DNA of 35,129 nt from an uncultured Bacilli bacterium. GTDB taxonomy: Bacteria > Bacillota_I > Bacilli_A > RF39 > UBA660. Numbering within the stretch: position 1 is the first letter of the stretch; every line of letters begins with the position of its first letter. The stretch lies in contig CANRKD010000008.1 of NCBI GenBank assembly GCA_947631105.1, forward strand, positions 1 through 35,129, written 5' to 3'. Positions 1-35,129 of the stretch are shown piece by piece. Made by a program: the position numbers and the translations under genes. A model generated the notes under the pieces. That model saw only the letters and a list, made by a program, of their open reading frames with translations. It had not been told where the DNA came from and made no database searches.

Positions 1-495
1 AACTATTATCAATTAGCTGCAAAAGGATATGATGGAGTTGGTAATGGTTTTGAAGCTAAATGTTATACGAATTTTGATAATTTAAAACCATATACTCCTG
101 TGTTGAGTAAGGTCAGTCCTGATATAAATGTAAGTAGTGTCAGTCATAATTGTTCTTCAGACAAAAAAACTACTGATTATTCTTGTGCGGTTACAGCGTA
201 TAGGCAGGATTCAAATAAAGATGCAGCTTTATACATGAGGTATTCACCTTCTGATGCAGATTCCAATAGTGAATCAGGGACTTCTGGACTTAAGTATATA
301 TATTATACTTATACATATAAAGATAATAGTTCATGTACTGAAATAAAGGAGCGTATATGTGATGATATGATTTGTTCTTGGAATTTAGTTACTACACAAT
401 GTAATGAATACTCTATAATACGTTCTCAAATTTATACAGTAGATTATGCTGGAAATCGATCAGCGAATCTTAACATTACGTTTAATTGGTTATAA
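1..495 (+). CDS. C-terminal part of a secreted Cys-rich, Ig-like surface protein (5' truncated by window)
   Basis: Reading frame 1 is open from the first base and ends at TAA 493-495, giving 164 residues with the N-terminus outside the window. An internal TTG at position 100 is probably not a start, because coding text continues upstream of it (residues like NYYQLAAKGYDG). The fragment is polar, rich in Ser, Thr, Asn and Tyr, and has about nine cysteines, some in close pairs, suggesting disulfides outside the cell. The ending DYAGNRSANLNITFNW resembles the closing strand of bacterial Ig-like modules and matches the style of DKAGNIGTTNVSVSW in the 1422-residue protein at 23195. There is no LPxTG motif or C-terminal membrane helix in what is seen. 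I infer a surface or secreted protein; its specific function is not recognisable. Confidence 0.75.
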   Translation, partial: NYYQLAAKGYDGVGNGFEAKCYTNFDNLKPYTPVLSKVSPDINVSSVSHNCSSDKKTTDYSCAVTAYRQDSNKDAALYMRYSPSDADSNSESGTSGLKYIYYTYTYKDNSSCTEIKERICDDMICSWNLVTTQCNEYSIIRSQIYTVDYAGNRSANLNITFNWL

Positions 496-568
496 AAATA
501 TTTATTTTAATGAATAAATAAAAAATAATATTTTAAATAATAAACATTTTAAATTAAGGATGATTAAA

Positions 569-925
569 ATGAAAAATAAAAAAGGATTAATAATTGTTAT
601 AATATTAGTATTATGTGTTATGGGAATAATAACGTATATCATTATAAAAGAAAAACAGGATTCTCCTATAGAAGAAATACCCCCTACAGAAGAAAGTGAA
701 AGTACAGATACTAAATATGATGAGGCATATGAAATAGCAAATTCATTATATTCTTCTGATGAGAGTACAGTGGAATTTAGTGAGGAAGAGGATTATTACC
801 GAATTACTGTTCATGATAAAGAATCGAATGCTGTAAGAAATATTTTTCATATGGATAAAGATACTATGATAATTAGTGAAGAGCCACAAAATATAACAGA
901 AGAAGTTACTTTTAGTAGTAATTAA
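569..925 (+). CDS. small membrane-anchored protein with acidic extracellular part, unknown function
   Basis: The product is about 118 residues. It starts with MKNKKG, a short basic stretch followed by one hydrophobic helix at roughly residues 5-24, then a polar, Glu/Ser-rich extracytoplasmic region. This is the layout of an uncleaved signal anchor. I prefer the ATG at 569 to the one at 560, because AAGGATG at 555-561 then sits about 7 bases upstream as a ribosome binding site. The C-terminal half (around residues 55-110) looks like a small folded domain but I do not recognise it. The gene follows the Ig-like protein after 73 bases and ends in a strong hairpin, so the two may be co-transcribed. 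Confidence 0.7.
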   Translation: MKNKKGLIIVIILVLCVMGIITYIIIKEKQDSPIEEIPPTEESESTDTKYDEAYEIANSLYSSDESTVEFSEEEDYYRITVHDKESNAVRNIFHMDKDTMIISEEPQNITEEVTFSSN

Positions 926-956
926 ATACCACCTAAATTAGGTGGTATTTAATTGT
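924..956. terminator. bidirectional rho-independent terminator
   Basis: A 13-bp inverted repeat (AAATACCACCTAA at 924-936 and TTAGGTGGTATTT at 938-950) is followed by a T-rich run, and it overlaps the ends of two convergent genes. It probably terminates transcription from both sides. Confidence 0.8.
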
Positions 957-1149
957 TTTTTTCTTCTGGTTTTACACATTTCCAATTTACTGTACCACAG
1001 GTTGTACAAATAAAGGGAATTAGTGTGATTTTATCTTTTGGCTTTTCATATTTTTCTTCAATTTTTGCACACAATAAACCTGTTTCTTCATCAAAGTATG
1101 CTCTTCCTTGTTTCGAGTCTTTGCAATCGTTACAATTTTTATTTTTCAT
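949..1149 (-). CDS. small zinc-ribbon-like protein
   Basis: A 66-residue minus-strand product. It has a CNDC pair near the N-terminus and a CTTC pair followed by WKC near the C-terminus, giving several cysteines in CxxC spacing. This suggests a structural zinc (ribbon or knuckle) site. On the minus strand AGGAGG (complement of 1158-1163) lies 8 bases upstream of the ATG at 1147-1149, which strongly supports translation. The opposite-strand open frame at 953-1177 has no such signal and is treated as a shadow. The gene converges on the preceding small membrane-protein gene and shares its terminator. Function unknown; a small nucleic-acid- or protein-binding zinc protein is one possibility. Confidence 0.7.
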   Translation of the reverse strand: MKNKNCNDCKDSKQGRAYFDEETGLLCAKIEEKYEKPKDKITLIPFICTTCGTVNWKCVKPEEKNN

Positions 1150-1215
1150 TTTTCATGCCTCCTGTAATTTATTATGAGTTAAATTTATGATAAAATACAA
1201 TGAAAGGTGAGATTT

Positions 1216-1779
1216 ATGAAATATAAAGTTAGTGTTGGAGTAAGTAATCATCATGTTCATTTAACAGAAGAGATATATAATCAGTTGTTTTCAGTTTCTT
1301 TATCTAAAAGAAATGATTTGCATCAATTAGGAGAGTTTGCTAGTAATCAAGTAGTAACGCTTAGAACTTTAAAAGGAGAGATACCTAATGTTCGAGTTGT
1401 CGGGCCTTTTCGTAAATATAATCAAGTGGAAGTAACTCGTTCTGATGCAATTAAGTTGGGTATCAATCCTCCGGTAAGGAAAAGTGGAGATTTGGAATCT
1501 AGTGAAGAAGTGACTATTGTTGGCGATATTGGAGAGATAACATTAAAGAATTGTTGTATTATTGCCAATCGTCATGTTCATATGAATCAACAGGATGTAA
1601 ATATATATGGAGTAAAAGATAATGATACAGTAAAAATTGGTATATCTGGAGATAAAGCCTGTCTTTTAGATGCTAAAATAAAGATTAGTAAAAATGGTTT
1701 TTATGAGTTACATTTAGATACAGATGATGCTAATGCTGCGGGTTTAAAAAATGGAGATGAAGTTGATTTAATTATTTGA
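1216..1779 (+). CDS. pduL: PduL-type phosphate acyltransferase (phosphotransacylase)
   Basis: The 187-residue product matches the PduL family, which interconverts acyl-CoA plus phosphate with acyl-phosphate plus CoA (propanoyl or acetyl). Family landmarks seen are VSNHHVHLT near residues 9-17, a VRVVGPFR segment, PPVRKSGDL, NRHVHM near 118-123 and the ending LHLDTDDANAAG. The His pairs (about H13/H15 and H120/H122) are the expected zinc ligands. Length is close to the family norm. I take ATG 1216 rather than the GTG at 1207 because AAAGGTGAG (1202-1210) is then properly spaced. No microcompartment shell genes are nearby, so this is likely a housekeeping phosphotransacetylase replacing Pta, working with acetate kinase for ATP. 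The dihydrouridine synthase gene follows after about 40 bases and may be co-transcribed. Confidence 0.9.
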   Translation: MKYKVSVGVSNHHVHLTEEIYNQLFSVSLSKRNDLHQLGEFASNQVVTLRTLKGEIPNVRVVGPFRKYNQVEVTRSDAIKLGINPPVRKSGDLESSEEVTIVGDIGEITLKNCCIIANRHVHMNQQDVNIYGVKDNDTVKIGISGDKACLLDAKIKISKNGFYELHLDTDDANAAGLKNGDEVDLII

Positions 1780-1822
1780 TATAAATATATTTTATATAAA
1801 ATAGATAAAGTAGGTGATTTTA

Positions 1823-2824
1823 TTGACTTGGACAATAGGTAATGTTGAAATTAAGAATAAAATTGTTATGGCTCCTATGGCTGGTTTTTCGAATACTAGT
1901 TTTCGTAAAATTATTAAAGAGATGGGAGCGGGATTAATTTTTGCAGAAATGGTGAGTGATAAGGCTTTAGTTTACGATAGTCAAAAAACTTTTGAAATGT
2001 TAAAGATGGATGATGCCGAAAGACCAATAGCACAACAAATATTTGGCAGCGATGTAAAAAGTTTTGTTGCTGCAGCAAAAATTGTGGAGGAGTGTATGCA
2101 TCCAGATATTATTGATATTAATATGGGGTGTCCTGTTCCAAAAGTTGCTTTAAAAAATCAAGCTGGTAGTGCTCTTTTAAAAAATCCTGAAAAAATAAAA
2201 GAAATTGTTTCTTCAGTGGTTAAAGCGGTAAAAGTTCCCGTAACTGTTAAAATTCGTAGCGGATGGGATGAGTCTTCTATTAATGCTATAGAAGTAGCCA
2301 AAGTAATTGAAAGTGCTGGAGCAAGTGCAATTACTGTGCATGCTCGCACACGTAGTCAGGGATATAGCGGTAAAGCAGATTGGAATATCATAAAACAGGT
2401 TAAAAAAAATGTACATATTCCAGTTATTGGAAATGGTGATGTTACAAGTCCTATTTTAGCGAAAAAAATGCTTGAAGAAACCCGTTGTGATGCAGTCATG
2501 ATTGGAAGAGGAATTTTGGGGAATCCTTGGTTAATTCGAGATTGTGTACATTATTTACAAACAGGAATTCTTTTACCTCCAGTATCTGATTTAGAAAAAA
2601 TAGCTATGATGCGACGTCATTTTCTTATTTTATCACAAGATAAAAATGAAAGAATTGCCCTTTTAGAAATTCGAACCAATATTTTATATTATTTGAAAGG
2701 TATGCCAAAAGCAAAAGAAATGAAATTACAAGTATGTTCTTGTAAAACACAAAAAGAGTTATTACATCTTTTAGATACTTATGAACAAGACATTAAAAAA
2801 ATAAATTCCAAATCGCCAGAATGA
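1823..2824 (+). CDS. dus: tRNA-dihydrouridine synthase (DusB-like)
   Basis: An FMN- and NADPH-dependent enzyme of the Dus family that reduces uridines in the tRNA D-loop (or related positions) to dihydrouridine. Landmarks in order: MAPMAGFSNTSFR at the N-terminal FMN barrel strand, FAEMVSDKAL, PIAQQIFGSD, then DINMGCPVPKV with the catalytic cysteine at about C103, VTVKIRSGW, ITVHARTRSQGYSG, VIGNGDV and MIGRGILGNPW. The helical C-terminal domain follows. Length (about 333 residues) is typical. The start is probably TTG 1823, since AGGTG at 1812-1816 is 6 bases upstream; GTG 1814 is the longer alternative but overlaps that site. Its 3' end overlaps the convergent MntP-like gene by 32 bases. Confidence 0.92.
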   Translation: MTWTIGNVEIKNKIVMAPMAGFSNTSFRKIIKEMGAGLIFAEMVSDKALVYDSQKTFEMLKMDDAERPIAQQIFGSDVKSFVAAAKIVEECMHPDIIDINMGCPVPKVALKNQAGSALLKNPEKIKEIVSSVVKAVKVPVTVKIRSGWDESSINAIEVAKVIESAGASAITVHARTRSQGYSGKADWNIIKQVKKNVHIPVIGNGDVTSPILAKKMLEETRCDAVMIGRGILGNPWLIRDCVHYLQTGILLPPVSDLEKIAMMRRHFLILSQDKNERIALLEIRTNILYYLKGMPKAKEMKLQVCSCKTQKELLHLLDTYEQDIKKINSKSPE

Positions 2825-3293
2825 TGAAAAAAACAGAGCACCAAATATTAGTGTATTTTAAAGAATTGAATATATTTGCAAAATAATAGCCTATTAGTAG
2901 TAGAGCAAAAGCTATAAAGCTGAACATTAAAATAATTATGATGAGTGGGTAGTCATACACAAAATTTAGAGAAATCACTCCACCATCTAACGAATGAGCA
3001 GTAGCAATAAATATAGAATTTTTTATACTTAATTTATGATTATAGGTTTCATTTTGCTTATTGTGGTAAGAAGACCAAGCTAAAATGAGATAAAAAAAGG
3101 TTGTTATATAGGTAGTCATAAAATGAAAGTTAAAAAAATAGTAGCATGAAATTATTGTAAAATAAATAAAAAAATTTGTTAAAAAAATGATTAGATTATT
3201 TTTCCAAGACAGTTTAGTTTTTGTAATTTTTAAACTTATACCAATTACAAAGCCATCAATACTAGCTACAATAGAATTTAATAATAAAAACAT
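2793..3293 (-). CDS. MntP/YtaF-like (DUF204) multi-pass membrane protein
   Basis: The 166-residue product is nearly all hydrophobic helices (about five or six segments). The N-terminal SIVASIDGFVIGIS and the second-half HSLDGGVIS place an Asp in a membrane helix in each half. That internally duplicated signature is typical of the MntP/YtaF family (putative manganese efflux, or the sporulation membrane protein YtaF). It is somewhat shorter than most members. AAGGTGA lies upstream of the ATG at 3291-3293. The Asp residues support a cation-transport role; the substrate (Mn is a family inference) is not shown by sequence. The gene's end overlaps the end of dus by 32 bases on the other strand. Confidence 0.65.
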   Translation of the reverse strand: MFLLLNSIVASIDGFVIGISLKITKTKLSWKNNLIIFLTNFFIYFTIISCYYFFNFHFMTTYITTFFYLILAWSSYHNKQNETYNHKLSIKNSIFIATAHSLDGGVISLNFVYDYPLIIIILMFSFIAFALLLIGYYFANIFNSLKYTNIWCSVFFIILAIWNLFF

Positions 3294-3390
3294 AGTTTAT
3301 TCACCTTAAGTTATAGTATGTTTTTTTTAGTAACTTGTTTGGGGAATTATCCTATGTTAAAAAATAAATTAAAAAATTGGTATAAAATGG

Positions 3391-3420
3391 TTGACATTGT
3401 TTATAATTATAATATATAAT
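3391..3420 (+). promoter_or_regulatory. promoter of tRNA-Asn
   Basis: A perfect -35 box TTGACA (3391-3396) is separated by 18 bases from a perfect -10 box TATAAT (3415-3420). The predicted transcript start is about 7 bases before the tRNA. Confidence 0.75.
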
Positions 3421-3433
3421 TTATTTATATTGT

Positions 3434-3509
3434 GCCCGATTAGCTCAGTCGGTAGAGCGCACGGCTGTTAACCGTTAGGTCGTAGGTTCGAGTCCTACAT
3501 CGGGCGCCA
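3434..3509 (+). tRNA. tRNA-Asn (anticodon GTT)
   Basis: A 76-base cloverleaf. The acceptor stem GCCCGAT pairs with ATCGGGC, the discriminator is G, and CCA is encoded (3507-3509). The D-stem is GCTC/GAGC, the anticodon loop is CTGTTAA with GTT at 3467-3469, and the T-arm contains GGTTCGAGTCC. The outermost anticodon-stem pair (C with T) appears mismatched. Its last 15 bases and downstream flank are repeated near 4401. Confidence 0.97.
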
Positions 3510-3519
3510 TTATGAATTT

Positions 3520-3546
3520 AACTCCCTAGTTAGGGAGTTTTTTTGT
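3520..3546 (+). terminator. terminator after tRNA-Asn
   Basis: Inverted repeat AACTCCCTA / TAGGGAGTT with a two-base loop, followed by a run of T. Confidence 0.9.
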
Positions 3547-3630
3547 TTTAATGTATATTTACTTTTAATATGATAATTCTTGTTTTCTTTTTTTAATTAA
3601 AGTATATTAAGAATAGAAAGTAGGCAGTAA

Positions 3631-4335
3631 ATGAAAAAAAATAAAAAAATGATGATTATATTTGTTATCCTTCTAGTGTTCGTTATTATTTATTTTGGTG
3701 CAAAGATTATTTTAATAAATTCAATTCCAAAAGTTCCTGATTCTTTTAAAGAAGCAATATTAGTTTTTAAGAATCCAAAAACCTTAGAAATTCAAAAAAC
3801 GAATGAAATTATAGAAGATTATTTTACTTATGAAGATATGAAACTAAGAAATGATTTTGAACCTTTTGCATATGAAGGCCAAAAATCTCCTATGTATACT
3901 ATAAAAAATAGTGATATGCGCGTTTCCTTTAATAAGGAACCAAAAGATTATTATCTTACCTATGTAAAAGAAAATGCTGAAGTTTCAAATCTTTTTTATA
4001 ATTTAACAAAGGATTTAGAAAAAAATAATATCAAAACCGATTATGACTTATATCAATATTTAGTTCAAAATGTAAATAACAAAGTAAGTATTTTTAGTAG
4101 TTTTCATACTATTAAAAGAGCACATATTTTATATAGTGCTTTAACGCTAATAATTACCAATGTTCAAAAAGTAACTTTAATAAATGGTGATTATGAAGGA
4201 TATATTTTAGAAACAAATGGTGATAAAATTGCTTATATTGATTATAACAATGAAACTTATACGATTCACATTTGGAGTAATGGTTATTCTGATGAGGATT
4301 TAAGTAATTTAATTAGTACAATTCAATTTGAATAA
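3631..4335 (+). CDS. membrane-anchored protein of unknown function, flanked by tRNA-end repeats
   Basis: A 234-residue product with a basic N-terminus (MKKNKKM) and one strongly hydrophobic helix at about residues 7-30. The rest is an extracytoplasmic domain rich in Lys, Asp, Tyr and Asn. No known catalytic motif is recognised; the C-terminal segment (INGDYEGYILETNGDK, then a short strand-rich stretch) suggests a beta-rich fold, possibly a chaperone-like or lipoprotein-type domain. The ribosome binding site is weak (AAAGTAGG about 12 bases upstream). The gene lies alone between tRNA-Asn with its terminator and a degenerate copy of that tRNA end at 4401-4426, so it may have been acquired by insertion at, or duplication of, the tRNA locus. 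Confidence 0.7.
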   Translation: MKKNKKMMIIFVILLVFVIIYFGAKIILINSIPKVPDSFKEAILVFKNPKTLEIQKTNEIIEDYFTYEDMKLRNDFEPFAYEGQKSPMYTIKNSDMRVSFNKEPKDYYLTYVKENAEVSNLFYNLTKDLEKNNIKTDYDLYQYLVQNVNNKVSIFSSFHTIKRAHILYSALTLIITNVQKVTLINGDYEGYILETNGDKIAYIDYNNETYTIHIWSNGYSDEDLSNLISTIQFE

Positions 4336-4400
4336 AGTTATGATGATTACGAAAGATAAAAAAGATTTTTAAAGTTAAAAATAATTCAAGACTACAAGCT

Positions 4401-4455
4401 CTACATCAGGAGCCATTATGAATTTATTTCTCTTTCTTGAAGAGAGTTTTTTTAT
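4401..4455 (+). repeat. degenerate copy of tRNA-Asn 3' end, flank and terminator
   Basis: Bases 4401-4426 match 3495-3520 (last 15 bases of tRNA-Asn including CCA, plus 11 bases of flank) at 24 of 26 positions. A weaker AGAG-type hairpin and T-run follow, as in the original. The rest of the tRNA is not recognisable upstream. This is either an att-like direct repeat or the remnant of a tandem tRNA duplication. Confidence 0.7.
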
Positions 4456-4461
4456 GTTATC

Positions 4462-4495
4462 AAAAGTTGACAACTTTTATTTGTTTTTATAGAAT
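4462..4495 (+). promoter_or_regulatory. promoter with perfect palindrome over the -35 box
   Basis: TTGACA (4467-4472) and TAGAAT (4490-4495) are separated by 17 bases, upstream of the secreted-protein gene at 4520. The -35 box sits inside a perfect inverted repeat, AAAAGTTG-A-CAACTTTT (4462-4478), a likely operator where a bound repressor would block RNA polymerase. Confidence 0.65.
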
Positions 4496-4519
4496 ATAGT
4501 TTTATCTGGAGGTTTTTTT

Positions 4520-6109
4520 ATGAAAATAAAAAATATTAGAAGAATAAAAGATATTCATCAAATTAAACGCTATATTACCATGTTAACATTAACTTTAGGT
4601 GTAAGTGTTTTGGGGTGTAATGGACAAAACTGTTATGCTATGAATAATGATGTAAAAAATAGTATAGATATTGGAAAAGAAATAGCTAATGATTTATTTA
4701 CAAGAGAAAAATGGGAAAATTTTGCAGCTAAAATTGGCGAAAATGAAGGTATGTATGTAGATTATTCTTTTTCTGATTATAATGTATGTATTTACAATAA
4801 GAATGATTATGAAGGAAAAAAAGAATTATCGACAGATTTTTATACCAATTTAAATATTTTATTGGAAAATAATAATATTACCAGATTATATATTTGTAAT
4901 GTGGATGATAGATTTGATTTTTCTAAAGTAAATCTTTCTAATATAAAAGAGTTAGCGTTATCATTAAAAAATTATGAAGGAACACTTCCACCATCAATAT
5001 TTAATTATACTTTTAATGAATTATATTTTTATAATACCTCTTTGGAAGTAGCTACGGAATTGATGAAAAATTGTGTTTCAAAAAATACTTGTGTGGATTG
5101 GTATGAAGAAATTGAAAATCAAAGTCATTTAAAAACACTACTAGAGATTTTAGTTCAAGATAAAGTTGAGATGAAGTCATTTGAGATTTGGCAAATTAAT
5201 AAACAGAATTATTCTGGAATCACTAATGATGAATTAACTTTATTAGGAAAAATTCCAACTACTTTACTCGATTTAACAATAGATGGCATTTCTAAACCAA
5301 TTGATTTAAATGTCAAATTAAATGAAGAAACTGAAATGTTTTTGTTTTCTCCTTATAAAAATTATGATAGGGATATAAATGGAGAATTAGGGAATATTAA
5401 AATTAATTCTGACAATAAGAAACTCGAATGTTATTTTAATCATGTAGATATTACTAGTAATACTAGTTTTTCGATGCCAGATGTTTCTTCTGTGAATATA
5501 GGTAGACTAAATATAAATAATACGAAATCGATTCAAAGTCTTAAAAATGTTCAACATTTAGTTATAGGAGATAGTTTTAGTCCAGGTATGGATTCTGACA
5601 TTCTAGGTTATGTAGAATATAAAAAAGAGGGGGAATGGCGTACTGATCCTTTTAGAAATAATATTACACATTTTACAGATTTTCAAGAAATGATTGCTTA
5701 TCTAAATTCTTATGCTCAATTATTGAAGGTAAAAGAAAAATTGATGGTTTCTCCTAATGAAGAAAAATATTATAAGGATATTATAAGTATTGGAGATATA
5801 GTAAATTTAAATAGCAATAACGATGTTGTTTTTGCTAATCCAAATAATCTACAAAATCAAGAAAATGGTCATTCTTCTTATTATGGTACTTCAGAATTAC
5901 GATGTGTTTCTTCTTTAGTTTTAACAAATGGAGAAAAAAATGTAGAAGTGTATAATATGGATGATTATGAATATTATATTGATAAAGGTTATGTTGTTTT
6001 TGGAAGTAATTTAGTTAATCAATATTCTTTAAATTTTGATGGAAAACTTAATTACGAAGGATGTTATGATAATGCCTCATTGCATCTTGTACGTATTCCT
6101 TTTAAATAG
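4520..6109 (+). CDS. secreted leucine-rich-repeat-like protein
   Basis: A 529-residue product. A basic N-terminus is followed by a hydrophobic stretch (about residues 20-34), then LGCNGQNCYAM, so export is likely. Cleavage after CYA is plausible; VLGC is only a poor lipobox. Residues about 110-190 and 240-370 contain irregular repeats of the form NITRLYICNV, IKELALSL and NVQHLVIGD, reminiscent of bacterial leucine-rich repeats such as those in surface BspA-like proteins. There is no sortase motif or C-terminal membrane helix. The TGGAGG ribosome binding site is 7 bases upstream of the ATG, and the promoter at 4467-4495 is close to consensus. It is a single-gene unit with its own terminator. 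Function unknown; adhesion or host interaction is a guess from the fold. Confidence 0.75.
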   Translation: MKIKNIRRIKDIHQIKRYITMLTLTLGVSVLGCNGQNCYAMNNDVKNSIDIGKEIANDLFTREKWENFAAKIGENEGMYVDYSFSDYNVCIYNKNDYEGKKELSTDFYTNLNILLENNNITRLYICNVDDRFDFSKVNLSNIKELALSLKNYEGTLPPSIFNYTFNELYFYNTSLEVATELMKNCVSKNTCVDWYEEIENQSHLKTLLEILVQDKVEMKSFEIWQINKQNYSGITNDELTLLGKIPTTLLDLTIDGISKPIDLNVKLNEETEMFLFSPYKNYDRDINGELGNIKINSDNKKLECYFNHVDITSNTSFSMPDVSSVNIGRLNINNTKSIQSLKNVQHLVIGDSFSPGMDSDILGYVEYKKEGEWRTDPFRNNITHFTDFQEMIAYLNSYAQLLKVKEKLMVSPNEEKYYKDIISIGDIVNLNSNNDVVFANPNNLQNQENGHSSYYGTSELRCVSSLVLTNGEKNVEVYNMDDYEYYIDKGYVVFGSNLVNQYSLNFDGKLNYEGCYDNASLHLVRIPFK

Positions 6110-6121
6110 TCAATTTAAAAA

Positions 6122-6150
6122 ATTAAACTCTTTATTATGGAGTTTTTTTT
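6122..6150 (+). terminator. terminator after the secreted LRR-like gene
   Basis: AAACTC (6125-6130) pairs with GAGTTT (6140-6145) around a 9-base loop, followed by eight T. Confidence 0.75.
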
Positions 6151-6285
6151 AATTATATTTGTTTAATTAATTTAGAAAAAAAGATGTTTATTTAAAATAA
6201 ATCTTTATATATTTTTATACATAGGATATAATAAGTATTAAATAACCATAGAACAGTGGTATTCACTATGGAGGAACTTGTTTGT

Positions 6286-6477
6286 ATGAGTAAGATTGAG
6301 CCTTTAACTAGAGAAGAACAATTAGTATGGATGATAAAATATTGTCGACAAGAAATAAAATATTTTAAAAAAGAATTGATAAAGGCAAAAAGAGAATTAA
6401 AAGTTTTACAGCAACAGAATATCAATAATGATTATAGTAAAAGTTTAAATAAAAATAAAAAAAAGGAAGATGTATAG
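6286..6477 (+). CDS. small coiled-coil protein
   Basis: A 63-residue product starting MSKIEPLTREEQL, with a highly charged helical middle (residues 15-48, Lys/Glu/Leu heptad-like) and a basic, Asn/Lys-rich tail. GGAGGA at 6270-6275 precedes the ATG at 6286 by about 10 bases; the ATG at 6256 has no comparable site. A short inverted repeat (CCATAG at 6246-6251 and CTATGG at 6266-6271) abuts the ribosome binding site. The opposite-strand frame 6192-6425 is judged a shadow. No known family is recognised; its size and charge would fit a small DNA- or protein-binding factor, but that is speculation. Confidence 0.55.
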   Translation: MSKIEPLTREEQLVWMIKYCRQEIKYFKKELIKAKRELKVLQQQNINNDYSKSLNKNKKKEDV

Positions 6478-6672
6478 AAATTATTTTCATTCAATATAAA
6501 AGATGTTCGTATATCAAAACAATTTTTAATAAGCGCTATTAATAAGATACAATGTAAAAACTTTTAAATAAAAATAGAGTTTAGATAACTAAAATTATAA
6601 TATACTAAAGTAATAATTCATTTTTATATGCAAAATTTCAAGACTTTTATCATAATTTTTAATAATTGTAAT

Positions 6673-6700
6673 TTGAATTGTTTAACTTTTGCGATATAAT
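6673..6700 (+). promoter_or_regulatory. promoter of the ABC transporter gene
   Basis: TTGAAT (6673-6678) and TATAAT (6695-6700) are spaced by 16 bases, ahead of an AGGAAGGA ribosome binding site and the ATG at 6735. The preceding 190 bases hold no gene I can support. Confidence 0.6.
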
Positions 6701-6734
6701 AAGGCTTGATTTGGAATTTAGGAAGGAATAAAAT

Positions 6735-9041
6735 ATGTTAAAATTAAAAAAAATTAATAAAAGTTATACGACAGGTGATTTTACCCAAGTTGCTTTAAAG
6801 GATATAGATTTACAATTTCGTAAAAATGAATTTGTTGCTATTTTAGGGCCTAGTGGTAGTGGGAAAACGACGCTTTTAAATATAATAGGTGGGTTGGATC
6901 GTTACGATAAAGGTGATTTAATTATTAATAATCGCAGTACAAAAAAATTTAAAGATAATGATTGGGATGCATATCGAAATAATTGTATTGGGTTTATTTT
7001 TCAAAGTTATAATTTAATTAGTCATATCAGTATTTTAGATAATGTAGAAATGGGTATGACGTTAAGTGGGATTTCTAGTAAAAATAGACGTAAAAAAGCT
7101 AAAAAAGCTTTAGAACGTGTAGGTTTAAAAGAACATATCCATAAAAAACCAAATCAATTAAGTGGTGGTCAAATGCAAAGAGTTGCTATTGCAAGAGCCT
7201 TGGCAAATGATCCTGATATTATACTAGCTGATGAACCTACTGGAGCGTTGGATACAAAAACAAGTGTTCAAATTATGGAACTTATAAAAGAAATTGCACG
7301 TGATAAACTAGTTATTATGGTTACACACAATCCAGATTTGGCTCAAGAGTATGCAAATCGAATTATAGATATGAGAGATGGAATAATCTTAAGAGATTCC
7401 AATCCTATTTTAGAAACTGAAAAAGAAGATAAAGAGTATAAAATTAAACGTACATCTATGGGATTTTTATCAGCACTTAAGTTAAGTTTAAATAATATTA
7501 AAACAAAAAAAGGTAGAACATTACTTACTTCTTTTGCTTCAAGTATTGGTATAATTGGAATTGCTCTTATTTTATCTTTATCGAATGGTTTTGACAAACA
7601 AATTGATATTTTTGAAAGAAATACATTATCTTCTATGCCTATAATTATTAGTGAACAAGCCATGAATTTAGATGAAGAAACGATGAATGAAATGCAAAAT
7701 GAAGTAAAAACTACGGAGGAAGATTATCCTAATATTGATTACATTATTCCGGAAAAGACGATGGAAGATACTTATACTCACCGTAATAATATTACTAAAG
7801 AATATATCAATTATATTGAAAATGCGAATCCTGATATAGTTAGTGGTATATCTTCTTATCGTTATACTGGTTTAAATTTGTTAAATAAAATCGATGGTAA
7901 AGTTAAAGTAGTAAGTTCAGAAAATATGAGTAGCATTCCGAAAACTTTAAGTGAAGATAAAAAAAGTGTTATTGAAGAAAAATATGATATATTAGCAGGT
8001 CGTGAAGCCAAAGAGAAAGATGAATTAGTTTTGATAGTGGATAGTAAAAATCATGTTACAGAAGATATTTTAACGAATTTAGGACTTGATGCTACAAAAG
8101 AAAATATTTCTTTTGATGATATCTTAAATAGTGAATTAAAACTTATTTTAAATGATGATTATTATCAAAAAGTAGGTAATTATTATACTGTAAATACTGA
8201 TTTAGATGATTTATATAATTCTAAAAGTGCTATGACTTTAAAAGTAGTAGGAGTAGTTCGTTTAAAAGATGATTATCCCAATTATGTTCAAAAATCCGGT
8301 TTAACTTATACTGAAAAATTATTGGACTATATTATTGAAATAAACCAAAATTCAGCTATTGTAAAAGCTCAAAAAAATGTTGATTATAATGTTTTAAGCG
8401 GAGAAACTTTTGATTTAAGTACAGAAGAGGGAAAATATGCCAAAGAACAAACGTTAGCTTACTTAGGAGATGATTCGGTTCCTTATATTATTCAAGTGTA
8501 TCCTAGAGATTTTAATGCTAAAGATGAATTGATCGAATATTTAGATAAATATAATGAAGGAAAAGATGTTGATGATCAAGTGGTTTATACTGATCAAGCT
8601 GAAATTATTTCTTCTTTATCAGGAAGTATTATGGATGCTATTACAATAGTTTTAGTAGCGTTTAGTGCTATTAGTTTAATTGTTTCATCTATTATGATAG
8701 GAATTATCATGTATATTTCTGTATTAGAAAGAACGAAAGAAATTGGTATATTGCGTAGTTTAGGGGCGCGTAAAAAAGATATTTCACGTGTATTTAATGC
8801 AGAGACGTTTATTATTGGTTTAGCCTCTGGTTTACTTGGGATTGTTATTGCAAGGTTGCTTTTGATTCCAGCTAATATCATTCTTTATAATTTAACGGAT
8901 TTAGAAAATGTTGCCGTTTTAAATCCTTTGCATGCTATTATTTTAATTATTATTAGTTTAATTTTAACTTTAATTGGAGGAGCGATACCAGCCAAATTAG
9001 CTAGTAAAAAAGATCCAGTTATCGCTTTACGTACTGAGTAA
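6735..9041 (+). CDS. MacB-type ABC transporter, fused ATPase and FtsX-like permease
   Basis: A 768-residue protein with both halves of an exporter in one chain. Residues 1-225 are the ATPase: Walker A GPSGSGKTT at 38-46, signature LSGGQ near 142, Walker B IILADEPTGALD near 160-171, and the switch His in VMVTHNPD. Residues about 262-285 form the first transmembrane helix. A large extracytoplasmic region of about 340 residues follows, then three C-terminal helices (about 635-765) with the FtsX-type coupling motif LERTKEIGILRSLGARKKDI. In MacB/LolCDE-like systems such proteins move peptides, lipids or antibiotics away from the membrane or transmit force to periplasmic partners. The PadR and HAAS genes directly downstream suggest induction by envelope stress or an inhibitory compound, but the substrate is unknown. 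A separate promoter and terminator make it its own transcription unit. Confidence 0.9.
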   Translation: MLKLKKINKSYTTGDFTQVALKDIDLQFRKNEFVAILGPSGSGKTTLLNIIGGLDRYDKGDLIINNRSTKKFKDNDWDAYRNNCIGFIFQSYNLISHISILDNVEMGMTLSGISSKNRRKKAKKALERVGLKEHIHKKPNQLSGGQMQRVAIARALANDPDIILADEPTGALDTKTSVQIMELIKEIARDKLVIMVTHNPDLAQEYANRIIDMRDGIILRDSNPILETEKEDKEYKIKRTSMGFLSALKLSLNNIKTKKGRTLLTSFASSIGIIGIALILSLSNGFDKQIDIFERNTLSSMPIIISEQAMNLDEETMNEMQNEVKTTEEDYPNIDYIIPEKTMEDTYTHRNNITKEYINYIENANPDIVSGISSYRYTGLNLLNKIDGKVKVVSSENMSSIPKTLSEDKKSVIEEKYDILAGREAKEKDELVLIVDSKNHVTEDILTNLGLDATKENISFDDILNSELKLILNDDYYQKVGNYYTVNTDLDDLYNSKSAMTLKVVGVVRLKDDYPNYVQKSGLTYTEKLLDYIIEINQNSAIVKAQKNVDYNVLSGETFDLSTEEGKYAKEQTLAYLGDDSVPYIIQVYPRDFNAKDELIEYLDKYNEGKDVDDQVVYTDQAEIISSLSGSIMDAITIVLVAFSAISLIVSSIMIGIIMYISVLERTKEIGILRSLGARKKDISRVFNAETFIIGLASGLLGIVIARLLLIPANIILYNLTDLENVAVLNPLHAIILIIISLILTLIGGAIPAKLASKKDPVIALRTE

Positions 9042-9066
9042 ACAGCATATTATGTGCTGTTTTTTA
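9041..9066 (+). terminator. terminator after the ABC transporter
   Basis: AACAGCA (9041-9047) pairs with TGCTGTT (9055-9061), followed by a T-run; it overlaps the stop codon. Confidence 0.85.
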
Positions 9067-9087
9067 TTACTTTATTTTATTTAGTAC

Positions 9088-9116
9088 TTGACAATACATA
9101 GTACCGGATGTAATAT
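9088..9116 (+). promoter_or_regulatory. padR promoter with overlapping PadR-type operator
   Basis: TTGACA (9088-9093) and TAATAT (9111-9116) are spaced by 17 bases. Between them, overlapping the -10 box, lies the perfect inverted repeat TACAT-N8-ATGTA (9095-9112). Its spacing matches known PadR operators, which carry an inverted repeat of 4-5 bases around 8 bases. TAGTAC is also repeated at 9082 and 9099. Autorepression by the PadR gene just downstream is the natural inference. Confidence 0.65.
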
Positions 9117-9127
9117 GATGACAAGAG

Positions 9128-9457
9128 GTGATACTTATTAACACACAGTTTAAAAAAGGAGTACTAGAACTATTAGTACTTTTAATGGTTGAAAAAAAAG
9201 ATATGTATGGTTATGAACTAGTAGAAGCTGTTAGTAACGTAGTAAATGTCAATGAAGGAACAATATATCCAATATTAAAACGTTTGACAAATGAAGGCTT
9301 TTTTGAAACCTATTTAGAAGAATCAAAAGAAGGTCCACCTCGCAAATATTATCATATAACAGTTGCCGGGAAGAAAAGAAAAAAGGAACAAATAAAAGAA
9401 TGGATCAGTTTTGCCAAAAGTGTGAATGATTTTATTAATGGGAGTGATAAACAATGA
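9128..9457 (+). CDS. PadR-family transcriptional regulator
   Basis: A product of up to 109 residues with the PadR winged helix: QFKKGVLELLVLLMVEKKDMYGYEL, then EGTIYPILKRLTNEGF (recognition helix), GPPRKYYHIT (wing) and a C-terminal dimerisation helix. It lacks the long C-terminal domain of larger PadR proteins, so it is of the small subfamily 2 type that controls ABC exporters. The start is ambiguous. GTG 9128 lies inside the apparent ribosome binding site AGAGGTGAT (9124-9132), and no ATG exists before the conserved QFKKG, so a rare ATT (9137) or ATA start is possible. The stop overlaps the next gene as ATGA, implying coupled translation. It probably represses its own promoter and perhaps the upstream transporter. 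Confidence 0.9.
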   Translation: MILINTQFKKGVLELLVLLMVEKKDMYGYELVEAVSNVVNVNEGTIYPILKRLTNEGFFETYLEESKEGPPRKYYHITVAGKKRKKEQIKEWISFAKSVNDFINGSDKQ

Positions 9458-10935
9458 CAAAGGAAGAATTTTTAAAAAAATTAAAAAAGAAAATTGATAT
9501 TTTGGAAGAAAGTGAAGTAGAAGATATTTTAAAAGATTATGAAGGATTTATCGATGAAAAAGTAAATCAAGGAATGAGTGAGGAAGAAGCAGTTAAGCAA
9601 TTAGGTAATATTAATGAAATTACAGAAGAATTGTTAAGTGCATATAAAATCAAAAATAATCATGAAAAGAATGGCGATATTATTAATAATTTTGTTGATC
9701 GCTGCATTAAAGTAATTGAAAAAATAATTTATGCTTTTTCTCATAAAAGTGCAAAAGAGATATTACGTTTTATGTTTGAAATAATAGGAATTTTTTTAAT
9801 ATTGATCCTTTGTAAAATTCCTTTTGAAATAATTATTTTTTTAGGTAAAAATTTGTTATATGATTTATGCACAAGTATTGGTGGTGTATCTTTTTACAGA
9901 ATCATTAGTGGTATTGGCAAATTTTTAATAGAGATGGTTTATTTAATTTTTGCGGTTATCTTATTTATAAAAATATTTGAGAATCGCTATATTAATTCTG
10001 ATTTTTTTGAAACGCAGGAGATAAAAGGTAATACTTCTAAGAAAAAAAATGATATAAAAGAAAGTAAGAATGAAACTAAAATAAACAAGAAAATCAAAAA
10101 TCACGAAAGTTTAGGAATAATTGATACTTTAGTAACTATTTGTTTAATATTTATAAAATGTTTTGCATTTTTTATTTTGATGTTAGTTATTTTGTATATA
10201 ATTGGAATGACAGCAGCAGTAGGCATATCTATTTATTTATTAGTTATGGGAGTAACATATATTGGTTTTTATCTTAGCATATTAGCTTTACTAATTCTTG
10301 GAATATGTGTATTCATAGTATTGTTTAATTTTATATTTAACCGTAAAAATCATTTGTTACCTTTATTAATCATTACACTTTCGAGTTTAATTGTACTGGG
10401 TATAGGTATTGGTATAGCGACAATAGAAGTTGCTAAAACTGAGTTAGTATATGAAAGTGAAAATGATAATAATTTAGAAACAAAAACTTTTGAATATCAT
10501 ATGAAAGATAATTTAGTTTTACATAATTTTGGCAATAACTATAAAATAGATGATACTCTTGGAGATACAATTCGTTTGGAATATAAATTTAATTCTAATT
10601 TTGCTGATTATTATTTCTATGATGATAATACTATCTATCGAGATTTTGAGATTATAACCAGGTATTATGATATTACCAAATTTAATTATAATAATAATTT
10701 TAAACAATTCTTAAATGATTTAAAAAATAAAAAAATTCAAATGTATAATTATGATGTACATTTAACAGTTTATGTCAGTAGTGAAGTTTATAATCAATTG
10801 CGAGCTAATGAAGATAAATTAAATCATATTTCTGATTTGGAAGATTATGATTTAGAAGATATATGTGAGGAATTAAATTATCAAGGTTATGATGTGCCAT
10901 CTTATTGTTTACCTTATTTAAATGAAGAAATGTAA
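9454..10935 (+). CDS. HAAS-domain (DUF1700) multi-pass membrane protein, unusually long
   Basis: A 493-residue product. Residues 1-65 (MTKEEFLKKLKK, then EDYEGFIDEKVNQGMSEEEAVKQLG-type text) are the HAAS/DUF1700 domain, the usual partner of small PadR regulators. Hydrophobic helices follow at about 104-130 and 154-175, a charged cytoplasmic loop at 180-225, then several helices at about 225-325. The last 150 residues are an extracytoplasmic domain rich in Tyr, Asn and Asp. Most HAAS proteins known to me are about 180-350 residues, so the second membrane block and tail are extra. By family precedent it senses membrane state and modulates the PadR repressor or ABC exporter. The gene overlaps padR by 4 bases (ATGA) and ends in a 10-bp hairpin terminator. 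Confidence 0.8.
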   Translation: MTKEEFLKKLKKKIDILEESEVEDILKDYEGFIDEKVNQGMSEEEAVKQLGNINEITEELLSAYKIKNNHEKNGDIINNFVDRCIKVIEKIIYAFSHKSAKEILRFMFEIIGIFLILILCKIPFEIIIFLGKNLLYDLCTSIGGVSFYRIISGIGKFLIEMVYLIFAVILFIKIFENRYINSDFFETQEIKGNTSKKKNDIKESKNETKINKKIKNHESLGIIDTLVTICLIFIKCFAFFILMLVILYIIGMTAAVGISIYLLVMGVTYIGFYLSILALLILGICVFIVLFNFIFNRKNHLLPLLIITLSSLIVLGIGIGIATIEVAKTELVYESENDNNLETKTFEYHMKDNLVLHNFGNNYKIDDTLGDTIRLEYKFNSNFADYYFYDDNTIYRDFEIITRYYDITKFNYNNNFKQFLNDLKNKKIQMYNYDVHLTVYVSSEVYNQLRANEDKLNHISDLEDYDLEDICEELNYQGYDVPSYCLPYLNEEM

Positions 10936-10965
10936 AGAAAAAGTGGGTTTTGCTTTTTCTTTTTT
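10934..10965 (+). terminator. terminator after padR-HAAS operon
   Basis: A perfect 10-bp stem, AAAGAAAAAG (10934-10943) with CTTTTTCTTT (10953-10962), then T-rich sequence. Confidence 0.85.
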
Positions 10966-10998
10966 GGGGTATGCTATATAATAAAAGTGGTGACATAA

Positions 10999-11925
10999 AT
11001 GAATAATACAAAAATAAGTATGTTAGATCGTTATGGAGAAGATTTTACTAAAAAAGAGTTTATTACAGATCCAGCGATTGCTCGGGAAGAAGAAATAAAA
11101 CAATGTATTTTGACTCTTTTGACACCAGAAAAAAGTGCCCTATTGGTTGGTAAACCTGGGATAGGTAAAACAGCGATTGTAGAAGGTTTAGCGTATCGTA
11201 TTCAAAAAGGGTTAGTTCCAAATGCTCTTTTAGGATGGCATTTAATCAAAATTAATATTACAAGCTTATTTGGTTCTAGTATGAGTGAAGGTCAAATGGA
11301 AAATCGTATAGATTTATTAGTAAAAGAATTAGATGCTTGTGATAAAACGATTTTATTTATTGATGAAACACATGTTCTTGTACATAATACCGAAAATGGT
11401 GGAGTTGATTTTGCCAATATGCTTAAATCTGGTTTAGATCGTGGATCTATAAAAATGATTGGTGCTACGACAACAGAAGAGTATGAACAATATATTTTAA
11501 GAGATCGTGCTTTTTTACGTCGTTTTCAAAAAATAGATGTTTTGGAAGCAGATAAACCAACGGTCGTTAAAATTTTAATGGGAACTTATCCTAAGCTAGA
11601 AAAACAAATTGGAGTAAAATTAAATTATACCGAATTTATTAAACAAAAAATTATGACTTTTATTGTAGAAATGACAGATGAGTATAAGAGGGTTTATGAA
11701 ATTGCAAGTCGTTATCCAGATATTTGTTTAACTATACTCGCTAATGCTTTTACTTATGCACTTTTTGATAATGAATCTGAAGTTAAAATAAAACATGTGT
11801 ATAAAGCAATATGTAATGCGAAAAATATATATGAGGATGCAAAGAAAAAAGAAATTGAACGCTTTAAAATAGAATTTGCAGATTTAATTAAAGAAGAAAA
11901 TGTTAATTTAGAAGAAATTAATTAA
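10999..11925 (+). CDS. solo Clp-D1-like AAA+ ATPase
   Basis: A 308-residue protein consisting of one AAA+ module close to the first ATPase domain of ClpA/ClpB/ClpC. Walker A GKPGIGKT is at 51-58, Walker [11 protein letters not shown] at about 118-127, sensor 1 [10 protein letters not shown] at about 153-162, and the arginine finger lies in FLRRFQ at about 172-177. The Clp N-domain, middle domain, second ATPase domain and C-terminal protease-binding loop are all absent. Where ClpB has the substrate-gripping KYRG pore loop, this protein reads SSMSEGQ, with no aromatic residue. It may therefore be a remodelling or regulatory ATPase rather than a threading unfoldase. A TATAAT at 10977-10982 with an upstream TG and a GGTGA site precede ATG 10999. 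An oxidoreductase gene follows 16 bases later and is probably co-transcribed. Confidence 0.85.
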
Positions 11926-11941
11926 AAAGGGAGAGATTTAG

Positions 11942-13018
11942 ATGGATAGAAAAATTAAAGTAGCACAAATTGGTTGTGGAAAAATGAGTAAATTAACTAT
12001 GCGTTATGCAATGGAAAAAGGCTGTGATATTATTTTAGCCTTTGATATTAATGAAGACATTATTGGTATGGATATTGGAACGATTATGGAAACTGAAAAT
12101 AAAAATATAAATGTAGAAGATATTCAATTTTTGACCAAACGTTTAGCGGAAGAAAAACCTGATATCGCTATTGTTACTACTATGAGTTTATTAAATGATT
12201 TGGAAAATGTTTTAAGAGCTTGTGTGTCTTGTGGAGTGAATGTAATAACTACTTGTGAAGAGGCTTTTTTTGCTAGTAATTCAAATCCTAAATTATTTAC
12301 AGAATTAGATCGTTTGGCTAAAGCGAATAATGTTACAATTACTGGGTCAGGATATCAAGATATTTTTTGGGGGAATTTGATTAGTAACTTAGCGGCTTCT
12401 ACTCATAAAATTACAAAAATTAAAGGTAGTAGTTCTTACAATGTAGAAGACTATGGTATTGCTTTAGCCAAAGCTCATGGAGCAGGACTTTCTTTGGATG
12501 AATTTGATAAAGAGGTTGCTAGTGTAGATCGAATCAGTAATGAGGAAAGAGAAAAATTAATACAAAATCGTGAATATTTGCCAAGTTATATGTGGAATGT
12601 TGCGGGTTGGTTGGTTGATAAATTAGGTTTGCATTTGGTAAGTATTGAGCAAAAATGTGTTCCGATGCAACACAACGAAGATATTTATTCTTCAACTTTA
12701 GATATGACTATTAAAGCAGGAGATGCTACAGGTATGAGTGCCGTTGTCACAGCTAAAACAGATGAAGGAATCACTATTGAAGCAGAATGTATTGGTAAGG
12801 TTTATAGCAAAGAGGAATATGATGTTAATGAATGGTCAATTTTAGGAGAACCAGATACAACGATGATTATCAATAAGCCATGTACTGTAGAACTTACTTG
12901 TGCAGATATCGTAAATCGAATTCCTGATGTTCTGAATGCTCGTAGTGGTTTTGTTTCTACAAGTGAAATGCCAGAACTTATGTTTAGAATAAAAAATTTA
13001 AATGAATATGTAAAATAA
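11942..13018 (+). CDS. NAD(P)-dependent oxidoreductase, 2,4-diaminopentanoate dehydrogenase / dihydrodipicolinate reductase-like
   Basis: A 358-residue product with an N-terminal Rossmann motif (VAQIGCGKMSK, residues 7-17) and the stretch GVNVITTCEEAFFASNS, then DRLAKANNVTITGSGYQDIFWGNL, which resembles the Ord / 2,4-diaminopentanoate dehydrogenase family. That enzyme acts in clostridial ornithine fermentation. Its usual pathway partners (OraS/OraE aminomutase, OrtA/OrtB thiolase) are not in this window, so the substrate is uncertain: another amino-acid-derived imine or keto compound is equally possible. An AGGGAGAG ribosome binding site precedes the ATG. The gene follows the AAA protein closely and ends in a strong terminator. 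The dehydrogenase fold is well supported; the specific reaction is not. Confidence 0.75.
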   Translation: MDRKIKVAQIGCGKMSKLTMRYAMEKGCDIILAFDINEDIIGMDIGTIMETENKNINVEDIQFLTKRLAEEKPDIAIVTTMSLLNDLENVLRACVSCGVNVITTCEEAFFASNSNPKLFTELDRLAKANNVTITGSGYQDIFWGNLISNLAASTHKITKIKGSSSYNVEDYGIALAKAHGAGLSLDEFDKEVASVDRISNEEREKLIQNREYLPSYMWNVAGWLVDKLGLHLVSIEQKCVPMQHNEDIYSSTLDMTIKAGDATGMSAVVTAKTDEGITIEAECIGKVYSKEEYDVNEWSILGEPDTTMIINKPCTVELTCADIVNRIPDVLNARSGFVSTSEMPELMFRIKNLNEYVK

Positions 13019-13047
13019 AAAAATGCGTCTTAAATAGACGCTTTTTT
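13018..13047. terminator. bidirectional terminator
   Basis: GCGTCT and AGACGC form a stem around TAAAT, flanked by A-run and T-run, between convergent genes. Confidence 0.9.
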
Positions 13048-13252
13048 AATCTCTGTCGGAAATTGATCTAAAAATTAAAATTACTAGAAAAGCGATGATT
13101 GCTATGGCAAATACTGTAATTACACCATCAGACATAAATTTGTTTAAAAAGTGATGTATACTTGAAAAAATATCAGTAAAAAATAATTTTATATCTCCTA
13201 AAAAATCTATTAATTCATCATAAATATGTTTAAAAAAATTGGTAATTTCCAT
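13046..13252 (-). CDS. small single-pass membrane protein
   Basis: A product of about 68 residues: an amphipathic, Phe-rich N-terminal half (ITNFFKHIYDELIDFLGD and onward) and one hydrophobic helix at about residues 44-63 followed by RSISDRD. Tail-anchored or N-out topology is likely. ATG 13250-13252 is about 10 bases after an AGGA site on the minus strand; the GTG at 13261 sits almost on that site and is less likely. Function is unknown. Small membrane proteins like this often act as regulators or as holin-like proteins, but nothing here decides it. Confidence 0.55.
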   Translation of the reverse strand: MEITNFFKHIYDELIDFLGDIKLFFTDIFSSIHHFLNKFMSDGVITVFAIAIIAFLVILIFRSISDRD

Positions 13253-13287
13253 ATTATTCACATCCTATATTTAATTATAATATAGTC

Positions 13288-13316
13288 TTGCATTTTATTC
13301 AATTATTTGTTATTCT
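13288..13316 (+). promoter_or_regulatory. promoter of tRNA-His
   Basis: TTGCAT (13288-13293) and TATTCT (13311-13316) with a 17-base spacer, 12 bases before the tRNA. Confidence 0.6.
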
Positions 13317-13328
13317 ATAACTGTCTAT

Positions 13329-13405
13329 GGCGGAATTGGTGAAGTGGTTAACACGCCGGATTGTGGCTCCGGTATGCGTGGGTTCGATCCCCACATTTCG
13401 CCCCA
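13329..13405 (+). tRNA. tRNA-His (anticodon GTG)
   Basis: A 77-base tRNA with the extra 5' G (G-1, base 13329) pairing C73, the identity element of tRNA-His. The acceptor stem GCGGAAT pairs with ATTTCGC with one G-T wobble. The anticodon loop TTGTGGC has GTG at 13363-13365, the T-arm contains GGTTCGATCC, and CCA is encoded at 13403-13405. Confidence 0.97.
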
Positions 13406-13414
13406 AGGAGATTT

Positions 13415-13440
13415 AAACTCGCATATAAGCGAGTTTTTAT
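13415..13440 (+). terminator. terminator after tRNA-His
   Basis: AAACTCGC (13415-13422) pairs with GCGAGTTT (13429-13436), followed by T. Confidence 0.85.
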
Positions 13441-13462
13441 AAAATTTTAAGGTGGTTTAGAT

Positions 13463-14383
13463 ATGACTAAAGATGTTGTAGAAGAGTATACTTGGACTAT
13501 TCTAAAAAAACAGTTACAGAAATTTAAAATATCTAATCAAGCTATGTATTCCATTATTGAAAATGTTAAAGAACAATTGTATTCGATTATTGCAAATTGG
13601 AACGATATAGAGTTTCGAGATACCCTTTTAGTTATTGGTAGTGAGGAAGGAACTTTTTATGATACAGATAATAAATTGATTGCCAATATGGTTGTTGTTG
13701 CTATTAGGAATAGTTTGTTAGAGGGAGTAAGCAGCAAAAGTTATCAGGCTTATGGTTCAATGTATTATTTGAAAGATGCATCGATTAAAATAATTACTAA
13801 TGAAGCAATTCAATATTTTTCAAAATTAAATTTAGAAGAGATTGCTTCTACGATTCATTTAGAACATGATTTTTATAGAGATTTATTAGCAAAATATCCT
13901 GTTGCCTATAAGGCATTATTTGAACTATCAAAATGTAATGAAAAAGATTTAGAACATGAATATTGTGAATTTCGAGATTTGGAAGTTTATGAATTAGTTG
14001 AACTTGATAACATTCAGTCAAATGAAAAAATGAAAACAAATTATGAAAGTGGAATTGATGAAAATTTTAATGATTCTTTATTAAATTTTTTAAAAGATAT
14101 TCAAGAGAAAAAAAGTGAAATATTTTATACCGATTGTTTTAAAATGTTAACAAGAAATATTGAAAAATTATTAAGAGTTATTGAATTTATTTTAACTCAT
14201 AATGCAATGTATATTACAGGGAATTATTTAATGACTAAAAATTATGTAGCTAGGAGAAAAAATTTAATAAGGGCTTCTCATACTGGAGATGATGAACTTT
14301 TTTATAATAAATTAGAATCTCTAGGGGAAGTTTCAAAACGATATTGTGATATTTTAGAGAATTTAAAAGAATTTATAAATTAA
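13463..14383 (+). CDS. conserved-looking cytoplasmic protein, unknown function
   Basis: A 306-residue soluble protein with no signal peptide or membrane helix. It is predicted mostly helical, with long Glu/Lys/Leu-rich segments in the C-terminal half (about 200-300). The N-terminal part contains LLVIGSEEGTFYDTDNKLIANMVVVAIRNSL, which may be a small alpha/beta unit. I do not recognise a family or catalytic motif. AAGGTGG at 13450-13456 is well placed before ATG 13463. It lies directly after the tRNA-His terminator and is followed by its own terminator, so it is a single-gene unit. It may relate to the following HD operon, but is separated from it by a terminator and a new promoter. Confidence 0.65.
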   Translation: MTKDVVEEYTWTILKKQLQKFKISNQAMYSIIENVKEQLYSIIANWNDIEFRDTLLVIGSEEGTFYDTDNKLIANMVVVAIRNSLLEGVSSKSYQAYGSMYYLKDASIKIITNEAIQYFSKLNLEEIASTIHLEHDFYRDLLAKYPVAYKALFELSKCNEKDLEHEYCEFRDLEVYELVELDNIQSNEKMKTNYESGIDENFNDSLLNFLKDIQEKKSEIFYTDCFKMLTRNIEKLLRVIEFILTHNAMYITGNYLMTKNYVARRKNLIRASHTGDDELFYNKLESLGEVSKRYCDILENLKEFIN

Positions 14384-14410
14384 ATTCATATTTTTTAATA
14401 TGAATTTTTT
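14382..14410 (+). terminator. terminator after the 13463 gene
   Basis: AAATTCATAT (14382-14391) pairs with ATATGAATTT (14398-14407), then further T. The stem is AT-rich. Confidence 0.7.
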
Positions 14411-14414
14411 AAAT

Positions 14415-14443
14415 TTGACTAACTATTTTAAATAATTTATAAT
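14415..14443 (+). promoter_or_regulatory. promoter of the HD / ASCH-transglutaminase-like operon
   Basis: TTGACT (14415-14420) and TATAAT (14438-14443) with a 17-base spacer. The predicted transcript start near 14450 is only about 13 bases before ATG 14463, so the ATG at 14442 cannot be used from this promoter. Confidence 0.7.
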
Positions 14444-14462
14444 GACTTTAAGGACTGATAAA

Positions 14463-15116
14463 ATGGAAAAAGTACCAAGTGTTGTTCCACAAATTTCACA
14501 AAATGTAATAAATAATATTATGGAAAAAGAACATATAACACAATTTATTGAACAAAATTTAAATTTAATTGATCAAAGGATTTTTCCAAAATTTATGTAC
14601 CATAATATTATTCATGCATTAAATACTTCCTTATTTGCGATGGTAATTGCTAGTTTTTATAACATTTCTATTTCCGAAAAGAAGATATTATTAGATGCTT
14701 CATTTTTGCATGATATCGGTAGAATTAGTGATGGAGAAGATGAAAATCATTCCTATGTAAGTTCGATTTTGGCGGAAACAGTTATAACGAATCAACTTTT
14801 TTATCAAAATCAAAAAAATTTATTGTTGTTACAATCATTAATTTTAGGACATACTGAATCTTTGTATGATCAGTCTATTTTTGAAAAAAGTGATTCTACA
14901 GATCTTTCGCAAAATTTGTTATTATTAAAAATATTAAAAGATGCTGATATCTTAGATAGAGTGAGGCTTCCTTTAGAAAATATCAATTTAGATCGATTAA
15001 ATTTAGAAGTTTCTAAATCTTTACTTCATTTTGCTAAGTATGTAAATCAAACAAAAGTTATGCATTATTTAATAAAGGATAGTGAAAAGTATGAATTATC
15101 AACCCATTATAATTAA
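14463..15116 (+). CDS. HD-domain metal-dependent phosphohydrolase
   Basis: A 217-residue protein with the HD-domain ligand series: MYHNIIHALN (H47/H51), FLHDIGR (H83-D84), ILGHTES (H130) and LKDADILDRVRL (D160-D165). HD enzymes hydrolyse phosphate esters of nucleotides, including dNTPs, cyclic nucleotides and (p)ppGpp. There is no partner sensor domain and no RelA/SpoT synthetase region, so the substrate is open. ATG 14463 is chosen because AAGGA lies about 9 bases upstream and the ATG at 14442 falls within the -10 box. It is the first gene of a compact four-gene operon, and its 3' end overlaps the next gene by 26 bases, so products are probably made in fixed ratio. Confidence 0.8.
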   Translation: MEKVPSVVPQISQNVINNIMEKEHITQFIEQNLNLIDQRIFPKFMYHNIIHALNTSLFAMVIASFYNISISEKKILLDASFLHDIGRISDGEDENHSYVSSILAETVITNQLFYQNQKNLLLLQSLILGHTESLYDQSIFEKSDSTDLSQNLLLLKILKDADILDRVRLPLENINLDRLNLEVSKSLLHFAKYVNQTKVMHYLIKDSEKYELSTHYN

Positions 15117-16218
15117 TATAAAAGAAAATATTGATAATTTATTAAATCAATATCGAAGTTTGTTTACAAGATCTGAGTATATTGAAATAAAAAAAATATA
15201 TTTTCAATTAGAACAAAAAGTCTTTTCATCTTATGAAGAATTAAAAAATTTTGAAAATAAGCTTAGACCTTATTTTGCAAAAGTTTGGCAATATGAATTG
15301 ACGCCGGTTGATGATTTTAAATTGGGGGAGCCTTTTAAGTTTGTAATTATTTGTCCAACTAGAAAAATTGATGATACAATCTTTTCTAATTATCATTTTT
15401 TTTCAGCGTCTTTAATTACAGATAAACATATGGGCACTTTTAATAAAATTCCTTATGGAATTATATGTAATGTAGATGAAAATAATTTTATTTCTGCTAG
15501 TAGTACAGATAGTCATACTGTATATGCTGAATCCGATAGTAATATTTCTAATCAATATTTTTATACCTCTACTCTTTCAAATGGGAAAAAAATATATAAT
15601 AAGAAATATGTAAGTTGTACTTTATTGCCACGACAAATCGAGATGGATTTAATTAAACAAAATTTAAAGGAAAATAAAGATTTTATAAGTCAAAAAATTA
15701 AAACGGTTTATAGTGATATCACTTTAGATGTAAAAAATACAAACATGTTAGGAGTCGTCTTATTTGACTCCGCTACTTTAGAAGAAAAAAAAGAAGCAGA
15801 AAAACTGGCACATTTATTTCATCTTAAAATAATTGTAATTCCTATTCAAACTTATTATAATCAATTAACTATATCATCTCGTCAAACTTTAAAACATATT
15901 TATAATATAGAGAATTTAGATACTATTGAATATATTATTAAAAATATTGATTACTTAGAAAATGAATATAGTAATTTAATTTTTCAACATTATTTAGATT
16001 TAATAAGTATTAAATCGGACGATAATTTATCTAAATTAGTCGTTCATGATCACCTATCTTATGTAGAGATTTTTAAACAAAATGATTCGAGATATTTTAA
16101 ATTAGATTATAGTGGGCAACATTTAGGTATATTTCATTATTATATCGATAACATAGAAATACAAAGAGATGAATTTCAATTACAATTAATGTCAAATAAT
16201 AAAAATTTATCAATTTAG
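15091..16218 (+). CDS. unknown protein in HD / transglutaminase-like operon
   Basis: A 375-residue cytoplasmic protein without signal peptide or membrane helix. After a helical N-terminus (residues 1-70) comes a beta-rich stretch with KFVIICPTRK, a Ser/Thr-rich YGIICNVDENNF-ISASSTDSHT segment around 130-150 and LSNGKKIYNKK. Near 225-265 an alpha/beta pattern (MLGVVLFDSATLEEKKEAEKL, then LKIIVIPIQTYY) suggests a nucleotide-handling or Rossmann-like region. I do not recognise a family. ATG 15091, with AAGGAT upstream, is preferred over GTG 15082. It overlaps the HD gene by 26 bases and is followed after 11 bases by the Cys-His-Asp protein. Operon position alone suggests that it acts with the HD and transglutaminase-like proteins. 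Confidence 0.7.
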   Translation: MNYQPIIINIKENIDNLLNQYRSLFTRSEYIEIKKIYFQLEQKVFSSYEELKNFENKLRPYFAKVWQYELTPVDDFKLGEPFKFVIICPTRKIDDTIFSNYHFFSASLITDKHMGTFNKIPYGIICNVDENNFISASSTDSHTVYAESDSNISNQYFYTSTLSNGKKIYNKKYVSCTLLPRQIEMDLIKQNLKENKDFISQKIKTVYSDITLDVKNTNMLGVVLFDSATLEEKKEAEKLAHLFHLKIIVIPIQTYYNQLTISSRQTLKHIYNIENLDTIEYIIKNIDYLENEYSNLIFQHYLDLISIKSDDNLSKLVVHDHLSYVEIFKQNDSRYFKLDYSGQHLGIFHYYIDNIEIQRDEFQLQLMSNNKNLSI

Positions 16219-16229
16219 AAGGGTGAACT

Positions 16230-16766
16230 ATGGCGAATAATTTACAAAATTTTTATAATCAAATTTTGAATTTACGAAAAGATTTAGATATTAATGATAA
16301 GATTCAAATGGTAATAGATACTATAAAATCAGAAATAAATTTATATTTTTCTGATTATATTGGTTTGTGTAAATTAGCCTCTAATAATTTAAGCGTTTTA
16401 TTAAATGAAAATCATATACAACATAAAGTGATAAATTTGAAAGAAATATTTGGGGAAGATGTTTATGAGCATGAATTTATAATAAGTTATTATTATTTTA
16501 ACGAAATGCAATATTTTTTGATTGATATTACATATTCTCAGTTTTTAAAACGAGATGGTGAAAAAATACGGGATAATTTTTTAGATTGGCCCGGCGAAAT
16601 ATTATGCAGTACAGAAGAAGGGAAAAATTTATATGATTCTCTTTTAGTAAAAGGGTTTCAAAAAATTTCTGATTTAGATTTAAAATTATATTTGGAAAGT
16701 TTTGGAATATTTTCTGCGGTTAGCATTGACGAGTTGATACATCATACTAACCAAAAATTATTATAA
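16230..16766 (+). CDS. putative papain/transglutaminase-like fold protein (C47-H81-D99)
   Basis: A 178-residue protein. It shows the order and spacing of a papain/transglutaminase-like triad: GLCKLASNNLSVLL with C47 at a helix start, VYEHEFIISYYYF with H81 on a strand, and FLIDITYSQF with D99 on the next strand. Such folds act as proteases, transglutaminases, deamidases or acyltransferases; which applies cannot be told from sequence. The remainder is a helical N-terminal arm and a helical C-terminal tail. There is no secretion signal, so it acts in the cytoplasm unless exported by a dedicated system. AAGGGTGA precedes the ATG, 11 bases after the previous gene. The call rests on visual motif order and needs a structure check. 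Confidence 0.55.
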   Translation: MANNLQNFYNQILNLRKDLDINDKIQMVIDTIKSEINLYFSDYIGLCKLASNNLSVLLNENHIQHKVINLKEIFGEDVYEHEFIISYYYFNEMQYFLIDITYSQFLKRDGEKIRDNFLDWPGEILCSTEEGKNLYDSLLVKGFQKISDLDLKLYLESFGIFSAVSIDELIHHTNQKLL

Positions 16767-16779
16767 AAGGATTGATAGT

Positions 16780-17685
16780 ATGAAAGTATTAAGTTTAACT
16801 GAACCTTATGCAACTCTTGTAAAAGAAAAGAAAAAATATATTGAAACTCGAAATTGGAAAACAAATTATCGTGGAGAATTATATATCCATGCTAGTGTTA
16901 CTAAAATACCGAAAGAGTGGAAAGAAAATAAAGAATTGATGAAATTAGTCGATAATCTATCTTTAAATTTTGGAAATATTATTTGCAAGTGTAATTTAGT
17001 TGATTGTATTTATATGACAAAAGATTATGTAGAAAATATACGAAATAATAATTATCAAGAATATATTTGTGGTATATATGAAGAAGGCCGATATGCTTGG
17101 CTATTTGATAATATTGTACCATTAAAAATGCCAATAAAAGCTAAAGGACATCTTAATATTTGGAATTACTATACTGAATTAGAGGTTATGAATTTAATGA
17201 AGGATATTGAATATGGCTGGGTAGATAAAAATAATCATAAACATAACCTTGTTGATGAATTATTTTCAAATAATTACGTACTACAATCTCCAAACGAAGT
17301 AATAAACAATAAAATTGGTGTTTGTTGGGATCAAGTAGAATTAGAAAGATATTATTTCAAGGGTAATGATTGGAATATAAAAACTTATTTTATAGTACAT
17401 GATGATGGTAACAAATGTCCAACTCATACATTCTTAACTTATGAAAAGAATGATAAGTATTGTTGGTTTGAGCATTCATGGGAAAGATTTAGAGGTATTC
17501 ATGAATATAATCAGGAGAGAGATTTATTATTAGATGTCAAAGATAAATTTATTAATCATGAATTAAATAATCAATATGATTCTGAAAACTTGGTATTATA
17601 TGAATATAAGAAACCAAAATATCATATTTCAGTGCAGGAATTTTATAATCATTGTGGAAGGGGCAAAAAGGTAAATTTATTATAA
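16780..17685 (+). CDS. ASCH domain fused to a transglutaminase-like Cys-His domain
   Basis: A 301-residue protein. Residues 1-130 look like an ASCH domain (PUA-related RNA or modified-base binding): MKVLSLTEPYATLV, then KKYIETRNWKTNYRGELYIHAS with the conserved Lys, Glu, Arg and Trp of that family. Residues about 140-300 carry IGVCWDQVELERYYF (C182), CPTHTFLTYE (H216) and CWFEHSWERFRGIHEY (E231/H232), the Cys-His-acid order of a transglutaminase-like fold. Other bacterial proteins of this second type are known to me only as uncharacterised. No signal peptide. AAAGGA lies about 10 bases upstream of the ATG, 13 bases after the preceding gene, making it last in the operon. The combination suggests RNA- or nucleotide-guided protein modification, but that is inference. 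Confidence 0.7.
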   Translation: MKVLSLTEPYATLVKEKKKYIETRNWKTNYRGELYIHASVTKIPKEWKENKELMKLVDNLSLNFGNIICKCNLVDCIYMTKDYVENIRNNNYQEYICGIYEEGRYAWLFDNIVPLKMPIKAKGHLNIWNYYTELEVMNLMKDIEYGWVDKNNHKHNLVDELFSNNYVLQSPNEVINNKIGVCWDQVELERYYFKGNDWNIKTYFIVHDDGNKCPTHTFLTYEKNDKYCWFEHSWERFRGIHEYNQERDLLLDVKDKFINHELNNQYDSENLVLYEYKKPKYHISVQEFYNHCGRGKKVNLL

Positions 17686-17852
17686 ATGAAATAGATTACA
17701 AACTTTACATATTTTTTATGGGAATAGAATTTATATTTTCCATATTCTCTTTAAAATAAAGTTTTTCCAATAATATACCTTTTGTTTAAGTTTTAAATAA
17801 TATTTCATAAGTATTTAAAAGCTAACATTACAATATATTATATTACTAAGAA

Positions 17853-19409
17853 TTATAAGTCGTTGAATTCATTTTGTTTATTTAGTTCATTCTGATACTC
17901 ATTGATTACTAAATTTGTGGTTGTTAAAAGCATGCTAGCAATAGAAGTGGCATTTATTAAACTATTTGTAATAACTTCGGTAGGATCTAATACAGAAGTA
18001 TTTTCAATATCTTGATAGACATTTTCTATAATATTAAATATTTTTTGATAATTATTCTTTTTTATTTGTTTTAGAATAGGTTCATATTGAATTCCAGCAT
18101 TTTCAAGTATTTGTATAAAAGGTTTTTGTAATGCTTTTTGAATAATTTTTTCTCCATCAGTATTTATAGGAATTGTCTGAGACAGTTCAAGGAAAATTAA
18201 TCCTCCACCAGGAACTATTCCTTTTTTGGCCGTTTCAATTGCAGATAATGCATCTGTCATACGCATGTGCTTTTCTCTTATTTCTGTTTCAGTATGTCCT
18301 CCAATAATAATTTCTGCTAGGCCATTTGTAAACATAGCGATTCGTTTATGATAAAAATCTTCATCAAATTCGTTGGAATTTTGTTTAATTGTATTTTTTA
18401 AATTCATAATATGTTTCTGAATTTTAGGATTGTTTTTAAAAGATATTGTTGTTTTATCTTTAGTGATTTCAATTCCTTCAATTTTACCTAAATGATTAAA
18501 TTGAACTAATTCTAAATTTTCTAAAATTTGACAATTTGCAAGTATGGATAAATCGTTTAAGAATGCAAATTGATGATCTCCAAATTCCGGATTTTTAAAT
18601 AATACAATGGGGATTTTATTATCTAAATAAAATGATAAGGTTGTATTGACAAATTCTTCGCTATAGTTATTAGCAATGATAAATAGATTTTTCTTTTTTT
18701 CTATACAATGATTTAATATTGGAGCAATTTCTTCTATATAATTTAATTCTTTTGTTGTTAATAAAAGATGGGATTGTCCAAATTTTAAATTTTGAGCTTT
18801 TAAAAAATATAAAGATGCAAGTTGTGTATCAAATTGATATCCTTTATAAATATGAATTTCCGTGTTATTGCTTTTTCCATCTACTAGACGAATAGCATGT
18901 TTGTTTTTCATCTTAGAATAAGTTTCACAAATAATTGCTCCAATTTCTTTATCGTTGGCAGAAATACTAGCAATTTTTTTTAAATCCGTTTTGGTTGGTT
19001 TTTTACTTTTTTTAATAATCATAGGGATGATTTTTTCAAGTGCATCTAACAATTCCTGTTTCAATTGAATTGCTTTTTTTCCTTTATTAATGTATTGAAG
19101 TCCTTCTAAGAAGATTTCCTCTAATAAAACTAATGTGGTCGTTGTTCCATCTCCTACTGTTTCATCCGTTTTAATAGCGGCCTCTTTAGCGAGTTCTAAT
19201 ATCGTATTTATTACACTATCCTCACTTTCAATATTTTTAGCTATGGTTACACCATCGTTTGTTATAAAGGGACTAAATGTAGAGTGATCAATAATGGTGT
19301 TAGTACCAATTGGGCCAAGTGTAGTTTTTACGGTATCACATAATAAATGTATGGCTTTTTTTAGTTGTTCTTGTAACTCTATATTACTTATTATCTTTTT
19401 CAATTTCAT
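17853..19409 (-). CDS. divergent GroEL-family chaperonin (paralogue type)
   Basis: A product of about 518 residues aligned by eye along the whole of GroEL. The ATPase core is intact: TLGPIG at 30-35, NDGVTIA with D52, GDGTTTT with D87, TDALSAIE (equivalent of D398) and VPGGG (usually AGGG). The apical, substrate-binding domain (about 190-370) has diverged, with YQFDTQLASLYFLK in place of the usual YLSPYFIN-type text. The Gly-Met-rich C-terminal tail is missing. No groES is adjacent. The start (ATG 19409, or GTG 19412) overlaps the end of the DUF4130-type gene by about 26 bases, so it is translationally coupled to the radical SAM pair. A specialised chaperonin that folds the products of this operon is a reasonable inference; being the cell's only GroEL is the alternative. 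Confidence 0.85.
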   Translation of the reverse strand: MKLKKIISNIELQEQLKKAIHLLCDTVKTTLGPIGTNTIIDHSTFSPFITNDGVTIAKNIESEDSVINTILELAKEAAIKTDETVGDGTTTTLVLLEEIFLEGLQYINKGKKAIQLKQELLDALEKIIPMIIKKSKKPTKTDLKKIASISANDKEIGAIICETYSKMKNKHAIRLVDGKSNNTEIHIYKGYQFDTQLASLYFLKAQNLKFGQSHLLLTTKELNYIEEIAPILNHCIEKKKNLFIIANNYSEEFVNTTLSFYLDNKIPIVLFKNPEFGDHQFAFLNDLSILANCQILENLELVQFNHLGKIEGIEITKDKTTISFKNNPKIQKHIMNLKNTIKQNSNEFDEDFYHKRIAMFTNGLAEIIIGGHTETEIREKHMRMTDALSAIETAKKGIVPGGGLIFLELSQTIPINTDGEKIIQKALQKPFIQILENAGIQYEPILKQIKKNNYQKIFNIIENVYQDIENTSVLDPTEVITNSLINATSIASMLLTTTNLVINEYQNELNKQNEFNDL

Positions 19410-20151
19410 CACTCATTTCTAACATATTTTTCCAATATTTTTTGGGCATAAAATTATTACGACAACGTTCATTTTTTCGTTCTTTAATACTAATTGTTTT
19501 ATAAAAATTTTTCCACAGAGCAGCAATTTGTTTTTCTTCTTGACAATCTTGTAACTCATTTAGAGAAAAATTAGATGCATTGACTAAATAAAAGTTCTTT
19601 TTATCATATATACTTATTATTTGTCTTTTTTCATCTTTTATAATCCAATTTTCATTTTTTAATCGATTTTGAAAGTGTTTAGACAAAATGGGGAGAATAT
19701 TATTTTCTGGAGAAATAGTTGCATATAAAATATGATTTTGTAATTCTTTAAAACGAGTAAATCCTTTAAATTTGTGATTTTCATGAGAAACGTATGCACT
19801 AATTTTTAAAGCTTTATCCACACATTTTAAGTTACGCATGTGAATAATTTTTTCTTGGTATTTTAAACTATTTAATAAAAAATAATAAATAATTAATTCT
19901 TTATTATCGGCATTTGATAGAAATACATAGTAGGCTATATTTATAATTTTTTTGCTAGTTTTAATTTGCCAAAATAGAAATGATTTTTCATCTTTTAGTT
20001 CTAATTCAATGATTGTGTCTAAAAGTGTTGGGTTATAATCAGTATTTTTGAGATTCATAGGTTTTATCTTATGATCAATAAGAATTTTTATTAAAGCAAG
20101 TAATGAAGAAAAAGTATTTTGATAAATATATGTAACATCATTTTGCTTCAT
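19384..20151 (-). CDS. DUF4130-type protein, partner of radical SAM DNA modification/repair protein
   Basis: A 255-residue product matching in layout the family (TIGR03915/DUF4130 as I recall it) encoded next to the radical SAM protein with which it overlaps. In some bacteria it is fused to a uracil-DNA-glycosylase-type domain, which is absent here. Visible stretches are YIYQNTFSSLLALIKILID at the N-terminus, KCVDKALKISAYVSHENHKFKGFTRF in the middle, LPILSKHFQNRLKNENWIIKDEKRQ, and a basic ending RCRNNFMPKKYWKNMLEM that contains the family-style MPKKYWK. Function is not established; a role in DNA base repair or modification is inferred from that partnership. It starts by an ATGA overlap with the radical SAM gene and overlaps the chaperonin gene at its end. 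Confidence 0.8.
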   Translation of the reverse strand: MKQNDVTYIYQNTFSSLLALIKILIDHKIKPMNLKNTDYNPTLLDTIIELELKDEKSFLFWQIKTSKKIINIAYYVFLSNADNKELIIYYFLLNSLKYQEKIIHMRNLKCVDKALKISAYVSHENHKFKGFTRFKELQNHILYATISPENNILPILSKHFQNRLKNENWIIKDEKRQIISIYDKKNFYLVNASNFSLNELQDCQEEKQIAALWKNFYKTISIKERKNERCRNNFMPKKYWKNMLEMSDEIEKDNK

Positions 20152-21359
20152 TCGAATAAAGAAAGTTGCTTTCTGTTGTGAGAATTTAATTCTTTTTCTT
20201 CTAAAACCAAATTGCTTTCAATAAATTGTTTATTAAAAAAAATAGGGTTGATAAAATATTTATGATTACAAGTGATAAAGTATTTTGCACGTTTTAAAAC
20301 CACACCCATATTTTTCAAATCTTTAAAAGTAATAGTAAATAATTTTCGTGAGGAATAAATACGCTTGGCGGAAGTAACACCAACGCCTGGAATTTTTAAT
20401 AAGTCTTTATAGGAGCATGTATTGATTTCTTTAGGGAATTCACTTAAATGTTTTAAAGCCCAATCAGTTTTAGGATCAAGTAATATGTTAAAATTTGGAT
20501 GATGCTCATCTAAAATGTCACTTACTGTGAAATGATAAAATCTCAGTAACCAATCTGCTTGATAAAGACGGTTTTCACGTTTTAAAGGAGGAGTTATAAT
20601 ACTAGGTAAAAGTTTATCTTTATTTACTGGAATGTAAGCAGAATAAAATACTCGTTTTAAATCATATTTTTTATACAATGTCTCACTTCGTTCCATTATA
20701 TCTTTATCGGTTTCTTGAGTTGCACCAATAATCATTTGAGTACTTTGTCCTGCAGGTACAAATTTTTTTGATTTATTCATGTGAACGTAATTCATAATTC
20801 TATCCACTTTTTTAAATTCTTTATTTGGAGCTAAAAGTTTTAAACTAGATGCAGTTGGGAGTTCAATATTAGCGCTTAAACGATCTACTAGATGGCCTAA
20901 TTTTTTTATTAAAATATCGCTTGTTCCCGGTATAGCTTTAGCATGAATATATCCGCCAAAATGATATTTATGTCGTAATAAATCAATCGTTTCTATCATC
21001 AAATTCATTGTATAATCTGGACTTTTAATGATTCCTGAGCTTAGAAATAAACCTTCAATATAATTTCTTTTATAAAAGTTCATGGTAATTGTACAAATTT
21101 CTACAGGTGAAAATATTGCTCGTTTAATATTATTACTTTTTCGGTTTAAACAATATTTGCAATCAAAAATACAACAATTTGTTAATAATATTTTTAAAAG
21201 AGAAATGCACCGACCATCACTAGAGAAAGAGTGGCAAATTCCTGAAAATGCTGTAGTACCTATTTTTCCAGTTCTTCGCTTCAAGCTTCCACTAGAAGAA
21301 CAAGATGCATCATATTTTGCACTATTAGCAAGTATTTGTAATTTTTCTTGTAAGTTCAT
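20148..21359 (-). CDS. radical SAM protein, putative DNA modification/repair family
   Basis: A product of about 403 residues. A Cys/Ser-rich N-terminus (AKYDASCSSSGSLKRR, ICHSFSSDGRC) precedes the radical SAM cluster motif CIFDCKYC (C-x3-C-x2-C), which binds [4Fe-4S] and S-adenosylmethionine. A TIM-barrel-like middle follows (LFLSSGI, GYIHAKAIPG, RLSANIELPT). Near residue 320 a helix-hairpin-helix, LLKIPGVGVTSAKRIY, would bind DNA. This matches the TIGR03916-type family linked to DUF4130 proteins and uracil-DNA-glycosylase-like domains. ATG 21357-21359 with GGTGAT upstream is preferred over the longer TTG/GTG options. It heads the operon with the DUF4130 and GroEL-like genes, divergent from the 21508 gene. 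Family membership is solid; the reaction is unproven. Confidence 0.88.
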   Translation of the reverse strand: MNLQEKLQILANSAKYDASCSSSGSLKRRTGKIGTTAFSGICHSFSSDGRCISLLKILLTNCCIFDCKYCLNRKSNNIKRAIFSPVEICTITMNFYKRNYIEGLFLSSGIIKSPDYTMNLMIETIDLLRHKYHFGGYIHAKAIPGTSDILIKKLGHLVDRLSANIELPTASSLKLLAPNKEFKKVDRIMNYVHMNKSKKFVPAGQSTQMIIGATQETDKDIMERSETLYKKYDLKRVFYSAYIPVNKDKLLPSIITPPLKRENRLYQADWLLRFYHFTVSDILDEHHPNFNILLDPKTDWALKHLSEFPKEINTCSYKDLLKIPGVGVTSAKRIYSSRKLFTITFKDLKNMGVVLKRAKYFITCNHKYFINPIFFNKQFIESNLVLEEKELNSHNRKQLSLFE

Positions 21360-21507
21360 AAAAATCACCAATATTATTATATATTAAAAATCTTTAAAAA
21401 TAAACAAATGTTCGTAAATAAATTGTGACAATTTATGGTAATTTTGTTTATTTACAGAATTTGAATGATTATGATAATATAAATTTACAGGTTTAAGAGG
21501 TGATGTT

Positions 21508-22176
21508 ATGGCTTTTTCTCATCTAGAATATTTAGAGAAAGGAAAAGTTGATTTTGTTTTCTCACTTACATCTTATGATGAGGAAAATATTATTCAGTTG
21601 GTTCGAAAAAGTGAGCGTAAAAATCAGATTATAAAAGGATTTTTAGGAGCATTAAAAGATACATGTCCAAGATTTTGTCTTAATATTATTTATGATAATG
21701 ATAGTTTTAAAGAGGAAGTTTGGTATTTAGCTCACAAATATTATAATAATAATCTGATAAATTATTTTCAAGAAGAAGAATTAGCAAGTATTTTACATAA
21801 AACCAGCTGGGGAAGATCTTACATTTTTAATCACTTAGATGATTTATTAGATAAAAATAATAAAATTCCAGAATTTTTATTGCAATATATATATCTTTAT
21901 ATAGAAGAATGTGAAGATTTTTTTAAAAAGCTTGCCTTGCATAAAAATCTTCATATTCGTGGCCAATTTATGATTGATTTAGTTGAAAATCATTATGAAA
22001 AAATCTCTTTTGTTTATGAGGATATTTTAAAGTATTTAACGGGGTATACATATCAAGAGAATGAACAGATGACTTTGTTTCCTAGTTATATGCCATTTGA
22101 TCTTGTATCTAAATTAGCTGTTCTTTTTTTAAAAAATAAAGATAAAGTTATGTTTTCTCGTTTTAATTATTTTTAA
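21508..22176 (+). CDS. N-terminal half of a frameshifted gene (helical region, unknown)
   Basis: The 222-residue frame starts with a strong GAGGTGATG site before ATG 21508 and ends at TAA 22174-22176. It is mostly helical, with HEAT-like pairs such as FLGALKDTCPRF and EFLLQYIYLYIEECEDFFKKLALHKNLHIRGQFMIDLV. Coding text continues without a break in the +1 frame after the T5 run at 22171-22175 (KHYPYNDLASQLML), joining the 22211 frame. Removal of a single T gives one protein of 481 residues. I therefore read this as the first half of one gene, interrupted by a mutation, an assembly error, or +1 slippage on UUU-UAA. Confidence 0.75.
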   Translation: MAFSHLEYLEKGKVDFVFSLTSYDEENIIQLVRKSERKNQIIKGFLGALKDTCPRFCLNIIYDNDSFKEEVWYLAHKYYNNNLINYFQEEELASILHKTSWGRSYIFNHLDDLLDKNNKIPEFLLQYIYLYIEECEDFFKKLALHKNLHIRGQFMIDLVENHYEKISFVYEDILKYLTGYTYQENEQMTLFPSYMPFDLVSKLAVLFLKNKDKVMFSRFNYF

Positions 22177-22210
22177 ACACTATCCATATAATGATTTAGC
22201 TAGTCAACTG

Positions 22211-22954
22211 ATGTTGAATGATGATTTAAATTGTGAACAAGAACTTATAAAAGATATTGATCGTTTTTTTGAAACTTCTTTTTCCAAGCAATATAGTATT
22301 TTTTATGATTATACCAATTATTTGTCCCAAGAGATTCAGGATAATTTTAAAAAATTTTTATCTTATTTTAAGGATAATTGGTATGATATTGAATATTTGT
22401 TTAATGTGGGTTTAGGGAATGATTTAAGAAAATATGTAGATAAATATTTATCTTTAAGTAAAAGAACGGATGGTGAATTTATTGAACGAGGTTCTACTGC
22501 TCTTTGTTATCGTATTGGTGATTATGCATTTAAATTAAGTCATAGAAAATGGTCTTATGAAGAGGAGATTTGTCCTAATTTATATATTATTTTAAAAAAT
22601 TTAGAAGAACATTTTATTCGTAATAAGCAAAGAATAGTAATTGCAGGATTGGAAGTTCAAAAATATTTAACACGTTCTATTAATGAATATCCGGTTAATA
22701 TTAGAAAAGAAATTTTAGAATTTTTGGAAAGTGAGTTGGATCGATTGGGATATTATACTACAGATACTTTAATAGGTGGACGTTGTGGAGATAATTGTAA
22801 AATTTTGGATACTTATAAAGATGCGGACACTTTAAATTTAAAACGAATACCACCTTTTTTTAAAAAGTATCCTGCCGTTTTTATAGATAGAGATCGATTT
22901 TATAAAAAAGATAATATTTATCCAAAACAAATCTATGAACGTTGGTGTGACTGA
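22211..22954 (+). CDS. C-terminal half of frameshifted gene, protein-kinase-like fold
   Basis: The first ATG of this frame is at 22211, but it has no ribosome binding site and coding text extends upstream to 22175, so it is probably not a separate gene. In the joined protein, IERGSTALCYRIGDYAFKL (325-343) looks like a kinase glycine-rich loop and the following strand, with K342 as candidate ATP-binding lysine. EVQKYLTRSI follows at the usual hinge position. The usual catalytic HRD and DFG motifs are not clear; LIGGRCGDNCKILDTYKD and AVFIDRD are the nearest acidic candidates. It may be an atypical kinase, an aminoglycoside-phosphotransferase-like enzyme or a pseudokinase. The gene is divergent from the radical SAM operon. 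Confidence 0.65.
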   Translation: MLNDDLNCEQELIKDIDRFFETSFSKQYSIFYDYTNYLSQEIQDNFKKFLSYFKDNWYDIEYLFNVGLGNDLRKYVDKYLSLSKRTDGEFIERGSTALCYRIGDYAFKLSHRKWSYEEEICPNLYIILKNLEEHFIRNKQRIVIAGLEVQKYLTRSINEYPVNIRKEILEFLESELDRLGYYTTDTLIGGRCGDNCKILDTYKDADTLNLKRIPPFFKKYPAVFIDRDRFYKKDNIYPKQIYERWCD

Positions 22955-23139
22955 TTATTTAAGTTAAGCTTTACCAGAAGTTTTGCTTGGAAGAATATTT
23001 TTATCAAACCAAAAACATAAAATTATTATTTGAAGGATAAATAAAGGAAAAATACCGCTTCATTTTTCATATATTTTTAATAAAATAGAGTAAAGAATGT
23101 CAATTTTTTACATAATTTACGTTTATTTATCATTTTGTG

Positions 23140-23168
23140 TTGCAAAAGTGTTGTTAATACATTATAAT
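23140..23168 (+). promoter_or_regulatory. promoter of the giant surface protein
   Basis: TTGCAA (23140-23145) and TATAAT (23163-23168) spaced by 17 bases, followed by AAGGGGATAGG and ATG 23195. The upstream stretch 22955-23139 shows no gene or clear structure. Confidence 0.7.
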
Positions 23169-23194
23169 AACAGCAAAAAAGGGGATAGGTAGGT

Positions 23195-26100
23195 ATGAAA
23201 CATAGATATATAAGTAAAAGAAAAATAGAATTAACTGTAATTGCTATATTATTAGTTTTTAGTATTTTTGTTGCTTTTGATTATCATTTTTATTCTGATA
23301 ATATTAAAAAGCAAGTTTCTACATATAATCAAGAGACAAAAAATTATTTAGCAAGTACAAATTTAGATTATGTATATGTATCTGATATTGATTTTAAAAG
23401 TTATAAAGTTGGTTATGGTCAGTTAGTACGTAATAAAACAGGATCAAATACATTGATTACATTAAAAATGGATAGCTCTTATTTTCCATTTGAAAAAGGA
23501 ATATGGGCTCACGCTAGTTCAAGTATTGATATTGATTTAACAAAATATAAAGATTATGCATATTTTACTACTTATTATGGTGTTAATCAGACTTCTAATA
23601 ATAATGGAAATGGTGTTAAATTTTATATTTACACTTCTGTAGATGGTGTAGATTGGAAATTAGAGACAGAAGAGAATCCAAAAGCATTAAAGAGTAGTGA
23701 TCCTGCTGTTTTTGTTAAAATTGATATTCGAGAAGTTAATTATTTACGATTAGTTGCAAATGATAATGGTGCTAATGGTAATGACCACTCAGTATGGGCA
23801 GATTCTAAGTTAGTAAAAGAAGGTTATCAAGAAAAAAATTATACTAAAACTTTAGAAGAATATGATGCTGAAATTAAAACGAAATATCCAGATGCACAAG
23901 TAAGTGAAAATTCTGATGATTTAACTGATTATGAGAAGCTTTTATTGCAAAGAGAATTTGTTCGTAGTGTAGGACAATATACTTTAAATGCTTTTGCCAA
24001 AGAAAATACTGAATATCAAGAAACTTTAAAATGGCTAATGGAAGAAGACAATGGAAAAAATTTAAGATTGTATTTATTAGGAGGTACACCGGATGGTAGT
24101 TACTATCAATCTTTAATTGAATTATCTAGATTATATCATGCTTATCAAAATGATTTTAAAGATACTACCCAGACAAAATATGGTGTCACTTTAGGAGATT
24201 TATATAAAAAAATGGCTATTACATTATCTTTAACTCATTCCACAACAGTTGGACTTTGGATGAATCCTAGTGCACCTTCTAATCAGTCTGATTCTTTAGA
24301 ACGTTATAGAATTTATAAATTATTACATAATGAAGGAAAATTTAAGGTTACAGAAAATCAAGATCAAACAAAATGGTTTGAACATTTAGAAGTAGAAGAA
24401 ATGCGTTATGTTATGAATAATATTATTGATGATGAAGAAATATTATGGTTAAATGACTATACGCAAAAATATATTAACGAGCATCCTACAGAGCCAGAAA
24501 CTTATTTACAACCACATAAATATATGAAATACATATGGCCAGATTATTCTAAACCTGAATATTATTTAGAAAGTAAATTATCTTATTGGGATGAAAAATA
24601 TGGTTATTTTAATTCCAAATATCATGTTACATATGGTGTTGAAAAATTATGGATGAATTTAGATAATGGAGCTGTTTGTGGAGGAATATCTAAAATTGGA
24701 TCTAATATCCGTGGTGTGCATGGTACACCTTCTTCTGTAATTAATCAACCAGGGCATGCTGCTATTATTTATTGGCGAGAGGATGAAAATGGAAATGGGT
24801 ATTGGACGCTTGATAATGATGTTTCTGGATGGCCAAATTCAAATAAAACTGAAAAATTAAGTGTTAGAATGCCTCTTGGATGGGGAGATCAAAGTTATTT
24901 AAACTCTACGAATGTTTCGGAAGGTGTAGTGAATTATGTTTTACTTGCACAAGCTGCTTTAAATAATTTTGATGATTATCAAAAATCTCGTGAAATTTAC
25001 TTTCAAGCAGATGTTTATCGAAATGATGCTAATAAAAAATTAGCTATTTATGAAGAAGCAGTAAAAACTTTACCAATTAATATTGATGCTTGGTATGGTA
25101 TTATTGAGACTTATCAAGAATTAGGAAAAACAAAAGCAGATTATTTAGCATTAGCTTTAAGAATTTTTGAAGCTTTAAAAGATTATCCTTTGCCAATGTT
25201 TCATTTAGGGGAAGAAATAGAGCCTTTAATTGAAACAGAGGATCATACCTATCTGTTTCAATTCTTGCAAGCAAGAACTGAATATTTAAATAAAGCTTCT
25301 AATATTTCAAATTCTGAGCATATTCAAGCTGCAGCAATCCGTGCTGAGGCAAACTACCTATTAAAGAAAGAAGATACTTCTTTGGCAACATTTAGTTTTG
25401 ATGGAGAAGCACCAAATACCATTCAATTATCTCAAAAATATGAAGGTTCTGGAGTTCGTTGGGATTTTTGTTTAAAAGGAAAAGAAAATTGTATTGGAAG
25501 TAATACTAATTGGAAAGAAATTACTTCTCAAAATAGTTATGTTTTAACAGCAGATGAATTAAAAGAAATATCTTCTTCTACTGATATTTATGTTCATATT
25601 GTTGGTGTTGGGTATGATGAAAAAAATATCTATGGTATTGATATTACTGATGGAGTGATTGATAACACTACTTTGTATGGTAATGATTTAGAAAATCGCG
25701 TGCTTGGTGTAGATACATCTTATGAATGGAGAATGAAAGGTGATATCAATTGGAAATCATATTTAACTGTTTCTCCAGATCTAACAGATGAAAAAGTTAT
25801 TGAGGTTCGAAGAGGGGCAGTCGGTACAAGTTTACCAAGTAATATTTTGGAATTCTCTTTTACAAAAGAAATTCAAAATGTAAAAGAAACCTATATTCCA
25901 GTTTCTAGTTATTCTTTACTTTCATGTTCTAGTGAAGCAACTGAGCATGGTCGTGATGCAAGGTACTCTTTAGATGGAAATTTGAATACTAGTTGGCATT
26001 CTGATTGGAACGGTAATGATAAAGAACGATATATTATTATTCAATTAGATCAACCTTATTATATAAGTGCCTTAGATTATGTTCCAAGACCTTCTAATTC

Positions 26101-27463
26101 TAATAACGATAATGGACGTGTTGTAGAAGCTAAAATTGAAGTAAGTTTAGATGGGGAAGAATGGCAAACGGTTGTAGAAAGTGTGGATTTAGCTAACAAT
26201 GTGGATGCAAAACATGTTTCGTTTAATCCTACGGAAGCACAATATGTTCGTTTTACAGGTTTAAAAACAACAGGTTCAAAAAGTTTTATAACGGCGTCTA
26301 TGTTTAATTTATATAATGATTCTACCCAAATTACTCATCCTACTGCAACGATTGCTTATAGTACAATTTCTCCAACTAAAGATGAAGTCGTTGCTAGAGT
26401 AGTAAATTCTAATCGACCAATTACTGTGATTCCATCTGATAATAATCCAGAAGGCCTTGATTCTTATACATTTACAGAGAATGGGGAATATACTTTTAAT
26501 TTTAAAGATGAAAATGATTTAGAGGGTAGTGTTACAGCTAAAGTAGATTGGATTGATAAAGAAGCCCCTTCTGCAGAGATAAAATTTAATACAAAGGCTG
26601 CTACAAATCAAGAGGTTTTAGCAAAACTTCAATTTAGTGAAGAGGTAGCAATAATAGATGATATTTCAGTTATTGATGAAGAGTTGGAATCAGAAGAGGA
26701 AGAAGAGGATAAATTACTTACCTTATTAACGGAACATGAATTAGTATTTGAAGATAATGGTACTATAGTATTACATTATCGTGATAAAGCGGGAAATATT
26801 GGGACAACAAATGTATCTGTTTCATGGATAGATACAATAACTCCAACTGCTGATGTTTTATATAGTAATTTAAAATCAGATGCAACAGAAGTAACTGTAT
26901 CATTATCACCAAGCGAAGACATAACGGTATTAAATAATAATGGAAAAAAAGAGTATACTTTTACTAAGAATGGTGATTTTACTTTTGAATTTAAAGATGC
27001 AGCTGGAAATTATGGCTCTGCTACCGCTCAAGTAGATTGGATTGTATCAAAACCTGATCATTCTCAAAATTCGTCTCATAATGAAAATAAACCTCAAAAT
27101 GAATTTAGTAAAGAAGAAAGTCAAGATGTTACTATTTCGTCCGATATTTCAGTGAATAAATCAAATAATCAAACGTCTAAATCTTCTTCCAAAAATTCTA
27201 AAATTTTCAATTCAAGTTCAACTAATTCTAACGACAATATTAATGAAAATTTAGATAATGAGCAATTAGATGAAGAGGAAGAAATAACTGAGGATGTTCC
27301 AATAGAAAATGAAGAAAATCCAGAAGAAAAAAAACAAGAAGAAAAAGTTTCAAATTTAGAAATTGATACAAATCAAGAATATTGTAAAACTATGTTAGTT
27401 TATATAGCAAGTGGTATTGTTATATTACTTGGTTCAATAGTTTATATAAAACATAACAAATAA
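23195..27463 (+). CDS. large membrane-anchored surface protein: NPCBM-like, transglutaminase-like, F5/8C-like and Ig-like modules
   Basis: A 1422-residue protein. A basic start and helix (about 9-28) direct export. Residues about 50-210 resemble an NPCBM carbohydrate-binding module (KGIWAHASSSIDIDL, SVDGVDWK). Residues about 250-640 contain a transglutaminase-like core: GAVCGGIS (C495), NQPGHAAII (H521) and WTLDNDVSGW (D540), followed by TPR-like helices at about 610-740. Residues about 900-1042 are F5/8 type C-like (RYSLDGNLNTSWHSDW, VRFTGLKTTG). Three Ig-like repeats end in TAKVDWID, VSVSWID and AQVDWI (about 1049-1285). A Ser/Asn/Glu-rich linker precedes a C-terminal helix (about 1399-1417) and KHNK. 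There is no LPxTG, so anchoring is by membrane helix. A role in binding or remodelling wall or host glycans and proteins is inferred. Confidence 0.85.
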   Translation: MKHRYISKRKIELTVIAILLVFSIFVAFDYHFYSDNIKKQVSTYNQETKNYLASTNLDYVYVSDIDFKSYKVGYGQLVRNKTGSNTLITLKMDSSYFPFEKGIWAHASSSIDIDLTKYKDYAYFTTYYGVNQTSNNNGNGVKFYIYTSVDGVDWKLETEENPKALKSSDPAVFVKIDIREVNYLRLVANDNGANGNDHSVWADSKLVKEGYQEKNYTKTLEEYDAEIKTKYPDAQVSENSDDLTDYEKLLLQREFVRSVGQYTLNAFAKENTEYQETLKWLMEEDNGKNLRLYLLGGTPDGSYYQSLIELSRLYHAYQNDFKDTTQTKYGVTLGDLYKKMAITLSLTHSTTVGLWMNPSAPSNQSDSLERYRIYKLLHNEGKFKVTENQDQTKWFEHLEVEEMRYVMNNIIDDEEILWLNDYTQKYINEHPTEPETYLQPHKYMKYIWPDYSKPEYYLESKLSYWDEKYGYFNSKYHVTYGVEKLWMNLDNGAVCGGISKIGSNIRGVHGTPSSVINQPGHAAIIYWREDENGNGYWTLDNDVSGWPNSNKTEKLSVRMPLGWGDQSYLNSTNVSEGVVNYVLLAQAALNNFDDYQKSREIYFQADVYRNDANKKLAIYEEAVKTLPINIDAWYGIIETYQELGKTKADYLALALRIFEALKDYPLPMFHLGEEIEPLIETEDHTYLFQFLQARTEYLNKASNISNSEHIQAAAIRAEANYLLKKEDTSLATFSFDGEAPNTIQLSQKYEGSGVRWDFCLKGKENCIGSNTNWKEITSQNSYVLTADELKEISSSTDIYVHIVGVGYDEKNIYGIDITDGVIDNTTLYGNDLENRVLGVDTSYEWRMKGDINWKSYLTVSPDLTDEKVIEVRRGAVGTSLPSNILEFSFTKEIQNVKETYIPVSSYSLLSCSSEATEHGRDARYSLDGNLNTSWHSDWNGNDKERYIIIQLDQPYYISALDYVPRPSNSNNDNGRVVEAKIEVSLDGEEWQTVVESVDLANNVDAKHVSFNPTEAQYVRFTGLKTTGSKSFITASMFNLYNDSTQITHPTATIAYSTISPTKDEVVARVVNSNRPITVIPSDNNPEGLDSYTFTENGEYTFNFKDENDLEGSVTAKVDWIDKEAPSAEIKFNTKAATNQEVLAKLQFSEEVAIIDDISVIDEELESEEEEEDKLLTLLTEHELVFEDNGTIVLHYRDKAGNIGTTNVSVSWIDTITPTADVLYSNLKSDATEVTVSLSPSEDITVLNNNGKKEYTFTKNGDFTFEFKDAAGNYGSATAQVDWIVSKPDHSQNSSHNENKPQNEFSKEESQDVTISSDISVNKSNNQTSKSSSKNSKIFNSSSTNSNDNINENLDNEQLDEEEEITEDVPIENEENPEEKKQEEKVSNLEIDTNQEYCKTMLVYIASGIVILLGSIVYIKHNK

Positions 27464-27465
27464 TA

Positions 27466-27500
27466 AAAATTTGCATTGCAACTTGCAAATTTTTTTTACT
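27466..27500 (+). terminator. terminator after the giant surface protein
   Basis: AAAATTTGCA (27466-27475) pairs with TGCAAATTTT (27484-27493), then a T-run. Confidence 0.85.
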
Positions 27501-27541
27501 ATAAATATTTTCATGTTAAAATAGTTAATAGGAGTGGTAAG

Positions 27542-28279
27542 ATGGAGAAACAAGTTGTGTTAATAACTGGAGCAAGTCGTGGTATTGGGGCAGCCATAGC
27601 AAAAAAAATGGCTCAAAATAAATATAATATAGTTCTCAATTATTTAACGAATGAACAAAAAGCAATACAATTAAAAGAAGAATTAGAAACTTTATATTCT
27701 ATAAAAGTTTTAACAGTGCAAGCTGATATTTCTAAAGAAGAAGATATTAATAGAATGGTAAAAAAAATAATTGATACTTTTGGAAGTATTACTTGTTTGG
27801 TTAATAATGCTGCTATATGTATGGATAATGATTGGCAAAAAAAAACTCCAGAAGAATTTCAAAGAGTTTTAAATGTAAATTTGGTTGGAACTTTTTTGTT
27901 GTCTAAGATAGTAGGAAAAATTATGTATGAACAACAATTTGGCCGAATTATTAATATATCTAGTACTAATGGTATTGATACTGTAGAAAATTATTCAATG
28001 GATTATGATGCTTCAAAAGCAGGAGTCATTTCGTTAACGCATAATTTTGCTAAAGCACTAGCTCCTTTTGTTTTAGTTAATGCTATTGCTCCGGGTTGGA
28101 CCAATACAGAAGCTGTTTTGCAAATGAATCCCACTTATTTGCAAGAAGAGGCTCAAAAATGTTTATTGCATCGTTTTGCGACTCCTGAAGAAATAGCCAA
28201 TGTGGTAGCATTTTTAGCAAGTAAAGATGCAAGTTATATAAATGATGCAATTATTAGAGTAGATGGAGGAAAGAAATGA
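27542..28279 (+). CDS. short-chain dehydrogenase/reductase, FabG-like
   Basis: A 245-residue classical SDR. The NAD(P) motif TGASRGIG is at 9-16, NNAA follows the fourth strand, the active site comprises a Ser in NISST and Y155-x3-K159 (MDYDASKAG), and NAIAPGWTNT and a C-terminal RVDGG complete the pattern. Length matches 3-oxoacyl-ACP reductase (FabG), but no fatty-acid synthesis genes are nearby, so the substrate is unknown. ATG 27542 is chosen over the upstream ATG because AGGAGTGG lies 4-12 bases ahead and the hairpin at 27466-27500 would be inside the longer version. Its stop overlaps the next gene by 4 bases, indicating a two-gene operon. Confidence 0.88.
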   Translation: MEKQVVLITGASRGIGAAIAKKMAQNKYNIVLNYLTNEQKAIQLKEELETLYSIKVLTVQADISKEEDINRMVKKIIDTFGSITCLVNNAAICMDNDWQKKTPEEFQRVLNVNLVGTFLLSKIVGKIMYEQQFGRIINISSTNGIDTVENYSMDYDASKAGVISLTHNFAKALAPFVLVNAIAPGWTNTEAVLQMNPTYLQEEAQKCLLHRFATPEEIANVVAFLASKDASYINDAIIRVDGGKK

Positions 28280-29520
28280 AAGATATTTCTAAAAAATTAG
28301 AAAAATTATCTATGATTTGTGAAGAAGAACTTCAAGAAATTTATAAAAAAGTGGATGAAGTGTGTGAATTTAATTCTGAAAAAGTTTTACATGCATTTTG
28401 GGACAATCAAATTAGTGATAATCATTTTTCATCAACTAGTGGCTATGGATATAACGATATAGGTAGAGATGCTATTGAAAAAGTTTTTGCTTCTATTTTT
28501 AAAGCAGAAAGTGCACTAGTAAGAAGCCAAATGGTAAGTGGCTCACATGCTTTATCTACAACCTTTTTTGCTCTTTTACGACCTAAAGATATTCTGTTAT
28601 CTATTTCTGGGACTCCTTATGATACCTTGCATGAAGTTATTGGCATTAAAGAAAATAATAGTTCTCTTGCTTCTTTTGGAATTAGGTATCATCAAATTGA
28701 TTTAATAAATAATGATTTTGATTATGAAAAAATAGAAGAGTACTTAAAAAATAATAAAGTAAAAGTAGTAGAAATTCAAAGAAGTAAAGGATACTCTACA
28801 CGAAAAAGTTTATCGATTGATAAGCTAGAAAAAGTTATTCAGCTGATTAAAAAAATCGATTCTGAAGTGATTGTTATGGTAGATAACTGCTATTGTGAGT
28901 TTGTTACTAAAAAAGAACCTATTGAAGTCGGTGCAGATATTGTTGTGGGTTCTTTAATCAAGAATTTAGGAGGAGGTATTGCTCCGAATGGTGCTTATAT
29001 CGTAGGAAGAAAAGATTTAATTGAACTTTGTGGAGAGCGTTTAACCTTGCCGGGCGAGGGTAGTGAAGTTGGACCAACACTCGGTATTAATAAAAGTTTG
29101 TTACAAGGTATTTTCTTTGCCCCAAGTGTAGTGGCGAGCAGCTTGAAAACTGCTATTTTTACAAGTTTAATTATGGAAAAATTAGGATATATTGTAGAAC
29201 CAAGATATAATGAAGAGCGAGTAGATATTGTAGAAAATATTTACTTTAATAATCGTGAGGATTTGATTAGTTATTGTCAAGGTATTCAAGCGGGCTCTCC
29301 TGTTGATTCTGCATTTGCTCCAATTCCTTCAGATATGCCTGGGTATGAAGATCAAATTATTATGGCAAGTGGTTCATTTACTCAGGGCAGTAGTATTGAA
29401 CTTTCTTGCGACGGTCCTTTAAGAGAACCTTTTATTGCTTATCAACAAGGAGGCCTTACTTATGAATACGGAAAAATCGGGGTAATGAAAGCAATTGAAA
29501 ATTTATTAAATCAAAAATAG
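28276..29520 (+). CDS. PLP-dependent methionine gamma-lyase-like enzyme (YnbB / aluminium-resistance family)
   Basis: A 414-residue fold-type-I PLP enzyme. An N-terminal helical part leads to STSGYGYNDIGRDAIEKVFA and the conserved MVSGSHALSTTFFALLRP. A VDNCYCEF strand carries the PLP-binding Asp, and GSLIKNLGGGIAPNGAY holds the Schiff-base lysine K229. The end has GSFTQGSSIELSCDGPLREP. These match the family annotated as aluminium resistance protein or methionine gamma-lyase family (YnbB in Bacillus subtilis). The biochemical role is poorly known; C-S lyase activity is the family prediction. It overlaps the SDR gene by ATGA, an unusual pairing for this family in my experience. In Bacillus it neighbours glnR/glnA, which are not present here. 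Confidence 0.88.
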   Translation: MKDISKKLEKLSMICEEELQEIYKKVDEVCEFNSEKVLHAFWDNQISDNHFSSTSGYGYNDIGRDAIEKVFASIFKAESALVRSQMVSGSHALSTTFFALLRPKDILLSISGTPYDTLHEVIGIKENNSSLASFGIRYHQIDLINNDFDYEKIEEYLKNNKVKVVEIQRSKGYSTRKSLSIDKLEKVIQLIKKIDSEVIVMVDNCYCEFVTKKEPIEVGADIVVGSLIKNLGGGIAPNGAYIVGRKDLIELCGERLTLPGEGSEVGPTLGINKSLLQGIFFAPSVVASSLKTAIFTSLIMEKLGYIVEPRYNEERVDIVENIYFNNREDLISYCQGIQAGSPVDSAFAPIPSDMPGYEDQIIMASGSFTQGSSIELSCDGPLREPFIAYQQGGLTYEYGKIGVMKAIENLLNQK

Positions 29521-29551
29521 ATGTATAGAAGGAAAAAAAGGTGAGAAATTT

Positions 29552-29731
29552 ATAAACATTATAAAATTGGATTTGTATATAGTAGAAGATATAATTTTTC
29601 ATAGTAAAGCAGGAGAAAAAATGGTAGCATATAGAGCATTATATTATGATATGTTTTTAGATGAAGTAAATAAAAATAGTCAAATATATAGATTTGAATT
29701 ACAAGAAATTAAAAGTTTAAATGAAAAGTAA
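29552..29731 (+). CDS. possible small protein with non-ATG start
   Basis: An open frame of about 54-59 residues reads LDLYIVEDIIFHSKAGEKM, then ALYYDMFLDEVNKNSQ, ending at TAA 29729-29731. AAGGTGAG at 29538-29545 is a good ribosome binding site, but the codon at normal spacing is ATA (29552); TTG 29567 is the nearest usual alternative start, and the only ATG comes 33 codons in. A second tiny frame (TTG 29744 to TAG 29809, 21 residues) follows after another AAGG. These could be genuine small genes or a decayed gene. Composition is protein-like but no family is recognised. Confidence 0.35.
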   Translation: MNIIKLDLYIVEDIIFHSKAGEKMVAYRALYYDMFLDEVNKNSQIYRFELQEIKSLNEK

Positions 29732-29804
29732 AAAGGTTAGTATTTGTATGTGGATTTAATAACTATTGAAGAAAAAGATGACTTTTTAAAACGAGATAAC
29801 AATA

Positions 29805-29828
29805 ACTAGAAATTTCTAGTCTTTTTTA
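29805..29828 (+). terminator. terminator
   Basis: Perfect palindrome ACTAGAAATTTCTAGT (29805-29820) followed by CTTTTTT. Confidence 0.8.
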
Positions 29829-29868
29829 TTTTAAAGAAAAATGATATTTGTTATAATATTCAGTAGAA

Positions 29869-30579
29869 ATGAGTAAGTATATGAAAAAAAATAAAAAGAT
29901 GGATATTCTATATGAAGATAAAGAACTATTAGTTATCAACAAACCTGCCGGGTTATTAACAATTGCTACAGACAAAGAAAAAGAGCGTACGCTTTATCAT
30001 CAAGCACGTGAATATGTCAAAAAACAAAATCCTAAAAATAAAATTTTTATTGTCCATCGTTTAGATAAAGATACCTCAGGAATCGTGGTTTTTGCTAAAA
30101 ATGAAAAATTAAAATTATTGCTTCAAAAAAATTGGGAACAAGTTGCTATAAAAAGAGAGTACATTGCCTTGATTTGTGGAACTCCTAAAAATAAAAAACA
30201 AAGAGTAGAAAATTATTTATTAGAAACAAAAACTTTGCATGTTTATAATACTAAAGATAGAACTGGTAAACTGGCTATTACTGACTATGAAGTTTTAAAG
30301 AGTAACAAACAATTTAGTTTGGTTAGAATTCATATTTTGACTGGCAGAAAAAATCAAATAAGGGTAGCAATGCACAGTATTGGTTGTCCAATTGTGGGGG
30401 ATAAAAAGTATGGAGCCAATAAAAACCCCTATCGTAGACTTTGTTTGCATGCGAATCTTTTAGAACTTGTACGTCCAAAAACGCATAAGCATTATTTATT
30501 TGAAGCAAAGATACCTAACTTATTTTATCAAGAATTGGAGGAAAAATATGGAACGATTACAAAAAGTAATAGCAAATAG
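29869..30579 (+). CDS. RluA-family pseudouridine synthase
   Basis: A product of up to 236 residues that isomerises uridine to pseudouridine in rRNA or tRNA. Landmarks: LYEDKELLVINKPAGLLT, the catalytic motif HRLDKDTSG with its essential Asp, KREYIALICG, and the C-terminal RIHILTGRKNQIRVAMHSIGCPIVGDKKYG. There is no S4 domain, as in the RluA/TruC-like subset. The start is uncertain. ATG 29869 is only about 12 bases after a TATAAT, so its leader would be almost absent; ATG 29881 or 29899 are alternatives, each with only weak ribosome binding sites. It overlaps the next pseudouridine synthase gene by 32 bases. The exact target position is unknown. Confidence 0.9.
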   Translation: MSKYMKKNKKMDILYEDKELLVINKPAGLLTIATDKEKERTLYHQAREYVKKQNPKNKIFIVHRLDKDTSGIVVFAKNEKLKLLLQKNWEQVAIKREYIALICGTPKNKKQRVENYLLETKTLHVYNTKDRTGKLAITDYEVLKSNKQFSLVRIHILTGRKNQIRVAMHSIGCPIVGDKKYGANKNPYRRLCLHANLLELVRPKTHKHYLFEAKIPNLFYQELEEKYGTITKSNSK

Positions 30580-31261
30580 TGGGTATACATCAAGAAGAAA
30601 AGCAGAAGAGTTAATTAAAAGCGGAAAAGTGAAAATTAATGGAGAAACAATTACAACTTTAGGTGTAAAAGTATCAAATGGTGATTTGATCGAAATTGAT
30701 GGTGAAAAAATAGAAAAAGAAGAAAAAAAAGAATATTATTTATTAAATAAACCTAGAGGTGTTATTAGTAGTGTAAGTGACGAAAAAAATCGTAAGACAG
30801 TGACATCTTTAATTGATACAGATGCTAGAATCTATCCGATTGGAAGACTTGATTATGACACTACGGGTTTAATATTACTTACTAATGATGGAGAATTAGC
30901 CAATTTTTTGATGCATCCCAAAAATAATGTTGAAAAAACATATGTAGCAAAAATTGAAGGTATTCTTTCTCCCAGTGAATTTTATACTATAAAAAAAGGA
31001 ATTGTAGTAAATGGTAGGAAAGTTATTCCAACTCATATAAAAACTCGCAAAACTGATTTAGAAAAAAATACTCAAATTGTAGAAATTAGTATTGTAGAAG
31101 GCCGAAATCATATTGTCAAAAAAATATTTGAAGCAATGCATCATGATGTTATAAAACTAAAAAGAGAAAGTTATGCGTTTTTAACTCTTGGATCTTTAAA
31201 ATCTGGAGAATATCGCGAACTATCTGTAAAAGAAGTCAAAAAATTATATAATTTAAAATAA
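30548..31261 (+). CDS. rluB: RluB/RsuA-family pseudouridine synthase with S4 domain
   Basis: A 237-residue protein. The N-terminal S4 RNA-binding domain (MERLQKVIANSGYTSRRKAEELIKSG, residues 1-60) is followed by the catalytic domain with YYLLNKPRGVISS, GRLDYDTTGLILLTNDG (catalytic Asp), KTYVAKIEG and IVEGRNHIVKKIF. The size and order match RluB, which in other bacteria modifies 23S rRNA helix 80/93; RsuA/RluE-like specificity cannot be excluded. ATG 30548 is preferred over upstream starts because GGAGGA is at 30538-30543 and the protein then begins exactly with the S4 domain. Translation is coupled to the RluA-like gene by a 32-base overlap. A bidirectional terminator follows. Confidence 0.92.
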   Translation: MERLQKVIANSGYTSRRKAEELIKSGKVKINGETITTLGVKVSNGDLIEIDGEKIEKEEKKEYYLLNKPRGVISSVSDEKNRKTVTSLIDTDARIYPIGRLDYDTTGLILLTNDGELANFLMHPKNNVEKTYVAKIEGILSPSEFYTIKKGIVVNGRKVIPTHIKTRKTDLEKNTQIVEISIVEGRNHIVKKIFEAMHHDVIKLKRESYAFLTLGSLKSGEYRELSVKEVKKLYNLK

Positions 31262-31284
31262 AAAGCCTTATGTGGCTTTTTATT
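31261..31284. terminator. bidirectional terminator
   Basis: AAAAGCC (31261-31267) pairs with GGCTTTT (31274-31280) around a 6-base loop, between convergent genes. Confidence 0.85.
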
Positions 31285-31573
31285 CATTTATTTCATCTTC
31301 ATTGTTTATATGATGACAATTTTCACAGTTCTCATTGCATTCGCAACTCTCTTCTTTTTTGTTAGAAACTTCTTCTGTTTGTTCTACTTCATTAATACTT
31401 ATAGCGCTTGTAGGACAAGATTCAATGGCGTTTTGTAAGGATTCGTCTTCTATAATTTCTTGTGAAATTGGTGTTGATTTTCCTTCATCATCAAATTCAA
31501 AATGAGTCGGCGCAATAGCAACGCATGCTCCACATCCAATACATTGTTCTTTATTAACAATAATTTTTTTCAT
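31280..31573 (-). CDS. single [4Fe-4S] ferredoxin with Cys/His-rich tail
   Basis: A 97-residue product. Residues 1-65 form a one-cluster ferredoxin: CIGCGAC near 11-17 and SCPTSAI near 53-59 supply four cluster cysteines, as in Bacillus Fer-type proteins used in electron transfer. After about residue 75 there is an extra acidic tail with four cysteines and two histidines (CECNENCENCHH), not part of the usual fold; it could bind another metal ion. AGGAGTGTG precedes the ATG at 31571-31573, and TTGATT/TATAAT with 17-base spacing is seen upstream on the minus strand. It is monocistronic and convergent with rluB. A low-potential electron donor role is a family inference. Confidence 0.9.
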   Translation of the reverse strand: MKKIIVNKEQCIGCGACVAIAPTHFEFDDEGKSTPISQEIIEDESLQNAIESCPTSAISINEVEQTEEVSNKKEESCECNENCENCHHINNEDEINE

Positions 31574-31593
31574 ATTTCACACTCCTATAAAAA

Positions 31594-31622
31594 ATTATAA
31601 AGTTAATAAATATAAAAATCAA
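31594..31622 (-). promoter_or_regulatory. promoter of the ferredoxin gene
   Basis: On the minus strand, TTGATT (complement of 31617-31622) and TATAAT (complement of 31594-31599) are 17 bases apart. Confidence 0.7.
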
Positions 31623-31687
31623 TGAATATGTATTTTAAAACCGTAAATTTTATGATATTATGAATTTAAATAGTGTAGGTGAGTATG

Positions 31688-32491
31688 ATGAGTTCGAGGA
31701 TGGATAAATATTATAACAATCATGATTCTATTGGCTCAAGAATAAAGCGAAATGAACAATTATATCAAAATATAAATGAAAATGAATTAGAAGATATCAA
31801 TATTTCTAGCAATGCTCATGTTATTGGAGATAGTAATATTGATTTAAATAAAATAAAAGAATTATTAGATAAAACTTATCGTGAAGAACCTAAAAAAACA
31901 CCTAATCTTCATTTGGAATCTAAAGAGGAAGAAGAAATTGAAGAAGAAGAGGAAACAAAGGAATATGATATCAATGCTATATTAAATAAAGCTAGAAATA
32001 ATAAAGAAATCAATTATGAACGTGATCGTTTAAAAAAAATTCATGATACACAATATGATATTTTAAAAAGTTTAAATACAAAAGAAGATAAGGAAGAAAA
32101 TAAAGTTACTTCTGATAAAGAAGATCTAATGGAATTAATTAATACTATCACAGAAAAAGAATTAACTAGAGAATTAAATCCTTTAGATATTTTGAGCGAT
32201 TTAAAAGGTAGCGAAAATACTGTGGTTTTAGATGGAGTTTCTAAAGCAGTAAATGAAGAGAAAGAAAAAGAGGATATTCAAAAAGATACAGATAGTAAGA
32301 ATGTTGATAATTCTTTTTATACCAATTCTTTGTCATTTACTCAAAGTGATTTTGATGACTTTAATGATTTAAAAGAAGATGTTGAGTCTAATAAAATTAT
32401 TGTTCGTGTGCTACTTGCAATTATTATAATTGCATTGGTTGCAGGGATAGTATTTTTATTAAGCAATATTTTAGGATTAAACTGGTTTTAA
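31688..32491 (+). CDS. acidic tail-anchored protein, unknown
   Basis: A product of about 267 residues with a long, highly charged cytoplasmic region: Lys/Glu/Asp/Asn-rich, with a run of Glu around 80-92 and predicted helices around 90-130. One hydrophobic helix at about 240-262 follows, ending GLNWF just after the membrane, so the bulk faces the cytoplasm. The layout recalls cell-division or morphogenesis scaffolds in Bacilli, but no family is recognised. AGGTGA (31677-31682) best fits ATG 31688; ATG 31685 and GTG 31679 are alternatives. The yunB gene follows after 43 bases, suggesting shared transcription. Confidence 0.65.
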   Translation: MSSRMDKYYNNHDSIGSRIKRNEQLYQNINENELEDINISSNAHVIGDSNIDLNKIKELLDKTYREEPKKTPNLHLESKEEEEIEEEEETKEYDINAILNKARNNKEINYERDRLKKIHDTQYDILKSLNTKEDKEENKVTSDKEDLMELINTITEKELTRELNPLDILSDLKGSENTVVLDGVSKAVNEEKEKEDIQKDTDSKNVDNSFYTNSLSFTQSDFDDFNDLKEDVESNKIIVRVLLAIIIIALVAGIVFLLSNILGLNWF

Positions 32492-32534
32492 GAGTATTTA
32501 CTTCTTTTTTTTTTAGTTTCTTATATATTTTAAT

Positions 32535-33275
32535 ATGAGAGCAAGAATGAGTAAAAAAAGAAATTTAGAGATTAAACCGACTTATATAATCGGAGGCATT
32601 TTTATATGTATCTGTTTGTTTTCCTTTTTATTTTTTTTAAATTTTAATCAAAAAATTACACCAAAATTACTTTCAATTGCTCAAGCAAGTATAAATCGTT
32701 TAAATGAATCTATTTTAATGCAGTATAAAGTAAGCGATCTTTATAAGCAAATAAATATGGAGGATATTATTCAATTAACAAAAAATAATCAAGATGAAAT
32801 AATCTCTGTAGATTTTAAATTAGAAAATGCGTATGACTCTTTATCTTTGATAACTACTTATTTACACAATAGTTTAGAAAATAGTGAAATCAGGAATAAT
32901 ATTTTGAAATATTATAATAAAGATTTAAGTTCAAGATTAGATAGTATTGTTTTATCTATCCCAATTGGAGTAGCTTCAGATTCTATATATTTGACTAATT
33001 TAGGACCTAGAATACCAGTTAAAGTAAATTATATAGGTTATTTGTCTACTAGCGTTCGTATAAAATTAGAAAATTATGGAATTAATAATGTTTTAATTTC
33101 TTTATATATTGATTGTTCAATCACTAATGAATTTATTATTCCTTATATTGAAAACGAAATTAACCATAGCTATAGTATTTTAGTTGCTTCAAAAATAATC
33201 CAAGGTAGTGTTCCAGATTATTATGGAGGAAGTTGGGAAACAAAAAGTAATATTTTAAATGTTCCTATTGAATAA
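32535..33275 (+). CDS. yunB: YunB family sporulation-associated membrane protein
   Basis: A product of about 246 residues with an N-terminal membrane helix (about 17-37) and an extracytoplasmic domain. The middle and end match YunB: SIPIGVASDSIYLTNLGPRIPVKVNYIGYL, then a two-strand region around FIIPYIENE, and the conserved ending IIQGSVPDYYGG. In Bacillus subtilis, yunB is a sigma-E-dependent sporulation gene whose loss impairs spore formation. Its presence suggests a spore-forming lineage or a retained ancestral gene. ATG 32547 (MSKKRN) is an alternative start. The order yunB, one gene, then yutD echoes the yunB-yutD neighbourhood in Bacillus. Confidence 0.85.
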   Translation: MRARMSKKRNLEIKPTYIIGGIFICICLFSFLFFLNFNQKITPKLLSIAQASINRLNESILMQYKVSDLYKQINMEDIIQLTKNNQDEIISVDFKLENAYDSLSLITTYLHNSLENSEIRNNILKYYNKDLSSRLDSIVLSIPIGVASDSIYLTNLGPRIPVKVNYIGYLSTSVRIKLENYGINNVLISLYIDCSITNEFIIPYIENEINHSYSILVASKIIQGSVPDYYGGSWETKSNILNVPIE

Positions 33276-33308
33276 AGTTTGTGATATAATTTAAAATAGG
33301 TGAAGAGT

Positions 33309-34142
33309 ATGCAAGAAAATAAGTTTATAAATGAAGCTTTTAGTATTGCGATAGATAAATATTTAAAAAATAAAGATAATCCTAATAATAAAGAATTTGA
33401 TTCATTTTTGGTGATTGTTATTCGAATTTTAATTTTAATATATGGCGAGCTTGATATAATAAATCCTTACCGTACAAATCATGAAACAGGTTTAGGGGGG
33501 TTTGACACTAATTTGAAAAAATATGGACTCTCTGATGAGCAGTTCGAAGATTTTAAGAATCAAGTACTATTTTATTACCAAAATGAAAATAATGATGAAA
33601 TAATGAAAAGTAGCTTTATAAAAATACAAAAATTATTAATTGATATGTTTATTTTAAAAAAGTCTCATGTGTTAATTAGTGATGATGAAGTACAAATGTT
33701 TAAGAGTCTTTTATATTTTGAAGCGGATGAGAATTTGGAGAAAAAAAATCTTTATAATCGATTGACTCCTAATTCTAATGAAATTTTAGATTATTTAAAT
33801 AGTAAATTATTTGAACAAAGACATCATTTTAACTTGACTGAATATAAAGATGTTGCTTTAAGTCAAGAAGCATACCAAATTGCTGGTTTTAATATTGTTG
33901 AAGTAATGAATATGAGTGATAAAGATATTGAAAATGTTAATAACAAGGTTTATCATTTTTTTAGGATTAAAGATTCTGATTTAAATAAAAGAAAACGTTT
34001 GGAAAGTGCCATTGAATATTATAAAAAATATGGAAATACTTTAACTAGTGGGAACGGTTATGTAGATATGTTGCTATTATCAGGTATGATAGCTACTGGT
34101 ATGATGGTTATAACAATTATTGTTATTAATTTCATGAGGTAA
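33309..34142 (+). CDS. tail-anchored helical protein, unknown
   Basis: A product of about 277 residues, almost entirely helical and charged, with one hydrophobic helix near the C-terminus (about 255-275, ending VINFMR) and no signal peptide. A tail-anchored cytoplasmic protein is likely. A motif GGFDTNLKKYGL around residue 65 and a helix-rich region follow, but I recognise no family. AGGTGA at 33298-33303 lies 5 bases before ATG 33309; the GTG at 33300 is inside that site and less likely. A TATAAT at 33285-33290 could give an internal promoter. It sits between yunB and yutD, so a role linked to them is plausible only by position. Confidence 0.65.
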   Translation: MQENKFINEAFSIAIDKYLKNKDNPNNKEFDSFLVIVIRILILIYGELDIINPYRTNHETGLGGFDTNLKKYGLSDEQFEDFKNQVLFYYQNENNDEIMKSSFIKIQKLLIDMFILKKSHVLISDDEVQMFKSLLYFEADENLEKKNLYNRLTPNSNEILDYLNSKLFEQRHHFNLTEYKDVALSQEAYQIAGFNIVEVMNMSDKDIENVNNKVYHFFRIKDSDLNKRKRLESAIEYYKKYGNTLTSGNGYVDMLLLSGMIATGMMVITIIVINFMR

Positions 34143-34148
34143 TATTTT

Positions 34149-34433
34149 ATGGAAATAGAAATTCATGGTTTAAAATATAAAATATTGCGCAATGTAAAAG
34201 ATGCTTTAAATATTGAAGAACTAACTGAAAAATTCACTGATTATTTTTATGATTTTGATTATGTTTTAGGAGATTACGCCTATGGAAAATTACGCTTGAA
34301 AGGATTTAATGACTCTGATAATAAAAATTTTAAAGATTATAATGATATTCAAAGGTTAGATGAGTATCTTGAAACCTATTGTGCTTATGGCTGCCGTTAT
34401 TTTGTTATTTCAAAAGTTAAAGACTTGAAATAA
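34149..34433 (+). CDS. yutD: YutD family protein (DUF1027)
   Basis: A 94-residue product matching YutD of Bacilli nearly end to end: HGLKYKILRNVKDALNIEE, FDYVLGDYAYGKLRLKGF and YLETYCAYGCRYFVISKV, with the conserved Gly-Asp-Tyr, Arg-Leu-Lys-Gly-Phe and Cys-x3-Cys features. It is small and cytoplasmic. The function of the family is unknown in the literature I can recall. The gene follows the tail-anchored protein by 6 bases and may be translated with it. Its last codons form half of a terminator stem and carry the -35 box of the next gene. Confidence 0.85.
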   Translation: MEIEIHGLKYKILRNVKDALNIEELTEKFTDYFYDFDYVLGDYAYGKLRLKGFNDSDNKNFKDYNDIQRLDEYLETYCAYGCRYFVISKVKDLK

Positions 34434-34441
34434 CTTTTTTT
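34412..34441 (+). terminator. terminator overlapping the yutD stop
   Basis: AAAAGTTA (34412-34419) pairs with TAACTTTT (34431-34438) across an 11-base loop, then a T-run. The stem is AT-rich, so strength is moderate. Confidence 0.55.
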
Positions 34442-34452
34442 TATGCTATAAT
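34425..34452 (+). promoter_or_regulatory. promoter of the Pro-rich repeat protein
   Basis: TTGAAA (34425-34430), a 16-base spacer, then TATAAT (34447-34452) with an upstream TG (extended -10). Confidence 0.65.
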
Positions 34453-34478
34453 AACTTATAGAATAGCGAGGTATGTTT

Positions 34479-35129
34479 ATGGCAAGTACGACAAATGTTG
34501 TGTATCCTGATGGCACAAAAAAGGAATATAAGATTTTAACTTCATTTGAAAAAAATAATAATAAAATTATTGTATTTGATACAGGAGAGATTCAAAATGG
34601 TTTGACACTTTCTGGGGTAAGTTATTTTGCGGATGGAATGTATCAAAATATTATTAATGAAGATAAATGGACTGAAATAAGAGGTTATTTGATTGATATT
34701 TTAAATAATCGTATTCAAAATGAAGACTACCGTGTTGTACCTGATGAAGTTTTAGTAACTGCAGATCCATATCGTCCACTTTCTTTGAGGGATGGTAATT
34801 TAGAAACGATAAAGAAACAATATGAGGATTTTTTGCTTGCTGTTCAAGCAGATGCAAAAAAAGCGGAAGAAAATGTGGCTATAACTGAAGTAAATAATCC
34901 TGTGGTAGAGACTTCTCCCGTGCCTGAACAACCTGTTGTAACACCAGATGTACCTGTACAAGAAGCTCCTGCTATGCCAGAAGCTCCAGTTATTGCTCCA
35001 ATGCCTGAACAACCTGCTGTAACACCAGATGTACCTGTACAAGAGGCACCTGCTATGCCAGAGGCTCCAGTTATTGCTCCAATGCCTGAACAACCTGCTG
35101 TAACACCAGATGTACCTGTACAAGAGGCA
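34479..35129 (+). CDS. Pro-rich tandem-repeat protein (3' end outside window)
   Basis: An open frame of 217 codons from ATG 34479 to the window edge, with GAGGT about 7 bases upstream. The first 130 residues (VYPDGTKKEYKIL, KIIVFDTGE, DKWTEIRGYLIDIL, then a charged helix QYEDFLLAVQADAKKAEEN) form a small domain slightly reminiscent of DUF1292 proteins, with no signal peptide seen. From about residue 148 it carries a Pro/Val/Glu-rich repeat of 27 residues (81 bp) beginning PEQP, starting at 34920, 35001 and 35082. Near-identical copies mean the region can expand or contract by slippage. Function unknown; such repeats often form extended linkers or span the wall. Confidence 0.75.
   Translation, partial: MASTTNVVYPDGTKKEYKILTSFEKNNNKIIVFDTGEIQNGLTLSGVSYFADGMYQNIINEDKWTEIRGYLIDILNNRIQNEDYRVVPDEVLVTADPYRPLSLRDGNLETIKKQYEDFLLAVQADAKKAEENVAITEVNNPVVETSPVPEQPVVTPDVPVQEAPAMPEAPVIAPMPEQPAVTPDVPVQEAPAMPEAPVIAPMPEQPAVTPDVPVQEA
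34920..35129 (+). repeat. 81-bp tandem repeat (27-residue Pro-rich unit)
   Basis: Copies begin at 34920, 35001 and 35082 (truncated by the edge), in frame, with only a few base differences between them. Each encodes PEQP-x-VTPDVPVQEAP-type text. Confidence 0.9.

Follow-up and report, generated by a model that had tools for sequence, protein, structure and literature searches.

A divergent group I chaperonin (GroEL) is encoded by the last of three overlapping genes, of which the first two encode a radical SAM protein and a DUF4130 protein, and in the bacterial family to which the window belongs (the window being the whole stretch of DNA analysed, 35,129 nucleotides) the linkage of this chaperonin to the radical SAM/DUF4130 pair is real. 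GroEL is normally a general, essential and heat-shock-controlled machine that is partnered by GroES. For the three genes, here called the triad, we favour a different role, which we hold to be somewhat more probable than its contrary: the triad would be a DNA-damage-inducible operon, and its GroES-independent GroEL would serve as a dedicated chaperonin of the pair.

Three overlapping genes on one strand

The triad lies on the minus strand and is read in the order radical SAM, DUF4130, GroEL (17853-21371; Table 1). The radical SAM frame is open up to a TTG at 21371 (20148-21371), with an ATG at 21359, and overlaps the DUF4130 gene by 4 bp on the same strand. The GroEL frame has 519 amino acids when counted from the GTG at 19412 and has an ATG one codon later, at 19409, so that its overlap with the DUF4130 gene is 29 bp from the GTG or 26 bp from the ATG; overlaps of 4 and about 26 bases had been described in the original prediction. 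The three gene products named there were recovered by profile searches as well. The radical SAM protein matches the NCBIfam model TIGR03916 ("putative DNA modification/repair radical SAM protein") with 594 bits against a cut-off of 343.5 (2.2e-178), the second protein matches TIGR03915 ("putative DNA repair protein") with 205 bits against a cut-off of 112 (1.3e-60) and the DUF4130 domain with 155 bits, and the third matches Cpn60_TCP1 (PF00118) with 157 bits. The radical SAM motif CIFDCKYC is present, and its cysteines are invariant in an alignment of 13 sequences; a profile search with this protein family against solved structures gave weak partial matches only. A C-terminal QLxLF motif, which we take to resemble a sliding-clamp-binding peptide, is found in 27 of 34 radical SAM proteins of the family and in 43 of 88 outside it (0.1 and 0.3, respectively, in shuffled sequences), and would thus support a radical SAM protein working at the replication clamp. 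No defence-system model matched, and no CIRCE element was found in the window.

Table 1. Positions of the triad genes and associated sequence elements in the window
Feature	Position	Strand	Basis
Radical SAM protein (TIGR03916) with C-terminal helix-hairpin-helix, first gene	20148..21359	-	ORF, profile matches
DUF4130/TIGR03915 putative DNA repair protein, second gene	19384..20151	-	ORF, profile matches, fold model
Divergent GroEL (group I chaperonin), third gene	17853..19412	-	ORF, profile matches, fold model, residues
CxxxCxxC codons (CIFDCKYC) of the radical SAM gene, 4Fe-4S ligands	21150..21173	-	Translation and 13-sequence alignment
C-terminal QLSLF codons of the radical SAM gene, presumably resembling a sliding-clamp-binding peptide	20154..20168	-	Motif count
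LexA/SOS-like operator CGAACATTTGTTTA	21401..21414	-	Pattern scans, upstream comparison
-10-like element TATAAT	21376..21381	-	Position shared by most triads
GGTGA resembling a ribosome-binding site, ahead of the ATG at 21359	21365..21369	-	Sequence

A chaperonin that occurs together with the radical SAM gene

The GroEL of the window had been regarded as a paralogue, which has to be withdrawn, since it is the sole chaperonin found in its genome: the assembly (960 kb in 62 contigs, 88% complete) contains no second Cpn60. A search of the same assembly with the Cpn10 profile found no GroES either, neither near the triad, as had been noted before, nor elsewhere. The family to which the window belongs, small-genome bacteria that probably live in the gut, has mostly lost the GroE (GroEL/GroES) system. 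In a sample of 88 of its genomes, the window's own included and all of them incomplete assemblies, Cpn60 is present in 33, and 31 of these also contain TIGR03916, whereas 55 genomes have neither over cut-off. The two Cpn60-bearing genomes without a TIGR03916 match are G048, in which DUF4130 and GroEL stand at the start of a contig and the end of the radical SAM gene would fall off it, and G037, where GroES and GroEL are encoded as an ordinary pair and which is the only genome of the 88 with Cpn10 over cut-off. No Cpn10 was found with the profile in any of the triad genomes, all of which are incomplete assemblies, and GroES independence of the triad GroEL is therefore the simplest reading, as far as it can be inferred from gene content.

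The same association is seen in a sample drawn evenly from the order, 193 genomes that all belong to the family, in which TIGR03916 occurs in 45, Cpn60 in 44, both in 44 and neither in 148. The single genome with TIGR03916 only (G270) has a truncated radical SAM gene. Fisher's test for co-occurrence gives 6.7e-43 by genome, a value that ignores kinship, and 3.8e-16 by genus (both genes in 14 of 83 genera, neither in 69), which ignores kinship as well and overstates independence. The order radical SAM-DUF4130-GroEL on one strand is kept in all 32 complete loci, which come from 31 genomes, and the genes overlap or nearly abut in each of them; in one copy from G002 the radical SAM frame is interrupted. 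Another 18 partial loci of the 193-genome sample show the same order, one of them stopping at a contig edge before GroEL. The flanking genes differ between the 32 complete loci, and a conserved fourth operon gene, which was considered, can be dismissed since the flanks vary among the inspected loci. Two findings had been named in the original prediction that, taken together, would speak against a linked chaperonin, namely that this GroEL is the only one of the organism and that the neighbouring genes are not conserved in relatives. The first is the case, but the second is not, as the order is kept in relatives; since only half of the pair came true, the idea of a linked chaperonin is not refuted.

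A GroEL fold with an altered apical groove

The GroEL of the window scores over the cut-off of the subfamily model NF009487 and far under that of the GroEL equivalog TIGR02348 (361.8 against 582.1 bits). Its AlphaFold2 model, computed from an alignment of 20 triad sequences, is a GroEL fold with a pLDDT of 89.5 that comes nearest to GroES-bound GroEL and Hsp60 chains, with a TM-score of about 0.9; according to this model, the three-domain GroEL fold is predicted to be kept. In an alignment of 33 triad GroELs including the window protein (numbering of E. coli GroEL), G32, P33, D52, G53, D87-T91, D398, G414 and D495 are invariant, among them the ATPase residues D52, D87 and D398 that had already been recognised as intact. 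The apical domain is changed, as had also been seen beforehand: measured against canonical GroELs, identity averages 23% there and 33% for the equatorial and intermediate domains, and several positions of the groove to which GroES and substrate bind are substituted among the 33 sequences, L234 by S or A in 79%, E238 by N in 94%, V264 by S in 70%, N265 by L in 79% and Y199 by L in 70%. L237, L259 and V263 are mostly still hydrophobic, so that a co-chaperonin so far unseen may bind the groove. The Gly-Met (GGM) tail is absent, as predicted, and a conserved tail of the type NEY..NK.NEYNEL is found instead. The dN/dS of the triad GroEL, 0.10-0.28 in seven close pairs, indicates purifying selection that is laxer than that on the radical SAM gene (0.03-0.08), and alignment and tree show that the triad GroEL evolves much faster than canonical GroELs.

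The strongly changed apical domain and the replacement of the Gly-Met tail by a new conserved one, together with the strict linkage to two DNA-repair proteins, would suit a GroEL that no longer folds proteins and acts as a structural or regulatory ATPase of a repair complex, on DNA or on the conformation of the radical SAM enzyme. We consider this improbable, as all residues of the ATP site and, by prediction, the subunit fold of the two-ring type are kept, no DNA-binding feature was seen in GroEL, and a chaperone role takes fewer assumptions.

Common inheritance of the three genes

The chaperonin tree that had been proposed as a check places the triad GroELs in one clade with a support of 99.9 when the very long-branched GroEL of G134 is left out. 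In the tree that includes this very divergent sequence, the GroEL of locus L065 is drawn outside the triad clade, which we attribute to long-branch attraction. In a set of 26 genomes, the distances between GroELs are correlated with those between radical SAM proteins (r 0.91) and between DUF4130 proteins (r 0.91), and less closely with those of rpoB (r 0.59); in partial Mantel tests given rpoB, the correlation remains 0.85 for GroEL and radical SAM and 0.87 for GroEL and DUF4130 (p 0.0005). These distances point to a triad that was inherited as a unit, partly separate from the rest of the genome. However, genes of one operon share their history whatever their function, and correlated trees are therefore no proof of contact between the proteins.

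Likewise, as the triad has a single origin, its many loci are not independent joinings, which is what would be expected if GroEL had landed behind the pair once and had been carried along ever since with no functional tie. Such hitchhiking is very unlikely: GroEL is kept in every inspected locus, in at least 14 genera and under purifying selection, and the small genomes concerned have discarded other GroELs.

An SOS-like operator in front of the triad

Upstream of nearly every triad there is a palindrome close to C[AG]AAC-AWWY-GTTTG, which had escaped the original prediction. In the window this site lies just upstream of the TATAAT element, at a distance of about 42 nt from the ATG, and the spacing between operator and gene is nearly constant in most triads. 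The sequence CRAACNNNNGTTYR is found exactly in 18 of 30 triads and with one mismatch in another 11 (29 of 30 with at most one mismatch), whereas shuffled upstream regions give 0.04 and 0.98, respectively, and 1.0 for at most one mismatch. The known LexA box of Firmicutes is CGAACRNRYGTTYG, and by its sequence the upstream pattern of the triads fits this box. In the genome of the window the pattern occurs in four places, once in the triad promoter, once some 67 nt upstream of recA and twice inside coding frames, which makes recA the only other promoter with such a site. A reversed control pattern occurs six times genome-wide, and it is therefore not the count of operator sites but their positions that can be taken as evidence. 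LexA itself is encoded in nearly all members of the family, including those devoid of GroEL; in the genome of the window, lexA is split into two pieces, which lie at the ends of contigs C6 and C7, and it is intact in most relatives. Taken together, these sequence features strongly suggest LexA/SOS control of the triad operon.

The promoter also bears on what the chaperonin may serve. It could be the general chaperonin of these cells that stands in a repair operon by chance, given that it is the sole Cpn60 found in the genome, that its ATPase residues are intact and its predicted fold is canonical, and that it is under purifying selection. To this we would assign only a small probability, because most relatives live without Cpn60 and have lost it exactly together with the radical SAM gene, neither GroES nor a CIRCE element is found nearby, the promoter bears an operator of the recA type, and the triad GroEL evolves much faster than canonical GroELs. 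The recA-type operator would also be compatible with an SOS-induced chaperonin for other proteins of the damage response, for example a translesion polymerase, to which the radical SAM pair would be a mere transcriptional neighbour. In E. coli, GroE is linked with SOS mutagenesis, and a literature search for this link found nothing direct. But lexA is also present in members that have no GroEL, yet in the 193-genome sample GroEL is confined to members that carry the radical SAM pair, and we give this alternative hardly more than an outside chance.

The pair without the chaperonin outside the family

In a sample of 392 genomes of the phylum, TIGR03916 was found in the family of the window only. 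Elsewhere, in Clostridia, Bacteroidota and Proteobacteria, TIGR03916 and TIGR03915 form the same gene pair in the same order, in many cases with a LexA-like site too, whereas the GroEL as third gene is peculiar to the family of the window; moreover, TIGR03916 proteins elsewhere have a loop of about 17 residues which the radical SAM protein of the family does not have. An alignment of radical SAM proteins, headed by a sequence from Clostridia, was scanned against one genome for each of 84,980 species, and among the best 80 loci, GroEL is a neighbour at three, which carry the labels uncultured Bacilli or Erysipelotrichaceae. At the remaining 77 loci, which come from Clostridia, Enterococcus, Bacteroidota, Geobacter and others, no GroEL lies within the DNA examined, and none adjoins 11 radical SAM loci from plasmid and phage collections, so that about 88 loci of the radical SAM gene outside the family are without an adjoining GroEL. 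As far as tested, the triad is thus confined to the family of the window. That the pair does without an adjoining GroEL elsewhere weighs against a dedicated chaperonin, unless the general GroESL that those hosts are expected to have would fold it there, as we assume.

An origin of the triad from phages or plasmids is not favoured by the radical SAM matches there, which are at most about 56% identical and, where inspected, have no GroEL alongside. Viral contigs gave no match for the radical SAM protein in a scan with the single sequence and two, both without GroEL, in a scan with the alignment. A phage origin of the GroEL was rejected as well, since GroELs from phages and from IMG/VR reach no more than about 34% identity. 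Outside the family, a site with at most one mismatch stands at 50 of 75 radical SAM loci compared to three expected, and SOS control of the pair therefore probably predates the triad, and GroEL would have been brought under it later.

Comparison with known chaperonins

With GroEL of the GroE system the window protein shares the fold, the domain plan and the residues of the ATP site, but it differs by the lack of GroES in its genome, the altered apical groove, the missing Gly-Met tail and its score under the cut-off of the equivalog model. Furthermore, heat-shock (CIRCE) control in GroE stands against a LexA-like operator and a position as third gene of a repair operon here. A precedent for a distant GroEL that works without GroES is the chaperonin gp146 of phage EL (PDB 6tmt-6tmx), which is an active ATPase, keeps proteins from aggregating and shows no interaction with GroES of E. 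coli (PMC7185714). It is not close in sequence, and close kinship to the EL/OBP phage chaperonins was rejected with 76 bits for 6tmt and 57 bits for 6hdd compared to scores of about 260 bits with GroELs from bacteria and mitochondria. GroEL2/3 of Chlamydia and GroEL1/2 of Myxococcus are likewise divergent, or have no adjoining groES, and have a narrowed role (PMC5406781). The Chlamydia GroEL models match the window protein weakly, and the paralogues of both genera coexist with a general GroEL and groES, neither of which was found in the genome of the window. Mollicutes are the group that is generally without GroE (PMC5810989; PMC13245659), and according to a recent account bacteria without GroE are limited to them (PMC13245659). 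A literature search, which was thin on subscription journals, found no published description of the triad arrangement, in line with the earlier statement that no such link was known.

A proposed dedicated chaperonin for a radical SAM repair pair

If the triad GroEL is a dedicated chaperonin, LexA would hold the triad promoter shut, and DNA damage would relieve this repression, so that the three overlapping genes would be made together. The GroEL ring would hydrolyse ATP through its equatorial ATPase, which is predicted to be intact from its residues, and would assist or stabilise one or both proteins of the pair. It would probably hold its client or keep it from aggregating, and not enclose it beneath a lid of GroES. 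The radical SAM protein and DUF4130 would then probably act on DNA, perhaps at the replication clamp. In this lineage the general GroE would have been lost and the pair kept only with a chaperonin of its own; and if the pair needs a chaperonin, GroEL should be found exactly in the pair-bearing members of a GroE-poor family. We infer LexA binding, GroES independence and the identity of the client protein. Of the originally proposed chaperonin for an Fe-S radical enzyme, the tie to the pair stands by order, co-occurrence and phylogeny, and that GroEL folds the enzyme is no more than plausible; DUF4130 is an equally good candidate for the client. We see an even chance that a GroE-less lineage keeps a GroEL solely as maturation factor for one SOS-induced radical SAM repair pair, without GroES, and that gain and loss concern all three genes at once.

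If this is true, the triad would provide a natural one-client chaperonin that shows what makes proteins GroEL-dependent, as well as a test of whether GroEL can work without GroES. The family adds to the catalogue of bacteria without GroE, whatever its place relative to the Mollicutes, and the operator would connect TIGR03916/TIGR03915, an uncharacterised pair, with the SOS response. In bacteria that are otherwise without GroEL, this chaperonin would then be reduced to a damage-controlled helper of a single operon.

GroE in the family and its relatives

In 55 of the 88 sampled genomes of the window's family, many of them more than 90% complete, neither GroEL nor GroES was detected. GroE has been lost in most of this gut lineage, a loss for which the papers searched apparently give no description. 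Among the sampled genomes of the family only one, G037, has an ordinary GroES-GroEL pair (L027/L054, G037:C59:58523-60310), and the triad of radical SAM, DUF4130 and divergent GroEL genes was not found in this genome. The GroEL of G037 is the most basal among the canonical GroELs in the tree. A very divergent GroEL, L066 (G134:C13:18815-20857), is present in a different family of the same class, and is preceded by a GroES-like frame that stays below the threshold.

Genome G002 harbors two triads, L033 (G002:C13) and L034 (G002:C8), which are located on separate branches of the GroEL tree, and in one of them the radical SAM frame is broken into 320 and 96 amino acids. Since G002 has a contamination of 6%, one of its two triads may be foreign. 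The bin G042 contains two differing rpoB-like genes, L301 (G042:C14) and L330 (G042:C13), which reflect either contamination or a second rpoB.

The radical SAM protein and its DUF4130 partner

The radical SAM protein carries a C-terminal QLSLF/QLRLF motif, resembling a sliding-clamp-binding peptide, in 27 of 34 proteins of the family and in 43 of 88 outside proteins. Furthermore, the alignment revealed that approximately 17 residues, which are present in all outside relatives inspected, are absent from the radical SAM proteins of the family.

Features of the radical SAM and DUF4130 genes in the window
Feature	Position	Strand
C-terminal QLSLF codons, radical SAM gene	20154-20168	(-)
Gap of about 17 residues, radical SAM protein	between APNK and FVPAGQ, residues about 182-205	
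DUF4130 gene	19384-20151	(-)

The AlphaFold2 model of DUF4130 points to a likeness to the DHH/DHHA1 superfamily, as structure comparison gave Z-scores of 9.9 with the PAP phosphatase 8a8k and of about 8 with RecJ and Cdc45; the predicted match to DHH/DHHA1 is weak (TM-score about 0.44) yet consistent.

Outside the family, LexA-like sites with at most one mismatch are located upstream of the radical SAM gene in 50 of 75 loci (upstream regions L136-L215, e.g., L180, L170, and L214), compared to three expected. This distribution of sites suggests that the uncharacterised radical SAM-DUF4130 pair is widely a member of the SOS response.
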